A DNA stretch of 64,000 nt from Synechococcus sp. MVIR-18-1 (GTDB taxonomy: Bacteria; Cyanobacteriota; Cyanobacteriia; PCC-6307; Cyanobiaceae), in contig NZ_CP047942.1 of the NCBI RefSeq assembly GCF_014279835.1, positions 2,046,001-2,110,000 on the forward strand, written 5' to 3'. Numbering within the stretch: the stretch's first letter is position 1; every line of letters begins with the position of its first letter. The notes beneath the pieces were generated by a model. It was not told where the DNA came from and made no database searches. It saw nothing but the letters and a program-made list of their open reading frames with translations. The position numbers and the translations under genes are program-made. Positions 1 to 64,000 of the stretch are shown piece by piece.

Positions 1-37
1 TCCTGCATCTATCGAAACGATGAGGGGGGCATGAACA

Positions 38-619
38 ATGCTTTCCTCAGGAAAACAAACCCCCTGTCCAAGTTGCGGCAGGACAAAAGATGGCGATTGC
101 AGATTCAACGACGAAGTAATCCTTTGCCATTCAGGTGAAAGCGGCGGGCCGAACCCAGCCCTCAGGATTGGAGAGGTCGTCAACATCGAAGGGCGTTCAT
201 GGGCACTGGTTAAAACCGGTGCAGGGCACTCCGGTTCAGCACATGTCTTCAAGCCTCACCAACCCAAAAGACAAAAGCCCCAAAAAGCGACACGAACAGG
301 ACGACAGCAAGAGCAACAAGCGAAAGCTGAAGTGGCTTCAATTGCCATAGAACGCTTCTTTGATGAGTTCGACCTGGCCTGGAATGTCATGGATTTTCAT
401 TCCCTTAGCCCTCAAGAACTCAAAGAAGGCATCGATGCAATTGAAACAGCGCATCAAACAGGACAAGAACTCTCAGATTTGATCCAGTCGATCTGGAGTG
501 AGAACCATGATCTTCGGAGTCGCCACAGAGACCGGTTCAACGCTTGTATCCGCAACCTGGGTTATCAAGTCGACGACCTGCGCCACTTTCGCAATCACTA
601 CCTCGGGGAGATCATCTGA
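38..619 (+). CDS. Small zinc-ribbon protein of a mobile element, primase-type N-terminus
   Basis: The N-terminus carries a CPSCG knuckle at about residues 10-14, followed by a Cys in DGDCRFND and a LCHSG motif. This spacing is typical of the zinc-binding domain at the front of phage and plasmid primases. No TOPRIM or catalytic primase domain follows; the remainder is a basic, Gln/Lys-rich linker and a helical C-terminus. Its TGA stop overlaps the ATG of the VirE-type gene (ATGA-type coupling), so the two are probably co-translated and the zinc protein may act as a primase accessory. A short open frame ends with TGA at 32-34, suggesting another gene of the same operon lies to the left. A purine-rich GAGGGGGG stretch precedes the start. 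The exact function is inferred. Confidence 0.7.
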   Translation: MLSSGKQTPCPSCGRTKDGDCRFNDEVILCHSGESGGPNPALRIGEVVNIEGRSWALVKTGAGHSGSAHVFKPHQPKRQKPQKATRTGRQQEQQAKAEVASIAIERFFDEFDLAWNVMDFHSLSPQELKEGIDAIETAHQTGQELSDLIQSIWSENHDLRSRHRDRFNACIRNLGYQVDDLRHFRNHYLGEII

Positions 620-1992
620 TGTCCGTCGAAAAATTTGATGCAAACCGTCTAACCAAAGAAGAGCGCCTTGCAGTTCTGAATGGCAGCAAATCACTTGTCG
701 ATCTCGGAGCTATCGAACGACCCCATAAAGGTTTACCTGTACTACTTACAGACCTCTCACCACCTGATAACCCGAGAAACAAAAATGGAGAAGAAAAAAA
801 CCATACAGCAGGAAGTTGGGCGAATTTCGTTGCTGATCGACTCGGAAAGAAGCTCCGCTTCAACGACCTCACAGGACTAATGGAATACGAAGGAACCTCA
901 CTTCCAGTAGATGAAACGAGCCTCCTATATGTCCGAGCCCAACAGGATGGACACAAGGTTCAAGAGAAGCAATGCAACGATGCGCTGCTCACTAATGCAT
1001 ATCACAATCGATTTGATCCCATCCGCGATTACCTAGAACACCTTGAACGGGACGAAACTATACAGCCCGCCTGCCTCAAAAGCCTAAGCAGCTCCTATCT
1101 AGGTACAGATGATCCGCTCTATGACGACATACTCCGCGTGGCACTTCTTGGTGCTGTTCACCGACGACTAGACCCTGGCTGTCAGTACGACGTAGTTGCT
1201 GTCCTCAAAGGGGATCAAGGAATCCGTAAATCAACCTTCTGGAAAGTTTTGGCCTCTCCAAAGTGGTATTGCTCCAGTGTCCCTGACTCCGACAAAGACC
1301 TGCTATTGAACGTTCACTCAACCTGGATCTTCGAGCTAGCGGAGCTTGAGAACGTGACAACCAAACGTGAAGTCGGGCAGCTCAAAAACCTAATCACTAC
1401 CTCAAGCGATCACATCCGTATTCCCTACGGGAAGGCAACCGAAGAAAAAGAACGCAACAGCATCTTTGTTTCCTCGGTCAATGGCGATGCCTTCCTTCGG
1501 GATGAAACAGGGCACCGTCGATTCCTAGTCATCGAATGCCCTCAAAGTTTTAAAGACGGTGAATCAATTGATATTGAAGCTGTGGTTCGAGACCGTAACC
1601 AGATCTGGAAGGCTGCCTTGCTCGCATACCGCCAAGGGGATCTACCCATGCTCAATACAGAACAACAATTGGAATCCAACCGACGCTGCGGAGATTATGA
1701 AATCAGCTCCCCATTCGAAGGGCTAATTGAACGCTGGCTGTCTTTGCCCAGCTCACCAACTCGTTTCACCAGTGATGAAGCTCTCATCCAGTCAGGCTGC
1801 AGAACCGAAGGAAATATCAAGCGTGCTGACCAGCAGGAAGTGACCAATGTCCTGACCAAACTCGGTTGGTCAAAACCTATAAACAAGGAAACCATCAACG
1901 GATTCAGAGGCCGCTTCTGGCAAAAAACGACCAACCCAACCCACAAGAATGACATTGGTCAGGGGGTTGGTCAGCAGGTTGGTCATCTATAA
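619..1992 (+). CDS. VirE-family (virulence-associated E) primase/helicase-type P-loop ATPase
   Basis: The protein of 457 aa matches the pattern of the VirE family found in phages, satellites and plasmids. A P-loop-like GDQGIRKST lies at residues 198-206, an acidic Walker B-like segment TWIFELAEL follows at about 235-243, and then come the family-typical IPYGKATEE and LRDETGHRRF segments. Such proteins act as replicative helicase/primase partners of small replicons. The usual Gly before the P-loop Lys is Arg here (R203), which is noteworthy. The start at 619 is chosen because it overlaps the preceding stop; an upstream in-frame start at 544 would lie deep inside the preceding gene. Its 3' end encodes a Gly-Gln-Val repeat created by the TTGGTCA heptamers. 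This is the key replication gene of the element. Confidence 0.85.
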   Translation: MSVEKFDANRLTKEERLAVLNGSKSLVDLGAIERPHKGLPVLLTDLSPPDNPRNKNGEEKNHTAGSWANFVADRLGKKLRFNDLTGLMEYEGTSLPVDETSLLYVRAQQDGHKVQEKQCNDALLTNAYHNRFDPIRDYLEHLERDETIQPACLKSLSSSYLGTDDPLYDDILRVALLGAVHRRLDPGCQYDVVAVLKGDQGIRKSTFWKVLASPKWYCSSVPDSDKDLLLNVHSTWIFELAELENVTTKREVGQLKNLITTSSDHIRIPYGKATEEKERNSIFVSSVNGDAFLRDETGHRRFLVIECPQSFKDGESIDIEAVVRDRNQIWKAALLAYRQGDLPMLNTEQQLESNRRCGDYEISSPFEGLIERWLSLPSSPTRFTSDEALIQSGCRTEGNIKRADQQEVTNVLTKLGWSKPINKETINGFRGRFWQKTTNPTHKNDIGQGVGQQVGHL

Positions 1993-2136
1993 AACAAGCT
2001 CGTGAATGGCATCTCACTATTAGTGACCAAACTGACCAAACAATTTCAAGAGAAATAGATAGAGCATCAAAAGAAGAGGATTGACCGGATACGCAAAAGT
2101 TTCAGAAAGAGATTGGTCGGCTGGTCACTTTGGTCA
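1841..2136. repeat. Cluster of nine TTGGTCA/TGACCAA heptamers (candidate iteron origin or operator)
   Basis: Perfect TTGGTCA occurs at 1866, 1955, 1967, 1979 and 2130, and its complement TGACCAA at 1841, 1853, 2024 and 2033. One-mismatch copies lie at 1827, 1928, 2113 and 2121. The copies at 1955, 1967 and 1979 are exactly 12 bp apart. Those at 1853 and 1866 form an inverted pair with a 6-bp gap. Two groups flank an A-rich stretch (2040-2112). Nine perfect copies in about 300 bp is far above chance (roughly 0.04 expected on both strands). The position just 3' of a VirE-type replication ATPase suggests an iteron origin; operator sites for the next gene are the alternative. Confidence 0.75.
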
Positions 2137-2153
2137 CCCGCCATAATGTATGC

Positions 2154-2477
2154 ATGGCTAAATGCACCAAAAAAGAGAAGTTAAGGCGTGTCGAAGAGCT
2201 AGCTGACTTACTTGTCAAAGGGCTATCTCAACGTCAGCTGATCAACCATGTGCGGGACGATTGGGGGCTCTCAGGAGATCAAGCCACGAGATACATCCGT
2301 GAAGCACGAGACCTCGTCAAATCAGACCTAGATGACGTTGACCGCGCTGATCTACTTGCAGCAAAGATTCAGATGCTCGAACAAATCGCATCTGATGCAG
2401 TCGCAGCAGGACGGGAGAACAACGCAATTGGAGCAATCAGGTTGCTTGACGAGCTTGTTGGCCTGGGACGCGGGTAG
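2154..2477 (+). CDS. Small helical DNA-binding protein, terminase-small-subunit-like
   Basis: The protein of 107 aa has an N-terminal helix-turn-helix-like pattern: a GLSQRQLINHV segment, then WGLSGDQATRYIREAR, and a helical C-terminus. This layout (leader helix, 'W-G-hydrophobic-S' turn, recognition helix ending in YIxxAR) resembles one type of phage terminase small subunit. I infer a DNA-binding role; TerS is a likely but unproved assignment. An ATG at 2130 is also in frame, but it overlaps the last TTGGTCA repeat; the ATG at 2154 starts MAKCTKKEK and fits a basic N-terminus. It lies directly downstream of the repeat cluster, which could be its operator. No large terminase subunit is present in the window. 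Confidence 0.6.
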   Translation: MAKCTKKEKLRRVEELADLLVKGLSQRQLINHVRDDWGLSGDQATRYIREARDLVKSDLDDVDRADLLAAKIQMLEQIASDAVAAGRENNAIGAIRLLDELVGLGRG

Positions 2478-2647
2478 TTGCACAGCAACAACGCATAGAG
2501 AAGGCGACTCTCTCCGCACTCACAAGTCAGAGCAGCAATTCAGACGAGGGCATGGCGATCCCCCCTCGAATGCTGCTGATCGAAGTCAAATTCTCAATAA
2601 GCGGGCATCTGGATACCTCCATTGAGGAGATAGGAGCAAGAGGCTCG

Positions 2648-2697
2648 TTTGTCACGCAGAGGCAGGAGAAAGTCCTGTTGTCACGAATTTGTCACGC
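2648..2697. repeat. Triple TTGTCACG direct repeat between the element and ssrA
   Basis: TTTGTCACGC occurs at 2648-2657 and again at 2688-2697, with a shorter TTGTCACG at 2678-2685 between them. The rest of 2478-2711 shows no convincing gene. The repeats sit between the accessory element and the tmRNA terminator, where integrase arm or core sites would be expected. That role is inferred only. Confidence 0.45.
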
Positions 2698-2711
2698 GGA
2701 CCCTAAACAAC

Positions 2712-2736
2712 AAAAAAGCGGACCCTTGAGATCCGC
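2712..2736 (-). terminator. Intrinsic terminator of ssrA
   Basis: On the minus strand GCGGATC, a short loop and GGTCCGC form a stem followed at once by six T residues, just downstream of the tmRNA body. Confidence 0.8.
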
Positions 2737-3030
2737 TGTCCTGGAATGGTTTAAGGGGGCATTCCACCCCCACGAGTCACTTGGGTGATAAGGCTGACTT
2801 CACCCCATCTCCCTTAATAGGGTCAGGCAGCAACAGGGGCTGTCTGACGGGAGAAACGTACGATGTTGTTCGCAGTTACGGAATTTGCTCTTACCGAGCA
2901 GGCTTCAGTCACCCTCCTTATGCCCCGTCGAAACCATTGCAGCCCCGAAGGGAGAATGGAGCTGAGCGGAATCGAACCGCTGTCCGAAACACCGGTGTGG
3001 ACCACCTAGTCCGTTCAAGAACGGACCTAA
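2737..3030 (-). ncRNA. ssrA: Circularly permuted two-piece tmRNA
   Basis: Read on the minus strand, the acceptor piece comes first. It has a T-arm (GCGGTTCGATTCCGC) and ends in AGCTCCA at 2957, so CCA is encoded. Only 10 nt (2947-2956) separate it from the 5' end of the coding piece, GGGGCTGC at 2946-2939, whose GGGGCT pairs with AGCTCC to rebuild the acceptor stem. This reversed order is the known permuted ssrA layout of the marine Synechococcus/Prochlorococcus lineage, in which the intervening piece is removed to give two RNAs. The resume reading frame lies at 2873-2823. A hairpin at 3009-3026 marks the outer part of the acceptor piece; the exact 5' boundary is uncertain. tmRNA rescues stalled ribosomes by trans-translation. 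Confidence 0.93.
2823..2873 (-). other. tmRNA proteolysis-tag reading frame
   Basis: From the resume codon GCG at 2873 the frame encodes ANNIVRFSRQTAPVAA followed by TGA. The hydrophobic AA end is the usual degradation signal, and the tag matches the cyanobacterial type. Confidence 0.92.
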
Positions 3031-3402
3031 TCATTCTGGCATCAAGACCGACAGACGTCGCCTCCTGAAGAGAAAAAACACCAGTGCTCCTGCGACGCAG
3101 CAAGTAAGCAGGGTAATTATTCAGAAAAACAAAATATTGATACCAACCAAAAGCCAGATTTCAGATACCCACTCCATGCAGTTTTCTTGATATTAAAGAA
3201 GGTAAAACAGTCAAGAAACCATCAACAAGATCATTATTTTGATAGATACATTTAATAAATCAAACAGTAACTTCTCTGCAATTTCGCCACCGCTTTTATC
3301 AAGGCGAGTGCATGTACCGGAGGCTCTCTGGGCTTACAACCAAGACAAGAGACTTAGGCTCAGATACTGTGTCAATCAGTAGGTATAAGTCGAGACGTAG
3401 TA
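3031..3402. other. AT-rich intergenic region without a recognisable gene
   Basis: This stretch is clearly more AT-rich than its surroundings and shows no long open frame. It must hold the ssrA promoter (minus strand) and that of the methyltransferase gene (plus strand). An 8-bp inverted repeat, TTTCTTGA at 3183-3190 and TCAAGAAA at 3211-3218, is the only clear structure I found. Confidence 0.5.
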
Positions 3403-4557
3403 GTGAACAAAAAGCAAGCAAAATCTGAGCGCATTAAAGGCGTCTCCGTACTACCTCAAGGCTTAGAGGAAGCTGGAGTCACTGAGCTTCTTGGCTTAGG
3501 AGCGAAAGCAGTGAAACCGCTGCGTAGGGCCGTCTCATTCGAGGCCGATATGGCTTGTTTGTATCGACTTCATTTGCAATGCCGTCTTCCTTTTCGATTG
3601 CTCCGGGAAGTAGCTCGTTTTCCATGCGATGGCCGCGAATCGCTGTATTCAGGGATTCAGGAAGGACTGAACTGGGAACGCTGGCTGCATCCCTCAATGA
3701 GTTTCCGAGTGGACGTCACCGGAACGGCTCCCGGCCTCAATCACAGCCACTACTCCGCACTTCAGGTCAAAAACGCGATCGTTGATCGACAACGCGACAT
3801 CTGGGGGCAAAGGTCCTCGATCGATCTGGAAGAACCCGATGTTTGCCTGCATGTGCATCTCGATCGAGAGGGTGGGGTGCTGAGTCTCGATGGATCGGGC
3901 GGCAGTCTCCACCGCCGCGGCTATCGCGCAGAAATGGGGGATGCTCCACTAAAAGAGAATCTCGCTGCTGGTTTGATCCGCCTAAGCGGATGGACAGGAA
4001 CCACTCCACTCGTGGATCCCCTCTGTGGTTCAGGGACCCTGCTGATCGAAGCGGCATCAATGGCTGCGGGGCATGCCCCTGGGCTGAACCGCAGCTTTGC
4101 CCTTGAAGGCTGGGCTGATTTTGATGACGACCTCTGGAGAGAGGAAAAAGAACGCGCACGCACGCGCCAAGAGCAAGGTCAATTCCAGCCCATGATCATT
4201 GGCTGCGAGCAGGATCCATCGATCGCCAAACAGGCTCGCAACAACGCAGAGGCCGCTGGCCTTTCCCACTTGATCTCCATCCAAACGGGAGATTTCAGAG
4301 ATCTCCAACTTCCAGAAGGACCGGGAACGATTGTTTGCAATCCTCCCTATGGCTTACGCATCGGAGCCGATCAGGATCTCGAGGCGCTCTACGGAGATCT
4401 CGGAGCAATGGTGAAAACCCAAGCCTCAGGATGGGATTTCTGGCTGCTCAGCGGAAATGCCGGCGTCACGGGAGCCCTCCGGATGAGAGCATCGCGACGC
4501 ATCCCCATCAACAACGGTGGACTCGATTGCCGTTGGCTCCATTACCAAGTGCGTTAG
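3403..4557 (+). CDS. THUMP-type RNA (guanine-N2) methyltransferase, RlmL/YpsC-like
   Basis: The protein has a THUMP-type RNA-binding N-terminal half and a class I SAM-dependent methyltransferase C-terminal half. The latter shows the SAM-binding segment VDPLCGSGTLLIEAA, an acidic GCEQDPS motif and the catalytic NPPYG motif, which is diagnostic of N-methylation of a base. Homologues methylate a guanine of 23S rRNA. At 384 aa it corresponds to the N-terminal half of the E. coli RlmKL fusion. GTG is the start; other starts further in are possible because the first dozen residues are basic and poorly conserved in type. It is preceded by a long AT-rich gap and followed by convergent genes. Confidence 0.85.
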   Translation: MNKKQAKSERIKGVSVLPQGLEEAGVTELLGLGAKAVKPLRRAVSFEADMACLYRLHLQCRLPFRLLREVARFPCDGRESLYSGIQEGLNWERWLHPSMSFRVDVTGTAPGLNHSHYSALQVKNAIVDRQRDIWGQRSSIDLEEPDVCLHVHLDREGGVLSLDGSGGSLHRRGYRAEMGDAPLKENLAAGLIRLSGWTGTTPLVDPLCGSGTLLIEAASMAAGHAPGLNRSFALEGWADFDDDLWREEKERARTRQEQGQFQPMIIGCEQDPSIAKQARNNAEAAGLSHLISIQTGDFRDLQLPEGPGTIVCNPPYGLRIGADQDLEALYGDLGAMVKTQASGWDFWLLSGNAGVTGALRMRASRRIPINNGGLDCRWLHYQVR

Positions 4558-4567
4558 CCGAGACCGA

Positions 4568-4966
4568 TCAACGACCCATTACGGCACGGGTGGTTTTGGA
4601 CAAACCTTCAAGGGTCTGGGGCAAATAGGGGCCCTTCGCCAGCTGTCCTCCAATCCGCAAGCTCGCTCCAGCAACCACCACATTCAAAACAGCAAGGGTG
4701 AGCAACGACTGCAGCAACGTCCAACTGAAAGCGGTCAACGACCAAACAACAAAAGCCGTTTCAGCAGCCACAAGAGCCAGCAGCATCAAGGTTCCGCCCA
4801 TGGCCAAAAACACACCGCCGCCAATCAGGCGACGCTTCTCGCGACTAACTTCTTGCAGAGCAATACGCACATGCAGGTCCATCACCGAACCGGCTAGCGC
4901 TGTCACTCGAGCCGCAGCGCCGAGGCCCCTTGGGCGGCTCTCTTGAGATCCTGGAAGTTCACTCAT
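4568..4966 (-). CDS. Phage-holin-superfamily membrane protein (YqjE-like)
   Basis: The protein of 132 aa has two hydrophobic segments, around residues 48-76 and 82-105, separated by a short turn. This is the pattern of the phage_holin_3_6/YqjE family of small inner-membrane proteins. Its ATG overlaps the stop of the upstream DUF883-like gene. The pairing mirrors the yqjD-yqjE arrangement of enterobacteria, where the products are stress-related membrane proteins. Despite the family name, nothing else of a prophage lies around it, so a housekeeping or stress role is more likely than lysis. Confidence 0.8.
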   Translation of the reverse strand: MSELPGSQESRPRGLGAAARVTALAGSVMDLHVRIALQEVSREKRRLIGGGVFLAMGGTLMLLALVAAETAFVVWSLTAFSWTLLQSLLTLAVLNVVVAGASLRIGGQLAKGPYLPQTLEGLSKTTRAVMGR

Positions 4967-5391
4967 CAGGAACGACGACCTCCCATAAGCAGGGCACCGA
5001 CAAGTACGCCGACCCCAGCAGCGATGGCCAACGACAACAGCGGCCGCTTCCGCACGGGACGCTCAATCTTGGGTCGCAAGGTGGAATTGAGATCATCAAG
5101 CAGCTGCTCGAGTTGCTCTTCAAGGGGTTCGAGGGTGTCGGCAAAACTGCGCACGCTCTCACCGGGATGATGCATCAGATCTTCCAGCTGTTGCTGCACG
5201 GTTTGCACCGCACGATCGCCTTGGGAGGCAATCAAGTGCACAACCTCATCAAAGCTGCCCCGGGTGGCCTCTAAGGCTTGATGCGTCACCTCGGGCCAAC
5301 GACGCTGGATTTCAGGAACGAGAGTCTCAAAATGATCCCGAAACCGTTGCGCAAAATCCTTGTCTTCTTCTTGGGATGGAGCTGAGTCCAT
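4966..5391 (-). CDS. DUF883/ElaB-YqjD-like membrane-anchored coiled-coil protein
   Basis: The 141-aa protein has a long amphipathic, Glu/Gln-rich helical body and a single C-terminal membrane helix (about residues 115-135, rich in Leu/Ala/Gly) followed by Arg residues. This is the shape of ElaB/YqjD-type proteins, which can tether ribosomes or other partners to the membrane in stationary phase. An upstream in-frame start at 5457 would overlap the divergent gene, so the ATG at 5391 is preferred. It forms a two-gene unit with the holin-family gene. The specific role is inferred from family shape. Confidence 0.65.
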   Translation of the reverse strand: MDSAPSQEEDKDFAQRFRDHFETLVPEIQRRWPEVTHQALEATRGSFDEVVHLIASQGDRAVQTVQQQLEDLMHHPGESVRSFADTLEPLEEQLEQLLDDLNSTLRPKIERPVRKRPLLSLAIAAGVGVLVGALLMGGRRS

Positions 5392-5436
5392 GGGTAGGGG
5401 TAACGCCTTCCTCAGCCTAGAGATGGTGTCTAGAAG

Positions 5437-5859
5437 ATGACACCCATAACTAAGCAACTGTCTCGATATCTATTCCTGGAACACACGAATGCTCCAGATG
5501 ATCCGGCATGCCGGCATGTGGATTTACTCCTGGAAGATGGCGAAAGCTGCCGCACCTGGCGTCTGAGCAGTGTTCCCCTTCCAAACGGCCCCAGCCTCCA
5601 GGCCATCCCCTTACCAAGGCACCGGCTGATCTGGCTTGAACGAACCTCAGCGGCTGTCTCTGGAGGACGCGGCTGGGGACGTCGCATTGTGGGAGGCGCT
5701 TTTCAAGGGGTCTTGCCCGATGACCCAAACGAGCTGATCAAGGTTGATCTACGCGGCACTGCCGCCCTCCACTTCCCCGACCCATTAACCCTCGAACTGG
5801 CCGATGGAAGATGCCGGCTGCACGCATCGGCTCATAACGCTCCAGCACAAAGCACTTGA
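5437..5859 (+). CDS. Conserved cyanobacterial hypothetical protein, 140 aa
   Basis: I do not recognise a named family. The protein starts MTPITKQLSRYLFLEH and includes a repeated hydrophobic/charged beta-like pattern and a GGRGWGRRIVGG segment. It looks soluble and probably forms a small beta-rich domain. It is divergent from the DUF883-like gene (the starts are about 45 bp apart) and lies about 50 bp upstream of smc on the same strand, so it may share a transcript with smc. Its codon usage matches its neighbours. Confidence 0.65.
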   Translation: MTPITKQLSRYLFLEHTNAPDDPACRHVDLLLEDGESCRTWRLSSVPLPNGPSLQAIPLPRHRLIWLERTSAAVSGGRGWGRRIVGGAFQGVLPDDPNELIKVDLRGTAALHFPDPLTLELADGRCRLHASAHNAPAQST

Positions 5860-5909
5860 GCTTTTCAGAGGCTTCGCTAGTTTTGAGTCGCTGACAGCTG
5901 TATCACCTG

Positions 5910-8900
5910 TTGGTCCATATCAATCAGGTCGGACTGACCCACTTCAAGTCCTTCGGTGGGGCGATGACCATCCCCCTCGAGACCGGTTTCACTGTCGTGA
6001 CCGGTCCCAATGGGTCTGGAAAGAGCAATATTCTCGACGGCGTCTTGTTTTGCCTAGGCCTGGCCAATAGCCGTGGGATGCGTGCTGATCGCTTACCCGA
6101 TCTGGTCAACAGCGGCATGCTCAAAGCTGGAAAATCAGCTGAGACCACCGTTAGCGTGCGTTTTGATCTGAGCGACTGGCAGCCAGATGCAGCAGAGGAG
6201 GGGATTGAACCCCCTGAGGACGGTCCCTGGATTCAGGCTGATGCCAATGAATGGACGGTGACTCGCAAGCTGCGCGTGATGCCTGGAGGCTCGTACAGCA
6301 GCACATACAGCTCAGACGGGGAGCCGTGCAACCTGCAGCAGCTGCAAACCCAGCTGCGCCGATTACGCATCGATCCGGAAGGCAGCAATGTCGTGATGCA
6401 AGGCGACGTGACTCGGATTGTCTCGATGAGCAATCGGGATCGCCGCGGCCTGATTGACGAGCTGGCGGGTGTGGCACTCTTCGACACCCGAATCGAACAA
6501 AGCCGCCGCAAGCTCGACGATGTGCAAGAGCGGCAAGATCGCTGCCGCATCGTTGAACAAGAACTACTCGCCGCGCGCCAACGTCTTGAAAAGGACTGCG
6601 CGAAAGCACGGGCCTATCAGGACCTACGTGATCAAGTGCAGCGTGGCAGGCAGCAAGAGCTGGTGCTGGCCTTCGAAGCAGCGGAAGCGGAGCTGAAGCA
6701 GCTCAAAGCCCGCCAACAACACCTCAGCGAAAAGGAGATCCGCGACAGCGCGACGATCACCGAGAAGGAAGCAACCCTGTCTGCAGAAGCAGCACGCCTG
6801 CAAACCCTTCAGGAGAGCGTCAAAGCTCTAGGCGAAGACCAACTGCTCAGCGTTCAGGCTGAATTGGCCGGCCTCGATCCCCAGAATCGCGCGCTCGAAC
6901 GTCAAGCCACGCAACATCAGCAAGAAGGAGAACGCTTACAAGGGCTGCGCCACAACCTCACCTCCCGCCGTCACCAACTTCAAGCAGATAGCGAAGGCCT
7001 TAAGCAAGCCAACAACCCAGAGGTGCTCCAGGCCGCCGAGCAAGCCTGCCGCGACGCCGAAGCTGCCGTTGAAATCTCGCGCAGGCGCCTCGGCGATGTC
7101 GCGGGACGATCTGGAGCCTGGCTCGATGAGCAACGCCAACGGGCAGCACGCCGCTCAGACCTGCAGACCACGCTCACGCCTCTTCAGGAGGAGCAACAGC
7201 AATTACAAGAGCGTTTGCGTCAGGACGAAGCCCGTCAATCCGAGCTGCAGCTGGAACGGGACGAAGCCGGTGCCGAAGACCGTGAAGTCCAAGACCAGCT
7301 GGAACAACTGGAGCAGGAGTGGCAATCGCTGCTGGAAAGCCTTCGAAGCGGCAAAGAACAGCTGCAAGAACGCGCTGAAGCCGTTGCGATTCAACAACGC
7401 ACCCGCACCAGGCTTGAAGAGGAGCAGACCCGCCTGGAACGGGAAATCGCCCGTTTAGAGAGTCGACGCGAGGCCTTGCAGGAAACACGCGGCACGGGAG
7501 CCTTACGCCTCTTGCTGGAGGCGGGACTGGATGGCATCCATGGAGCGGTCGCCCAACTTGGCGAAGTAGAAGATCGTCATCGTTTAGCCCTAGAGGTCGC
7601 GGCCGGCGCACGCATGGCCCAAGTGGTCGTTGACGACGACAGGATTGCGGCCCGTGCCATTGACCTACTGAAAAGCAGGCGCGCAGGCCGTTTAACGTTT
7701 CTACCCCTCAACAAAATTCGCTCGCAGGCCGCAGGTGGTGGCGCGGCGATGGCCCGTGGCCGCCGACCGGAGGGAGGCATTGGCACCGGCCTCATTGGTC
7801 GCGCAGTGGAATTGATCCGCTACGAGCCGATCTACAGCGACGTGTTCGGGTATGTCTTTGGCGACACTCAAGTGTTCAGCGACTTAGGCAGTGCTCGAGA
7901 ACAGCTCGGGCGTTTCCGTGCCGTCACCCTCGAAGGTGAACTGCTCGAAAAAAGTGGCGCGATGACGGGTGGAAGCTTCAGCCAGCGCAGCGGTGGGATG
8001 AGTTTCGGAGTGAGCAGTGATAGCGATGAGGCCGAGCCCCTCCGGCAGCGGCTGCTCGAGCTCGGCGAGACCCTGGTCGCCTGCAGACGCGAAGAAAGCC
8101 GACTACTCCAATCTCTTGAGCACGAACGTCCACTGCTGCGTCAGCTGGAACAGAGGCAAGCGGCTCTCGATGCGGAGCGAACAGCAGCCAAGCGAGCCCA
8201 TGGACCACTGCTGGAGCGTTGCCGCCAACGCAGTGAGCGTCTCCACAGCCTTCAAGCCAACCGCACGGAACAGGAACAGCGGCTCCAAGTTCTCAAAACC
8301 ACCATCACCCCTCTACTGGAAGAACTCGAAAGAATCTCCACAGAGGAACGAAAAGTTCAAGCCGAGGCCGATGCCGGGAATTGGCAACAACTCCAGACTG
8401 AACTCGAACAGTCGGACACCGCCTTAGAGCAGGCCCGCCGCCATCGTGATGATCGCCTTCAGCATCAGCGTGAACGCGAGCTGGCGCAGACCCGAATCGG
8501 TGACCAACAACAGGCCATCGAAGAGGAAGAAAACACCCTCCAATTAGCCGTCACAGCACTCGCCGAAGCGCATCAAAGCTGGCGTAACGAACAAAAGGAG
8601 CTGCAAGAACGTCGCCAGACGTTGGAAAGCCAGCAACAAATCCTCCAAACCAAATTTGGGGAAGAGCGTCGCGCTCGGGATGCAGCAGAGGCTTCAGTGG
8701 CCGAGCTGCGACAGAACCTCCAGCAAGCCCGCTGGGAACTTGAACGCTTGCAGGAAGAGCGTCAAGCGATTCAAGAGCAACTGCGCAGCGGTGGAATCCG
8801 CCTAGAGGAACTCAAGCCAACACTGCCCAACCCCCTTCCAGAGATCCCAGAGGAGATCCGCAATGCCGGCCTTGCGGCACTGCAGGAACAGCTGCAGCAA

Positions 8901-9515
8901 CTTCTGAAACGAATGGAAGCTCTTGAACCGGTCAACATGCTGGCCCTCGAAGAACTAACAGCACTGGAAGAAAGACTTGGTGACCTAGGAGAACGCCTGG
9001 ATGTGCTCAGCCAGGAGCGCGAGGAACTGCTCCTGAGGATTGAAACGGTGGCCACACTCAGGCAAGAGGCATTTATGGAAGCCTTTGAAGCCGTGGATGG
9101 GCATTTCTCAGAGATCTTTGCAAGCCTGTCCGAGGGCGACGGCAAGCTGCAACTCGACAATCCGGATGACCCCCTCGAGGGAGGGCTCACCCTGGTCGCT
9201 CACCCGAAAGGGAAGGCCGTGCGCCGCCTGGCGGCGATGTCTGGTGGGGAAAAGTCACTGACAGCACTCAGTTTTCTGTTTGCTCTTCAGCGCTTCCGCC
9301 CCTCACCGTTTTATGCCCTCGACGAGGTGGACAGCTTCCTCGATGGCGTGAATGTGGAGCGGCTTGCGGCGTTGATTGCTCGTCAAGCCGAACAAGCCCA
9401 GTTCCTTGTCGTGAGCCACAGGCGACCGATGATTGGCGCCTCACATCGCACCATTGGTGTCACCCAAGCGCGTGGCGCTCATACCCAAGTAGTGGGATTA
9501 CCCGATGCAGCCTGA
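5910..9515 (+). CDS. smc: Chromosome segregation protein SMC
   Basis: The 1201-aa protein has the full SMC layout. An N-terminal ATPase half carries the Walker A GPNGSGKSN at about residues 32-40. A first coiled coil rich in Gln/Glu/Arg leads to a hinge around 520-690, followed by the second coiled coil. The C-terminal half has the signature MSGGEKSLTALSF and the Walker B FYALDEVDSFLD. SMC dimers with ScpA/ScpB compact and segregate chromosomes; no scp genes are in the window. Translation appears to start at TTG (5910), giving MVHINQVGLTHFKSF, which fits the conserved SMC beginning. The coiled-coil region generates many antisense shadow frames. Confidence 0.97.
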   Translation: MVHINQVGLTHFKSFGGAMTIPLETGFTVVTGPNGSGKSNILDGVLFCLGLANSRGMRADRLPDLVNSGMLKAGKSAETTVSVRFDLSDWQPDAAEEGIEPPEDGPWIQADANEWTVTRKLRVMPGGSYSSTYSSDGEPCNLQQLQTQLRRLRIDPEGSNVVMQGDVTRIVSMSNRDRRGLIDELAGVALFDTRIEQSRRKLDDVQERQDRCRIVEQELLAARQRLEKDCAKARAYQDLRDQVQRGRQQELVLAFEAAEAELKQLKARQQHLSEKEIRDSATITEKEATLSAEAARLQTLQESVKALGEDQLLSVQAELAGLDPQNRALERQATQHQQEGERLQGLRHNLTSRRHQLQADSEGLKQANNPEVLQAAEQACRDAEAAVEISRRRLGDVAGRSGAWLDEQRQRAARRSDLQTTLTPLQEEQQQLQERLRQDEARQSELQLERDEAGAEDREVQDQLEQLEQEWQSLLESLRSGKEQLQERAEAVAIQQRTRTRLEEEQTRLEREIARLESRREALQETRGTGALRLLLEAGLDGIHGAVAQLGEVEDRHRLALEVAAGARMAQVVVDDDRIAARAIDLLKSRRAGRLTFLPLNKIRSQAAGGGAAMARGRRPEGGIGTGLIGRAVELIRYEPIYSDVFGYVFGDTQVFSDLGSAREQLGRFRAVTLEGELLEKSGAMTGGSFSQRSGGMSFGVSSDSDEAEPLRQRLLELGETLVACRREESRLLQSLEHERPLLRQLEQRQAALDAERTAAKRAHGPLLERCRQRSERLHSLQANRTEQEQRLQVLKTTITPLLEELERISTEERKVQAEADAGNWQQLQTELEQSDTALEQARRHRDDRLQHQRERELAQTRIGDQQQAIEEEENTLQLAVTALAEAHQSWRNEQKELQERRQTLESQQQILQTKFGEERRARDAAEASVAELRQNLQQARWELERLQEERQAIQEQLRSGGIRLEELKPTLPNPLPEIPEEIRNAGLAALQEQLQQLLKRMEALEPVNMLALEELTALEERLGDLGERLDVLSQEREELLLRIETVATLRQEAFMEAFEAVDGHFSEIFASLSEGDGKLQLDNPDDPLEGGLTLVAHPKGKAVRRLAAMSGGEKSLTALSFLFALQRFRPSPFYALDEVDSFLDGVNVERLAALIARQAEQAQFLVVSHRRPMIGASHRTIGVTQARGAHTQVVGLPDAA

Positions 9516-9575
9516 ACAACGGGCTCCCTGGCCTTGCGTCAAAATGAGTCGAATTGCTTCGGCTGAGGCCTGCGT

Positions 9576-10796
9576 TTGAGCTCGTCCCCGTCCCCCAACG
9601 ACCCACTGGCAACCGTCCCCAGCGACAGGCTGTGGCTTCGCTCGGAATTAATGGGGACCCAAGTGATCACCCGCGACTCCGGCAGACGCCTGGGTGTTGT
9701 TGGGGAAGTGGTTGTCGATATCGACCGACGCGAAGTGGTGGCCCTCGGCTTGAGAGATAACCCGCTCACCCGTTTCTTGCCGGGACTCCCCCGTTGGATG
9801 CCCCTTGATCGCATTCGCCAGGTGGGCGATGTGATCCTTGTTGATTCCGCAGACTCGCTCAGCGAGGGCTTTTCCCCAGACCGATACAGCCGGGTGATCA
9901 ACTGCCAAGTGATTACGGAATCCGGGCAAACACTCGGCCGCGTGTTGGGTTTTTCCTTCGACATCGAGACGGGCGAACTCACCACACTTGTGATGGGAGC
10001 TGTTGGCGTCCCCCTCCTGGGAGAAGGCGTACTGAGCACCTGGGAAATCCCTGTCGATGAAATCGTTAGCAGTGGAGCCGACCGAATCATTGTTTACGAG
10101 GGCGCCGAAGACAAACTCAAACAACTGAGCAGCGGCGTTCTGGAAAAACTGGGAGTCGGAGGACCGAGCTGGGAGGAGCAGGAACGGGAGCGTTACAGGG
10201 TGAACATCGTCCCTGTCGAAAACCAGCTCAGTTCAGGGCAAGCGGTGGAAGAGGCACCCAGGATGCTGGAGGCTTCCGATTCACAACGCTTCGAAACGGA
10301 ACGGGAACTTGAGTACGTCGAACTCGAAGATCGCCGTAGTGACAACACGCGTGAGCGTCGCTATCTCGATGAAGCGCCGATGCAGGAGCGAAACAACTCC
10401 TATCGAGAGCCGTACCGCGAACCCGAGAGATACAACGAGCCCCAGCGATTCAACGAGCGACAGCCGTTTGATGAAAGGCAACCGTTCGATGAAAATCAGG
10501 CATTTGATGAAAGACAGCCGCTGAATGAGCCTTACCGCGAAGCCAGCAGGTTCCCTGAACCGGAGCCAGAGCGTTTTCGCGAACCCGAGCCGTTTCAGCG
10601 CGAAGACCGCTACCAAGAGCCCCAGCGCACATCAGCGCAATATCAGGAACGGGATGCAGCTCCTCGCATCGAGCAGCGTCCAAGACCGGCTTCACGTCGT
10701 CCGATCGAACGCCCCGGCGAACCACTGGATGTCGAACCCATCGAACGTCGCTCTCCCCAAGATCAGGACAGCCAACCGCTTGATGATCCCTGGTAA
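9576..10796 (+). CDS. PRC-barrel domain protein with a long charged repeat tail
   Basis: Residues about 20-95 and 105-190 form two PRC-barrel-like domains (GxVxxxxxDxxxxxVxxL patterns with a second copy starting VITESGQTLGRV). The remaining half, to residue 406, is a low-complexity tail dominated by Arg, Glu, Pro, Gln and aromatic residues. It includes a tandem run of five- to six-residue units of the type QPFDER between about 290 and 320. Cyanobacterial PRC-barrel proteins of this kind are often called photosystem-reaction-centre-subunit-like, but their role is not settled. The start codon appears to be TTG. The tail looks disordered and could mediate condensate-like or membrane-surface contacts; that is inference. 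Confidence 0.8.
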   Translation: MSSSPSPNDPLATVPSDRLWLRSELMGTQVITRDSGRRLGVVGEVVVDIDRREVVALGLRDNPLTRFLPGLPRWMPLDRIRQVGDVILVDSADSLSEGFSPDRYSRVINCQVITESGQTLGRVLGFSFDIETGELTTLVMGAVGVPLLGEGVLSTWEIPVDEIVSSGADRIIVYEGAEDKLKQLSSGVLEKLGVGGPSWEEQERERYRVNIVPVENQLSSGQAVEEAPRMLEASDSQRFETERELEYVELEDRRSDNTRERRYLDEAPMQERNNSYREPYREPERYNEPQRFNERQPFDERQPFDENQAFDERQPLNEPYREASRFPEPEPERFREPEPFQREDRYQEPQRTSAQYQERDAAPRIEQRPRPASRRPIERPGEPLDVEPIERRSPQDQDSQPLDDPW

Positions 10797-10810
10797 AACC
10801 AGGGATCATC
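10782..10810. terminator. Perfect 13-bp hairpin between convergent genes
   Basis: GATGATCCCTGGT at 10782-10794 and ACCAGGGATCATC at 10798-10810 are exact inverse complements with a 3-nt loop. The TAA stop of the PRC-barrel gene starts at the end of the first arm and runs into the loop. There is no T-tract on either strand, so it is a non-classical bidirectional terminator or an mRNA-stabilising end. Confidence 0.65.
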
Positions 10811-10816
10811 CTCTCC

Positions 10817-11245
10817 TCAGCTCAATGAATCGCTTTTTTTGAACTCGAGTGAAGCGCTGTTCGTGCAGTAGCGCTGCCCCGTGGGTGCAGGTCCATCGTT
10901 GAACACATGCCCTAAGTGGGCATCACAACGCGAGCAGAGAATCTCGGTTCGAACCATCCCATGACTTCGATCCTCATGGGTGCGAATCGCACCCTCGGTC
11001 ACACCATTCCAGAAGCTTGGCCAGCCCGTACCAGACTCAAATTTTGTGCTGGAACTAAATAGGGGCGCATCGCAACAGACGCAGTGATACATGCCGTCTT
11101 CCTTGTGATTCCAATAGGCACCAGTGAACGCAGCTTCAGTACCGCCCTGACGCGCCACTTGAAACTGGCTTGGGCTGAGTTTCTCTTTCCATTCCTCAGG
11201 AGTGCGTTCCACCCGATCTCCACCTGCGATTGGCGCACTCGTCAT
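10817..11245 (-). CDS. msrB: Peptide methionine (R)-S-oxide reductase MsrB
   Basis: The protein of 142 aa reduces methionine-R-sulfoxide in proteins with a thioredoxin partner. It shows the two zinc knuckles CVCC and CSRC, the GTGWPSFW segment, the [10 protein letters not shown] stretch and the catalytic [11 protein letters not shown]. All residues expected for a selenium-independent MsrB are present, with Cys as the catalytic residue. The length is normal for the family. It converges with the PRC-barrel gene, with a strong hairpin between them, and is followed on the same strand by the LpxB-like gene upstream of it. Repair of oxidised methionine fits a photosynthetic cell. Confidence 0.96.
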
Positions 11246-11272
11246 GACTGAACTTTTTAACTGGCGCGGACA

Positions 11273-12559
11273 CTAGTCGGAAAGAGCCAAAGGCAAGAGT
11301 CCCTGAACCTCCTCAGCAAGGGCTCTAACGGCACCAGGTTCGCCGCGAAGGCCCCGCAAGTCATCGCGTTGACCCTGCAGCCTGTCCGGGGTTGCAAGCC
11401 AGGACTCGGCCTCTAGGGCGATTTGCTCAGGCGTGATCGGACCCACACGTTCAGGAACCACCATGCGACCTGCGCTGATGTTCGGCCAAGCCATCAATCC
11501 GTGGTTGCGGAGACGCCAGGCGCTGAGCAACAAACCGATCAGACGCCGCAGTCCAGGCAAACGGGCCAGGAGCCCGAGCCAACCATCCCAAGCCTGCATC
11601 ACTCCCAAATGCTGGGTGGGCACCAACACGATCATGGGCACACCAAGAGCACCGAGTTCAGCCGTGTTGGCTCCCACCGTGGTGAGCGCAAGCTGGCACT
11701 GGCTCAGGGCTCCGTGGGCTGGAGGGTTTTCCTGCAAGTGAATCTCCGTGCCATGGCGCGTAATGATCCGCCGCAATCCCTCGCCCGATCGAGCCGGTTC
11801 AATCGAAGCAATATCGGTGTCATACCAAGCAGCGATGGGATTCGAGCGACTGGCGTAACGCTCCAAGTCTTCGACGGTGGTGGTGGGTGCCACCGGCAAT
11901 AAAAAGCGGCAGCCAGGGCGTTGAGCCGCCAAACGATCGGCGGTTTCAAGTAAAAACGGAACACCCACACTGAGTTTGGCCGGTTTCGAACCAGGCAACA
12001 AAGCCACCCACTCACCCGATGGGAGTGGGGCCTCTTCTCTTGCATGGCTGGAAAGATCCGCCATCAAGTCGCCCACCACACGGCAGCGGCTGCGAAAGCG
12101 TCTGGGCAGCTGATCCCGCACCGCTGGTGCCATGGCGGCGATTCGATCGTTCCAACGCGGCCAACGCGCCACCCATTCGGCGTAGGTGATGTGGCGATAG
12201 CCCAGCCGAGCTGATAGCAGCACACTCCAAAATTGATCCCCACCTAAAAAAACCACCACACCTCGGTCTGGCCATACCCCAAACCGAGAAGGCCTGAACA
12301 ACAACAACCAAAATTGCCGGGCCAGCGTGATGCGATCAAACAAACCCCAACGGGAGGCTGCGGTGGCTTCTGTTCCGGTGGCATTGGGACAGGGGACCAA
12401 AACGAGCCGCAGGCTCAATAACGATCCAGGAGCCCTGGGCCGCATCAGTAGGCGGCGATGCAGCTGCTCTGCCAGGGGGCGAACCCAGGTCGTGAGTTCA
12501 CCGGGGCCGTTGGAGACAAACACAACAGCCAGGGTTTGGTCCTTGGTGTGTGACGTCAC
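11273..12559 (-). CDS. LpxB-related glycosyltransferase-like protein
   Basis: The 428-aa protein begins with a nucleotide-sugar-enzyme-like VVFVSNGPGELTTWVRPLA and later has LLPGSKPAKLSVG and TTVGANTAELGALGVPMIVL. These correspond to the GPGE-like N-terminal loop and the acceptor/donor-binding loops of lipid-A-disaccharide synthase (GT-B fold). Cyanobacteria of this lineage commonly carry such an LpxB-related protein, and whether it makes classical lipid A disaccharide is not certain. A membrane-associated segment rich in Leu/Trp/Arg lies near residue 100-125. It is adjacent to a tRNA-Leu gene and transcribed in the same direction. Confidence 0.75.
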   Translation of the reverse strand: MTSHTKDQTLAVVFVSNGPGELTTWVRPLAEQLHRRLLMRPRAPGSLLSLRLVLVPCPNATGTEATAASRWGLFDRITLARQFWLLLFRPSRFGVWPDRGVVVFLGGDQFWSVLLSARLGYRHITYAEWVARWPRWNDRIAAMAPAVRDQLPRRFRSRCRVVGDLMADLSSHAREEAPLPSGEWVALLPGSKPAKLSVGVPFLLETADRLAAQRPGCRFLLPVAPTTTVEDLERYASRSNPIAAWYDTDIASIEPARSGEGLRRIITRHGTEIHLQENPPAHGALSQCQLALTTVGANTAELGALGVPMIVLVPTQHLGVMQAWDGWLGLLARLPGLRRLIGLLLSAWRLRNHGLMAWPNISAGRMVVPERVGPITPEQIALEAESWLATPDRLQGQRDDLRGLRGEPGAVRALAEEVQGLLPLALSD

Positions 12560-12588
12560 TCAGTGCCGGTGGGGCTGGGAAAGAATGA

Positions 12589-12670
12589 TGCGGATGGCGA
12601 GACTTGAACTCGCAAGGCCGAAGCCACACGCTCCTTAGACGTGCGTGTCTACCAATTCCACCACATCCGC
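12589..12670 (-). tRNA. tRNA-Leu, anticodon reads AAG
   Basis: The minus strand folds as a class II tRNA: acceptor GCGGATG pairs with CATCCGC plus discriminator A, the D-arm has the Leu-type GGAATTGGTAGAC, and the T-arm is GCGAG-TTCAAGT-CTCGC. A variable arm GGC-TTCG-GCC is present. The anticodon stem is CACGT/GCGTG with loop CTAAGGA, which puts AAG at positions 34-36. No CCA is encoded. A34 in a bacterial tRNA-Leu is unusual. Confidence 0.93.
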
Positions 12671-12770
12671 GTGGCGACGCTGCCGAGATGGCTCGTCGAT
12701 GGATGAGTATACCGAGAGGCCTAAAAGTCCCAACCGCTGATACGATCCGCGCTGGCTCGGATGCTGCGGA

Positions 12771-14114
12771 ATGCCCATCGGCAAGGTGCTGATCGCCAAC
12801 CGCGGCGAGATTGCCCTAAGAATTCTGAGAAGTTGTCGTGAACTCGGCATCAGCACGGTTGCGGTGTACAGCACCGTGGATCGCTCTGCACTGCACGTGC
12901 AGCTCGCTGATGAAGCGGTCTGCGTCGGCGAAGGCCCTAGCAACAAGAGCTACCTCAACATCCCCAACATCCTGGCGGCAGCCACCTCTCGCGGTGTGGA
13001 TGCCATTCACCCCGGCTATGGATTTTTGGCGGAAAACGACCGCTTCGCCGAGATGTGCCGCGATCACGGCATCACCTTTATCGGCCCCTCTCCCCACGCC
13101 ATCCGCTCGATGGGGGACAAATCAACGGCGAAATCCACCATGCAGGCTGTTGGCGTGCCAACGGTGCCTGGTAGCGAAGGCCTGTTACCCAACCCGGAGG
13201 CAGCTGCTGAGCTCGCTGCTGCCATGGGATATCCCGTCATGATCAAGGCCACCGCTGGAGGCGGTGGTCGTGGCATGCGGCTCGTCCCCAGTCCTGATCA
13301 GTTGGTGAAGCTGTACAAAGCGGCTCAAGGGGAAGCCGATGCAGCGTTTGGGAATCCGGGGCTGTACATGGAAAAATTCATCGACCGTCCCCGGCACGTC
13401 GAGGTGCAGATCCTCGCGGACCGGCACGGCAACGTGGTTCATCTCGGCGAACGGGACTGTTCGATCCAACGACGTCATCAGAAACTTCTCGAGGAAGCGC
13501 CAAGCCCTGCCCTCGACCCTGAGCTGCGTCGTCAGATGGGAGATGCAGCAGTGGCAGCGGCGCGAAGCATCAATTACGAGGGGGCCGGAACGGTGGAATT
13601 CCTCCTGGACAGAAACGGTGGCTTTTATTTCATGGAAATGAATACCCGCATCCAGGTCGAGCATCCCGTCACGGAAATGGTGACGGGTATCGACCTGATT
13701 GCTGAGCAGCTACGCATCGCCGGAGGCGAACCGATCAGCGTGCGCCAAGAAGACATTCAGATGAACGGTCATGCGATCGAATGCCGAATCAATGCCGAAG
13801 ATGCGCAGCACAATTTTCGGCCAGCCCCTGGACGAATCACTGGATGGTTGCCTCCTGGAGGACCTGGAGTACGGGTCGACAGCCACGTGTACACGGGCTA
13901 CGACATTCCGCCCTTCTATGACTCCCTGATTGGCAAACTGATCATCTGGGCGCCCAATCGTCCTGCTGCACTCGCACGCATGAAACGAGCTCTCAACGAG
14001 TGCGCCATCACAGGGATCCCAACAACGGTGGACTTCCATCTGCGCATGCTCGACCGCCCTGAATTCCAAAGGGGTGACGTGCACACCAAATTCGTCGAAG
14101 AGGAGATGCTTTAA
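12771..14114 (+). CDS. accC: Acetyl-CoA carboxylase, biotin carboxylase subunit
   Basis: The 447-aa ATP-grasp enzyme carboxylates biotin carried by AccB, the first step of malonyl-CoA and fatty acid synthesis. Evidence includes the N-terminal [16 protein letters not shown] motif, [10 protein letters not shown], the glycine-rich ATP loop [10 protein letters not shown], and the metal and active-site segment [15 protein letters not shown]. The length is normal for bacterial AccC and all domains are present. It stands alone; accB is not adjacent. The ATG at 12771 gives the typical [13 protein letters not shown] beginning. The next gene is convergent, after a 40-bp gap with no strong hairpin. Confidence 0.97.
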
Positions 14115-14154
14115 GGCAGCTCACTTATGCCGGGCACTGCTTCCCCAGAGTGAT

Positions 14155-14475
14155 TTAGGCGATGGACTGGGCGCGGAGCAGCACCAGTGAGAGCAACCCC
14201 TGCTGGCCCACCAACAGTTCGCGCAGCAGGCTGAGCAGCCCAACCCAGATCACGGGAGTGACATCCACGCCCCCGATGGGAGAGACAACCCGGCGGGTCA
14301 ACCCCAAAATCGCCTCAGTGGGCCAGGCCACAAGGGGCCAGAAGCCTTTGGAAAGATCCACCTGGGGGTACCAAGTGAGCACGATGCGCGCCAGGAAGGT
14401 GAGGGTCCATGCGGCCAACAGCAAACCCAGTGCCACGTTGAGCAGCGGAAGGATGGCGATAAGCGTTGGCGTCAC
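14155..14475 (-). CDS. YggT-family membrane protein
   Basis: The 106-aa protein has two hydrophobic segments flanking the conserved LARIVLTWYPQVD motif and the P-T-E-A-I-L-GLTRRVV-PIGGVD segment, which define the YggT family. In chloroplasts and cyanobacteria relatives (CCB3/Ycf19-like) are linked to cytochrome c maturation and thylakoid organisation. The specific function here is inferred from the family. It is transcribed towards accC and away from psbX. The ATG start gives a hydrophobic N-terminus directly. Confidence 0.88.
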   Translation of the reverse strand: MTPTLIAILPLLNVALGLLLAAWTLTFLARIVLTWYPQVDLSKGFWPLVAWPTEAILGLTRRVVSPIGGVDVTPVIWVGLLSLLRELLVGQQGLLSLVLLRAQSIA

Positions 14476-14575
14476 AAAGCCCTAAGCAATGGAGCTGTCA
14501 TCGTAGAAACTTGACCCTGATCCCTAGGATCGCAGCGAATCAGGCCTCGCTGTACGCATTCGGTCCTAATCCCCT

Positions 14576-14698
14576 ATGACGCCTTCCCTCTCCAATTTTC
14601 TTACCAGCCTTGTTGCTGGTGTAGCGATCGTTGTGATCCCTGCTTCTATCGGGCTCTTTTTTCTCAGCCAAACCGACCAGGTTGATCGCAAACTTTGA
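14576..14698 (+). CDS. psbX: Photosystem II protein PsbX
   Basis: This 40-aa protein is too short for most gene finders. It starts MTPSLSNFLTSLVAG, has a single membrane helix VAIVVIPASIGLFFLSQ, and ends in a polar tail TDQVDRKL. This is the PsbX pattern: a low-molecular-mass subunit of photosystem II near cytochrome b559 that influences plastoquinone turnover. It lies 80 bp upstream of ycf66 on the same strand, a pairing often seen in marine cyanobacteria. The GC-moderate coding sequence matches its neighbours. Confidence 0.93.
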   Translation: MTPSLSNFLTSLVAGVAIVVIPASIGLFFLSQTDQVDRKL

Positions 14699-14778
14699 AG
14701 ACCCTTTCACGCTCCGTAGACTGAGCTCACTCGACCCGAGCTTCGGTTCCACGCAGGTCCTTATCAGAGAGCTTCACT

Positions 14779-15759
14779 GTGGTTAATGCCAGTCTGAATT
14801 GGGCCAGCATTGTTGGCATTGTGCTGGCTGTGGGTGGAGCACTGCTCTACTTCATGCGCACCTTCAAGCCCGCTCTCGCCCGTGATTACGACGTGTTCTT
14901 CGCGGCGATCGGCTTGCTCTGCGGAGGAATTCTTTTCTTCCAGGGCTGGAGGCTTGATCCAATTCTCCAGTTTGGGCAATTCTTGTTGGCTGGAACCACC
15001 GTGTTTTTTGCCTACGAGAGCGTGCGCCTTCGGGGGATTTCAGCGGAACAGGCCAGACGCTCGGCCTATTTCGATGACGAACCTGAAGCCGCAAGCCCCG
15101 CTGGAGGCGGAGGCCTGCGAGGTGGTTATGACGATCCCTACGAGCGTTTCGACGAGCCTCAGCCGATTCGACGCAGGTTTGGCGGTCAGGGTTCTGATGA
15201 AGATGAAAGGCCTGAACAGGATTTTTATCGCCCCCGTCGCACCTCCAGAGCTGCGATTCCCGAGCAAGCCGCAAGTCGGAGCCGTCAGCGGCCCGATCCC
15301 TCCTCCGATTGGTCAGAGAGCAGCGAACGAGATCGGCGCATGGCTCGATTCGGCCGCAGTGAAGACTCTGCACCGAGTGGCCCAAGTTTTGGGGAGCGCC
15401 GCAGCCAACGCCAGGATCAGCGCAGAGGTTCCAGACCTACCCCTGTTGCATCATCAAGGCCTGAGCCCTCTTCCCGAGCCTCTGCTGGGTCAGCTGGCAT
15501 CAATCAGCGTGGGGCGGCGACTGCGCGCAGCAGCAGTCGTGGCTTAGAGGGACCACCTGGCATTCCTCAAGGCAGCCCACTGCGACGAGAACCCGAAGAT
15601 GCCGCTTACTCCCCAAGCACGCGTCAACCCTCGAGCTCTTCGCCATTCATCAGCCGCAACCCAGGGTCTGAACAAGGTCCAACGACGACACGTGAGAGCA
15701 ACCGCACTCCTCCTCGCAGTTCCCGCCCAAGGGATAACAGCTCCCGCTTCGACGACTGA
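14779..15759 (+). CDS. Ycf66-family protein with extended disordered C-terminus
   Basis: The N-terminal 85 residues contain three hydrophobic segments and the family-typical NWASIVGIVLAVGGALLYF and DYDVFFAAIGLLCGGIL stretches of Ycf66, a protein conserved in cyanobacteria and some plastids. The remaining 240 residues are a Ser/Arg/Pro/Glu-rich, low-complexity tail with no recognisable fold. The function of Ycf66 is not established. The start is GTG at 14779. The neighbour psbX upstream supports a thylakoid context. The tail is the odd part: it is several times longer than the membrane domain. Confidence 0.85.
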   Translation: MVNASLNWASIVGIVLAVGGALLYFMRTFKPALARDYDVFFAAIGLLCGGILFFQGWRLDPILQFGQFLLAGTTVFFAYESVRLRGISAEQARRSAYFDDEPEAASPAGGGGLRGGYDDPYERFDEPQPIRRRFGGQGSDEDERPEQDFYRPRRTSRAAIPEQAASRSRQRPDPSSDWSESSERDRRMARFGRSEDSAPSGPSFGERRSQRQDQRRGSRPTPVASSRPEPSSRASAGSAGINQRGAATARSSSRGLEGPPGIPQGSPLRREPEDAAYSPSTRQPSSSSPFISRNPGSEQGPTTTRESNRTPPRSSRPRDNSSRFDD

Positions 15760-15782
15760 TCAGCCTGAGCATTTACCCCGGC

Positions 15783-16310
15783 ATGACCAGACACCTCCTC
15801 CTCGTGTGGCTCGCACTGGGAGTGGTGGCCTGTGAAGGTCGTTCAACTCGAGCACCATCTGGCCTGCTTTCACCACAACAACAAGACCCTGCCCTGAGCG
15901 GTAACGGGCGGTTGTTAGCCGTGATCGAAGATCAAAACGGCAGGCCGACCGTCCAATTACGGAACGTGGAAGGTGGGGGTTCATTGCGATTGCGCCACCT
16001 CTCGCGTCATCAGCCCCACAGCTCACCGTCCTTGAGCTGGAACGGCCGTTATTTAGCTGTGATCACCCAACGCGGCAACCACAGACTGGTCTTAATTGAA
16101 GACCGGCTGAGCGGCAAAGCTCACCCCCTACGCTTGCCCTCCGGTCGAGATCCCGTGCAGGTCAGCCTCGCTCCTGATGCACGCAAACTGGCGATTCAAA
16201 CCGCGGATCAAGGGCGTTGGCGGGTCGAAGTGATTGACCTGAGCGGATTACTGGAGCCCGACGGACCTGGAGGCCAGCGACGCACCACTCCAAGCGAACC
16301 AAACCGATGA
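15783..16310 (+). CDS. TolB-like beta-propeller lipoprotein (first of a pair)
   Basis: A signal peptide ends in a lipobox-like LGVVAC at residues 12-17, so the product is probably a lipoprotein. The mature part has two or three TolB-type repeats (LSGNGRLLAVIEDQ, LSWNGRYLAVITQRG, LAPDARKLAIQT) in which S-x-[DN]-G/A-[RK]-x-[IVL]-A marks each blade. At 175 aa it is too short for a full propeller, so it may pair with the next gene. The last codons overlap the ATG of that gene (ATGA). Tol-like proteins act at the cell envelope; the exact role is unknown. Confidence 0.7.
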   Translation: MTRHLLLVWLALGVVACEGRSTRAPSGLLSPQQQDPALSGNGRLLAVIEDQNGRPTVQLRNVEGGGSLRLRHLSRHQPHSSPSLSWNGRYLAVITQRGNHRLVLIEDRLSGKAHPLRLPSGRDPVQVSLAPDARKLAIQTADQGRWRVEVIDLSGLLEPDGPGGQRRTTPSEPNR

Positions 16311-16792
16311 AAAAGAGATGCCTCACATCGGCTCTACTGCTTTGCTTCGTCGCTTTGGGGTGCAGTCAAAACGGCATCCGCCCCATGTCCCGGGTCGGGG
16401 CATCCCTACGACGCAGCGCCGAGAGCCGGCGCCTGCCCTCGATGGGACAACGTTGGCTTGCCAGCCTGGCCAGTCGCAACGGCAGAGAGCGTGTGGAGCT
16501 TATTGACCTGAGCAACGACACACCGGTGCCACTCAATGGAATCAATCAGGCCGATTCCCAGACCATCAGCCTCAGTGTGAGTGGGGATGGTCAGAGGATC
16601 GCCCTGGTCCGCCAACGCGAAGAGCGAACCGAATTAATGCTCTACCGACGCAGTGTGAGCGCTTTGCAACGACTGCCGATTAATCCTCCTGGTGTGCCCC
16701 GTTCGGTCAGCCTCAATGAAAACGGCCGACTGTTAGCCGTTCAGGTGAGCCGAAGAGGACGTTGGGATGTGGACTTGATTCGCCTCCCCTAG
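16307..16792 (+). CDS. TolB-like lipoprotein (second of a pair)
   Basis: The 161-aa product has a signal peptide with lipobox VALGC at residues 15-19. It is followed by TolB-like repeats, such as LSVSGDGQRIALVRQ and LNENGRLLAVQVSRRG. It is a diverged relative of the preceding gene: both have a lipobox, similar length and the same closing R-G-R-W-x-V-x-x-I/L-x-L motif. The pair probably arose by tandem duplication and is translationally coupled. It converges with the Hlip gene at 16792/16793 without a gap. Confidence 0.7.
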   Translation: MKKRCLTSALLLCFVALGCSQNGIRPMSRVGASLRRSAESRRLPSMGQRWLASLASRNGRERVELIDLSNDTPVPLNGINQADSQTISLSVSGDGQRIALVRQREERTELMLYRRSVSALQRLPINPPGVPRSVSLNENGRLLAVQVSRRGRWDVDLIRLP

Positions 16793-17017
16793 TTAGGGAA
16801 TCAGCCCTGCCCAATGCAAAAAGGTGTCAGCACTGAGGGCTTCCGTGAGCACTACAGCTAAAAATCCGATCATGGCGAAGCGACCATTAATCCGCTCGGC
16901 ATAGGCACTCCAGCCAAAGGCAGGCACGTCTTTTGTTGTGGCACTGGTCTCTGGAGCGGTCGACGCAGAGGAAGGCTCCTCAGGAGTGCGATCCATGGCT
17001 TGATCAGATTTGGTCAT
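16793..17017 (-). CDS. High-light-inducible protein (Hlip, one-helix)
   Basis: The 74-aa protein has a polar N-terminal half and one transmembrane helix with the chlorophyll-binding motif ERINGRFAMIGFLAVVLTE. This is the one-helix member of the LHC superfamily that binds chlorophyll and carotenoid and protects photosystems under excess light. Its ATG overlaps the stop of the ABC-transporter gene by four bases, so it is co-translated with that transporter. That coupling is unusual for an Hlip. Confidence 0.93.
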   Translation of the reverse strand: MTKSDQAMDRTPEEPSSASTAPETSATTKDVPAFGWSAYAERINGRFAMIGFLAVVLTEALSADTFLHWAGLIP

Positions 17018-19002
17018 GGTTGATAGCTACTGGCGGGGATCAGGCTCCAATCGCCATCCCCCCGCAGTTCAAGCACGTTGTCATGGAAGTGCTTGAGGGA
17101 AGGACGATGGCCAACACTAATAAACGAGAGATCTCGATCAACGAGCAACTCATAAAGCTGCTTCTCCGTCTTCACATCAAGGGCACTGGTTGCCTCATCT
17201 AGGACCACAAAACTCGGAGAGTTCAACAACAACCTTCCAAAGGCCAATCGCTGCTGTTCTCCTAAGGAAAGGATTCGAGGCCAATCCTGCTTGATATCCA
17301 AGTCGGGATAACGGGTCACGAGCTTTTGCAAGCTGACCTGCTCAAGCACACTTCGGAGCTGTTCATCACTAAAACGGTTTTCGTCTGCTGGATAGCAAAG
17401 CTGCTCTCTGAGCGAGCCCAGCAACATGTAAGGCTTTTGAGGAATGAACAGAAGGTCACCCATCGATGGCCTCTCCACGCTGCCCCGAGTGGGCTCCCAA
17501 AGGCCGCTAATCATCCTCAAGAGTGATGTCTTTCCGCATCCGGATGGCCCAACAACTAACAACTTCTCGTGGTCACCGATATCAATCGTGAGATCTTCAA
17601 TAACCGGGTTCTTTCCATTGGGAGGGTAAAGATCAGCAGAACGAATCACGATGCTGTTACTTCCAGGAACAACACGGCTATTGCTACTAGGGGCCTGCTT
17701 GCTCACCTGCTCAATCTTGGTTTGGAATCCCTCGAGACGACTAATACCTGCAGCGAACTGAGCAAGTTGCTCAATTCGAGCCACAATGAAGAACAACGAT
17801 CCCTCCACCATGTTGAAGGCAAAGTTGGCCTGATTGAAAACCCCAAAATCAATCTCACCGGCAAAATAAACAGGCGCCATCACCAAAAACGGAAGGAAAA
17901 CTCCTGCGTAGGAGACCGATCGACGCATCACATCAATGATCACCTGCCAAATAATCAGCAGGTTGTAATTTTTAACAACTGAGCCAAGACGCCTGTACGA
18001 CTCTTGCTTTTCTTGCCCCTCCCCCGAATAAAAAGCAATCGATTCAGCGTTGTCTCTGATATGAACCAAGCCATAGCGAAAATCAGCTTCATAACGAAGT
18101 TGGTCGTAATTGATTCTGACCAGATTGCGCCCTGAAACAATTAACAGAGTTGTGGCGACTGCCGAATATCCAAATAGGGCAAAAGTAAGCCTAGAGCTGA
18201 TACTCCAAAGCACCAAAATGTTAAGCGAAAACGTTAAAAGCGCATCAAAGAGACCCAGAGCAAGACTTAAACTTTGTGCCGTAAAAGATTCTGTGTCCTG
18301 AGTGATCCTTTGATCAGGGTTATCAACATCTGTTTCATCCTCACTATTTGGATTAAGAACATAATACGCCTTATTTTTCATGTAATCGCCAATCAGCGAT
18401 TTAGACAGCCACTCTCTCCAGATAATCCCCAGCTTTGCGGTGATATAAACCTGAGTCACCCGGATAGGGAGAGCAATCACAAAACAGGCACCATAAATCG
18501 CCAATCGCCCATAAAAGCCTCCTTGATCCTTATCAACTAAGGCATTCGTAATGTCTCGATAGATAAACCCAATCCCAGTATTGATTCCATTCACGGCAAG
18601 CAACATGAACACAATCGTTGCGAGCAAGCCCCAATTGAGCCAACGCCTCTGGCGCAATTGCTGGCGGAAAGCCACAAAACTGGCCAAACCAACCAGAAAG
18701 AGCGTCACAAAAGCCGCGCCCCACCAACTCGACCAAATCGTGGCGATCGTTCCCGAAACACCAGAGAGATATTTGTCCGTTAAATCCGGCTGAAACCGAT
18801 CCAGGCTGCGAATCAATGCGGTGAGCACCGCAAGCACCAAACCGCCCACACAAAACAGAAGGCATACCAACAGCCAAATGAACTGCCATCCGCTCGCTTG
18901 ATCGAGCGGCAAAAAGAAGGGTTGGGCCAGGTGACGAAGCTTGGTCAGCTGATTACGCAGATTTTTAAACGGACCGCTGCTGGCGAAAGTTGACGCTGTC
19001 AT
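17014..19002 (-). CDS. BacA/ABCD-type ABC transporter, fused permease and ATPase
   Basis: The 662-aa half-transporter begins with a hydrophobic region of about six segments (residues roughly 35-400) typical of the ABC_membrane_2 family and ends with an ABC ATPase. The ATPase shows Walker A VGPSGCGKTSLLR, the family-specific signature LSLGEQQRLAFGRLL and Walker B FVVLDEATSALD. Relatives import peptides, cobalamin or long acyl compounds. The substrate cannot be told from sequence. An upstream in-frame ATG exists at 19059, but it would overlap the HIT gene stop; the ATG at 19002 leaves a 25-bp gap and is preferred. It overlaps the Hlip gene. Confidence 0.85.
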   Translation of the reverse strand: MTASTFASSGPFKNLRNQLTKLRHLAQPFFLPLDQASGWQFIWLLVCLLFCVGGLVLAVLTALIRSLDRFQPDLTDKYLSGVSGTIATIWSSWWGAAFVTLFLVGLASFVAFRQQLRQRRWLNWGLLATIVFMLLAVNGINTGIGFIYRDITNALVDKDQGGFYGRLAIYGACFVIALPIRVTQVYITAKLGIIWREWLSKSLIGDYMKNKAYYVLNPNSEDETDVDNPDQRITQDTESFTAQSLSLALGLFDALLTFSLNILVLWSISSRLTFALFGYSAVATTLLIVSGRNLVRINYDQLRYEADFRYGLVHIRDNAESIAFYSGEGQEKQESYRRLGSVVKNYNLLIIWQVIIDVMRRSVSYAGVFLPFLVMAPVYFAGEIDFGVFNQANFAFNMVEGSLFFIVARIEQLAQFAAGISRLEGFQTKIEQVSKQAPSSNSRVVPGSNSIVIRSADLYPPNGKNPVIEDLTIDIGDHEKLLVVGPSGCGKTSLLRMISGLWEPTRGSVERPSMGDLLFIPQKPYMLLGSLREQLCYPADENRFSDEQLRSVLEQVSLQKLVTRYPDLDIKQDWPRILSLGEQQRLAFGRLLLNSPSFVVLDEATSALDVKTEKQLYELLVDRDLSFISVGHRPSLKHFHDNVLELRGDGDWSLIPASSYQP

Positions 19003-19027
19003 GCCGTCATTCTCACAAGCCAAACCT

Positions 19028-19369
19028 TCATCCGGGAGGCCATTCCAGGGAACGCCCACCGATCACATGCACATGCAAGTGGAAGACGGTCTGTCCTGCA
19101 CCCTCTCCGCTGTTAATCACCGTTCGCCAATCGCTTAATCCTTCTTGCTTGGCAACCTTCGCCGCCACGACCAACAGATGCCCAAGCAGCTCCTCATCCG
19201 CTGTCTCCGCTTCGCGCAAGCTCTCTAGTGGCTTGCGCGGAATCACCAGCAGATGAACAGGAGCGGCCGGAGCAACGTCACGGAACGCCAGACAGCTGTC
19301 ATCGCTGTACACCTCATCGCATGGAATCTCTCCACGCAAGATGCGGGCAAAAATCGTGTCGCCAGCCAT
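19028..19369 (-). CDS. HIT-family nucleotide hydrolase/transferase
   Basis: The 113-aa protein contains the histidine triad HLHVHVIGG near the C-terminus and the FARILRGEIPCDEVYSDD front seen in HinT-type proteins. These hydrolyse AMP-linked compounds such as aminoacyl- or lysyl-AMP. The length is normal. The ATG at 19369 is preferred over an upstream in-frame one. It precedes the ABC transporter and Hlip genes on the same strand, so the three may form a transcription unit. A divergent gene (YifB/ComM-type) starts about 70 bp away. Confidence 0.93.
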   Translation of the reverse strand: MAGDTIFARILRGEIPCDEVYSDDSCLAFRDVAPAAPVHLLVIPRKPLESLREAETADEELLGHLLVVAAKVAKQEGLSDWRTVINSGEGAGQTVFHLHVHVIGGRSLEWPPG

Positions 19370-19438
19370 GGTCACAACCCTGGGCAAAACAGTGGATGAG
19401 ACGGGTGGGGCATCAGATGCTTACCCCGCAACCATCCA

Positions 19439-21010
19439 ATGCTGGCACGCTGCTCAAGTGCATCCATTCAAGGAATGGAGGCGCTTCCCGTCACGGTGGA
19501 AGTGGATCTAGCCCCAGGGCTTCCAGGCTTGCAGCTTGTGGGACTTCCAGATGCTGCCATTCAAGAATCGCGCGAACGCGTTCGAGCAGCGCTGCGCAAC
19601 AGTGGCTTTCGCGGCCCCCTCGTGCGGGTCATCGTCAATCTGGCACCAGCGGATCGACGCAAGGAAGGACCCGCCTTCGATCTCCCGATCGCGCTGGCCT
19701 TGCTCGTCGCCAGCGGTCAGCTTGATCCCCAAAAACTGGAGGGGCTGTGCTGCGCAGGAGAACTGGGCCTGGATGGAAGTTTGAGGCCCTGCCGCGGCAT
19801 TCTGGCCATCGCCTGCCAAGCAAAGACCCAGCAAGCCAAGGCGTTTGTGGTGCCATCCGCCAACGCGGCAGAAGCCTCTCTGGTGGCCGGACTCCCCATC
19901 GTGAGCGCCCAGACGCTGGGGCAACTCGTTGAGCAGTTACGGCATGGCATCGAGCACAACTCTTGCCCTCAGCCCACAAGGGAGCAGCCTGCAACGACAA
20001 CGAGCCCTTCCAGCGCCTCAGCTCCCTCGTCCGCAGCCCCCCTAACGATTCAGCATTTCGCGCGAAAGGCACTGGCGATTGCTGCCGCCGGTGGACACCA
20101 CCTCCTGATGGTGGGGCCTCCCGGCTGTGGCAAAACAATGTTGGCGCGCCAGCTCCCCAAGATTCTTCCGCCGTTAAGCGACTCAGAGGCTCTGGAGCTC
20201 ACCCGCCTTCAATCCATTGCTGGCACGCTCGGCAGCGTGACAAGCCTGGTGCGGCAACGACCATTCCGTGCACCGCATCACAGCACCACGGCAGCGGGGC
20301 TTCTCGGCGGCGGCACCAATCCTCGGCCCGGTGAATTGAGCCTGGCCCATGGAGGCGTGCTTTTTCTCGATGAGCTCACCGAATTCCCAAGATCCATCCT
20401 CGATCAGTTGCGTCAGCCTTTGGAGGAGGGGGTTCTCTGGATGAGCCGAGCGCGATTGCGCTGCGCCTTCCCCTGCAGGGTGACCCTGGTGGCTGCCACC
20501 AATCCCTGCCCTTGCGGCTGGCATGGTGATCCTTCCAACCGCTGCCGTTGTTCGGAGCTGCAACGGCAGCGCTACTGGAACCGCCTATCAGGTCCATTTT
20601 TGGATCGTCTTGATCTTCAATGCCGCCTTGAACCTGTGCCAACAGGCCAACTACGCCGTTGCTTCAAAACAACAGCAGATTCAACAGAGAACCAAACGGA
20701 AGAGAGCGTCTCCCCCGAAGCCATCCAGGCCGCGCGCATCAAAATGTGCCAACGCAACCCGAGCGGCCAACTCAACAGCCAACTCAGCGCGCTCGAGCTC
20801 GGCCGCTACGGCCAGATCGAAGAACGGGCCTTTCAATGCTGGGAGCAGGTGGTGTCGAAACGGCAGCTGAGCATGCGCAGCAGCTTGAGGCTTCTGCGCG
20901 TTGCCCGAACCATTGCCGACTTAGACGCTGTGCCAAAAGTGGGCGAACAACATCTTGCAGAAGCAATCTGCTTCCGTAGCTATGACCAAACGCCCAAAGC
21001 CACTATTTGA
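19439..21010 (+). CDS. YifB/ComM-family Mg-chelatase-like AAA+ ATPase
   Basis: The 523-aa protein has the N-terminal Lon-protease-like domain of this family (VEVDLAPGLPGLQLVGLPD, RVIVNLAPADRRKEGP) and an AAA+ module. The latter carries Walker A GPPGCGKTMLARQ at about residue 226-238 and FRAPHHSTTAAGLLGGG, LFLDELTEFPRSILD as Walker B, and a C-terminal ATNPCPCGW cysteine motif. ComM homologues act as helicases that extend heteroduplex DNA during natural transformation, which makes the gene relevant to competence. The exact function in cyanobacteria is inferred. Confidence 0.94.
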   Translation: MLARCSSASIQGMEALPVTVEVDLAPGLPGLQLVGLPDAAIQESRERVRAALRNSGFRGPLVRVIVNLAPADRRKEGPAFDLPIALALLVASGQLDPQKLEGLCCAGELGLDGSLRPCRGILAIACQAKTQQAKAFVVPSANAAEASLVAGLPIVSAQTLGQLVEQLRHGIEHNSCPQPTREQPATTTSPSSASAPSSAAPLTIQHFARKALAIAAAGGHHLLMVGPPGCGKTMLARQLPKILPPLSDSEALELTRLQSIAGTLGSVTSLVRQRPFRAPHHSTTAAGLLGGGTNPRPGELSLAHGGVLFLDELTEFPRSILDQLRQPLEEGVLWMSRARLRCAFPCRVTLVAATNPCPCGWHGDPSNRCRCSELQRQRYWNRLSGPFLDRLDLQCRLEPVPTGQLRRCFKTTADSTENQTEESVSPEAIQAARIKMCQRNPSGQLNSQLSALELGRYGQIEERAFQCWEQVVSKRQLSMRSSLRLLRVARTIADLDAVPKVGEQHLAEAICFRSYDQTPKATI

Positions 21011-21022
21011 GCCGATCGCCGC

Positions 21023-21169
21023 TTAGCGCGATCCCTCTTCAGGAACGTCTCGGTACGGCTGAAATCCAATCGCAGGAGGAACCGTCTTCTTCTCCTCACT
21101 TGGATTTCCAAGGGCGTGGGAGAGGGTTTCACCCACCCAGTCGCGAAGCGATTTAAACATCAATGCCAT
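21023..21169 (-). CDS. Small conserved-looking protein, 48 aa
   Basis: A short frame that is easily missed starts at ATG 21169 and encodes MALMFKSLRDWVGETLSHALG followed by a polar tail ending EEGSR. A second ATG gives MFKSLRDW, which may be the true start. The N-terminal half is an amphipathic helix. It lies between the convergent YifB/ComM gene and rpsU and on the same strand as rpsU, so it may be its downstream partner. I recognise no family; the regular codon usage supports a real gene. Confidence 0.6.
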   Translation of the reverse strand: MALMFKSLRDWVGETLSHALGNPSEEKKTVPPAIGFQPYRDVPEEGSR

Positions 21170-21290
21170 GGTGGATCCCATTCGAGATGCTTCTAGTCTC
21201 GGAACGCACCTAAAAAAAAGAACCAGTCAAAATACCGATCCTTTGATATTTCGACAGAACAGAGGGCTTAAAACTAAAAATGCGGACCGA

Positions 21291-21461
21291 TCAACGGCGG
21301 CGGCGGCGCTGCTGAGCTTTGCGCTTGTACTTCTCGATTGGAGTCTCGTGATGGCGCAGGCGCTTGAGATCCGCAAAGATCCCGGCCTTGGAGACCTGAC
21401 GCTTAAAGCGACGTAGGGCCGATTCGATGCCTTCGTTTTCTCCAACCGTGACCTGAGTCAT
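21291..21461 (-). CDS. rpsU: 30S ribosomal protein S21
   Basis: The 56-aa protein begins [20 protein letters not shown] and ends in a run of Arg residues. This is bacterial S21, which sits on the platform of the small subunit and helps initiation. The Arg-rich tail and [10 protein letters not shown] motif are diagnostic. It lies upstream of a small conserved gene on the same strand. Confidence 0.96.
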
Positions 21462-21514
21462 TCAAAAAGCGAGGATTTCCAGCTCAGCAATGTAGCAAGC
21501 GATCGGCAAATGGC

Positions 21515-22093
21515 TCAAAGAGCGCCGGGCGATCCAGGCATGCCATCCCGGTAAACATAAAGATGTCCCAGCGTGCGCTTGCCGTATTGACGCCTCATCA
21601 GCTTCCAGCCCGGTTCAAGATTCAGCTTGAGGAAACCGTTTCCAGGCCCTCCTGAGCGAGCCACCACCATGGTGGGGCGGGAGGGATCACGCGTCGGGAC
21701 GGCCAAGAGCTCGATATCGGAACCGGTTTTGACCACGGAGAGTCGATAACGCGTTCCAAGGTCATCGCCGCCAATGCGCAGGGAATACCCATTGCCATCG
21801 ATGTAGCGGTTACAGATTCCGGTGAAGTCAAAACTGGCCAACAGGGGATCAACCACTGCAGGGGAAGCGCCTGACACCGCAAAACAAGGCCGGACACTGC
21901 TCCGCTGCTCATAAATATTCAGCTGAGAGCTCTCACCCTTACCGATGGGAGCCGACACCATCACAAATTGGCTTTCGTCAACGTCTGCAGCAGTGAAGAC
22001 GGATCCTTGAGCTTTCGCTGCTTGCGGCAGACCTGTGGCGACAGCTGCCGTAAACACAGCACAAGCAACAGCAGCGTTCCAAGGACGGCCCAT
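21515..22093 (-). CDS. Secreted DUF3747-type protein
   Basis: A signal peptide precedes a mature domain that begins FTAADVDESQFVMVSAPIG. It includes VVDPLLASFDFTGICNRYID and NGYSLRIGGDDLG, the features of the cyanobacterial DUF3747 family of unknown function. It is a periplasmic or outer-surface protein with two conserved Cys residues that may pair. An ATG at 22093 is preferred to a TTG just before it. Neighbouring genes are rpsU downstream and a small membrane protein upstream. Confidence 0.8.
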   Translation of the reverse strand: MGRPWNAAVACAVFTAAVATGLPQAAKAQGSVFTAADVDESQFVMVSAPIGKGESSQLNIYEQRSSVRPCFAVSGASPAVVDPLLASFDFTGICNRYIDGNGYSLRIGGDDLGTRYRLSVVKTGSDIELLAVPTRDPSRPTMVVARSGGPGNGFLKLNLEPGWKLMRRQYGKRTLGHLYVYRDGMPGSPGAL

Positions 22094-22152
22094 CAATCAA
22101 ATCCGATCATTAAGGGGATCGTATTAGTCCCTTTGCGTCTGAGCACGTGCCA

Positions 22153-22350
22153 TCAGGCCGGTTTGTTGAGACGAATCGCGACTAAAAGTGACCCAAGCGT
22201 TGCCGGAAGACTCAAACCAAGGATCCATCGCGTTGGATTCACGCCCAGATCAGGATCTCCATATGCCAATTCAAAAACACAGCCTGTAGCTGCGATTCCG
22301 AGCACACATGCCAGGGCCAGGAACAGGCCAGAAAGGGGTTTCATCGGCAT
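22153..22350 (-). CDS. Small membrane protein, 65 aa
   Basis: The product has two predicted membrane helices (LFLALACVLGIAATGCVFEL and WILGLSLPATLGSLLVAIRL) separated by a short polar loop with GDPDLGVNP. I recognise no family. It starts 2 bp downstream of the peptide deformylase stop and is on the same strand, so it is likely co-transcribed with def. An internal ATG (codon 3) is also possible. A lipobox-like ATGC is present, but its place in a helix makes lipoprotein processing uncertain. Confidence 0.6.
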   Translation of the reverse strand: MPMKPLSGLFLALACVLGIAATGCVFELAYGDPDLGVNPTRWILGLSLPATLGSLLVAIRLNKPA

Positions 22351-22354
22351 CGGT

Positions 22355-22963
22355 TTAAGGCGTCATGGGGCGGACGTCCTTGGCGAGGAAGCCATGGTCC
22401 TTTAGCTCCTTGTTGAGGCCACTGGAATCGGTCACACGATCGACAAACAGCACCCCACGGAGATGGTCCATCTCGTGCTGAATACAACGCGCCATCAGAC
22501 CATCAGCCTTCATCGTGCGGGGTCGCCCCATCTCATCTCTGAAACTCAATTGAATAGCCGTCGGACGGACCACATCGAGATACACCCCAGGGATGCTTAG
22601 GCAGCCCTCCTCATAGGTATCCACAGATGCGCTGCAGGTTGTGATTTCAGGGTTGATCAGGACAAGGGGTGGGGTGCTTGGCGTCTCAAGGTCGAGGTCA
22701 ATCACCAGTAATTGCTGATGCACCCCAACTTGAGGAGCTGCTAAGCCGATGCCACGGGCGGTGTACATGCTGCGCAACATGTCGCGGACCAAGTCGCGCA
22801 CGCGCTCGTCAACCTTGCCGATCCGGCGAGCATCTGCCCGTAGCGCATCATCGCCAAGAGTATGGATATTGAGCGGAGCACTTTCTAAGGGCTCTTTAGG
22901 CACGGCAATGGAGGAGCTGCTTTTCTCAGCCGATCGTGCCAACTGGGCGAAGCTCCTAGCCAA
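22355..22963 (-). CDS. def: Peptide deformylase
   Basis: The 202-aa enzyme removes the formyl group from new polypeptides. The three active-site motifs are present: GIGLAAPQVG, EEGCLSIPG (Cys metal ligand) and QHEMDHLRG (two His ligands and catalytic Glu). It starts at TTG (22963), giving MARSFAQLARSAEK, a beginning known for Def in this lineage. The start region faces a divergent S9 peptidase gene 65 bp away, and a small membrane gene follows downstream. Confidence 0.96.
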   Translation of the reverse strand: MARSFAQLARSAEKSSSSIAVPKEPLESAPLNIHTLGDDALRADARRIGKVDERVRDLVRDMLRSMYTARGIGLAAPQVGVHQQLLVIDLDLETPSTPPLVLINPEITTCSASVDTYEEGCLSIPGVYLDVVRPTAIQLSFRDEMGRPRTMKADGLMARCIQHEMDHLRGVLFVDRVTDSSGLNKELKDHGFLAKDVRPMTP

Positions 22964-23028
22964 AACCCCTCCTACCTTGAAGTTGTGCTGATCTTAGGCA
23001 GGCCTGATCTCTGCTTGATCCGTTCGAC

Positions 23029-24942
23029 ATGTCTCTGCAACAGCCCCTGCCCGCCACAACCGCGCTCGGACGCACTCCGGTGCTGCGAGCTCCGCAACTC
23101 CTTGGCGATTGGGTGCTCTGGCTCGAGCAGCGGCCCCACGAAAAAGGCCGCACCACAGCATTCATTCGCCGCTGGGGGGAGACAGAAACCACACCCCTGG
23201 AACTCACGCCAACGCCAATTAATTTGCGCAGCAGAGTGCACGACTACGGGGGAGCGCCGCTGACGGCGACCCTCACGGCAGAAACACTCCAGCTGGTTTG
23301 GGTCGATGACAACGACGGTTGCCTCTGGTTCCAAGCCTGGACAGGCCTGGATGGGGCTAACGCCCAATCGCTGCAAGCCATAGCCAGCCCCCAACGGCTC
23401 ACCTCCCCCAGCGACAGCGCGCTGGGGGGCGGCGTGATCGACCATGCCCGATCTCGATGGTTGGGCGTCATCGAGGAGGCCGGTTGTGATCGCTTGGTGA
23501 GCGTGGACCTTGATCAACGCAATCAAACCCCTGTTGTCGTGCATCAGCCGGCTGATTTCGCGGGCTATCTCGCCCTCAGCGCAGACGGAGCCCAGCTTGC
23601 CTGGGTGGAATGGCGGCAACCCTCCATGCCCTGGGATTGCTCCCAGCTGGTTGTGGCGCGGCTTAAGACCTCTGGAGCACTGGAGGATTGCCACATGATC
23701 GCCGGCGGTGAACCTTCACAGCCTCAGGGGATCTCAGTGTTTCAACCCCAATGGCTGCCGGATGGAAGCCTCGTCGTAGCTGAGGACAGCAGCGGCTGGT
23801 GGAATCTGATGCGCCATCCCAGCGCCGAGAACTTCAGCAGCCACTGGCAACGTCTCTGGCCGATGGCCAAGGAGACGGCCATGCCCCAGTGGGTGTTTGG
23901 GATGAGTACCACCGCTTGGGATGGGGACAAGCTCTTAGCTGCCGTCTGCGATCAAGGTGAATGGCAGTTGCAACGACTTGGGCTCGACGGCTCTGCAGAG
24001 AGGGTGGAACAACCCTTCAACGATCTCGCCGATCTGAACGCATCCAATGGCAGGGCTGTTGCCATCACAAGCAACAGCACCACAGGCCAAGGGCTTCTGG
24101 AGCTCGACTTGGGCTTAGGAACCTGGAAACACACTCCAGCCGCCGCTGCAGCCATGGAGGTCAACGAGATCAGCGTGGCCCAGTCGTTGTGGTTTGACGG
24201 GTCTGGCGGGCAACGCACCCATGCCTGGTACTACCCCCCAAGCGGGGGAGCAGATGCATCATCCCCCCTGCTGGTGAAAAGTCACAGCGGGCCTTCGTCG
24301 ATGGCCCGCCGCGGCCTCAGCCTCGCGATTCAGTTCTGGACCTCCCGGGGCTGGGGAGTGGTGGACGTGAATTACGGGGGGTCCACAGGATTTGGCCGGT
24401 CCTACCGAAACAGGCTGCAGGGGGGTTGGGGCGTGGTGGATGTCAACGATTGCGCAGCAGCAGCCAAAACCTTGATTGCTGCGAAGCATGCCGATCCGAA
24501 TCGCATCGCCATCGAAGGAGGAAGCGCCGGTGGCTTCACCACGCTGGCCTGCCTCTGCTTCACCGATGTCTTCCGCGCTGGTGCCTGCCGCTATGCCGTG
24601 AGCGATCCCAGCGCTTTAGCCACCGAGACCCATCGCTTTGAAGCCCGCTATCTCGATGGACTGATCGGCCCCTGGCCCCAGGAGCGGGATCTTTATGAGC
24701 AGCGATCGCCGCTGCGCCATGCACAACAGATCCGCTGTCCTGTGATCTTTTTCCAGGGCCTCAAAGACAAGGTCGTCCTGCCACAGCAAACCGAACGCAT
24801 GGCCGATGCCTTACGCCGCAATGCCATCCCAGTGGAAGTGCACACGTTCCCTGAGGAAGGTCATGGCTTCCGAGATAGCAGCGTGCAGGTAGCCGTTTTG
24901 GAGGCAACAGAGCGCTTTTTCCGGCAACACCTCAATTGTTAG
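23029..24942 (+). CDS. S9-family (prolyl oligopeptidase-type) serine peptidase
   Basis: The 637-aa protein has an N-terminal seven-bladed propeller-like region (TolB-like repeats) and a C-terminal alpha/beta-hydrolase peptidase domain. The nucleophile elbow is GGSAGGFTT at around residue 500, and the catalytic His is in EEGHGFRD near the C-terminus. The Asp lies in the QGLKDKVVLP segment. Such enzymes cleave short peptides, often after proline or acylated residues; the exact specificity is unknown. The gene converges with the class II aldolase, with an 11-bp overlap of the two 3' ends. Confidence 0.92.
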   Translation: MSLQQPLPATTALGRTPVLRAPQLLGDWVLWLEQRPHEKGRTTAFIRRWGETETTPLELTPTPINLRSRVHDYGGAPLTATLTAETLQLVWVDDNDGCLWFQAWTGLDGANAQSLQAIASPQRLTSPSDSALGGGVIDHARSRWLGVIEEAGCDRLVSVDLDQRNQTPVVVHQPADFAGYLALSADGAQLAWVEWRQPSMPWDCSQLVVARLKTSGALEDCHMIAGGEPSQPQGISVFQPQWLPDGSLVVAEDSSGWWNLMRHPSAENFSSHWQRLWPMAKETAMPQWVFGMSTTAWDGDKLLAAVCDQGEWQLQRLGLDGSAERVEQPFNDLADLNASNGRAVAITSNSTTGQGLLELDLGLGTWKHTPAAAAAMEVNEISVAQSLWFDGSGGQRTHAWYYPPSGGADASSPLLVKSHSGPSSMARRGLSLAIQFWTSRGWGVVDVNYGGSTGFGRSYRNRLQGGWGVVDVNDCAAAAKTLIAAKHADPNRIAIEGGSAGGFTTLACLCFTDVFRAGACRYAVSDPSALATETHRFEARYLDGLIGPWPQERDLYEQRSPLRHAQQIRCPVIFFQGLKDKVVLPQQTERMADALRRNAIPVEVHTFPEEGHGFRDSSVQVAVLEATERFFRQHLNC

Positions 24943-25606
24943 AGGCTTGGCCATATCCCAACCCACGGAACTGGCGATGCACCTCTTCCATTTGTAATGA
25001 CGACAACAGCGGCGGCTCCCCGAGCTGCAGAGCTTGCAAATACATCTGTGCCAGCGTTTCCACCTCAACGGCAATCTTCAGCGCCTGATCAAGATCCCGT
25101 CCCAAACTGACCAATCCATGGTGAGCCAGCAAACAGGCCTGGCGGTCCTGCAGAGCTTGCACCGTATGGGCCGACAGTTCTGCGGTGCCGAAGGTGGCAT
25201 AGGGAGCACAACGAATGTCGTCACCACCAGCCGCTGCTGTCATGTAGTGGAACGGTGGAATCCCCCGGTCATGGCAGGCCAGCGCGGTTGCATGAATGGG
25301 ATGGCAATGCAACACCGCCATGGCATCGGGCCGATCAGCGAAGACATCGGCATGCAATCGCCACTCTGAAGACGGTCTGCGCTCATGACCAGGGAGCCCG
25401 CTTGGCAAAGGTTGGCCGCAAAAATCGATTGCCACCAGATCCTCCGGCTCCATCAGGTCGTAGGCCAAGGAGCTGGGGGTCACCAGCAATCCCCCCTCAA
25501 TCCGCAGCGACAGGTTGCCGGATGTGCCCTGATTCAAGCCGCTGCTGTTCATGGCACGGGCGACGTCCACGAGCTCACAGCGCAACGCCCGATCGTTCTC
25601 GTTCAT
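24932..25606 (-). CDS. Class II aldolase/adducin-family protein, probable MtnB-like dehydratase
   Basis: The protein contains the zinc-binding HCHPIHATALA motif and a second His motif in LLAHHGLVSLG, both typical of class II aldolases, with an N-terminal GNLSLRIEGG and Asn/Ser phosphate-binding loop. Adjacent mtnA makes a methylthioribulose-1-phosphate dehydratase (MtnB-type) role likely, the next step in methionine salvage. Fuculose- or ribulose-phosphate aldolase roles are alternatives. The ATG at 25606 leaves 13 bp after the mtnA stop; an in-frame ATG at 25627 would overlap it. Its 3' end overlaps the S9 peptidase gene. Confidence 0.82.
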   Translation of the reverse strand: MNENDRALRCELVDVARAMNSSGLNQGTSGNLSLRIEGGLLVTPSSLAYDLMEPEDLVAIDFCGQPLPSGLPGHERRPSSEWRLHADVFADRPDAMAVLHCHPIHATALACHDRGIPPFHYMTAAAGGDDIRCAPYATFGTAELSAHTVQALQDRQACLLAHHGLVSLGRDLDQALKIAVEVETLAQMYLQALQLGEPPLLSSLQMEEVHRQFRGLGYGQASNN

Positions 25607-25619
25607 CCCTCTCCCTGAA

Positions 25620-26732
25620 TCAGCCACGGTTGTAGAGCTCCTTCAGGCAAACTTCACTGGCCTTCGCTACGCCACGGTCGGTGATCAGAGCCGTGACAAG
25701 CCGCGCCGGGGTGACGTCGAACGCCGGATTAAACCCGGCACAACCATCAGGCGTGAGCTGCACGCTCACAATTTCACCAGCCGACTCCCCAGTGATGACC
25801 CGCCCCTGAATGGCGGTCACTTCCTCAGCGGAACGCGCCTCAATCGGGATCTCTGCCACCCCATCCGCAAGGCGCCAGTCGATCGTGGACGTCGGCAGGG
25901 CGACATAAAAGGGAACGTTGTTGTCGTGAGCCGCCAGAGCCTTGAGGTAGGTGCCAACTTTGTTGCACACATCGCCGCAGCGCGTGGTTCGATCCGTCCC
26001 AACGATCACAGCATCCACCTGGCCATGCTGCATCAGGTGACCACCTGCGTTATCCACGATCACGGTGTGCGACACACCCTCACGCGCCAACTCATAGGCC
26101 GTGAGCGATGCCCCTTGATTGCGCGGCCGGGTCTCATCCACCCAAACATGAATGTTCAACCCGGCGCGATGGGCCTTATAAATCGGCGCCAACGCCGTTC
26201 CCCAGTCAACGGTCGCCAACCAGCCCGCATTGCAGTGGGTGAGCACCTGAAGCGGCTCATTTCGCCGTTCACGCGGTCGCTGCTCTGCCAGCGTTCGGAA
26301 TAGATCGAGGCCATGCTCCCCAATCGCCTCGCACATCGCCACATCTTCATCAGCAATCAGCGCCGCCTCCCGCCGAGCCGCTGCCGCTCGCTCCGCTTCC
26401 GGCAACGGTTGCACCAAATCACGAACCCGTTCCAAAGCCCAACGCAGGTTCACGGCTGTGGGGCGACTGGCGTTGAGCTGATCAAAGGCTTGGGCCAAGC
26501 CCGCATCGCTGGCGTCGTCTTGAAGCGCGAGCATTAAGCCATAGGCGCCTGTCACCCCAATTAATGGCGCACCCCGCACCACCATCGTGCTGATCGCATC
26601 TGCCGCCTGATCACAACGCGTCAGCGTTCGGGTGATCAGGCGATGGGGCAACAGGGTTTGATCGATCACACCCACGGAGCGCTGATCGGCTTCAAGCCAA
26701 ATCGTCCGCCAGGCCTGGCCATCAATGTTCAT
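25620..26732 (-). CDS. mtnA: S-methyl-5-thioribose-1-phosphate isomerase
   Basis: The 370-aa protein is the MtnA isomerase of the methionine salvage pathway, which recycles the methylthioadenosine made in polyamine and other SAM-using reactions. The active-site Cys is in HCNAGWLATV. The catalytic Asp is in GTDRTTRCGDVCNKVGT, and MVVRGAPLIGVTGAYG is the phosphate-binding start. The translated protein fits the usual family length when started at ATG 26732, and earlier in-frame ATGs extend into the promoter. It is upstream of the class II aldolase in what looks like a two-gene salvage operon. Confidence 0.95.
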   Translation of the reverse strand: MNIDGQAWRTIWLEADQRSVGVIDQTLLPHRLITRTLTRCDQAADAISTMVVRGAPLIGVTGAYGLMLALQDDASDAGLAQAFDQLNASRPTAVNLRWALERVRDLVQPLPEAERAAAARREAALIADEDVAMCEAIGEHGLDLFRTLAEQRPRERRNEPLQVLTHCNAGWLATVDWGTALAPIYKAHRAGLNIHVWVDETRPRNQGASLTAYELAREGVSHTVIVDNAGGHLMQHGQVDAVIVGTDRTTRCGDVCNKVGTYLKALAAHDNNVPFYVALPTSTIDWRLADGVAEIPIEARSAEEVTAIQGRVITGESAGEIVSVQLTPDGCAGFNPAFDVTPARLVTALITDRGVAKASEVCLKELYNRG

Positions 26733-26786
26733 GGTCGAAACGCGCCAGTTCTCCGGAACAATTGTTCTACCACTCACGTTTGCTGA

Positions 26787-27314
26787 TCAAATCGGTCGAT
26801 ATCCAAACCAGTCAGGCACCTGGTGCTGACTTTCACCATCGAGCTGGCGATGGAGATGCACATACACACTGTTGCTCTCTGTCAAAGACAACTGTTCAAT
26901 CGCCAAACAATCATCCACGGAACTGAGATCGTCCTTGTGCTGCTCAAGCGCATCCAGCAACCAGCGCTTCTTGGCTGCTGATTTAGCGGCTTGCAGCGAA
27001 GGGGCCACCACAAGTCCAATGTGATGCAATTCCGCAAGCGAATCGGGTTGATAGCCCCCGAGGTTGACGAACCACAGCCGCTGCTTCTCGGAAGGAGGCT
27101 CCCGCTCAAGGGTGACGCGCCAGCCATCAATGCAATGCACGGCCATGTAGCTGTCGAGATGCAACCCACGACGGCGACCAAACCACTGCCGACGAAGCTC
27201 GGGATAGGTGTCCTCGATGCAGCGGCCGACCACAAACCTCACATCGTGAAGCTCAATCAAACTTCGATCCGTGCGCCCACCAAGGACAACCAAAAACAAG
27301 GTGGACTGTTCCAA
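26787..27314 (-). CDS. DUF1543-type protein
   Basis: The 175-aa protein has two copies of a related beta-alpha pattern. The first copy includes VVLGGRTDRSLIELHDVRFVVG and the second WFVNLGGYQPDSLAELHHI; both have a G-G-x-x-x-D-S-L-x-E-L-H core. This double arrangement is the DUF1543 family. No function is established. It begins with a TTG codon at 27314 and is not tightly linked to mtnA or sufS, which flank it on the same strand with short gaps. Confidence 0.75.
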   Translation of the reverse strand: MEQSTLFLVVLGGRTDRSLIELHDVRFVVGRCIEDTYPELRRQWFGRRRGLHLDSYMAVHCIDGWRVTLEREPPSEKQRLWFVNLGGYQPDSLAELHHIGLVVAPSLQAAKSAAKKRWLLDALEQHKDDLSSVDDCLAIEQLSLTESNSVYVHLHRQLDGESQHQVPDWFGYRPI

Positions 27315-27333
27315 GCGCTAACGGGGAGCGGAG

Positions 27334-28602
27334 CTAGCCATGCTCACGAAAAAAGCTGATCACACTGACGAGCTCATCAGCGAACCGATCAATCTCAGCA
27401 TGCGTTGTACAAAAACTAAGGCTCGCGCGAGCTGATCCGGTCACGCCATACAGCCGGTGCAGCGGTTGGCAGCAATGGTGACCACTACGAATACAAACAC
27501 CGGAGAGATCAAGCATCGCGGCGATGTCATTGGCATGAACACCCTCCACCACAAACGTGGCCAGGGCTCCTCGATCAGGCTGCTGCTCTGGCGTGGGACC
27601 AAGAATGCTCAGGCCATCGATCGATTGAAGCCGGCCAAACAGATGGGTGGTGAGCTCCGCCTCCCAGGCCTGAATCGCATCGAGTCCAAGGGTTTGCAAA
27701 TAAGTAATTGCAGCACCCATGCCGATCGCTTCACCAATAGCTGGTGTGCCCGCTTCAAACTTATGAGGGAGTTCCGCCCAGGTGCTGTGATCCAAGAACA
27801 CCTCTTGAATCATCTCGCCACCACCAAGGAAGGGTGGCATCCCCATCAAGGTTTGCTCCGATGCCCATAGAAACCCCATTCCGGTGGGGCCACATAGCTT
27901 GTGAGAGGAGCCCACAAGGAAATCAGCCCCGAGACTCTGCACGGCAATGGATTTGTGAGCCAGGCTTTGGCAAGCGTCCACCAAAACCTTGGCACCCACC
28001 GCATGGGCGAGGGTTGCAATCTCTTCAATCGGGTTGCAGCAGCCAAGAGTGTTGCTGATGTGGACCAAGCTCACCAAGCGCGTTTTCTCCGAGAGCTGAT
28101 CGCGCAAGTCGGCGAGGTCGAGGGTGCCTTCAGGGGTCACACCCACATGCCTGAGTACGCAACCGGTGCGCTCAGCGAGCAACTGCCAAGGCACCAAGTT
28201 GCTGTGGTGCTCCATCACGGTGAGCAGCACCTCATCACCGGCCTTCAGCTGGGCATCACCCCAACTGCGCGCCACCAGATTGATGGCTTCCGTCGCATTG
28301 CGGGTGAACACAATCTCCTTTGAACTCGATGCACCGATCAAGCCAGCGGTCGTGGCACGAGCCGCTTCAAACGACTCCGTCGCACGTGCGCTGAGCTGGT
28401 GGGCACCTCGATGCACATTGGCGTTGTCGCAGGCGTAGTAATGCTGAATCGCGTCGAGCACCACATGAGGCTTCTGACTGGTGGCCGCATGATCCAAATA
28501 GATCAGGGGCTGACCAGAACTTGAAACCTGATCAAGGATCGGGAAGTCGGCACGCACTCGCTCCGCAAGGGTAACGGCAGCGTTACGGGGAAGTGTCGTC
28601 AT
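27334..28602 (-). CDS. sufS: Cysteine desulfurase SufS
   Basis: The 422-aa PLP enzyme provides sulfur for Fe-S clusters. The PLP-binding Lys is in GSSHKLCGP, and the persulfide-forming Cys lies in CIRSGHHCCQPLH near the C-terminus. The N-terminal YLDHAATSQKP is typical of SufS. It is the last gene of sufB-C-D-S; its ATG overlaps the sufD stop by four bases. No sufE or sufU is seen next to it. Confidence 0.97.
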   Translation of the reverse strand: MTTLPRNAAVTLAERVRADFPILDQVSSSGQPLIYLDHAATSQKPHVVLDAIQHYYACDNANVHRGAHQLSARATESFEAARATTAGLIGASSSKEIVFTRNATEAINLVARSWGDAQLKAGDEVLLTVMEHHSNLVPWQLLAERTGCVLRHVGVTPEGTLDLADLRDQLSEKTRLVSLVHISNTLGCCNPIEEIATLAHAVGAKVLVDACQSLAHKSIAVQSLGADFLVGSSHKLCGPTGMGFLWASEQTLMGMPPFLGGGEMIQEVFLDHSTWAELPHKFEAGTPAIGEAIGMGAAITYLQTLGLDAIQAWEAELTTHLFGRLQSIDGLSILGPTPEQQPDRGALATFVVEGVHANDIAAMLDLSGVCIRSGHHCCQPLHRLYGVTGSARASLSFCTTHAEIDRFADELVSVISFFREHG

Positions 28603-29831
28603 GACGTCATCCCTCCCACCTGCAAGCTGTCGCCCAGCCAGCGCTGCGAGCCCTCGAGAGGCAAACGATCCAGCACTTCCTTGCAGTAACCACGCAGCAG
28701 CAGGGCTGCCGCAGAGGACTGCGTAATGCCACGGCTACGCAGATAAAAGAGCTGATCCTCCTGGAGCTGACTCACGGTGGCCCCGTGCGTGCAACGAACG
28801 TCATCGGCCACAATTTCCAACTCGGGCTTGGCATCAACGCGGGCGCGTCCCGACAGCAACAAGTTCCTGCTGAGCTGGGAGGCGTTGGTGCGCTGCGCCG
28901 GCCTCGGCACTTGAATCGCTCCGTTGAAAATACTGTGAGAGCGATCCGCTGCAATCGTTTTTTGCACTTGATCCAGCGTGCCTTCCGGGCCCTCAAAACG
29001 CATCGCGGTATGGACCGCAAACTGCTCATCAGCAGCGGTGACGGAAAGGCCATGAATCGACGTAGAAGCCTGGCCATCCACCTGCACAACACGCGGCTCC
29101 AGCCGTCCAAACGACCAGCCCTGCGACACCGAAACTAGGGAGTAGTGACTCCGTGACTCTTGCTCCACAGCCAGGTTGGCGAGCAGAGACTCTTGGCCTT
29201 CGCCCAAGGCAAGCAAGCCATGGTTCACCTTGGATTCCTGGCCAAGATGAATCTCGAGAAGATGACTGTGGGCAGCCTGACCCTGAGCACTCACAACCTG
29301 GAGAAGCTCAAGCTCTGCTTTTTCCTCAATTAGCAGCAAAACCCTGGTTGGAACCAACATGGCGTTGGCTGCGAGCATGACCAACTCAACCGGTGGAACG
29401 TTGCCACGAATGCGTAACGCCAGAATCTGCTGACTCACTCCGTGGTTGAGCTCCACCGGCCAATCCGACGCGCAACGACAACGGGACAAGGTATGGCCGA
29501 GAGCTTGCTGCAACTCAGCACCTTCAAGCTGCGAAATCCCTGCCGGCAAGGTCACACCCTGCAAGGGATCCAGGCTGCCATCAATCACAAGTCTCAGAGC
29601 CTGCTCAGGAACACGGGGCAAGCTGTCAGCACTTGAGCGATCACTTTTTTGATCTGCAATCGACAGCTGAAACAGCGCCTCAAGGCGCGTGAGATCTGTA
29701 AGCCTCCACGACTCCTGCTTCCTGCTGGGAAAGCCCTGCTCTGACAGAGCCAAGCGTCCCCGGCGCTGAACCGGCTCCAGTGTCCCTGCTGGTGCAGGAA
29801 GCTGCGTCAACCAACCCTCGGGCATCGCCAT
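28599..29831 (-). CDS. sufD: Fe-S cluster assembly scaffold protein SufD
   Basis: The 410-aa protein belongs to the SufBD family of beta-helix scaffolds. It shares with SufB a C-terminal section (CTHGATVSQLQEDQLFYLRS, RGITQSSAAALLLRGYC) that contacts SufB and SufC. The N-terminal half is more divergent, as usual for SufD. It functions in the SufBC2D complex that builds clusters on SufB. It starts one codon after the sufC stop and overlaps sufS at its 3' end. Confidence 0.95.
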   Translation of the reverse strand: MAMPEGWLTQLPAPAGTLEPVQRRGRLALSEQGFPSRKQESWRLTDLTRLEALFQLSIADQKSDRSSADSLPRVPEQALRLVIDGSLDPLQGVTLPAGISQLEGAELQQALGHTLSRCRCASDWPVELNHGVSQQILALRIRGNVPPVELVMLAANAMLVPTRVLLLIEEKAELELLQVVSAQGQAAHSHLLEIHLGQESKVNHGLLALGEGQESLLANLAVEQESRSHYSLVSVSQGWSFGRLEPRVVQVDGQASTSIHGLSVTAADEQFAVHTAMRFEGPEGTLDQVQKTIAADRSHSIFNGAIQVPRPAQRTNASQLSRNLLLSGRARVDAKPELEIVADDVRCTHGATVSQLQEDQLFYLRSRGITQSSAAALLLRGYCKEVLDRLPLEGSQRWLGDSLQVGGMTS

Positions 29832-29833
29832 CG

Positions 29834-30622
29834 TTAGGCCACCCCCTCGGCCGCGAGCTGCTGATCCACCCAGTCGTAACCAATTTTTTCCAACTCCAGA
29901 GCCAATTCACTACCCCCGGTTCGCAAGATGCGACCAGCCCCCATCACATGCACGTAGTCCGGAGTGATCTCATCCAAAAGCCGCTGATAGTGAGTGATCA
30001 GCAACGTGCAGTTGTCGGGACTCGCCAACTCATTCACACCTCCAGCAACGATGCGCAAGGCATCAATGTCAAGCCCAGAGTCGGTTTCATCGAGGATCGC
30101 AACCACGGGATCCAGCAGAGCCATCTGAAGAATCTCATTGCGCTTTTTCTCCCCACCAGAGAAACCCTCATTCACGCTGCGCTCAAGAAACGCAGGGTCC
30201 ATTTGCACCACTTGCAAGCGGTTACGCACGTGATCATCGAAATCAAACGTGTCAAATTCTTCCTTCCCTTGCTTCTCGCGCCGGGCATTTGTGGAGACCC
30301 GGAGAAACTCAAGATTGCTGACTCCAGGGATCTCAATCGGGTACTGGAATCCCAAGAACACGCCAAGTCGAGAGCGCTCTTCAGGCTCCAACTCAAGAAG
30401 GTCACGACCGAGGTAACGCACAGACCCAGACGTCACGCGGTAGGCGGGATGACCAGCCAAAACCTTGGACAACGTGCTCTTCCCGCTTCCGTTACGCCCC
30501 ATCACGGCGTGAATCTCACCGGCTTTCACCTGCAGGTTCACCCCATTCAGGATCGGCTTGTCCTCCACGGACGCATGCAGATCATTGATTTCAAGGAGAA
30601 GCTCGGCGTCGGGACGAATCAC
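29834..30622 (-). CDS. sufC: Fe-S cluster assembly ATPase SufC
   Basis: The 262-aa ABC-type ATPase energises SufBD. Walker A is [16 protein letters not shown], the signature is [14 protein letters not shown], and Walker B is [15 protein letters not shown]. The ETDSG variant after Walker B is the hallmark of SufC (most ABC proteins have EPTSA). GTG is the start codon. It lies downstream of sufB with a 50-bp gap. Confidence 0.97.
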
Positions 30623-30672
30623 GTCAGAAGAAAACGAAGAAAAAAACGAGTATTAAAAGTTTGGCGCTGGGA

Positions 30673-32112
30673 TTAACCCACCGACCCCTCAAGCTTGAGA
30701 GCGAGAAGCTTGTCGGCCTCGGCCGCAAACTCCATGGGGAGTTGGTTGAACACATCCCGACAAAATCCGCTCACCATCATCGAGACGGCTTCTTCGAAGC
30801 CGATGCCACGGCTTTGGAGGTAAAACAGTTGGTCTTCCGACATGCGGCAAGTACTGGCCTCATGTTCGATCGCAGCTTGAGGTTGCTGGGAGCGGATATA
30901 TGGATAAGTGTTTGCTGCAGCCTGATCTCCGATCAGCATCGAATCGCATTGGCTGTAATTTCGAGCACCCTTGGCATTCGGGCCAACTTGAACAAGCCCT
31001 CGATAACTATTGCTTGAGTGACCAGCGCTGATCCCTTTGCTCACGATCGTGGAACGGGTGCGTGGACCGACATGCACCATTTTCGTTCCCGTATCAGCTT
31101 GCTGGCGATTATTCGTGAGCGCCACTGAGTAAAACTCACCCACGGAATCAGCACCTTGCAACACACAACTTGGATATTTCCAGGTGATCGCTGAACCAGT
31201 TTCAACCTGCGTCCAACTGATACGGCTGCGAGCACCTCGGCAGTGGCCACGCTTGGTCACAAAGTTATAGATACCGCCAACACCATTCTCATCACCAGCG
31301 TACCAATTTTGGACCGTGGAATACTTAATCGAAGCATCATCCAAAACGACAAGTTCGACAACAGCAGCATGAAGCTGATTTGTATCGAACATCGGCGCCG
31401 TACAACCTTCCAAATAACTCACCGATGCTCCTTCTTCAGCAACAATCAGCGTGCGCTCAAACTGTCCGGTATCGCCAGAATTAATTCGAAAATATGTAGA
31501 GAGCTCCATTGGACATTCCACACCTTTAGGGATGAATACGAATGATCCATCACTAAAAACGGCAGAATTTAAAGCTGCAAAGTAATTATCATTACTTGGA
31601 ACAACTGAGCCGAGATACTTCTCAATCAACTCGGGATGCTCAGCAACCGCCTCAGTGAAGGAGCAAAACACCACTCCATGTTCAGCAAGCTTTTCTTTGT
31701 AGGTGGTTGCGATCGAAACACTGTCAAAGACAGCATCCACAGCAACATTGCTAAGCCTTTTTTGCTCACTTAGAGGAATCCCCAACTTTTCGAATGTTTC
31801 GAGAAGCTTGGGATCAACTTCATCAAGGCTTTGCTTTTTCTCTTGCTGCTTTGGAGCAGCGTAATAAACAATATCCTGGTAATCAATAGCTTTATAACCC
31901 AATGCAGCCCAGTCAGGCTCTTGCAACTTGAGCCAATGGCGATAGGCCTTGAGCCGGAAATCGAGGAGGAATTCAGGCTCATTCTTCTTAGAAGAAATCA
32001 GTCGCACCACCTCCTCACTAAGACCTTTTGCGATCTTCTCGGTTTCAATGTCAGTAATAAAACCGTACTTGTACGGCTGACTAACAAGATCGCGTGTGGA
32101 GGTACTGGTCAT
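30673..32112 (-). CDS. sufB: Fe-S cluster assembly protein SufB
   Basis: The 479-aa scaffold carries the nascent cluster. It has typical segments such as [31 protein letters not shown]-like [19 protein letters not shown] and the C-terminal [19 protein letters not shown] with the Cys/Glu region important for SufC contact. It begins at ATG 32112 five bases after the ftrC stop; a TTG further up is less likely. It heads the sufBCDS order, with ftrC as the first gene of the unit. Confidence 0.97.
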
Positions 32113-32117
32113 GGACT

Positions 32118-32477
32118 TCAACCTGCCGTGGCGTGAATCGTTTCAGTGCTGATGGTCTGGTCTTCACCGCGGAAAGGATTGTCCTCGGTGAGAAACAACA
32201 TGCAATGGCAATCATTGCGCTCTCGCATTGGCACGCAAGGACAGTTCCAAAAGGCCTGAGACACTTCAGCTTCCTTGTCTTCGTAGTGACGGCATGGGCA
32301 CAGCGCACCACCCAAATCGTCTTTGTGCTTAGCAAGACCCTTTAAAACAACAGCCGTGACGCCGGGATCACTACAAAAGTAGGTTCCGGTCCGTTGGGCG
32401 TACGTTTCGGCAAATTTGCGAATGACCTCAAGGCTTTCAGCTGTCGGCTCTGTGCTGCCAGCGGACGCATCGGACAT
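32118..32477 (-). CDS. ftrC: Ferredoxin-thioredoxin reductase, catalytic chain
   Basis: The 119-aa protein contains the Cys pattern of FTR beta: [19 protein letters not shown] and CHCMLF, which together hold the [4Fe-4S] cluster and the redox disulfide. It links photosynthetic electron flow via ferredoxin to thioredoxin and so controls carbon metabolism. Its location as first gene ahead of sufB is notable: an Fe-S enzyme is co-transcribed with the assembly machinery, presumably under SufR. The ATG at 32477 is chosen because upstream codons lie in the likely promoter. Confidence 0.96.
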
Positions 32478-32561
32478 TGGGCTCAAGGGGGGAAAGAAGA
32501 GGACGTAGTCAGAACGAAAGTCTGAATACACTCCGGTCAGGAGTCAGGCCTAGACCGAGAT

Positions 32562-32581
32562 ACGAAACAAAAGGGTTTCGT
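32562..32581. promoter_or_regulatory. Perfect 7-6-7 palindrome, candidate SufR operator
   Basis: ACGAAAC and GTTTCGT are exact inverse complements separated by six bases, in the divergent gap between ftrC-suf and sufR. SufR of cyanobacteria binds inverted repeats with a six-base spacer, so this is a strong candidate; direct proof is lacking. Confidence 0.65.
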
Positions 32582-32755
32582 TTCTAGGAGACTAAGGCAC
32601 AGATCCATCGTCCGGAGACCCCAGCATTCTGAAGGGGCAGGCACCCGCTGAGCGGACTTCCATCCAATCATTCGTTAACCGAGGCAAAGGCCAGAGGGAA
32701 CTCACACGACGGTTGCGGCCTTCCCGTGGCATCGTGAGTTCAATAGCTTCAATCC

Positions 32756-33397
32756 ATGGGAGCTCAAGCGCAGGCCCCTACTCGCGAAACGACGCTCACC
32801 TTGCTTCTGCGGCAGGGCGAGACCAGCGCGGCCTCATTGGCAGAGACACTGGGAATTTCTGTGCAAGCGATGCGCAGGCATCTGCGCAGCCTCGAAGACG
32901 ATGAACTTGTTGAGGCCAGCCCCACCCCAGCGGGTCCAGGTCGTCCTTCCAACCTGTGGAGACTCACCTCGAAAGGGCACCAACACTTCCCCGATGGCAG
33001 CGAGAATTTCGCCTTAGGTCTTCTTGAGTCCATGGCAGCAACCTTGTCGCCTGAGGTCATGGCTGATCTCCTGCGTCAGCAAGCCATAGAGAAAGCCACC
33101 CTCTATCGCAAACAGCTGGGGAACGCACCGCTCGAAGAGCGCGTCCGTGCGCTTGTGAATCTTCGCTTTAAAGAGGGTTACGTCAGCGACATGCAGCCAG
33201 CCCCAACTGGTCCGGGTTGGTGCGTCAGTGAATTTCACTGCTCCGTGCAGAGGATTGCTGAGGAATACCCAGCGGTCTGTGATCAAGAGCTACAGCTCAT
33301 CAGGCACACCTTTCCCGACTGTCTTGTCGAACGGGTGCATTGGCGCCTGGAATCAGGACATTCCTGTGGTTTCAGCATCGCCCCTAAGCAGGACTGA
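32756..33397 (+). CDS. sufR: Fe-S-dependent suf operon repressor SufR
   Basis: The 213-aa protein has an N-terminal winged helix-turn-helix (LRQGETSAASLAETLGIS, VQAMRRHLRSLEDDELV). The C-terminal half has four Cys residues (EFHCSVQR, AVCDQE, FPDCLV, GHSCGF) suited to bind an Fe-S cluster. SufR represses the divergent suf cluster when clusters are abundant. It is transcribed away from ftrC-sufB. ATG 32756 gives a normal length. A 140-aa hypothetical gene starts 3 bp after its stop, so it may be co-transcribed. Confidence 0.95.
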   Translation: MGAQAQAPTRETTLTLLLRQGETSAASLAETLGISVQAMRRHLRSLEDDELVEASPTPAGPGRPSNLWRLTSKGHQHFPDGSENFALGLLESMAATLSPEVMADLLRQQAIEKATLYRKQLGNAPLEERVRALVNLRFKEGYVSDMQPAPTGPGWCVSEFHCSVQRIAEEYPAVCDQELQLIRHTFPDCLVERVHWRLESGHSCGFSIAPKQD

Positions 33398-33400
33398 TTC

Positions 33401-33832
33401 ATGGCTGAACGGCCACCCTTCGGCTCGGGGCCCCTATCTCGCGCTGATGCCCAGCAGATTGAAGCCACGTTGCTTCCCAACCTTGATCGCCACCACCTTC
33501 GCCTCCTAGCCCATTGTTTACGCAGCTTTCAAGTGATCGCAAAACCGCGACAATCAGGTCCACTTCCAGACCAACAAGCGCTCGAGCAATGGCTCTTGGA
33601 GCAGCCACAATTGGTTGAAGAGCCTCAATTCCGCGACTTACTGATCCAGCAATTTCTTACCGCAGCACAGCAGCTGGAAGACCTCGCCAAACAGCGAGAC
33701 CTCTCACCTTTGGAACTGAACCTGGGGGAACTCATTGAGGCCAGCACCACGGCATGCAAAGCCAGGCTCGAGGCGCCGCACAACCATCCCTCGGACTGCG
33801 ATCATCCACTACAAGAGTCATCCCCCTCATGA
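33401..33832 (+). CDS. Conserved hypothetical protein downstream of sufR
   Basis: The 143-aa protein is mostly alpha-helical (LPNLDRHHLRLLAHCLRSFQ, LLIQQFLTAAQQLEDLAKQ) with an acidic and Ser-rich C-terminus. I recognise no family. It lies 3 bp after the sufR stop and its own stop overlaps the ATG of a phycobiliprotein lyase gene, so the three are translationally linked. The position suggests a phycobilisome or redox-related function, but that is only context. Confidence 0.7.
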   Translation: MAERPPFGSGPLSRADAQQIEATLLPNLDRHHLRLLAHCLRSFQVIAKPRQSGPLPDQQALEQWLLEQPQLVEEPQFRDLLIQQFLTAAQQLEDLAKQRDLSPLELNLGELIEASTTACKARLEAPHNHPSDCDHPLQESSPS

Positions 33833-34440
33833 CCTCGGCCATTCCCAACGCGGTCCATTTCTTTCAACTGAGTTGCGGTCGCTGGCGATCACAACGGAGT
33901 GTTCATCACCTCTTGCACCGACGTGCAGAAGCGGGTGGATCGCTCATCGTTGTGGAAGATCTCGATCCGAATGACCCACGGCTGCAAACACTGGCGGAAC
34001 AACACGGCCAATCCCCGGGGAGCATTGCAGGAGGCAGCTTTGTGCGCTGGAGCGCCTCGATGGCATGGGATCAAAACGGTGATGCCCATGACGGCGAAAC
34101 CGTCTTTGGCCTGATCCCTGATGGGGATGACGGCCGCAGCGGAACCCTGCTTCGCGATTTGGGCTACGCCGAAAAAGCGCCGGCCACCTCCACCTTCCAA
34201 ATGGATCAGCAGGACGGTCTCATTCTCTGCACCAGCTACGAAACCATGACCGTCTGGGAACGCTTCTGGTTCACCGGCCCAAATGTGAGGTTGCGATCCA
34301 GCACGGTGGAAGGCCTTTCGAACAACGCATCCTTTTGCATGGAAACGCGTTTGAGCGAAGAAACCGAGGACATCACAGAGGCGCCAGCAGGGTCAAAAGA
34401 TGAGTCCTTGGAAGCACTTTCAGCCCCATTTGGCTGGTGA
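33829..34440 (+). CDS. CpcS/CpeS-type phycobiliprotein chromophore lyase
   Basis: The 203-aa protein resembles the CpcS/CpeS lyase family, a lipocalin-like beta-barrel that attaches bilins to cysteine residues of phycobiliproteins. Supporting features are the HFFQLSCGRWRSQRSVHHLL front, GGSFVRWSASMAWDQNG, and WERFWFTGPNVRLRSSTV. The ATG at 33829 overlaps the preceding stop and is preferred to an in-frame start 75 bp upstream. Downstream is the rod-core linker gene cpcG, so this is a phycobilisome assembly locus. The exact bilin/subunit specificity cannot be told. Confidence 0.88.
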   Translation: MTSAIPNAVHFFQLSCGRWRSQRSVHHLLHRRAEAGGSLIVVEDLDPNDPRLQTLAEQHGQSPGSIAGGSFVRWSASMAWDQNGDAHDGETVFGLIPDGDDGRSGTLLRDLGYAEKAPATSTFQMDQQDGLILCTSYETMTVWERFWFTGPNVRLRSSTVEGLSNNASFCMETRLSEETEDITEAPAGSKDESLEALSAPFGW

Positions 34441-34483
34441 GATCGGGCGGCATGACTATTACGGACTGTGAGTGCTGACCTGC

Positions 34484-34511
34484 GAAGAAGAGGTCTACCG
34501 GACTCTTCTTC
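34484..34511 (+). promoter_or_regulatory. Inverted repeat upstream of cpcG
   Basis: GAAGAAGAG at 34484-34492 and CTCTTCTTC at 34503-34511 are perfect inverse complements with a 10-base spacer, 33 bases before the cpcG start. It may be a leader hairpin or operator; no T-tract follows. Confidence 0.5.
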
Positions 34512-34543
34512 TACGATCGCAGGCGAAGGATGATGAAGTTTGC

Positions 34544-35305
34544 GTGGCCATTCCTCTATTGCAGTACGCACCGATCACCCAAAATTCAAGGGTGGCGGCG
34601 CTGCGGGTCGCATCCGAAGAAGTGCCACGGGCGTATTCCATGGACATCGCCATGGATGCCGACAATCTGAAAACGGTGATTGAAAGCGGCTACCGGCAGA
34701 TTTATTTCCACGCCTTCAAGTCAGATCGGGACGTCAATCTGGAATCCCAGCTGCGAGACGGTCAGATCACTGTCCGCGATTTCGTTCGTGGACTCTGCCT
34801 CTCCGACACGTTTCAAAGAAGCTTTTATGGCTTCAACAGCAACTACAAGGTGGTTCGCCACCTTGTAGAGAAGCTCTTAGGCCGAAAGACAAGTGGTAAA
34901 TCAGAAGAGATCGCTTGGTCGATCTTGATTGCCACCAAAGGCGTGACCGGGATGGTGGATGCGCTGCTCGACAGTGAGGAATACCTCGACGCCTTTGGGT
35001 ATGACACGGTCCCCTATCAACGCAACAGGGTGCTCCCTGGACGAGATCTAGGAGACACACCCTTCAACATCACCAGTCCTCGCTACGACGAGTACTACCG
35101 CGGAATCCTTGGGTTCCCCCAATTCATCTACACCGGCGGTCCAGGCAAAACGATCCCAGCCCGCGCCAAGATCAAGCGCGGCGGCTTCCCAGAGGACTAC
35201 CTCCCTTGGGTTCGTGGCATGGGAAGCGCTCGCGGGGCCTCACCCAGCGGCAGTGCCGATATCGATTACCTCGCCAAGGTTCCTTATCGCAGCGTTGGTC
35301 GCTGA
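34544..35305 (+). CDS. cpcG: Phycobilisome rod-core linker polypeptide CpcG
   Basis: The 253-aa protein carries the linker domain (pfam00427 type) and connects phycocyanin rods to the allophycocyanin core. Supporting segments are IPLLQYAPITQNSRV at the start, ESGYRQIYFHAFKSDR, LSDTFQRSFYGFNSNYKVVRHL and LDSEEYLDAFGYDTVPYQR. GTG at 34544 is chosen because it gives the family start and is preceded by AAGGATGATGAAG. Longer upstream frames would add an unconserved extension. A strong terminator follows. Confidence 0.95.
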   Translation: MAIPLLQYAPITQNSRVAALRVASEEVPRAYSMDIAMDADNLKTVIESGYRQIYFHAFKSDRDVNLESQLRDGQITVRDFVRGLCLSDTFQRSFYGFNSNYKVVRHLVEKLLGRKTSGKSEEIAWSILIATKGVTGMVDALLDSEEYLDAFGYDTVPYQRNRVLPGRDLGDTPFNITSPRYDEYYRGILGFPQFIYTGGPGKTIPARAKIKRGGFPEDYLPWVRGMGSARGASPSGSADIDYLAKVPYRSVGR

Positions 35306-35333
35306 ACCACAAGAAAAAACAGCAAACGTCGCG

Positions 35334-35358
35334 GGGGCCAATAGGCCCTCTTTTTTTG
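35334..35358 (+). terminator. Intrinsic terminator after cpcG
   Basis: GGGCC-AATA-GGCCC, extended by two further pairs, is followed by seven T residues. Confidence 0.9.
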
Positions 35359-35500
35359 TGTGTCCAGCTGTTGAAAGCAGCCAACTGAGGCCTTAAACGC
35401 GCTGGTCTGGAGTCAGAAGATGCTGACCACAGCAGTGGGAGATGTCAGAAAAATAGAAGTTGGCTGCAAACTGATCCCGAAGAAACTCGGTTGGTTGTCC

Positions 35501-36586
35501 GTGACGCAAGCCCTCTCATCTCTAGCCCGCCTGACGCTGCGTCAGCTCCGCCAAATGGCGAGTGATTTGGGGGTAACCCTCTACAGCAGGAAGAGCAAGG
35601 AGGACCTTGTAAGCGCTATTGCTGAGCGGCAAGATCGTCGCGATGGCGATCTCAAGGCAGTGGAGGCTGAGCTCCATGCCCCCTCCATGCCCGAGGCATC
35701 GACCCGCGTGGTCTTCCTGCCTAGAGACCCGCAGTGGGCTTACGTTTTTTGGGAAATATCCGATAGCGATCGACGGCAAGCTCAATCAGAGGGAGCAGCG
35801 TTCCTCTGCCTGCGCCTCGCCGATGTGACCGGACTCGCCAACGGCTCATCCCACCCTCACACGCTCCAGGAAGTGCCTGTTGATAGCCACAGCACTGAGT
35901 GGTATTTGCCTGTTCCTCTTTGCGACCGTGATTACAGGGTTGAACTTGGATATAAGTCTGAGAACAAATGGATCTCCCTTGCATTCTCTTCAGTAGCAAG
36001 GGTGCCAGCACTTCACCCAAGCGATCAAATTCTTGATCAGTTTGTCCCTTTCAGCCTGGAAGCCACACCGACGGTTGCTCCCACGCAGCCGATGAACACT
36101 CCGGCTCCTGATCCAGACGCAACCGACAGCAGGCTGCACGAGCGCCTCTACCAAAGCGCAACAACCCACTTCCGCAGTCGCCGCGTTGGCTCCGAGATCC
36201 TGCATGAAAGGGATTCGATAGGGCCTGATCAGCGTGGACTCAATGATTCAGGTGTTGGCCTATGGGCCAGCGGGCGCAATGAATCTGGCCTCGGTGGAGT
36301 GGCTCCGCGTCAGCGGTCGTTCTGGCTTGTTGCCGATGCTGAGTTGATCGTTTACGGCGCAACAGATCCCTCTGCCCGCCTCACCATTGGGAAAGAAGAT
36401 GTGCCCCTTTCAAGCGATGGCACCTTCCGCATTCAAGTGCCATTCCGCGATGGCGAGCAGGTGTATGCCATCGAAGCCACAGCGGCAGACGGCGAACAAA
36501 AGCGCAACATCACCCTCAATTTTGAGCGTGTAACACCGGAAGACAACAGCAATCCCGCCAGCGAAGCTCGCGCTGAGTGGTTCTGA
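35501..36586 (+). CDS. DUF4912-domain protein with SAP/Rho-like N-terminal helix pair
   Basis: The N-terminal LTLRQLRQMASDLGVTLYSRKSKEDLV is a SAP/Rho-N-like helix-extended-loop-helix that can bind nucleic acid or protein. It is followed by the DUF4912 domain (VVFLPRDPQWAYVFWEISD, LPVPLCDRDYRVELGY). The C-terminal third is a second beta-type domain ending VYAIEATAADGEQ. GTG at 35501 is preferred because it begins with the conserved TQALSSLARLTLRQL; an ATG at 35420 would add an unconserved segment. The function is unknown. Confidence 0.75.
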   Translation: MTQALSSLARLTLRQLRQMASDLGVTLYSRKSKEDLVSAIAERQDRRDGDLKAVEAELHAPSMPEASTRVVFLPRDPQWAYVFWEISDSDRRQAQSEGAAFLCLRLADVTGLANGSSHPHTLQEVPVDSHSTEWYLPVPLCDRDYRVELGYKSENKWISLAFSSVARVPALHPSDQILDQFVPFSLEATPTVAPTQPMNTPAPDPDATDSRLHERLYQSATTHFRSRRVGSEILHERDSIGPDQRGLNDSGVGLWASGRNESGLGGVAPRQRSFWLVADAELIVYGATDPSARLTIGKEDVPLSSDGTFRIQVPFRDGEQVYAIEATAADGEQKRNITLNFERVTPEDNSNPASEARAEWF

Positions 36587-36600
36587 TTCTGAACTCCTCA

Positions 36601-36771
36601 ATGTTGCGTTGGTTCGTTGCGATCACTCCCCTGGCAGGCGCCATGGCCTTCCCAATCCTGGTGCCAATCACCATGGCAAAAGTGAGTATTGGCGCGGGTG
36701 TGGGTGTTGCTCTTGTTCTCAGCACTCTTTGGTTTGTCGCCATGTTGCGGACATCAGAGATGCCGCACTAA
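36601..36771 (+). CDS. Small two-helix membrane protein, 56 aa
   Basis: The protein has two hydrophobic helices (WFVAITPLAGAMAFPILVPI and IGAGVGVALVLSTLWFVAML) and a short polar tail. It starts 15 bp after the DUF4912 gene. I recognise no family, but the even hydrophobic pattern and the proper spacing suggest a real gene. Confidence 0.6.
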   Translation: MLRWFVAITPLAGAMAFPILVPITMAKVSIGAGVGVALVLSTLWFVAMLRTSEMPH

Positions 36772-36807
36772 GGGTGGAATCCTCAGACTGAGGAGTCCCA
36801 TTTCCCT

Positions 36808-38262
36808 GTGAAACGAACACCACACATGCTTCCTTTGCGGGGCTTGATTGTGACTGGGCTGCTTGGCCTGGTCGCGAGTAGTTGCAGCCAAGCAGGTGTT
36901 GTGCTCGGTCAGAAGCCAGTCGATCTGACTGTGCCAAACGGTATCGACGTCGGTTTCAACCACCGCGCGGTTAGTCGTTATCGCAGTCCGCTCAGTGGCG
37001 CCTGGAGGAATGGCGACAATCTCGAACAGATGCTGATCAATGCAATCAATTCTGCCGGGAAAGAGATCTTGGTGGCAGTCCAAGAGCTTTCTCTGCCTCG
37101 CATCGCTGAGAGTCTTGTTGCCGCCTCACGCCGAGGCGTGAACGTGAAAGTGATTTTAGAAAACAACTACAGCACTCCCTGGAGCCAGCAACACGAGCTG
37201 GATCTGAGCCGTCATGGGCGCAAACGACTCCAGCGCCTGAAAGTTGAGGCCGATCAAGATCAAAGCGGTGTTGTGAGTCCAGAAGAAGAACGAAAGAGCG
37301 ATGCGCTACTGATCCTTCAGAACGGACAGATTGCTTGGATTGATGACACCGAAGACGGCAGCAAGGGCAGCGGCCTGATGCACCACAAGTTTGTCGTCAT
37401 CGATGGTGAACGCGTGATCACTGGCAGCGCCAACTTCACCAATTCCGGAATTCATGGTGATGCTGGAGCCACACAAACTCGCGGCAATGTGAATCACCTA
37501 ATCAACATTCAAAGTCCGGCTCTGGCATCTATTTTTAAAGAAGAGTTTGCTCAGATGTGGGGAGATGGCCCTGGCGGCTCGAAAAACAGTCGCTTTGGAC
37601 GCAATAAAACCGCCCAGCCTCTGCGGACCATCAAGGTGGGCTCCATGAATGTCAGCGTGCTGTTTCCGCCCCATGCCAAAACACATTCAGGCCATGGACT
37701 TGATCTGATTGAGGATCAGCTGGGAAGGGCCAAAAAGACCATTGACCTCGCCTTATTTGTCTTCTCTGCACAGCAACTCACCAACAAACTTGCAGAGCGG
37801 ATATCCGCTGGGGTGAAGCTGCGGCTGCTTGCCGATCCTGGATTTGCCAGCCGCTCCTTTTCAGAAGTGCTTGATCTTCTCGGCGTCGCCCTGCCCGATC
37901 GCTTCTGCAAACTAGAGGCAGGCAATCAACCCTTAACCAAACCACTCAAGGGCATTGGCACTCCACGCCTCGCCCGTGGCGACAAATTGCATCACAAGTT
38001 CGCCGTGATCGACAACAAAACAGTGATCACAGGATCCTTCAACTGGTCACCCTCTGCCGCCCACACCAACGACGAAACCCTGCTGGTCATTGAGTCACCA
38101 CAACTTGCAGCACATTTCACCCGTGAGATGGATCGAATGTGGCGAGGAGCTGAACTGGGGATCACAGCTCGAATGCAGCGCAAGCTCGATCGACAAACAA
38201 GAAAATGCGGGAGTGGAGTCCAGCGCAAGGAGACAAACACCAGCACTGGTGCAAAAGGATAA
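36808..38262 (+). CDS. Phospholipase D-like protein with an embedded EF-hand
   Basis: The 484-aa protein has a signal or lipoprotein-like N-terminus (LLGLVASSC) and two HKD motifs: HHKFVVID at about residues 192-199 and HHKFAVID at about 395-402. Both are followed by ITGS-x-N-[FW]. This is the two-lobed PLD superfamily (phospholipases, nucleases). Inserted before the first HKD is a canonical EF-hand loop DQDQSGVVSPEE (residues 149-160), suggesting calcium control. Being exported, it might be a secreted nuclease or phospholipase; the substrate is unknown. Confidence 0.88.
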   Translation: MKRTPHMLPLRGLIVTGLLGLVASSCSQAGVVLGQKPVDLTVPNGIDVGFNHRAVSRYRSPLSGAWRNGDNLEQMLINAINSAGKEILVAVQELSLPRIAESLVAASRRGVNVKVILENNYSTPWSQQHELDLSRHGRKRLQRLKVEADQDQSGVVSPEEERKSDALLILQNGQIAWIDDTEDGSKGSGLMHHKFVVIDGERVITGSANFTNSGIHGDAGATQTRGNVNHLINIQSPALASIFKEEFAQMWGDGPGGSKNSRFGRNKTAQPLRTIKVGSMNVSVLFPPHAKTHSGHGLDLIEDQLGRAKKTIDLALFVFSAQQLTNKLAERISAGVKLRLLADPGFASRSFSEVLDLLGVALPDRFCKLEAGNQPLTKPLKGIGTPRLARGDKLHHKFAVIDNKTVITGSFNWSPSAAHTNDETLLVIESPQLAAHFTREMDRMWRGAELGITARMQRKLDRQTRKCGSGVQRKETNTSTGAKG

Positions 38263-38282
38263 AACTTGTTTGGCTTTGACGC

Positions 38283-39722
38283 TTAGTCCAGAGCACCTTG
38301 CATGACATCACCAACGCTGAACTGCACATTCTTGCGGAACCCAGCAACATCTAATCGGTGCATTAGCAAAGCCGCCGCGAGGAAGCCGATCATCTGCAAG
38401 CCAAAGACACCGCCATAGGCACCAAACATATCGCCACCATTCCATGTTTTAAACAGCGTAAGAAGCCCACCACCACTGATCGTGGCAAATCCCCGGGAGT
38501 AGGCATACAACGCCCCCCAGATCCCGAGCAATAAGCCCACCCTTCCTGGCTCCACAAAGCTAAACATCAACGTGAAGCTTGCATGAATGCAGATTCCAAG
38601 CGACACACCAAAAAGGGTTAATGAAAAATACAAGCTTTCAAACGACTGCCATGGCGCCGACAGCAACATCAGAGCGAGGGAAATCGAAGCAAAAACCGCC
38701 CCAAACTGGGCTGTACGAATGTTGCCAATCCTGTGGACTAACTGAAAACCACTGAGGCCAAGTCCAACAAAAAAGCCCACTGCCAAGAAGGCATTCAGTG
38801 CCGTTGTGGCACAGATACTCATGTCAAAGACCGCGGCGCCATAGGGCTCAAGCACCGCGTCATTGAGAAACATGCTGAAGGTGAACAGGCACAAAGCACC
38901 CGTAAATCGTCCGAACTGAGGAATCGATCGCAAACGACCAATCAATTCAAGCAACGTCAGGGATTCACGCCCGTCCCTGGAGTTGTCTGCCACATCCTGA
39001 TCGTCCACATCTAGAGATTCTGTTTCCTGATTTGGCAGATCACGTCGCTCCAAACCAAAGACTGACAACACACCAAGACCAAACAGCAGCAGGGGAGTCA
39101 CCACAATCAGCCGTTCGAGTCCAGCGATGACGGCAGCTTGACCGGCCTCCAAACCACAAGCAGCACCAAAGATCCGATTCACAAGAGCGGTTCCTAACAG
39201 AACCCCAAGCAGCCGCATGCCCCAAACCACAGACAACACACGGGGACGCTCGCGGTCCGTCGTGAGATCAACGATCAGAGCAGAGAATGCCGTTCCCCCA
39301 GCCGCAACGGCTGTACCGATGGCGATGGAAATCAAGGTCAGAAGTCCCATCCAGGCACCAAAGAAAGGCTGCTCTGCTGAGGGCATGGTTCTGGCGAGTT
39401 GCAGCACCACCCATCCCGCGCCTCCAAACAGCAACGACAAGGCAAGCGAACTCAACACGATGAAAGGGGTTCGCCGCAATCGCCCCGGAGGGATTCGATC
39501 CGAACGATCACCGAACCAAGCCCGGCTGAACCCCATCAGTTGCTGGGCCCCGAAGGCCAGAGCCGTCAATGCAGCAGAGACGCCAATCTCAGTAATCAGG
39601 AGACGATTCAGGAGCCCAAGAATGAGAACCCCGAGGATGCCAAGGCTGAGCTGAAACAAGCCCAGACGCAGACCTAGACGTACGACACGCACAACTGACA
39701 AGGGCTGAGCCAATCCATCCAT
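38283..39722 (-). CDS. PucC/BCH2-type MFS carrier
   Basis: The 479-aa protein has about 12 hydrophobic segments and the LGLFQLSLGILGVLILGLLN and GAQQLMGFSRAWFGDRSDR motifs of the PucC branch of the MFS, which handles (bacterio)chlorophyll-related assembly. In cyanobacteria such proteins are linked to chlorophyll delivery to photosystems. The loop between helices 6 and 7 is acidic. It converges with the PLD-like gene and is divergent from a small secreted protein. Confidence 0.85.
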   Translation of the reverse strand: MDGLAQPLSVVRVVRLGLRLGLFQLSLGILGVLILGLLNRLLITEIGVSAALTALAFGAQQLMGFSRAWFGDRSDRIPPGRLRRTPFIVLSSLALSLLFGGAGWVVLQLARTMPSAEQPFFGAWMGLLTLISIAIGTAVAAGGTAFSALIVDLTTDRERPRVLSVVWGMRLLGVLLGTALVNRIFGAACGLEAGQAAVIAGLERLIVVTPLLLFGLGVLSVFGLERRDLPNQETESLDVDDQDVADNSRDGRESLTLLELIGRLRSIPQFGRFTGALCLFTFSMFLNDAVLEPYGAAVFDMSICATTALNAFLAVGFFVGLGLSGFQLVHRIGNIRTAQFGAVFASISLALMLLSAPWQSFESLYFSLTLFGVSLGICIHASFTLMFSFVEPGRVGLLLGIWGALYAYSRGFATISGGGLLTLFKTWNGGDMFGAYGGVFGLQMIGFLAAALLMHRLDVAGFRKNVQFSVGDVMQGALD

Positions 39723-39802
39723 TCACCGAGATGGTAGGCAATGCGAAAAGGACGACCTGGCGGCGTGCGTCCATGCGCTTGTTCTGGCGCCAGAATGGCC
39801 CC

Positions 39803-40213
39803 ATGACGTCTCTTCTGCCCGTGCGACTCTCGCCACTCTTTCTTGGGTTAGCGATCCTGGCGCCTTGTTCTGTCCGCGCACAACTGAAATACGTTCCCTT
39901 TCCCACGAAGAGTGAATTGAGGTCCCTGCAGCTGCTGGCCTATTCCTGCTCAAGGGAAAACACGGTGGACACCTGTACGCGCACGCGCGAGCTTGCCAAT
40001 CCACTGATGGACCATCCACGGCTTCCAGCCGCCTGCAAAGACACGGTATGGGAGCTCATGCAAGAAGCAAAACCAGCTACCAACAACAGCTCTCAACGTC
40101 GCGACGGCATTGACAGCCCCGCTCGCCGGCTGACCATGGTCTGTGCGGATCCAGAAAAGCGCAATAAACCAAACAATCCCCCTTCAGCGGGATCTACGCC
40201 GAGTCAAACCTGA
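39803..40213 (+). CDS. Small secreted hypothetical protein
   Basis: The 136-aa protein begins with a signal peptide (LSPLFLGLAILAPCSVRA) followed by a helix-rich mature part with four Cys residues (SCSRENTVDTC, AACKDTV, VCADP) that could form two disulfides. No family is recognised. The ATG at 39803 is preferred because upstream ATGs (39731, 39773) overlap the divergent carrier gene's promoter and add a charged leader without signal features. Confidence 0.6.
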   Translation: MTSLLPVRLSPLFLGLAILAPCSVRAQLKYVPFPTKSELRSLQLLAYSCSRENTVDTCTRTRELANPLMDHPRLPAACKDTVWELMQEAKPATNNSSQRRDGIDSPARRLTMVCADPEKRNKPNNPPSAGSTPSQT

Positions 40214-40269
40214 GAAGCTCATCAACAGCTGTAATAACTGGCCTGATCTAAGGCAAGGAACGCACCTGA

Positions 40270-41964
<1,695 letters not shown>

Positions 41965-41985
41965 TTGGGCTCAGGCGTGCGTGGG

Positions 41986-42267
41986 TTATTTCTTGAGTGA
42001 CCCGCGCCTGCCTCGATGGGCATTGGCATGGCGATACAGGGGGTCAACAGCTTCTTCCTGAAGTTGACGGGTGCTTTCAATCGCAAAACCAGCGAGTCCA
42101 GACGATGTAATCACCATTAAATAAAACAATCGCATCCTGCGGAGATCAATCTCTGCTGGGGTGTTCTCAATTAAAACCTTCAAGAAGTAGGCAATTGCAC
42201 AACCAATGATGAGTCCAATCGCAATTGCCACCAACACCCTTGAACCACTAAAAGTCTTTTTAGTCAT
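41986..42267 (-). CDS. Small two-helix membrane protein after the RND pump
   Basis: The 93-aa protein has two hydrophobic stretches (VLVAIAIGLIIGCAIAYFLK and LFYLMVITSSGLAGFAIES) and a basic C-terminus. No family is recognised. Its ATG overlaps the stop of the RND permease gene by one base (TAATG), so it is translated with the pump and might be an accessory subunit. Confidence 0.7.
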   Translation of the reverse strand: MTKKTFSGSRVLVAIAIGLIIGCAIAYFLKVLIENTPAEIDLRRMRLFYLMVITSSGLAGFAIESTRQLQEEAVDPLYRHANAHRGRRGSLKK

Positions 42268-45200
42268 TAGCTGAGCTGAGGATCAGCAGCAGGCTTGGCA
42301 TCCGCCTGACCTAGAAGCGTCTTCATCACCACGTAGAACACAGGAACCACCAGGGTGGAAAGGAACGTGGCAACCAAGAGACCGCCAAACACAACCAAAC
42401 CGAGCGAAGACTGGCTCTGCGCACCAGCTCCACTCGCCAGCATCAAAGGCAAGAATCCCGTTAAAGACGAAATGGCAGTCATCAAGATCGGTCTTAAACG
42501 AGATTGAGCAGCAAATCGAGCAGCTTCAAGGGCTGAAATGCCCTCGCCCATTTTTTGGTTGGCAAGATCCACAATCAAAATCGCATTACCACCGGCTAAA
42601 CCGATCAGCATCACAAGACCCACCTGGGCGTAAATATTCAGAACCTGACCGGCAGCACCTAGAAACACCAAGGCACCAAGTAGAGCAGTTGGTACCGTCA
42701 ACAAAATGATGATGGGATCCGAATAACTTTCATATTGTGCTGAGAGCACCAAGAACACCGCCAAAATACCAAGGGCAAAAATCACAACAGCCAAGGACCC
42801 GGCCTTCACCTCTTCTCTTGAAATACCAGTCCAATCAAATCCCAACCCTTGCAAGTTGGCATCTTTAAAGATCGTCTTCATCGCTGTAATCGCCTGACCT
42901 GAGCTTTTACCAACAGCAGGTGTTCCATCAATCTTGATTGAACGATAGAGATTGAAGTGAGGGATGACGCTAGGACCACTGGTGGACTTCACAGTGAAAA
43001 ACTCAGACAAGGGGATCTGCTCCCCTTTCATGCTGTTCACATAAACTGCCGAAAGCTGCTCAGGAGTGGCCCGGTTGACATCATCAGCCTGCACGTAGAC
43101 ACGTCGAACCTTGCCCTCCTGGAACGTGTCATTCACATACGCCCCACCAAAATTGACGCTAAAGGATTGCATGGCGGAGCCAAAATCAACTCCTAAGGAA
43201 GCCATCTTTTCGCGATTTACCTTGATCTCAATCTGAGGTGACTCTGGTGAAAACAAGGTATAGACACGGTTCAGCAATGGATTAGCGTTGCCCGCCTGCA
43301 TGATCTGACCGGCAGAAGCAAAGAATTGGTTCAATCCATAGGCGCCACTGCTTTGATCCAACAACTGGAATTCAAAGCCACCACCAGCGCCATAACCAGG
43401 AATCGAGGGGGGCTCCACCACAAACACCCGAGCACCATCAATCGACATCAACAGTTTTTTGTTCAAGCGTTCAACAATCGCCGCTACAGAGTGATCACTT
43501 CCTTGCCGCTCATCCCAATGCTTTGTTCCAAAGAAGAACAAGCCTTTGTTTGGAGCATTTCCATCCAAGCTGGCCCCACTGAATAAGGCTGCAGCAGAAA
43601 TATCATCCTCAGATCGCAAAACCGCAGCGACTTTTCGGTTGATCGCAAGGGTCGTCTCGTTCGAAACACCATCGGGAGCCTGCACGAAACCGATGGCATA
43701 ACCCTGATCTTCAATCGGAACAAATCCTCCGGGGATGCGTGTGAATGCAAAACCAGTGAGCAGGATTCCAGCAGCAAGGGCCGCCATCACGATCGGGCGA
43801 GCTTTAAGCACCTGATCAAGAACTTTCGAATAGCGCTTTTCAAAGCCTGAGTAAAAGCGATTGAAGTGAATGAAGATCTGAGGAACAAACCAGCCCACAA
43901 CAAGACCGATTCCCGTGAACAAGATCACAGGGATGAGATTGGTCACACCAACGAGAATCAATCCAACAACCGCACCACCTACGGCTCCAGGCATCCGCAA
44001 TGGAATCGAGGTGAGCTTCATCGCAACGAAGCCAACCAACGCTCCAACAATCACAGGGACCAGCACCAACGCGGCACCATCTCCCGCACTCAAAAGGCCG
44101 TAAGCAAATCCAAGAAACACACCAGCAGTGGCGTATTGCTGTTTGCTCAGCTGTTTTGTGTCCTTCTCCAGAAGAAGGGCAGCGAGCATTGGCGAGAACG
44201 TCAGGGCATTGAAGGTGGAGATCCCGATCGAGAACAGAATCGTGGCAGCAAACTGTTTATAAATCGTTCCTGTTGCTCCGGGGAAAAACAACACAGGAAG
44301 GAAAACAGCCATCTTCACCAGTGATGTTGCAATCACAGCGCTAAAGAGTTCATCCATGGTGGCCATCGCCGCCTGAACCGATGTCATCCCTTCTGCTTTT
44401 TTTGCTGAGGTGTCTTCGACCACCGTGATCGCATCATCAACAACTAAACCTGTTGCCAGAACAAGGCCAAACAAGGTGAGCTGATTAAGGGAGAAGCCGA
44501 AGGCGAGCACAAGAGCGAACGTGCCAATCAAGGCCACAGGAATGGCAATGGCCGGGACAAGAGTTGCTTTCCAGTTCTGAAGGAATAAGAACAGAATCAA
44601 GACCACGAGAATCACTGCGTCCCGCAGAGAATTGGTTACGCCCTTGATTGATTGGTTGATGAAATCAGTGGTGTCGTAAATAACCTGGGTATCAAGGCCA
44701 ACAGGAAGCGTCTGTTCAAATTTCTCGATCACCTCCTTCACGCCGTTAGACACTTGAATGGCGTTACTACCAGACAACTGATAAACAGCAACGCCAACAG
44801 AAGGTGTGCCCTTGAGATCCATTGCGTCGACCCCATAGGCCTCTCCACCCAGGCTCACGCGACCAACGTCCTTGAGCTTGATCAAGCCACCAGCGTCGGT
44901 GGTTTTTAAAACAATATTTTCAAACTCGGATTCCGTGGTCAAACGACCTTGCAATTGCACGGTAAATGTATATTGCTGACCTTTAGGAGCAGGAGAACCT
45001 CCGATCTTGCCCGCGGGGACTAGTCGGTTTTGACTCTGAAGTTGCTGAACAACATCAGTTGACGTAAGACTATTTGCCGCGAGCTTTTCCGGATCGAGCC
45101 ATAACCTGAAAGCAACCTTACGGTTGCCAAAATAGGTAACTTCTCCAACACCAGGGACGCGCTTGATATTATCAGTTAGATTTTTATCTAAATAGCCACT

Positions 45201-45677
45201 AATCGTTTCAACACTGTATTCAGTTTTAGAAGGATCACTGTTGACAATATTATAAACAAGCAAGGTAGAGTTCGAAGCCTTATTAACCGTGACGCCGGCC
45301 TTGCGAACCTCCTCAGGAAGCTGGGGTTCGGCTAGAGAGACTCTATTTTGAACATTAACCTGGTTAATATTACCGTCAGTTCCGCTGTCAAAGGAAACAG
45401 AAATAGAACTTACACCATCAGACGAGCTGTTGGAGGTAATGAAATCCATATTCTCCACACCATTAATCTGCTGTTCAAGAACAGTGGTCACACCCTGCTC
45501 AACCGAAACGGCATCAGCTCCTACATAAGTAGCCTGTACTTTGACCGTTGGAGGGGCAATGTCGGGAAGATTCTCAATCGGGAGGATTGGAATTGCAATC
45601 AATCCCACGATCACAATCAAAAGGCTGCAAACGGTACTAAGAACCGGTCGCGCAATAAAATTATTCGATGCAGACAT
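42267..45677 (-). CDS. RND multidrug efflux permease (HAE1/AcrB type)
   Basis: The 1136-aa protein has the AcrB-like layout: the first helix, a large periplasmic loop, a six-helix block, then the repeat. Characteristic segments include the N-terminal RPVLSTVCSLLIVIVG, GLVVDDAITVVED (proton-relay Asp pair) and the second-half LIGLAGGNAILIVDLAN. It is about 90 residues longer than AcrB because of an extra hydrophobic stretch around residues 520-600. It pairs with the adaptor upstream; no TolC gene is in the window. Confidence 0.95.
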   Translation of the reverse strand: MSASNNFIARPVLSTVCSLLIVIVGLIAIPILPIENLPDIAPPTVKVQATYVGADAVSVEQGVTTVLEQQINGVENMDFITSNSSSDGVSSISVSFDSGTDGNINQVNVQNRVSLAEPQLPEEVRKAGVTVNKASNSTLLVYNIVNSDPSKTEYSVETISGYLDKNLTDNIKRVPGVGEVTYFGNRKVAFRLWLDPEKLAANSLTSTDVVQQLQSQNRLVPAGKIGGSPAPKGQQYTFTVQLQGRLTTESEFENIVLKTTDAGGLIKLKDVGRVSLGGEAYGVDAMDLKGTPSVGVAVYQLSGSNAIQVSNGVKEVIEKFEQTLPVGLDTQVIYDTTDFINQSIKGVTNSLRDAVILVVLILFLFLQNWKATLVPAIAIPVALIGTFALVLAFGFSLNQLTLFGLVLATGLVVDDAITVVEDTSAKKAEGMTSVQAAMATMDELFSAVIATSLVKMAVFLPVLFFPGATGTIYKQFAATILFSIGISTFNALTFSPMLAALLLEKDTKQLSKQQYATAGVFLGFAYGLLSAGDGAALVLVPVIVGALVGFVAMKLTSIPLRMPGAVGGAVVGLILVGVTNLIPVILFTGIGLVVGWFVPQIFIHFNRFYSGFEKRYSKVLDQVLKARPIVMAALAAGILLTGFAFTRIPGGFVPIEDQGYAIGFVQAPDGVSNETTLAINRKVAAVLRSEDDISAAALFSGASLDGNAPNKGLFFFGTKHWDERQGSDHSVAAIVERLNKKLLMSIDGARVFVVEPPSIPGYGAGGGFEFQLLDQSSGAYGLNQFFASAGQIMQAGNANPLLNRVYTLFSPESPQIEIKVNREKMASLGVDFGSAMQSFSVNFGGAYVNDTFQEGKVRRVYVQADDVNRATPEQLSAVYVNSMKGEQIPLSEFFTVKSTSGPSVIPHFNLYRSIKIDGTPAVGKSSGQAITAMKTIFKDANLQGLGFDWTGISREEVKAGSLAVVIFALGILAVFLVLSAQYESYSDPIIILLTVPTALLGALVFLGAAGQVLNIYAQVGLVMLIGLAGGNAILIVDLANQKMGEGISALEAARFAAQSRLRPILMTAISSLTGFLPLMLASGAGAQSQSSLGLVVFGGLLVATFLSTLVVPVFYVVMKTLLGQADAKPAADPQLS

Positions 45678-45686
45678 GAATCAACC

Positions 45687-46826
45687 TCAGTTTTTAGCTG
45701 CAGCAGGTTGTGACCCCGTGCGCTGTGTTTTCACCTGAATCGGCATTCCATGCTTGAGATTGAGGAGATTACTTGTAATCACCTTCTGATTGAGCTTCAA
45801 CCCTTTTATAACCGGATAACGATTGTTCTGAACCTCACCAATATTGACCGGTGTCTGAAGCGCAAATAGAGCATTTTCTGGCAATTTACCCCTTTCGATA
45901 CCTTTACCAATCCGTTCGATATCAGCCTTGCCTGGATTTGCCTTTAAGTCGGAGAAGGTACCAACACGAAAGACAAAGCTTTGCCCAGAAGTTTGCGTTA
46001 CGGCCGCGAATGGAACTGAGATCTGTTGACCTGATTTCAATTGAACTCTGGTCCGAAGACGTTGACCACTCCGCAGTTTGCCATCAGCATTTTTAAATAA
46101 AGCCTTCACCAAGAGGCCCTGGGTTTGAGGATTCACTTGCGGATCAATCGACTCGATCTGACTCGTCGCTAAGGGCTTAACCGTGCCAGGCACGCTCAAA
46201 ATGACGGGTTGACCGATGGCGAGACGATCGCCATAGACCGCCGGGACTTCAACCTTCGCCTCGAGAATATTATTTTGCACCACACTGGTGAAGGGCTGAT
46301 TTTGTTGCACCACATCACCAACCTTCACCTGAACATTTGCCACGGTCCCTGCGGTTGGTGAGAGCAAATTGCTGTAGCTGAGCTCTGCTTCTAGAGCTTT
46401 AACTTTTTCAACCGCCGCAATGTATTTCAAGCGGTAAGAGTCGCGCTGACGCAGCGAAGCAGCTCCAGCATTTGCGAGAAATTCTTCGCGCTCCCAATCC
46501 ACTTTGGCTGTTGCCGCTCTCGCCCGTTGTTCCGCCAAGGCCGCCCGTGCTTGAACTTGATCCAATACGACGAGCAACTGCCCCGCCTCAATACGATCGC
46601 CTTGAGACACCTTGAGCTCAGTGACACGACCTGATGTTTGCGCGGCCAGCTCAACCAACGCATTGGCCTCGAGCGTGCTCACCGTATCAATATCGTCAGT
46701 AAATGGAGCTTCAAGGACAGATACTTGCTGGACCGGCAGTGCGGGCGTCTTTTCATCAGAGCCTCCACAAGCACTAACGGAAATGGCTGTTAAGAGCACA
46801 GGCAGCAGTGGACGAAAACGCAGCAC
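45687..46826 (-). CDS. RND efflux adaptor (membrane-fusion) lipoprotein
   Basis: The 379-aa protein has a lipobox-like VSAC at about residue 17-20, a lipoyl-like domain split by a helical hairpin (GRVTELKVSQGDRIEAGQLLVVLD; NLLSPTAGTVANVQVKVGDVV), and beta-barrel and membrane-proximal domains. It is the periplasmic partner of the downstream RND permease. The ATG at 46826 is 35 bp from the opposite-strand frame of the rarA-type gene. Confidence 0.94.
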   Translation of the reverse strand: MLRFRPLLPVLLTAISVSACGGSDEKTPALPVQQVSVLEAPFTDDIDTVSTLEANALVELAAQTSGRVTELKVSQGDRIEAGQLLVVLDQVQARAALAEQRARAATAKVDWEREEFLANAGAASLRQRDSYRLKYIAAVEKVKALEAELSYSNLLSPTAGTVANVQVKVGDVVQQNQPFTSVVQNNILEAKVEVPAVYGDRLAIGQPVILSVPGTVKPLATSQIESIDPQVNPQTQGLLVKALFKNADGKLRSGQRLRTRVQLKSGQQISVPFAAVTQTSGQSFVFRVGTFSDLKANPGKADIERIGKGIERGKLPENALFALQTPVNIGEVQNNRYPVIKGLKLNQKVITSNLLNLKHGMPIQVKTQRTGSQPAAAKN

Positions 46827-46930
46827 AAATCCTGTGACAAACGATCGGATTATGGTCGAACTTGAACCCAGTTTCGGTTCGGATCAGGCAAGAATCCATA
46901 CACCAAGACCATTTAAAGGAGATTGGTCGG

Positions 46931-49126
46931 TTGGTTGAAGATCTATTCAGCCACCACGGCAACCAGCTAAGACGACGTCAGGCGCCCTTGGCTGACCGTT
47001 TAAGGCCCAAATCACTCGAAGAATTTGAGGGCCAAAACGCGATCCTCGCCGAAGGCCGTTTGCTGCGCCGGGCGATCACCGCTGACCGTGTGGGCAATCT
47101 GATCCTGCACGGACCGCCTGGCGTCGGAAAAACAACCCTTGCCAGAATCATTGCCACCCACACCCGTGCGCAGTTCAGCAGCCTGAATGCTGTTCTGGCC
47201 GGCGTGAAGGACCTTCGTGAGCAAGTGGACGCCGCCAAGAAGCGATTGGAGAACCATGGCTTGAGAACCATCCTGTTCATTGATGAGGTCCATCGCTTCA
47301 ACAGTGCTCAACAGGATGCGCTGCTCCCTTGGGTCGAAAACGGCACTCTCACCTTGATCGGTGCCACCACTGAGAACCCTTACTTCGAAGTCAACAAAGC
47401 CCTCGTGAGTCGTTCACGCCTGTTTCGACTGCAGAGCCTCGAAGCCAACGATCTACGTCAATTGCTCCATCGAGCCCTTCACGACAAAGAACGGGGCTAT
47501 GGCAATCGTTCGATCACGATCACTCCCGATGCCGAAGCCCACATGGTGGATGTGGCCAACGGTGACGCGCGCAGCCTTCTCAATGCCCTCGAGCTGGCGG
47601 TGGAAAGCTCAACGCCTTCCGATCCAGAGGCCACGATTGAGATCGATTTGACCATCGCCGAGGAGTCGATTCAAGAGCGAGCTGTGCTCTACGACAAACA
47701 GGGAGATGCCCACTTCGACACGATTAGCGCTTTCATCAAATCCCTTCGGGGCTCCGATGCAGACGCAGCCCTGTTTTGGCTGGCGCGAATGTTGGAAGCA
47801 GGGGAAAACCCAAGGTTCATCTTTCGACGGATGTTGATTTCAGCGGGAGAGGACATCGGGCTAGCCGACCCCCAGGCTGTGGTCGTCGTGGAAGCCTGTG
47901 CAGCAGCCTTCGAACGCATTGGCCTGCCAGAGGGGCTTTATCCGCTTGCCCAGGCAGCCCTTTACCTCGCCTGCGCCGAAAAAAGCAACAGCACGATGGG
48001 ACTGTTCGAAGCCATCCGCCTTGTGCGCAGTACACAGAACCAAAATGTGCCAAGCCACCTCCGCGATGCCCATCGCGATGGTGAAGCCTTCGGAGACGGA
48101 AAGGGATATCGCTACCCCCACGCCTACAAAGAGCATTGGATCGCACAGAATTACCTTCCCGATGCGCTGCAGGGAGAGGTCTTTTGGACACCGAGCAAGC
48201 AGGGGTGGGAGGGGGAACGGCGAGGAAGGATGCTCGAACGTCGGGCTGCTCAGCTCGCCGTCGCAGCAGAGGTGGCCCAAACGCACCCCCTACTCCTCAG
48301 TAGTGGTCCAGACCTGCCTGAGATGGAGCGCTGGCTGCATCGACAGCTCGCCCAAAACGATGAGCGTTTGCAAGATCTGCAGCAGCGACTCTGGACCGCA
48401 GCGACCTTTCAACGCACCGACAGGGTGCTGGTGCTCGGGGGACGATCCCTGCTCTGGGCCCTGGGTCCCCTGAATGCGGTGCAGGAGGGGAGCGTCACAA
48501 TCTTGTGCAGCAGCGCTGAAGAACGCGCCCGACTTGAAGCACAGGTGGATCTATTGGATCCACTTCATCGTCCCAACCTCCTCACAGGAGGGTTCAAGGC
48601 GTTGCAGGGGCTTCCTCAAGACTGGCAATTCGAAGTTGTGGGAGGTCGATTCAGCAGTGATGATCGCGCTTGGATCGAATCGCCACCGTTTTGGCAGCAA
48701 CTCCAATGGAAGCTGTCACCTGGCGCTCAGCTCCACGTCCTACTCAGCCAAACAGCCATCGGTCCAGCGGCAGCGCTCTCAGAGCAATGCCCTGGGTTCA
48801 GTGAAGTCCTGTCGGAACTCATCGAAAAGGAACAGCAGTGGCTTCTAACCCAGCAGCTTGATCAGCTCGTCCGGCAGCAGCTCGAAAACCTCTCAACCGC
48901 AGTCACCACAGAGCAGTGGCAGGAATCTCTATCACTCCCAATAGACGAACGCCTGTTGAAACGCTGGCTGGGAGAGGACCGTCCTTATCGATCTCTGATC
49001 AATCGCTGCTGCCAGCCAGAAAAAGTGCTCAGCACACTGCAGCAGCTCTTGCAAGCGAAACGGGGAGGGCAACTTCCACAGCCCCTGATTCATCAGCGGC
49101 TTGACTGCACGATGTTGTCCTCGTAG
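46931..49126 (+). CDS. RarA/MgsA-type AAA+ ATPase with an added C-terminal domain
   Basis: The first 440 residues are RarA: DLFSHHGNQLRRRQAPLADRLRP, Walker A GPPGVGKTTLA (61-71), Walker B ILFIDEVHRF and the sensor GATTENPYFEVN, with the C-terminal tetramerisation part ending YRYPHAYKEHW. RarA acts at stalled replication forks. An extra 270 residues follow, with a Rossmann-like DRVLVLGGRSLLWALGP and a strand-rich middle, resembling a SAM-methyltransferase-like domain without a clear catalytic motif. TTG at 46931 is chosen because AAAGGAG (46915-46921) precedes it at a good distance; longer in-frame starts lack this. Confidence 0.9.
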   Translation: MVEDLFSHHGNQLRRRQAPLADRLRPKSLEEFEGQNAILAEGRLLRRAITADRVGNLILHGPPGVGKTTLARIIATHTRAQFSSLNAVLAGVKDLREQVDAAKKRLENHGLRTILFIDEVHRFNSAQQDALLPWVENGTLTLIGATTENPYFEVNKALVSRSRLFRLQSLEANDLRQLLHRALHDKERGYGNRSITITPDAEAHMVDVANGDARSLLNALELAVESSTPSDPEATIEIDLTIAEESIQERAVLYDKQGDAHFDTISAFIKSLRGSDADAALFWLARMLEAGENPRFIFRRMLISAGEDIGLADPQAVVVVEACAAAFERIGLPEGLYPLAQAALYLACAEKSNSTMGLFEAIRLVRSTQNQNVPSHLRDAHRDGEAFGDGKGYRYPHAYKEHWIAQNYLPDALQGEVFWTPSKQGWEGERRGRMLERRAAQLAVAAEVAQTHPLLLSSGPDLPEMERWLHRQLAQNDERLQDLQQRLWTAATFQRTDRVLVLGGRSLLWALGPLNAVQEGSVTILCSSAEERARLEAQVDLLDPLHRPNLLTGGFKALQGLPQDWQFEVVGGRFSSDDRAWIESPPFWQQLQWKLSPGAQLHVLLSQTAIGPAAALSEQCPGFSEVLSELIEKEQQWLLTQQLDQLVRQQLENLSTAVTTEQWQESLSLPIDERLLKRWLGEDRPYRSLINRCCQPEKVLSTLQQLLQAKRGGQLPQPLIHQRLDCTMLSS

Positions 49127-49136
49127 CAGCCAGCCA

Positions 49137-49165
49137 TAAAAAAAGCCCCGGCATTGCCGAGGCTT
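49137..49165 (-). terminator. Intrinsic terminator for the minus-strand gene at 49187
   Basis: On the minus strand GCCTCGG-CAAT-GCCGGGGC is followed by a run of eight T residues. The hairpin lies between the convergent ends of the rarA-type gene and the next gene. Confidence 0.88.
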
Positions 49166-49186
49166 GAAAGGGCCGAAGCCGTTCGA

Positions 49187-49846
49187 TCACCAGAGGCCGC
49201 GAACTGGAGCTGCCATAGGAGCAGCAGCGCGAGGAGCGGGAGCAGCAGGAAGGATCTGCTTGGCTTGCACACAAGCGGGCAGGAAGACGTACCAAGACAT
49301 CAGTGAAGTGGCCTGGGCGCCATCAAGACCGTCCTTACAGACGTTCTGGGAGCCATCAGATGCACCGTTGTCAGCCAGAGCGAAATCAACGGGGAGAGCA
49401 TTCAGGATGCCGGCAGAAGAGATCTGGCCGTCAGCAGCATCAAGGATGATGGCGGAGCGAAGAGCAACAACGGCTGTCTTTTGCTTCATCCAGTAGGGGT
49501 AGTAGCTCTTGGTCTGATCTTCCAAGAATGCAACGCCATCGCTGGAATACAGGAAGCGTGAAACGCCAACGAGGTCAACCTCGTAGGAGCGAGTCATGCC
49601 CTCTTGGATTTCTTCTGCAGTCCAACCGGAGTTGTTGATTCCACCTTGGAGGCCGCGATCGGTGATTTCACCGTCAGCGAAGAAGGTTTTGAAGGCTGAA
49701 GAATTGGTGGACCAAACAGCACCACCGGTTTTCCAGCGCACAGGGTGCTTGGCGGCTTCGGCTGAAACAGCCAGAGTTGTGAGAGAAGCGGCGGCAAGAA
49801 CGCCAGCAGCAAGACGTGTGAACACGGACGATGGAGATATAGACAT
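49187..49846 (-). CDS. Secreted DUF1400-like protein
   Basis: A signal peptide (VLAAASLTTLAVSAEA) is followed by a helix-rich domain: FADGEITDRGLQGG, GVSRFLYSSDGVAFLEDQ, AVVALRSAIILDAADGQISSAGILNALPVDFAL. This resembles the N-terminal part of the cyanobacterial DUF1400 alpha/beta hydrolases, here without the hydrolase domain. A short Ala/Pro-rich tail ends the protein. Codon use is strongly biased to preferred codons, and a strong terminator follows, suggesting high expression. The function is unknown. Confidence 0.65.
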   Translation of the reverse strand: MSISPSSVFTRLAAGVLAAASLTTLAVSAEAAKHPVRWKTGGAVWSTNSSAFKTFFADGEITDRGLQGGINNSGWTAEEIQEGMTRSYEVDLVGVSRFLYSSDGVAFLEDQTKSYYPYWMKQKTAVVALRSAIILDAADGQISSAGILNALPVDFALADNGASDGSQNVCKDGLDGAQATSLMSWYVFLPACVQAKQILPAAPAPRAAAPMAAPVRGLW

Positions 49847-49891
49847 CCCTTAAAATTTAGGCGCAGGAAAATAAAATGCCAACAAAAATGT

Positions 49892-49917
49892 AGGGACCAG
49901 TACAGAAAACTGTCCCT
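49892..49917 (-). terminator. Probable terminator of the gene at 49998
   Basis: AGGGACCAGT at 49892-49901 pairs with ACTGTCCCT at 49909-49917 with one bulged base; on the minus strand ACATTTTTG follows. It lies downstream of the minus-strand gene at 49998-50492. Confidence 0.6.
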
Positions 49918-49997
49918 AACACGCACTAACAGGATCATCCCACTAGGGGTATCAAAACGAGACTCGCGACTCTCGCTCTAACAGCGCCTTGCAGGGC

Positions 49998-50492
49998 TCA
50001 GAGCTCTGGGATCTCAAACGCCCTCCATCCTTCGGGGCAAACCGCAGCCATCTGCTCAGTGGAAGCAGGGGGTAGGCCTCGACACTGAACGCGCACAAGC
50101 TTGGAGCCATTGAAATGAACGATCGCAACGTAGCTTTCACTCCCGCGCTTGGGAGTTAGCCAGAGGCGCGTACTGCTGGCTTGCGTTTCAACTCTGACGT
50201 CCATGGTTTCATCGCTGCTCAAACCGAGATCAATCAGTGATGACGCAAATTGTCCCCAGTAGAAGCTGGCGAGCTGGCCGCGAACGAACGCCCTAAGCAA
50301 GGTTTCGGCTTGGCGACGTTGATTCAAGGTTGCCTCTTGATCATCGAGCTGCTCAACAAGACGCGCATCCATTGGGAGACCTACATCTCCTGGAGAGAAC
50401 ACCTGCGTTTGACGGGTCGCGATCAGGCCAAGGCCCCCTAATAGCAAGGCGGCCACCGCCGTGGGCAAAGATCGCATCCAAGATTGAGTCAC
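49998..50492 (-). CDS. Membrane-anchored hypothetical protein, pilin-GH-like
   Basis: The 164-aa protein has one N-terminal membrane helix (LPTAVAALLLGGLGLIATR) and a soluble domain with YVAIVHFNGSKLVRVQCRG and a nearby Cys, resembling type IV pilin-like G/H proteins of cyanobacteria. The match is only moderate and no pilin prepilin-peptidase site is seen, so the assignment is tentative. It is adjacent to a PPTase gene on the same strand. Confidence 0.55.
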   Translation of the reverse strand: MTQSWMRSLPTAVAALLLGGLGLIATRQTQVFSPGDVGLPMDARLVEQLDDQEATLNQRRQAETLLRAFVRGQLASFYWGQFASSLIDLGLSSDETMDVRVETQASSTRLWLTPKRGSESYVAIVHFNGSKLVRVQCRGLPPASTEQMAAVCPEGWRAFEIPEL

Positions 50493-50523
50493 GCCAACAA
50501 GGATCTCGATCCCGATTGAGATT

Positions 50524-51141
50524 TCAACCTAAGCAGACCGTTGCTCCAATCAAGTTCTGTTCGCAAGCTGACACGATCGCCATGCCCCATGGCCCTAGTT
50601 GGCGACAGCGCGCAGCCACCTGAACAGCTCTGCACTGGTGGCTTGCACTCAGCCCATCGGCCGCCACAACCCAGTGCGTCAGATCCTGAGCCAATGATCC
50701 CTGTTGCCACTTAATCGCAGCTTCCTTGATCAGCCAGTGCTCCAAAACAGCCTGGTGAAACGCGTGCTTAGGAAGACTTCTAAGACGACGCTGCTCGCTC
50801 GATGCGTAGTAACGGTTCATCAGAGCGTCAGAAGAAAACGGACGATCCAACCGCTCTAAATCAACCCCGACGGGAGCAGAAGACCAGGCCATCAACGCAG
50901 AACCCTTGCTATGGCTGAGGCTGACAAATCCCCAACCTGAGTGCAGAGCTGGAGGCTTGCCCGGAGGAGCATGCAGAGGAATGTCCTGCGCCGGCACTCC
51001 CCACAAATCACTCAGGCAGGAACGCATCCAGGAACGGGAGCCAAGGAAGCGCCTCTGACGGGTCTGGCTCAAGTTGCAGGCCCAGGCTTGTTCCTGATCC
51101 GACACGCAAGGATCTGTTGGGGAAGCCGGCCCGAGCCACAT
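50524..51141 (-). CDS. 4'-phosphopantetheinyl transferase (Sfp-type)
   Basis: The 205-aa protein has the PPTase motifs VSLSHSKGSALMAW, VGVDLERLDRP and WLIKEAAIKWQQG with the catalytic Asp/Glu/Lys. It transfers the phosphopantetheine arm from CoA to carrier proteins such as acyl-carrier protein. Cyanobacteria typically have one broad Sfp-type enzyme. ATG 51141 (MWLGPASPTDP) is preferred because upstream in-frame ATGs overlap the divergent bcp gene. Confidence 0.92.
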   Translation of the reverse strand: MWLGPASPTDPCVSDQEQAWACNLSQTRQRRFLGSRSWMRSCLSDLWGVPAQDIPLHAPPGKPPALHSGWGFVSLSHSKGSALMAWSSAPVGVDLERLDRPFSSDALMNRYYASSEQRRLRSLPKHAFHQAVLEHWLIKEAAIKWQQGSLAQDLTHWVVAADGLSASHQCRAVQVAARCRQLGPWGMAIVSACEQNLIGATVCLG

Positions 51142-51178
51142 CACGGTTACGCTTCCGCTCCGGTTGAAGCCTTCCTCC

Positions 51179-51646
51179 ATGACTTTGCAGATCGGCGATC
51201 TCGCGCCTGATTTCACACTTCCTGACCAAAACGGAGAGCCCGTGCAGCTGTCCTCCTTGCGGGGGCAGCGCGTGGTGATCTATTTCTATCCCAAAGACGC
51301 CACCCCTGGTTGCACGAAAGAGGCCTGCAACTTTCGAGATCGCTGGTCGTCCTTTAAGGAGCATGGAATTCTCGTCTTAGGGATCAGCAAGGACAACGCC
51401 TCATCCCATACGCGCTTTATCGCCAAACAGGACTTGCCCTTCACGCTGTTGAGTGATGAGGAGCCTTGCCCCGTTGCCAGCAGCTTTGAGAGTTACGGCC
51501 TGAAAAAGTTCATGGGTCGCGAATCCATCGGAATGATGCGACACACCTTCGTCGTCGACGCAGAAGGACGGTTGGAATTGATCTACCGAAAAGTGAAATC
51601 TGATTCGATGGCCGATCAAATCCTCAATGACTTAGGGATCAGCTGA
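51179..51646 (+). CDS. bcp: Thioredoxin-dependent peroxiredoxin Bcp/PrxQ
   Basis: The 155-aa enzyme reduces peroxides. The peroxidatic Cys lies in DATPGCTKEACNFRD, together with a resolving Cys five residues later, as in BCP/PrxQ. The start MTLQIGDLAPDFTLPDQNG is typical. Its gene is divergent from the PPTase gene; the two ATGs are only about 37 bp apart. The 3' end overlaps that of coaX by eight bases. Confidence 0.96.
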   Translation: MTLQIGDLAPDFTLPDQNGEPVQLSSLRGQRVVIYFYPKDATPGCTKEACNFRDRWSSFKEHGILVLGISKDNASSHTRFIAKQDLPFTLLSDEEPCPVASSFESYGLKKFMGRESIGMMRHTFVVDAEGRLELIYRKVKSDSMADQILNDLGIS

Positions 51647-52337
51647 TCAGCTCGACCATCGCCTCCATCACCAAATTCGGTGAATGAATCACTTCAACAC
51701 CCAATTGCTCTTGAAGTTTCGGGAGCAATTGGGGGGCATCTCCTCCACATAGCCAAATCTCCCAGGGGCTTTGGGCATGCGCTTGACGGATGAGGCCCAC
51801 CAAACTTTGTTGTGCTCCAGAGCGCATCGCTGCCTGCGTCTCGAAAGGGAAAGGCTCCAGCTCTTCTGGTTCTTGAACCAAGGGCGAGGTCGCTTTGAGA
51901 CCCGCGGTGGCCTCAGCCATCGCACGCAACTGCAGGCCATATCCAGCCGCCAACAACCCACCAGCGAACGAGCCATTCGCCGAAATTCTGGTCAGACTGA
52001 GAACCGTGCCTGCATCCACCACCAGCACGCCCACACGATTGTGATTGGCACGCCAAGCCCCCCATCCGGCGAGCGCTCGATCGATCCCTAACCAAGAGGG
52101 AATCCCCTGAAGAGGGATTTCACTGAGCTTCAAGCGTCGGCTGGACTGCAGAGAAGAATGGCTTGGGATTGGTCCCACAGCCGCCCAGGCGAGGAGATCG
52201 CTCGCTGCATCCAATCCCTCAGGGGACGCGGCCTCATGCTGATAGGTCCAGTGAGAAGCCCCCCTCTGCTCTGCCCAGTGCCAGCGGCTGTTCCCAATCA
52301 ACAAGCAACGGGATGGAAGGTCCTCGCTAGATGCCAT
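51639..52337 (-). CDS. coaX: Type III pantothenate kinase CoaX
   Basis: The 232-aa protein phosphorylates pantothenate, the first step of CoA synthesis. It has the DAGTVLSLT segment, GIDRALAGWGAW, and GGLLAAGYGLQLRAMAEATAGL, typical of CoaX. The first ASKHA motif usually reads DIGNT; here it reads LIGNS, a known-looking cyanobacterial variation lacking the Asp. ATG 52337 is preferred; an upstream in-frame start overlaps the cysH stop further. It overlaps cysH by 11 bases and bcp by 8. Confidence 0.9.
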   Translation of the reverse strand: MASSEDLPSRCLLIGNSRWHWAEQRGASHWTYQHEAASPEGLDAASDLLAWAAVGPIPSHSSLQSSRRLKLSEIPLQGIPSWLGIDRALAGWGAWRANHNRVGVLVVDAGTVLSLTRISANGSFAGGLLAAGYGLQLRAMAEATAGLKATSPLVQEPEELEPFPFETQAAMRSGAQQSLVGLIRQAHAQSPWEIWLCGGDAPQLLPKLQEQLGVEVIHSPNLVMEAMVELIS

Positions 52338-53136
52338 CACCCATAACACCCGGCACGTGGATGCCACATTCCTGCTTAAGGCCAGCAAAGCGGGTATCTC
52401 GTCCCGACGCCTCTAGCCCATCCGGGCCACTGGAATGCCAATCCCCAACTGTGGAATACCCCTTCTCAAATAAGGGGTGTTGGGGGAGGTCATTCTCCTG
52501 CATGTAATAGAAAACATCTCTTGAGGTCCACTCCAACAGCGGCCTCAGAGACATGCGCCCGCGAATGGGATCGAGGGAAGTCATGGTCCTACGTGTATCC
52601 GTCTGCGCACGGCGCACACCACTCGCCCAACAGGACACCTGCAGACGATGCATCGCTGCTTCGAGTGGCTCCACCTTGCGGATTTTGAGGTAGAGCTCCA
52701 TATCCTCAACCACACCTGATTCCCAGAGGCGGCCATGGAGCGCCTCCATCCGCGCTGCAGATGAGGAGGACTGTGCGATGTGGAGATTCAGATCAAAGCG
52801 CTGGCAAAGATCCTCGGCGTAGCGATAGGTCTCGGGGGGGAGATAGCCGGTATCAACCCAGATCACCGGAATATCTCGGCCTCGATCCATCCCGCTCAAC
52901 AGGTGGAGCAACACAGAGGATTGGATTCCGAAGCTCGTGGTCAAGGCAAAACCCGACCCAAATTGCTCATGAGCCCACAGCAACCTTGCACGCGCATCCA
53001 ACGGCTCAAGCTGCTGACGGGCCTCTTGAAGGTCTCCCGCATCAGCCTTGGGGCCAGCGGCAACGACAGGTTGATTCTTGGAGGTAGAGACATCCCTCAT
53101 CTCTCCATCTTCCAACGCCGAGGGGCATGGTGTCAT
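52327..53136 (-). CDS. cysH: Phosphoadenylyl-sulfate reductase (thioredoxin-type)
   Basis: The 269-aa enzyme reduces PAPS to sulfite in sulfate assimilation. It has TTSFGIQSSVLLHLL, PVIWVDTGYLPPETYRYA, the C-terminal KQECGIH with the catalytic Cys, and GYSTVGDWHS. The Cys pairs of the APS-type enzymes that bind Fe-S are not seen, so a thioredoxin-dependent PAPS reductase is expected. The start is uncertain: ATG 53136 or 53100 (MRDVSTSKN) are both possible. It is divergent from the NDH-2-type gene and overlaps coaX. Confidence 0.95.
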   Translation of the reverse strand: MTPCPSALEDGEMRDVSTSKNQPVVAAGPKADAGDLQEARQQLEPLDARARLLWAHEQFGSGFALTTSFGIQSSVLLHLLSGMDRGRDIPVIWVDTGYLPPETYRYAEDLCQRFDLNLHIAQSSSSAARMEALHGRLWESGVVEDMELYLKIRKVEPLEAAMHRLQVSCWASGVRRAQTDTRRTMTSLDPIRGRMSLRPLLEWTSRDVFYYMQENDLPQHPLFEKGYSTVGDWHSSGPDGLEASGRDTRFAGLKQECGIHVPGVMGDGI

Positions 53137-53184
53137 GTCTATGGTTTCAAGACCGTTTTCGAAGCTCTGACTTCCGACACCACC

Positions 53185-54333
53185 ATGCACAACGATCCAA
53201 TCATTGTTGTGGGCGGTGGCTTTGCAGGTTTAACAACGGCATTAGCGCTCAGTAATCAACGGCCCCGTCCGCAGTTATTACTGATTGAACCGCGTCAGCA
53301 ATTTCTCTTTTTACCTCTTCTTTACGAGCTTCTCAGCGGCGAAATGAAGAGTTGGGAGGTTGCTCCCAGCTACGACAGCCTTCTTCAAGGACGACGCATT
53401 CCCCACCTGGATGACCGGGTGATATCAATCAATACAGCGCAGAAATCCCTTCAAACCAGCCGCGGCCAGGTTCTGAACTACAGCCAGCTGGTGCTCGCCA
53501 CTGGCTCAGAGCCCGATGACTTTGGGATTGCAGGAGTCAAGGAGCATGCCCTCACCTTCCATTCCCTGGCTGATATTTCTCCCCTTAAAGAACGCGTTCA
53601 CAGTCTTCGCAACCGAGCCTCCAAAGACGGGGCACTGGTCATCGTTGGAGCGGGTGCCACAGGCGTTGAGTTGGCTTGCAAGCTCAGCGACATGTTGGAG
53701 GGATCAGCCGCGATTCACCTCGTTGAACTAGGAGACAGCGTTCTTTCACGCTCCCGAGCCTTCAACCGTGAACAAGCGCAAAAGGCACTGGACAAAAAGG
53801 GCGTGCATCGACACCTCAACACCCGCGTGACCTCCGTATCAGCCAATGCCGTTCAGCTGCTTGAAAACGACTTACCGCAAACTCTCCACCATGACGGTTT
53901 GATCTGGACGGCAGGGACCAAACCGGTGCTGCCCACCTTGATCCCCAACCCCACCAGGGAGCGAGGGCTTCTGAGTGTTGACGATGGATTGCAACTAACG
54001 ACAGATCCGAATGTTGTGGTTCTTGGGGATGTTGCCTGTCACACCGATGCAGACGCCCCTTGGCCCCGCTCTGCCCAATCGGCACTCCAGCAAGGAACGG
54101 CGGCGGCCCGAACGCTTCAGGCCATTCGCATGGGACAGGCTGTTCCCAGTTTTCACTTCCAAGATCTTGGCGAGATGCTCAGCCTTGGCCTGGGAGATGC
54201 CTCGATTACAGGCATGGGACTCACCCTCGCCGGCCCTCTCGCCTACCGCATGAGGCGACTCACATACCTTGCTCGAATGCCAGGACTCTCCCTGGGCTTG
54301 AGGTCTGCAGGCGCCTGGCTGGTTCATTCTTGA
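53185..54333 (+). CDS. Type II NAD(P)H dehydrogenase (NDH-2-like)
   Basis: The 382-aa flavoprotein has the FAD-binding GGGFAGLTTALAL at the N-terminus, the second Rossmann motif VIVGAGATGVELACKL, and NVVVLGDVACH near the C-terminus. Such enzymes pass electrons from NAD(P)H to plastoquinone without pumping protons. ATG 53185 gives MHNDPIIVVGGGF; a longer upstream frame is antisense to cysH and unlikely. Its stop overlaps the TTG start of hflX, so the two are translationally coupled. An alternative role, such as a demethylphylloquinone reductase (NdbB-like), is possible. Confidence 0.9.
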   Translation: MHNDPIIVVGGGFAGLTTALALSNQRPRPQLLLIEPRQQFLFLPLLYELLSGEMKSWEVAPSYDSLLQGRRIPHLDDRVISINTAQKSLQTSRGQVLNYSQLVLATGSEPDDFGIAGVKEHALTFHSLADISPLKERVHSLRNRASKDGALVIVGAGATGVELACKLSDMLEGSAAIHLVELGDSVLSRSRAFNREQAQKALDKKGVHRHLNTRVTSVSANAVQLLENDLPQTLHHDGLIWTAGTKPVLPTLIPNPTRERGLLSVDDGLQLTTDPNVVVLGDVACHTDADAPWPRSAQSALQQGTAAARTLQAIRMGQAVPSFHFQDLGEMLSLGLGDASITGMGLTLAGPLAYRMRRLTYLARMPGLSLGLRSAGAWLVHS

Positions 54334-56030
54334 AGCAGGCTCACCTAGCAGGCCGAACCAACGGCCTACGCCCATCTCTGAACCGTCAGCTTGAGCGATT
54401 GAGTCAGAGGAGGCACCCGAGCTCGAGCGGCGCCGATCCGCTCACCTTGGAACGACTGTCTGAGCTGGTGCTCGATCTAGGTCAGCCGTTGCATTTGATC
54501 GTCGATGAACGGGGACTCTGCAGACTGCTCTGGGTTGGCCCCCTGAGCGAATCAGACCAATTACGCAGCCATTTACCTGGGGGGCCACGGCGGATCAAGC
54601 GACGCTGGAGGTTGATCAGCAGCCTGCAGGGAAAAGCGGGGACGGATCTGAAGCCCGATGGCAGAGATGCCGTCGTCGCCCTCGACCTCAAGCCCGACAC
54701 CTGGCTTCGTTTTCAGGCCTCGCCCTCCACAGGGGGTGGGCATCTCGCCTCGCTTTGGCAACCAGATCCAGGACAGCAGTCCGGCTGGCATCAAGCCGCG
54801 CTTGGCACGCTCAAGGAGCTCTGCGACCGTCCCGCTCCAGAGACCTCCAAAGGCCTTGATTCCACTCGCCCCGCAACAGCTCCCTCTGATGTGCAAGAAC
54901 GGGTCTTGCTACTCGTCCTCACGGGTGCTGACACACAGCGAAGTGAAAGGGATCTAGCCGAATTAGAGGGGCTCGTTCGAAGCGCAGGTGCTCTGCCCGT
55001 TGCTGTCTGCCGGCAGCGGCAGGGACAACCCAACCCTCAGACCCTCTGGGGCACAGGAAAATTACAAGAGGCGGCGCTCGAAGCGAGACGCCATCAAGCC
55101 ACCCTCGTGATCACAGATCGGGAACTCTCTCCCGTTCAAGCTCGCAATCTTGAGTCACTCATTGACTGCCCAGTGATGGACCGCAGTGAGTTAATTCTGG
55201 ATATTTTTGCCCAGCGAGCGGCGAGCGCTGCTGGACGTCTGCAAGTGGAGCTCGCTCAATTGCGCTATCGACTTCCACGGCTGAAGGGCCGCGGCCTCAG
55301 CCTCTCGCGTCAAGGGGGAGGGATTGGCACGCGCGGACCCGGTGAAACCCAATTGGAAAAGGATCGCCGAGCGATCAGCCGTCGCATCGAACATCTCGGG
55401 CGATCACTGCTCCAGCTGGGCGCCCATCGCGCCCGCTTGCGCGACCGCAGAGACGGCCTACCTCGCGTCGCTCTTGTTGGATATACGAATGCTGGCAAAT
55501 CGTCTCTTTTAAATGCGCTGTGCTGCCGCAATCCAGGGCTTGAGGTGTTAGCGGAAAACAAGTTATTTGCCACGCTGGATCCCACCACCCGGAGACTCAG
55601 CCTTCCCCAAACATCAGCGGCACCGAGAGAGCTGCTGCTAACGGACACCGTGGGATTCATTCGTGAACTTCCCAAACCACTCATAGAAGCGTTCAGAGCC
55701 ACGTTGGAAGAAACACGCGAGGCCGATGTGTTGCTTCTCGTGGTGGATCTCGCAGACCCCGATTGGCAGTCACAATTGGAGGCGGTTCATCAACTCTTGG
55801 ATGGCCTCAGCTGTGACCAACTGCGCAAAGTGGTTGCCAATCAAATCGACCGTTGTGACGCTTCGGCGATCGAAGCGATGCGCACTCTCGAGCCGGATGT
55901 GATCTATCTATCAGCCACTGAAGGTACGGGATTGAAAGGTCTGCGAAGCTGGCTGGAAAAGCAGTTCTGGGACGGCGCACAAACCCCTGAATCCTTCACC
56001 CAACAGACGTCATTTTCCGACCATGGCTGA
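54330..56030 (+). CDS. hflX: Ribosome-associated GTPase HflX
   Basis: The 566-aa protein has the HflX N-terminal domain (VITDRELSPVQARNLE, GIGTRGPGETQLEKDRRAI) and a GTPase domain with G1 GYTNAGKSSLLNAL, G3 DTVGFIRELP and G4 NQID. HflX splits stalled ribosomes under stress. An N-terminal extension of about 160 residues precedes the usual core. TTG 54330 overlaps the NDH-2 stop (TTGA), giving MKQAHLAGRTNGL, a start I would expect for this lineage. It is the second gene of the pair. Confidence 0.95.
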   Translation: MKQAHLAGRTNGLRPSLNRQLERLSQRRHPSSSGADPLTLERLSELVLDLGQPLHLIVDERGLCRLLWVGPLSESDQLRSHLPGGPRRIKRRWRLISSLQGKAGTDLKPDGRDAVVALDLKPDTWLRFQASPSTGGGHLASLWQPDPGQQSGWHQAALGTLKELCDRPAPETSKGLDSTRPATAPSDVQERVLLLVLTGADTQRSERDLAELEGLVRSAGALPVAVCRQRQGQPNPQTLWGTGKLQEAALEARRHQATLVITDRELSPVQARNLESLIDCPVMDRSELILDIFAQRAASAAGRLQVELAQLRYRLPRLKGRGLSLSRQGGGIGTRGPGETQLEKDRRAISRRIEHLGRSLLQLGAHRARLRDRRDGLPRVALVGYTNAGKSSLLNALCCRNPGLEVLAENKLFATLDPTTRRLSLPQTSAAPRELLLTDTVGFIRELPKPLIEAFRATLEETREADVLLLVVDLADPDWQSQLEAVHQLLDGLSCDQLRKVVANQIDRCDASAIEAMRTLEPDVIYLSATEGTGLKGLRSWLEKQFWDGAQTPESFTQQTSFSDHG

Positions 56031-56139
56031 GCTAAACAATGGCTGAGCTCATCTCCCAAACGCTAGGTCGGCCTGGTTTGATGCTGACGCGCAGGAGTGC
56101 TGCATTGGGCGTTTCGCCACAGGAAGGAAGGTAAGCGCA

Positions 56140-57543
56140 ATGCCGATTCCCTACGCCATTCACCGCACTCAGGCCTGGTACCGCCGCCTCACGATTCCAC
56201 AGTTCACCGTTGTGACGGGGTTACTTGTCATCGCAGCCGGCACACTGATCCTCGCGACGCCGCTGTGTTCAAGCTCCAGAGTGGGCCTTTGGGAAGCCTT
56301 CTTCACAGCCACATCAGCCGTGACCGTGACAGGGCTTTCAGTGATCGACATCCGCGAAGATCTGACCCGCCCCGGGCAGATCGTGCTGGCCATGATGATC
56401 ATGGTCGGAGGCCTGGGATTGATGGCGGTCACCACGTTTCTGCAGGGGTTTGTGGTTCGCGGAACCGCTCTTCGACGTCGCCTCGATCGTGGTCAAACCC
56501 TCGATGAGTTTGGGGTTGGGGGCGTCGGAACCACCTTTCGCGGAATTGCGCTCACCGCCGTGGTGCTGATCTTGTTTGGGGCGTTCATGCTCTACGTCTT
56601 TGGGTTCACAGACATTGCTCCTGGAGGCGAACGCCTGTGGGCAGCGCTCTTTCACAGCATTTCTGCATACAACAACGCTGGCTTTGGACTGTGGAATGAC
56701 AGTCTTGAGACGTATCGCACAAACAGCACGGTCAACGCAGTGATCATGGTGTTGGTGGTCCTGGGCGGACTTGGATGGCGTGTCACCAATGACCTTTGGA
56801 TCAACCGTCAACGGCTAAGACGGCGTCATCTCAGCCTTCACACTCGGCTCGTTCTGCGTACCTCTGGCCTTCTGATCCTGATCGGGACCTTCGGATTAAT
56901 GCTGACAGAATCACTCTCGAGGGGCCATGTGCTCACAGGGATGGGTTGGGGCGAACGGTTGATGAGCGCCCTTTTTGAATCAGTGAGTTCTAGAACCGCT
57001 GGATTCACGACGGTGCCCCTCTCTCTGAACAGCATTTCTGATTCAGGCCTGTTGTTGGTAATGACCCTGATGTTCATCGGTGCGAGTCCAGGCGGAACAG
57101 GTGGCGGGATCAAAACCACAACGGTGGCGGCCCTCATGGCCGCTACGCGCTCCACCCTTCGCGGTCACAACGATGTGGTGATTCGTCATCGACAAATCTC
57201 AGACAAAGTGGTGCTGCGCGCTCTGAGCATCACGGTTGCCTCCCTACTCTTTGTGCTGGGGATGGCTTTGTTATTGGCTTTAAGCAGCAATATCAGCGGA
57301 GAAGAACCCTTCACCTTCCTGGAGCTGATATTTACGTGTATTTCCGCCTTTGCCACCGTTGGATTGGATCTAGGTGTCACGCGCCAACTGGCTCCTTTTG
57401 GACAGTTTGTGCTGGTGATAGGAATGTTTGTGGGACGACTGGGCATCCTTTTACTTTTAAGCGCCATTTGGGAGAGTTTTAACCGCGGACATCTACAGCG
57501 CGAGAATCGTGTTGGTTATCCCCGTGAGGATCTCTATGTCTGA
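56140..57543 (+). CDS. KtrB/TrkH-type potassium transporter subunit
   Basis: The 467-aa protein has four M1-P-M2 repeats with the filter glycines in TSAVTVTGLSV, SAYNNAGFGLWN, SSRTAGFTTVP and SAFATVGLDLG, typical of the Ktr/Trk family. It forms the K+ (or Na+-coupled K+) channel with the regulatory KtrA encoded next. RBS-like AAGGAAGG precedes ATG 56140. Potassium uptake is important for osmotic adaptation in the sea. Confidence 0.95.
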   Translation: MPIPYAIHRTQAWYRRLTIPQFTVVTGLLVIAAGTLILATPLCSSSRVGLWEAFFTATSAVTVTGLSVIDIREDLTRPGQIVLAMMIMVGGLGLMAVTTFLQGFVVRGTALRRRLDRGQTLDEFGVGGVGTTFRGIALTAVVLILFGAFMLYVFGFTDIAPGGERLWAALFHSISAYNNAGFGLWNDSLETYRTNSTVNAVIMVLVVLGGLGWRVTNDLWINRQRLRRRHLSLHTRLVLRTSGLLILIGTFGLMLTESLSRGHVLTGMGWGERLMSALFESVSSRTAGFTTVPLSLNSISDSGLLLVMTLMFIGASPGGTGGGIKTTTVAALMAATRSTLRGHNDVVIRHRQISDKVVLRALSITVASLLFVLGMALLLALSSNISGEEPFTFLELIFTCISAFATVGLDLGVTRQLAPFGQFVLVIGMFVGRLGILLLLSAIWESFNRGHLQRENRVGYPREDLYV

Positions 57544-57567
57544 TCACCGATCCCTAGGAGAAATGCA

Positions 57568-58272
57568 GTGAGGGAGTGGTGGCATTGGTCCCAATCCAAC
57601 CAGGCAGAACCTTCAAGCTTTGGGATTGTGGGCTTGGGTCGTTTCGGAAGTGCTGTCTGCAAGGAACTGATGCAAAACGGTGCTGAAGTTCTTGCTGTGG
57701 ACCGTTCTTCAAAGGCCATCGAGGAACTACGCCAACTCGAGCCGTCGATCGAAGCGCGCATCGTGGACTGCACCGATGAGGAAGCGCTTCGTGAAGCGGG
57801 GATTCTCGATATGGAAACCGTGGTTGTCGCCATCAGCGAACCCATTGAAGCCAGCATCACGGCCACCCTGATTGCCAAAGACAGTGCAGGGAGCAAAGTT
57901 CGTCGCGTGATTGCAAGAGCCACCAGCGATTTGCACGAAAAAATGCTCAAGCGCGTGGGGGCTGATCGGGTGGTCTTTCCCTCCCGAATGCAGGGAGAAC
58001 GCTTGGGTGTGGAATTGGTGCGCCCCAACTTGATGGAGCGGCTTGAACTCGATAAGCATCATTCAATTGAAGAGATCAAGGTCCCAGGCCGGTTCGTGGG
58101 ACGCTCGCTTCGAGACCTAAACCTGCGCAAGAACTTCCGAGTGAATGTTCTTGCGGCAGGTCCTGCAAAAGAACTCATGGTCAACCCACCGGCGTCCCAC
58201 GTCCTTCAAGACGGTCATGTCCTTGTGGTGATGGGTTTGACCGACGATCTCCAAGAGCTGCCAAAAACCTGA
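57568..58272 (+). CDS. KtrA/TrkA-type potassium channel regulatory subunit
   Basis: The 234-aa protein has an RCK-N domain with the NAD/ATP-binding GLGRFGSAVCKELM and a C-terminal RCK-C domain ending HVLVVMGLTDDLQEL. It forms a ring on the KtrB channel and gates it by nucleotide binding. GTG 57568 follows TAGGAG. It is separated by 24 bp from ktrB, so they form an operon, followed three bases later by anmK. Confidence 0.95.
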   Translation: MREWWHWSQSNQAEPSSFGIVGLGRFGSAVCKELMQNGAEVLAVDRSSKAIEELRQLEPSIEARIVDCTDEEALREAGILDMETVVVAISEPIEASITATLIAKDSAGSKVRRVIARATSDLHEKMLKRVGADRVVFPSRMQGERLGVELVRPNLMERLELDKHHSIEEIKVPGRFVGRSLRDLNLRKNFRVNVLAAGPAKELMVNPPASHVLQDGHVLVVMGLTDDLQELPKT

Positions 58273-58275
58273 GCC

Positions 58276-59430
58276 ATGCGCGTTCTCGGTCTGATGAGCG
58301 GCACAAGCGCCGATGGCGTGGATGCTGTCCTTGTCGAGCTCTCAGGGTCCGCCGAACATCCCCATTGGACACTGCTGCGATCAGCGTCGCTGGACTATCC
58401 AGCCTCAACACGGCAACTGATCTTGGCCGTAGGACAAGGCGAAGCCAAAACCGCGTCAACGCTCCTCAATCTTTCCGAGACGATCACCAAGATTCAGGCC
58501 GCAGCAGCGCGTCAGTGCGATCCAGAAGGACAGGCGCAGCTGGTGGGATGTCATGGCCAAACCCTCTGGCATCGCCCACCGGAAAATGCCGAAACTGGCG
58601 CACTTCAGCCCGGAGCAAGCTGGCAGATGTTGCAAGCACCCCTGCTGGCACAACTGCTGAAACGCCCTGTGATCTTTGACTTTCGGGCTGCTGATCTAGC
58701 CCTTGGAGGTCAAGGAGCACCACTTGTTCCCAAAGCTGATGCGGCCCTATTGGGACGAACCAAAGGTTGGAGAGCCTTGCTCAATTTGGGTGGCATTGCC
58801 AATCTCACCCTCATTCCACCCGACGCAGGTCCTGATCGACTCCAACCCGTCAGGGGCTGGGATTGCGGGCCTGCAAATAGCTTGATCGACTTGGCAATGG
58901 AGCAGTTCAGCGAAGGCAAGGAAAGCTGCGACGAGAGCGGCCGATTGGCAGAGACAGGTCAATGCGATGAAGCATTGATTCTCCGCTGGCTCGCTGAGCC
59001 TTACTTCCAGCTCAGCCCCCCCAAGTCCACAGGTCGTGAATTATTCGGGCGAGCTGACTTAACAAGACGCCTGCAGGAGATGCAAGGACAAGCGATTGCC
59101 GATCAAATCGCAACGCTCACAGCCTTCTCAGCCGCTGTCGTAGCGCAGGATCTGCAACAGCTCTCCAACCAAAACCATCCGCTCCCCATCGAGCTCTTGG
59201 TCGCTGGAGGTGGCAGCCAGAACCTCACGTTGATGCGAGAACTCACCAAACGCTGCCGAGGCCTAAGACTGCGTCGCAGCGACGAGCTAAGACTTCCCAG
59301 TCAAAGCCGCGAAGCCATGGTGTTTGCTCTTTTGGCGTGGTGGCATCACTTGGGATATCCAGGGAATGCACCAGCGATTACGGGTGCAGAGCACGAGGCC
59401 GTCCTCGGAGTACGCGTCAATCCGGCTTGA
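58276..59430 (+). CDS. anmK: Anhydro-N-acetylmuramic acid kinase
   Basis: The 384-aa ASKHA-fold kinase phosphorylates anhydro-MurNAc in cell-wall recycling. The N-terminal LGLMSGTSADGVDAVLVEL and DFRAADLALGGQGAPLVPK motifs are diagnostic, and AGGGSQNLTLM lies near the C-terminus. It starts three bases after the ktrA-type stop, so it is co-transcribed with the potassium system. Confidence 0.96.
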   Translation: MRVLGLMSGTSADGVDAVLVELSGSAEHPHWTLLRSASLDYPASTRQLILAVGQGEAKTASTLLNLSETITKIQAAAARQCDPEGQAQLVGCHGQTLWHRPPENAETGALQPGASWQMLQAPLLAQLLKRPVIFDFRAADLALGGQGAPLVPKADAALLGRTKGWRALLNLGGIANLTLIPPDAGPDRLQPVRGWDCGPANSLIDLAMEQFSEGKESCDESGRLAETGQCDEALILRWLAEPYFQLSPPKSTGRELFGRADLTRRLQEMQGQAIADQIATLTAFSAAVVAQDLQQLSNQNHPLPIELLVAGGGSQNLTLMRELTKRCRGLRLRRSDELRLPSQSREAMVFALLAWWHHLGYPGNAPAITGAEHEAVLGVRVNPA

Positions 59431-59437
59431 TCTCGGA

Positions 59438-59749
59438 TTAATTCGGGCGGTGAAGCCTGACCCGACGCGGTGCGCCCCGCAACCGACCGGTTTGCTTCGA
59501 CTCCAGGGCGTTGCGCAATTGCTCCGTTGACGCCTGATGTGCGTCCGCAACGGGAGCCGAAGCCTGTCTGTCGCCTCCCTGTTCGTACCGCTGAACCCCT
59601 TGCTGAATCAACACTTTGGCCATGTTGCTGACCGTGCGCGATTCATCCTCAGCCAATGCAGTCAAGCGGAGGCAAAGATCTTCGGGGAGCACCACCTGAA
59701 TACGAGGTGACTTTGGCTTCCCACTGGATGAATTTTGGCGAGTGGCCAC
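59438..59749 (-). CDS. Ribbon-helix-helix (CopG-like) small protein
   Basis: The 103-aa protein has a ribbon-helix-helix pattern, RIQVVLPEDLCLRLTALAEDESRTVSNMAKVLIQ (shown in two parts: a strand IQVVLPEDL and helices after it), followed by a Gln/Ala/Arg-rich tail. It may be a transcriptional regulator. GTG 59749 is chosen because it precedes the conserved part; an upstream ATG would add a hydrophobic leader over the divergent promoter. It converges with anmK. Confidence 0.6.
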   Translation of the reverse strand: MATRQNSSSGKPKSPRIQVVLPEDLCLRLTALAEDESRTVSNMAKVLIQQGVQRYEQGGDRQASAPVADAHQASTEQLRNALESKQTGRLRGAPRRVRLHRPN

Positions 59750-59886
59750 GACCCAGAAAGAGGCAGAGCTACTTAAAAGTGTACAGAGATGCGCAAGGGT
59801 AGTATCCAGCACTATGCTGCTGTCATTGATCAGATCTCTGATCCATCTGCAGGCCAGGCCCTCGGCCGACCCATTCCAGGAGTGCC

Positions 59887-60234
59887 ATGCCCCATTCCCA
59901 AAGCCCGGACGTCAGCTCCCCCCAGCTACCAAGCCGCAGCAAGCCGGTCGCTCGTCAAAGCAATCGCCAAGGCAACGAACCTCGAAAGAAGCGACGCCCA
60001 AGCCGCACCCCTGAGAACAGCGAGGTGCTCGTCTCGGCTGTCATCAGCACCTATCTGCTCACCCATCTTCATCACGTGCTCCAACGCGCTGAATACGGCG
60101 CCGTTCAAGACGGACGCCGATCACAAGCAGCGAATTACGCCCAACTGCGCAAAGTGCTTTGCATGGACGCTCGAAGTATGGAAGACGCCTCAGCCTCCGG
60201 TCTCAAGGCGACAGAGCTCGACCAAGCGGCATAA
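59887..60234 (+). CDS. Hypothetical protein, basic and Ser/Pro-rich N-terminus
   Basis: The 115-aa protein has a Ser/Pro/Arg/Lys-rich front and a helical C-terminal part with VSAVISTYLLTHLHHVLQRA and a Cys in LRKVLCMDARS. No family is recognised. It is divergent from the RHH gene with about 140 bp between the starts. The frame at 59789-60286 overlaps it in another phase and is treated as a shadow. Confidence 0.5.
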   Translation: MPHSQSPDVSSPQLPSRSKPVARQSNRQGNEPRKKRRPSRTPENSEVLVSAVISTYLLTHLHHVLQRAEYGAVQDGRRSQAANYAQLRKVLCMDARSMEDASASGLKATELDQAA

Positions 60235-60314
60235 GGAGCAGCATGGGGAAGGGATGGGGAAGGGATGGCAGTTCGTGATGGCGTGAATAAGGTTTCGTCA
60301 GAAGCATCACGATC

Positions 60315-60542
60315 ATGTCCAACGCAGCTGCTCTGTACGCACGCATTGAGAATGATCGAGACCTCAGCAAGGGATTGTTCAGGCAGGCACTTCAAAATCC
60401 TTCTGGAGCCCTCGATTCCATCTGTGAGATCGGCAATCAACTCAACTTGCCTGTCACGCTCCAAGAGGTGAAGGATCACCTCAATAGCCTCGACGACGAG
60501 ATCACCAAGCAATGGCTGATCAAGGCGAGGGGAGGGCTTTGA
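60315..60542 (+). CDS. Nif11-like small protein ending in Gly-Gly-Leu
   Basis: The 75-aa protein has the Nif11 (leader-peptide) pattern: ALYARIENDRDLSKGLFRQA followed by ICEIGNQLNLPVTLQEVKDHL. In marine cyanobacteria Nif11-type leaders guide lanthipeptide (prochlorosin) maturation and are cleaved after Gly-Gly. Here only Leu follows GG at the C-terminus, so there is no core peptide. It may be a coreless leader, a regulator, or a stand-alone Nif11 protein. Its 3' end overlaps the opposite-strand gene by 23 bp. Confidence 0.7.
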   Translation: MSNAAALYARIENDRDLSKGLFRQALQNPSGALDSICEIGNQLNLPVTLQEVKDHLNSLDDEITKQWLIKARGGL

Positions 60543-60738
60543 TTTCAGCTGCTTCCAGCGAGTCTTTGGACGTCCTGGATTGATCAGAAATGGATTGATC
60601 AGAGGGCGCTAAGACTGGCTTGGGTGTCGAACGTTCTCGCACTCCTCCTCCTCCTGCCCAACTAAAAAACAACCAATAACTAATCACGGCAAGACCGGCT
60701 GCCACCACAAGGGCCGTGACCTGCTCCAGTCTTCGCAT
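60520..60738 (-). CDS. Small single-helix membrane protein
   Basis: The 72-aa product has one helix (VTALVVAAGLAVISYWLFFSW) and a Ser/Pro/Asp-rich tail. No family is recognised. The ATG at 60738 is preferred over an upstream in-frame one, which would run into the ABC-F gene. It overlaps the 3' end of the Nif11-like gene. Confidence 0.5.
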   Translation of the reverse strand: MRRLEQVTALVVAAGLAVISYWLFFSWAGGGGVRERSTPKPVLAPSDQSISDQSRTSKDSLEAAEIKALPSP

Positions 60739-60813
60739 TGAGCCTGCTCCCAGCCCCAGCAGTCTGCCTGGAAACCTCGACACGGGATGATGGGCTTTCC
60801 CTGCCTCCACTCC

Positions 60814-62538
60814 GTGCTGCGACTTGAGCGAGTCGGCAAGATTTATCCCACCGGAGAAGTTCTGCGGGATGTGACCTGGGAGGTCAAACCCGGTGACCGT
60901 ATCGGCCTCGTTGGCGTGAATGGGGCAGGGAAGTCAACTCAGCTCAGGCTGATTGCTGGCATGGAAGAAGCCAGCAGTGGGCAAGTCGTGAAACAAGGTG
61001 AGCCAAGAATCGCTTACCTGCAGCAAGAATTCGATGTTGACCCCAGCCGCACGGTCCGCGAAGAGCTGTTTCAAGCCTTTGGGGAGGCCGCCATTGTGCT
61101 GGACAAACAAAAAAAAGTTGAATTGGAGATGGGGTCAGACCGCGCAGCGGCAGACCCCGATCATCTCGATGAGCTCATTCACGAACTAGGGCGACTGCAG
61201 ACCCGATTTGAAGGACTGCATGGCTATGAGCTCGATGCACGCATCGACAAACTTCTCCCCACTATCGGGTTCAAACTCGATGAGGCAGACCGCCTGGTTT
61301 CGGATTACTCCGGTGGCTGGCAAATGCGCCTAGCACTGGGGAAAATCCTCTTACAAGACCCTGATCTTCTTCTGTTAGACGAGCCAACCAACCATCTCGA
61401 TGTCGAAACGATTCAGTGGCTCGAGGGATATCTCATCGAACAAAAAGCTGCACTGGTCGTCATCAGTCATGACCGCACGTTTCTGGATCGCGTCTGCAAT
61501 CAAATTGTGAGTACTGAGCGAGGTGTGTCGAGGGCGTACTTAGGCAATTACACCTCGCACCTCGAGCAAAAAGCACTCGAGAAAGAGGCCTCACAAGCAG
61601 CTTTTGAACGGCAGCAGAAAGAGATCGCAACCCAACAGGCCTATATCGATCGATTCCGTGCCAGTGCAACGCGCAGCACCCAGGCAAAAAGCCGAGAGAA
61701 GCAGTTGGACAAAGTCGAAAGGGTTGATGCCCCGGTTGAGTCAGTGGGTGGACCCAGTTTCCGCTTCCCCCCGGCACCACGATCTGGCGCTCAGGTCGCT
61801 GTGATCGAAAACATGACCCATTGCTACGGGGAAAACATCCTTTTCATGGAAGCTGATCTCGAAATCGAGAGAGGTGATCGGATCGCCTTTGTCGGTCCCA
61901 ACGGAGCCGGAAAGTCCACCCTGCTCCGATTGATCATGGGGGTCGAAACTCCCGAAGAAGGTTCAGCAAGGCTCGGGGAACACAACGTCATTGCCAGCTA
62001 TTTCGAACAAAACCAAGCCGAAGCCCTCGATCTCAACAAGACGGTGATCGAAACCATGTTCGAAGCCGTTCCTGATTGGACGCAAACTCAAGTGCGCTCA
62101 TTGCTGGGGAGTTTCTGTTTCAGCAATGACAGTGTTTTTAAAGACGTTGGCAAACTTAGTGGCGGAGAGAAAGCACGTCTTGCTCTTGCTCTGATGTTGC
62201 TCAGTCCCTGCAATTTGCTGGTTCTCGATGAACCAACAAACCATCTCGACATCCCCGCCAAACAGATGCTTGAAGATGCACTATGCGCCTACGAGGGAGC
62301 CGCATTATTGGTATCGCATGACCGTTACTTCATCTCACGTGTAGCGAACAGGATCGTGGAAATTCGCGACGGAGAACTTGTGGTCTATCGCGGAAATTAC
62401 GCGTATTACCAAGAGAAAAAGGTAGAGGAAAAGGCCGAAGCGGAGGCAAACCGGCTGAGTGCTGAGAAAGAAGCCAAGCGCAAAGCGAACACCGCCAAGC
62501 AAAAACAGCGCGCCTCTCGCAAAAAGAACGCTGCGTAG
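60814..62538 (+). CDS. ABC-F family ATPase (Uup/EttA-type)
   Basis: The 574-aa protein has two ABC ATPase domains. Walker A motifs are GVNGAGKSTQLRLIAG and GPNGAGKSTLLRLIMG, each followed by its own signature (SDYSGGWQMRLALG; LSGGEKARLALALM) and Walker B (LLLDEPTNHLD; LVLDEPTNHLD). There are no membrane segments, as expected for ABC-F translation factors that bind the ribosome E site. The C-terminus is a basic, Lys-rich extension. GTG 60814 gives MLRLERVGKIYP; ATG 60787 would add nine residues. Confidence 0.93.
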   Translation: MLRLERVGKIYPTGEVLRDVTWEVKPGDRIGLVGVNGAGKSTQLRLIAGMEEASSGQVVKQGEPRIAYLQQEFDVDPSRTVREELFQAFGEAAIVLDKQKKVELEMGSDRAAADPDHLDELIHELGRLQTRFEGLHGYELDARIDKLLPTIGFKLDEADRLVSDYSGGWQMRLALGKILLQDPDLLLLDEPTNHLDVETIQWLEGYLIEQKAALVVISHDRTFLDRVCNQIVSTERGVSRAYLGNYTSHLEQKALEKEASQAAFERQQKEIATQQAYIDRFRASATRSTQAKSREKQLDKVERVDAPVESVGGPSFRFPPAPRSGAQVAVIENMTHCYGENILFMEADLEIERGDRIAFVGPNGAGKSTLLRLIMGVETPEEGSARLGEHNVIASYFEQNQAEALDLNKTVIETMFEAVPDWTQTQVRSLLGSFCFSNDSVFKDVGKLSGGEKARLALALMLLSPCNLLVLDEPTNHLDIPAKQMLEDALCAYEGAALLVSHDRYFISRVANRIVEIRDGELVVYRGNYAYYQEKKVEEKAEAEANRLSAEKEAKRKANTAKQKQRASRKKNAA

Positions 62539-62655
62539 CAAAGCATCTCGGCGATCGCAAGACGAAACTTCACACTTGGTTAGGCAGGAAGACTCATTTC
62601 CCTTTACCAGTCCAGACGGTGTGGATAGGCTGACATCACTGATCCCCAGTCGGCC

Positions 62656-62841
62656 ATGAACAACACGCAGTCACGTCATGTCACTCCCGCTGGAACCCCC
62701 GCGTCCATGACTGAAAGCGCTGAGCATGCCCAGACCTGGGACGCGGTTGAAACCTACTTCGAGTGCATCACAACATGCTCCCTCGATGATGGGGAATGCA
62801 TCACACAGTGCGTAGAACAACTCAAAGACACCGACAGCTAA
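62656..62841 (+). CDS. Twin-CX3C miniprotein
   Basis: The 61-aa protein ends with ETYFECITTCSLDDGECITQ and a final Cys, so the cysteines are spaced C-x3-C-x6-C-x3-C in an acidic helical hairpin. ATG at 62707 (MTESAEHAQTW) is a likely alternative start, giving 44 aa. The motif resembles twin-CX3C disulfide hairpins but could also hold a metal. It has no recognised family. Confidence 0.65.
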   Translation: MNNTQSRHVTPAGTPASMTESAEHAQTWDAVETYFECITTCSLDDGECITQCVEQLKDTDS

Positions 62842-62859
62842 CGAACAGCATTGAGATGA

Positions 62860-63981
62860 CTATTGACGCAAAGATGTCATCTCAACAGGTGTCATTGAAA
62901 GCGTAATACGTTGACCAGAACGCATCACATCAAGAGTTAAAGGACGATCCACGCCATGCCTATCAATCGCTGAAACAACTTCAGCGGGATTGTTAATGGA
63001 TTTTCCATCGATCGACACGATCACATCGTTGACGCGCAAGTTTCCACGATCTGCAGGGCCACCCGGCACAACGGATCGAATCACAGCTCCAGGAGGAGCA
63101 CTCGATCCTGGTGTAGGAGCAGGAACCGTTGAAAGGCCGACACCCACCATGGGATGACTCGCCCTTCCCTGCTTAACGAGCTGACTGGCGATCGACCGTG
63201 CCCTGTTGATGGGAATTGCGAAACCGAGGCCAGCCCCTGGTCCTGAGCGCACGAGGGTATTGATCCCAATGACATCACCACGGGCGTTCAACAGCGGGCC
63301 ACCCGAATTACCAGGATTGATCGCAGCGTCTGTCTGGATGAGATCCAGACGCTTTCCTGAAATGCCCAGTTGGGACATGTTGCGATTGAGGTTGCTGACA
63401 ATCCCCATCGTCACTGTGTTTTCAAGGCCGTATGGATTTCCTACAGCGATCGCCCAATCCCCCACCTGAAGACGATCTGAGTTGCCCAAGGGAGCCGTAG
63501 GCCATGGCCCTCTGGTTTCCAACTGCACCACTGCCAGGTCCGTCAGCGAGTCTTGTCCAATCACCCGACCAGCAACGCGTCTGCCATCAGGCAGTCCCAC
63601 CATCACGCGATCCGCATTCTCCACAACATGAGCGTTGGTCAGGACCAACCCTTGTTCATCAAAAATCACCCCGCTGCCCTGCCCGCGCTCGACCCGTGAA
63701 CGCGGGGCCGTTTGAGATTGCATCCCAAAAAAACGGCGCAGGAATGGATCCGCCATCACGCTCCGAGGGAGCCCATTTCCACCAGCCGTCCGGACCGTTC
63801 GCTGTGTTTCAAGTGTGACAACAGCCGGTCCACTGCGTGCAACGGCTTGAGCAACGAACGATTTTGGTGCGACAGCCTGTGGGGGAGCCGATGCGAAGGC
63901 TCGCGGCGGTTGCATCAACATCCCTGGAACGGTCAACGCACCAGCGCAAACCAGGGGAAGCAAAGGATTAAACACCGCCAT
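62860..63981 (-). CDS. Periplasmic serine protease of the DegP/HtrA family
   Basis: The 373-aa protein has a signal peptide, a trypsin-like domain with catalytic His118 (TNAHVV), Asp148 (SLTDLAV) and Ser226 (GNSGGPL), and one C-terminal PDZ domain (GGPADRGNLRVNDVIVSIDG). Such proteases degrade damaged proteins in the periplasm or thylakoid lumen; cyanobacteria have three (HtrA, HhoA, HhoB), and I cannot tell which this is. The gene starts 19 bp from the window's right end. Confidence 0.94.
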   Translation of the reverse strand: MAVFNPLLPLVCAGALTVPGMLMQPPRAFASAPPQAVAPKSFVAQAVARSGPAVVTLETQRTVRTAGGNGLPRSVMADPFLRRFFGMQSQTAPRSRVERGQGSGVIFDEQGLVLTNAHVVENADRVMVGLPDGRRVAGRVIGQDSLTDLAVVQLETRGPWPTAPLGNSDRLQVGDWAIAVGNPYGLENTVTMGIVSNLNRNMSQLGISGKRLDLIQTDAAINPGNSGGPLLNARGDVIGINTLVRSGPGAGLGFAIPINRARSIASQLVKQGRASHPMVGVGLSTVPAPTPGSSAPPGAVIRSVVPGGPADRGNLRVNDVIVSIDGKSINNPAEVVSAIDRHGVDRPLTLDVMRSGQRITLSMTPVEMTSLRQ

Positions 63982-64000
63982 GTCCCTATGTCATCAATGA

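Follow-up and report, generated by a model that had tools for sequence, protein, structure and literature searches.

In Synechococcus sp. MVIR-18-1, a dense cluster of the heptamer TTGGTCA overlaps the 3' end of a gene for a helicase-like protein, which raises the question of what these repeats do. A preliminary description of this DNA had taken them for the origin of an undescribed cyanobacterial satellite or plasmid-like element. We analysed the cluster in the window (the whole stretch of 64,000 nucleotides, positions 2,046,001 to 2,110,000 of NZ_CP047942.1), the element that carries it, and related loci in other genomes and in viral contigs. The comparison strongly supports the reading as an origin: the cluster is very probably the origin of an integrated element resembling phage satellites, of the PICI/SaPI type, with iterons that would be bound by the element's own VapE protein.

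A cluster of heptamers at the 3' end of the VapE gene

Our recount gave nine perfect and four one-mismatch copies of TTGGTCA between positions 1827 and 2136 (Table 1), the numbers first reported, and two further one-mismatch copies just beyond the cluster (1753 and 2239). The exact 12-bp period ascribed to some copies is present at 1841/1853 and at 1955/1967/1979. The window contains 22 copies of the word for 9.3 expected, a count attained in none of 100 shuffles. Across 60 Markov shuffles of the window, the best 7-mer had at most five copies per 310 bp, against nine in the real sequence. TTGGTCA as such is no rarity: the whole genome, of 2.45 Mb, has 517 copies, which by simple arithmetic corresponds to about 0.06 copies expected per 296 bp. 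The pair TTGGTCA-N5-TTGGTCA has three matches in the whole genome, all of them within the cluster. The groups of copies do flank an A-rich stretch, as had been claimed, and this stretch has 64% A+T (mean of the window 44%) and 70% purine on the + strand. The reading frame of VapE includes six of the nine perfect copies. The earlier statement that three in-frame copies encode the end of the ATPase is thus correct for the last three, which encode the very end of the protein, but not for the number of perfect copies in frame.

Table 1. Features of the right part of the element and of its insertion site, in positions of the window.
Feature	Position	Strand	Details
Cys-rich 193-aa protein, zinc-ribbon-like by eye	38..619	+	N-terminal CPSCG...C; overlaps VapE start
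VapE-type helicase / replication initiator (putative)	619..1992	+	conserved C-terminal domain, then iteron-encoded tail
Iteron group inside codons of VapE C-terminal domain	1827..1872		perfect 1841-, 1853-, 1866+; one mismatch 1827-
Iteron group encoding VapE C-terminal tail	1928..1985		perfect 1955+, 1967+, 1979+ (12-bp period); one mismatch 1928-
Two perfect iterons just beyond VapE stop	2024..2039	-	2024-, 2033-
A-rich, purine-rich stretch between iteron sets; candidate melting site	2040..2109		similar feature in relatives
Right iteron set	2113..2136	+	perfect 2130; one mismatch 2113, 2121
Small-terminase (TerS) homologue	2154..2477	+	107 aa from ATG
attR	2741..2790		perfect 50-bp repeat of attL (G000:C1:2034728-2034777)
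Cyanobacterial tmRNA gene; 3' end is the integration site	2756..3042	-	RF01851, 298.6 bits; ARAGORN

The protein encoded over the cluster had been called a VirE-type ATPase. This name has to be replaced: the protein is VapE, with a match to PF05272 far above the cut-off of the family (E 3e-57, 194 bits for a cut-off of 25) and PHROG matches to DNA helicases (phrog_1313/256). A profile of 13 VapE rows (A1) finds one structure, a SaPI Rep helicase with the title 'Similar to D. nodosus vapE' (PDB 7pds), which is homologous in the ATPase region (E 2.1e-44) and which we take to be the Rep of SaPI5. Its C-terminal domain is too diverged from that of the window's VapE for a confident alignment, and the predicted structure of VapE is too poor (pLDDT 37) to show the fold of this domain. 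Scans of the genome and of the viral contigs with the single VapE protein found nothing; the profile scan of the viral contigs found one relative, in contig L147.

The cluster ends 17 bp ahead of the start of the next gene. The product of this gene has phrog_34910, of no assigned function, as its best PHROG, and a single Pfam hit, below the cut-off. A profile of 20 relatives (A2) matches the protein directly before the large terminase in the IMG/VR contig L147 (probability 97.6, E 3.7e-12) and the protein that precedes a large terminase and a portal in L172 (probability 97.5, E 8.7e-12, hhalign); the terminase neighbours in the IMG/VR contigs match the large-terminase family PF03237. As the profile matches precede large terminases, we regard the protein as a homologue of small terminases, judging from its sequence and gene neighbourhood. 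Its predicted structure is all-helical (pLDDT 79.5), and searches gave no match among PDB folds at E<1 and none in named phages. TerS-family ORFs are recurrent near VapE: there are 22 in 102 stretches, eight of them (the window's included) on the strand of VapE and no more than 650 bp behind it.

Two other TerS proteins were noted along the way. The phage TerS of L172 (7461-7913; IMGVR_UViG_3300005919_000003) has its first 12 residues, MAKCTKKEKLRR, in common with the homologue in the window, and was found by a scan seeded partly with the first eight of these residues. A second homologue, 69% identical, is encoded in the genome of MVIR-18-1 itself (L016:8140-11495; G000:C1:1003139-1006494), where its neighbours are a gene with weak similarity to excisionases and another helicase/primase-like protein, of 759 aa, and where no 7-mer exceeds four copies per 350 bp.

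The cluster is part of a 14-kb element at the tmRNA gene

The element measures 14.06 kb between the outer ends of its terminal repeats (L015 1728-15790), and the attR copy overlies the 3' end of the tmRNA gene. From the left, the order is attL, integrase-like gene, cargo, small genes, Cys-rich protein, VapE, cluster, TerS homologue and attR. The integrase-like protein, which adjoins attL (L015 1910-3148), matches phrog_1 weakly (E 1.4e-5) and none of the Pfam integrase models. It has relatives at 27-48% identity in named Prochlorococcus and Synechococcus genomes and no match in the viral contigs; neither VapE nor TerS was found in the stretches examined around the four relatives at 48%. About half of the element is cargo, i.e., a Mem_trans transporter, an alpha/beta-hydrolase (esterase) and other proteins, some of which look secreted by eye. 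The C-terminal part of the integrase (residues 329-397) recurs within the cargo as a second copy with 96% identity (L015:6354-6560, G000:C1:2039354-2039560), which suggests an earlier tandem insertion or recombination. The small genes upstream of VapE include a helix-turn-helix ORF (HTH_17, E 0.002, below the Pfam cut-off), and no regulator of the stl/rpr type was identified in the element. The Cys-rich protein matches no Pfam family at E<0.05 and no PHROG family. No structural phage protein was recognised with PHROG among the ORFs scanned in the element, nine cargo proteins included, nor was any capsid-size or interference gene.

We searched other genomes for the insertion site. An exact empty site was not found: the two flanks together match G023 best, and there 680 kb separates them. 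Twenty-six relatives have a match to the right flank, and at least one att-like match is present in 14 of the 15 tmRNA regions examined among them; only L150 (G012:C1:2427500-2446500) has two att copies together with a related integrase. The element of L150 occupies the same tmRNA site, which makes this gene a reused insertion site. It encodes a 48%-identical integrase and a TerS-family ORF, and has no VapE match.

Similar clusters with other words at VapE loci

The family PF05272 is present in 78 of the 400 genomes analysed from the family of the host. In 100 stretches around VapE genes and the window's element, of which three gave none, we identified 110 VapE ORFs, 106 with a closed end. Removing 26 of the latter (19 low-scoring or fragments, six duplicates and one at a contig end) left 80 loci; the score cut-off also left out L066, with six copies of GTAACCA at the end of VapE, a locus that would favour the origin reading. 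We first searched a zone around the VapE stop (-450 to +600) for 7-mers with at least six copies per 350 bp. Such clusters were found in 19 of the 80 loci, compared with 15 of the 799 control tiles (Fisher p 1.3e-12), one of these tiles having 14 copies. The zone was then anchored where the VapE profile match ends, a choice made after the stop-anchored result was known and applied to 78 loci (two on short contigs were skipped); the proportions are 21/78 against 10/1179 control tiles for at least six copies and 25/78 against 25/1179 for at least five. Control tiles away from VapE thus hold clusters as well. Since 53 of the 78 loci have fewer than five exact copies of any word, many relatives lack a cluster or have degenerate iterons.

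The word TTGGTCA is absent from the zone of 71 of the 80 loci, occurs once in seven and twice in one, and reaches nine copies only in the window. The preliminary description had stated that a lack of the heptamer beside homologues of the ATPase would refute the origin. Taken literally, this is what most loci show, but some of the relatives have other words instead; what is conserved is therefore position and layout, not the letters. These words differ by element: TGCCACACCT (L047), GTTGTGAC (L071, L076), GGTTGGGACA (L048), AGGTTGAG (L075, L080) and CCTCGGAT (L049, L052). In the 22 loci that we tabulated, the copies flank a larger gap on both sides, and in 18 of them the most purine-rich 40 bp of the gap (on the sense strand of VapE) exceeds the most pyrimidine-rich. 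The phage contig L147 has eight copies of GTGATCA at +338 to +604, and elsewhere also six-copy clusters of G+C-rich words. L049 (G001) has a second cluster, made of six copies of TGGCCCA, some 4.0-4.3 kb before the VapE stop.

The word tracks the C-terminal domain of VapE

We compared the similarity of the iterons with the identity of two parts of VapE across 23 elements, i.e., the 22 of the 80 loci with at least five copies in the stop-anchored zone, and phage S-LBS1. Iteron similarity correlates with the identity of the 54-residue C-terminal domain (r 0.28, permutation p 0.0005), a modest correlation obtained with a permutation that leaves some shared ancestry in, and less with the identity of the ATPase core (r 0.15, p 0.065). 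The effect of the domain remains when the core is accounted for (r 0.24, p 0.001), whereas that of the core given the domain vanishes (r -0.02, p 0.59). An earlier run with other permutations gave p 0.002 and 0.0015. The result for the domain holds when one of each near-identical pair is removed (n 21), and the partial correlation is 0.26 (p 0.002) without overlapping-codon and near-identical cases (n 17). It also holds when the loci whose iterons overlap the codons of the domain are excluded (n 19), although the core alone then gives r 0.20 (p 0.026), and r 0.04 given the domain. Word similarity thus tracks the C-terminal domain more than the ATPase core, and the word appears to be matched to the putative DNA-binding end of the protein. 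This agrees with origin recognition by the Rep proteins of SaPIs, whose C-terminal domain recognises the origin directly downstream, according to the available part of PMC7581432.

Candidate origins within coding sequence

In the 25 clusters, the median distance between the end of the VapE profile match and the first iteron is 25 bp (IQR -49 to 63), and the position of this iteron relative to the VapE stop is widely variable (IQR -390 to 21), a contrast that is partly built in because the searched zone was bounded at -100 to +650. This suggests that the array is anchored to the C-terminal domain of VapE, with a frame that may stop either ahead of the array or beyond it. Past the end of the domain, the VapE frame does not stay open longer than the other two frames (80 loci, Wilcoxon p 0.54; 25 cluster loci, p 0.36); openings of more than 200 nt occur in frame in 8 of the 25 cluster loci and in 7 of the 50 other frames. 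We therefore rejected selection for an open frame through the origin as a general feature, and without a general excess of open frame the translated tails are unsupported as a feature under general selection.

One locus is set apart from the others because PolA follows in frame. In L110 (4581-9299; G131:C1:1535500-1548500), a single ORF of 1573 aa joins the VapE helicase, a 3'-5' exonuclease and a DNA polymerase I domain, and is followed by a TerS-family ORF. Eight GGAACCA iterons lie at 7094-7379, in the coding linker between VapE and the polymerase. The third-position G+C is 0.84 in the VapE part, drops to 0.43 over the linker and recovers to 0.81 for the polymerase, a dip as expected if the linker were constrained as DNA.

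Alternative explanations

The proximity of the terminase gene leads to another reading, in which the small terminase encoded next door would bind the cluster as its packaging (pac) site: the TerS proteins of some phages bind repeated sites near their own gene, and the spacing to terS is short. However, a TerS-family ORF is found in the analysed stretch of only 6 of the 25 loci with at least five copies (in three of these it follows VapE within 650 bp and in the same orientation), the closest TerS relatives (L016, L063 and L064, 69-72% identical) lack a TTGGTCA cluster, and the word goes with the C-terminal domain of VapE. We rejected the pac site as the main explanation on the evidence of these TerS relatives, and consider it very unlikely. 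The location directly upstream of terS, with short copies in both orientations, would also suit an array of operators for a repressor or activator, encoded by the element, of terS and the packaging genes. This is highly improbable in view of the arrays that lie in or near the end of the codons of the C-terminal domain also where terS is absent behind VapE, and of the like array at the VapE-type gene of phage S-LBS1.

Chance, or repetition in the protein itself (GQ/VG repeats in the tail of VapE), might be invoked given the copies in the VapE frame. The copies are nonetheless on both strands, continue beyond the stop and exceed every shuffle, and relatives have a like arrangement with other words; the out-of-frame copies and the relatives refute this explanation, to which we attach almost no weight. 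The last alternative concerns the element more than the cluster, and is compatible with an origin: a cargo-carrying integrative plasmid, or a tycheposon, might use this origin independently of phages, TerS being a relic. The large share of cargo and the lack of a recognised capsid-size or interference gene are in its favour, but the TerS ORF is intact and TerS-family ORFs recur among VapE loci, and we regard phage independence as rather unlikely. The reading of the cluster as an origin bound by VapE is favoured by its location at the 3' end of VapE, by iteron sets that enclose an A-rich stretch, by relatives in which different words are arranged alike and by the covariation with the C-terminal domain; on these grounds, the origin first proposed for a satellite-like element is supported. 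Satellite status is likely, given TerS and a PICI-like gene order.

Comparison with known elements

PICIs are defined, among other traits, by a small size and the absence of virion structural genes, and the element of MVIR-18-1 is small and has no structural PHROG matches among the ORFs scanned. Further traits of PICIs are a master repressor (stl/rpr) or a regulator of excision, and their induction and packaging by helper phages. It also has an integrase, albeit weakly matched, with a specific attachment site, and its candidate origin has the initiator followed by two iteron sets around an AT-rich region. This corresponds to the PICIs of Gram-positive and Gram-negative bacteria, where the origin comes directly after rep, an AT-rich region separates its two sets of iterons, and the element has an integrase, an att repeat and sometimes TerS; in the available part of PMC6092414 this layout is described for PICIs alone. 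The differences are the location at tmRNA, an integrase that matches no Pfam model, the long block of cargo and the iterons that extend into the codons of the C-terminal domain.

Tycheposons are known from the literature, and some are viral satellites; they have a distinctive deep-branching tyrosine recombinase. Their source paper is Hackl et al. 2023. The element resembles them in its picocyanobacterial host, its putative integrase of the tyrosine-recombinase type and its cargo. Tycheposons occur in Prochlorococcus and other marine bacteria (available parts of PMC10187409 and PMC10872708), and have known integration sites at tRNA genes, of which the latter source mentions seven; our element is at tmRNA. 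In the literature searched, with sparse coverage of subscription journals and none of bioRxiv, we found no iteron origin described for tycheposons, cyanophages or Prochlorococcus. It is thus uncertain whether the element deserves to be called undescribed, as it had been: tycheposons are already known, but we found no iteron origin reported in them. The element resembles PICIs in its predicted working, and we classify it as neither a proven PICI nor a proven tycheposon.

Two further systems are informative. In the PLE satellites of Vibrio cholerae, origin iterons are also bound by the satellite's own initiator, which is RepA and not VapE, and there are three semi-palindromic iterons of about 30 bp; a phage nuclease needs the iterons to cut the origin and may select for their change (all from the available part of PMC8263062). 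In the Synechococcus phage S-LBS1 (MG271909), a VapE-type gene annotated as primase-polymerase has 11 copies of AGGTTAG behind it, between +38 and +374, which form two sets of seven (+39 to +177) and four (+293 to +373). This phage is a complete cultured siphovirus with an integrase, not a satellite, and has its own iteron, AGGTTAGGCA. The main text of its description (PMC6157547) contains none of the terms 'repeat', 'iteron' and 'origin of replication'.

A model for the element and its implications

The layout and position of the cluster, the ends of the element, the recurrence in relatives and the covariation of word and domain can be read in the sequences themselves; a mode of action can be proposed from them. 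The element would excise from the tmRNA gene before replicating. VapE would bind the TTGGTCA iterons via its C-terminal domain, assemble on the iteron sets, open the A-rich, purine-rich stretch between them and load itself to act as replicative helicase. Packaging would follow, with the small terminase directing the replicated DNA to the packaging motor of a helper phage.

More broadly, and tentatively, satellites and temperate phages of picocyanobacteria could share one fast-diversifying replicon, in which the C-terminal domain and the word change together in the manner of plasmid incompatibility groups, perhaps through competition or through phage nucleases that target iterons. The origin of this replicon would lie partly in the codons of the initiator and, in L110, in the coding linker between VapE and PolA; we consider this proposal somewhat less likely than not. 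The results would mean that origins laid out as in PICIs are also present in picocyanobacterial elements and in a cultured cyanophage. The roughly 25 pairs of initiator and origin, mostly with different words, would provide a natural set for deciphering the recognition code of VapE helicases. The association of an origin with a terminase would also give a concrete handle on whether cargo-carrying elements move in phage particles.
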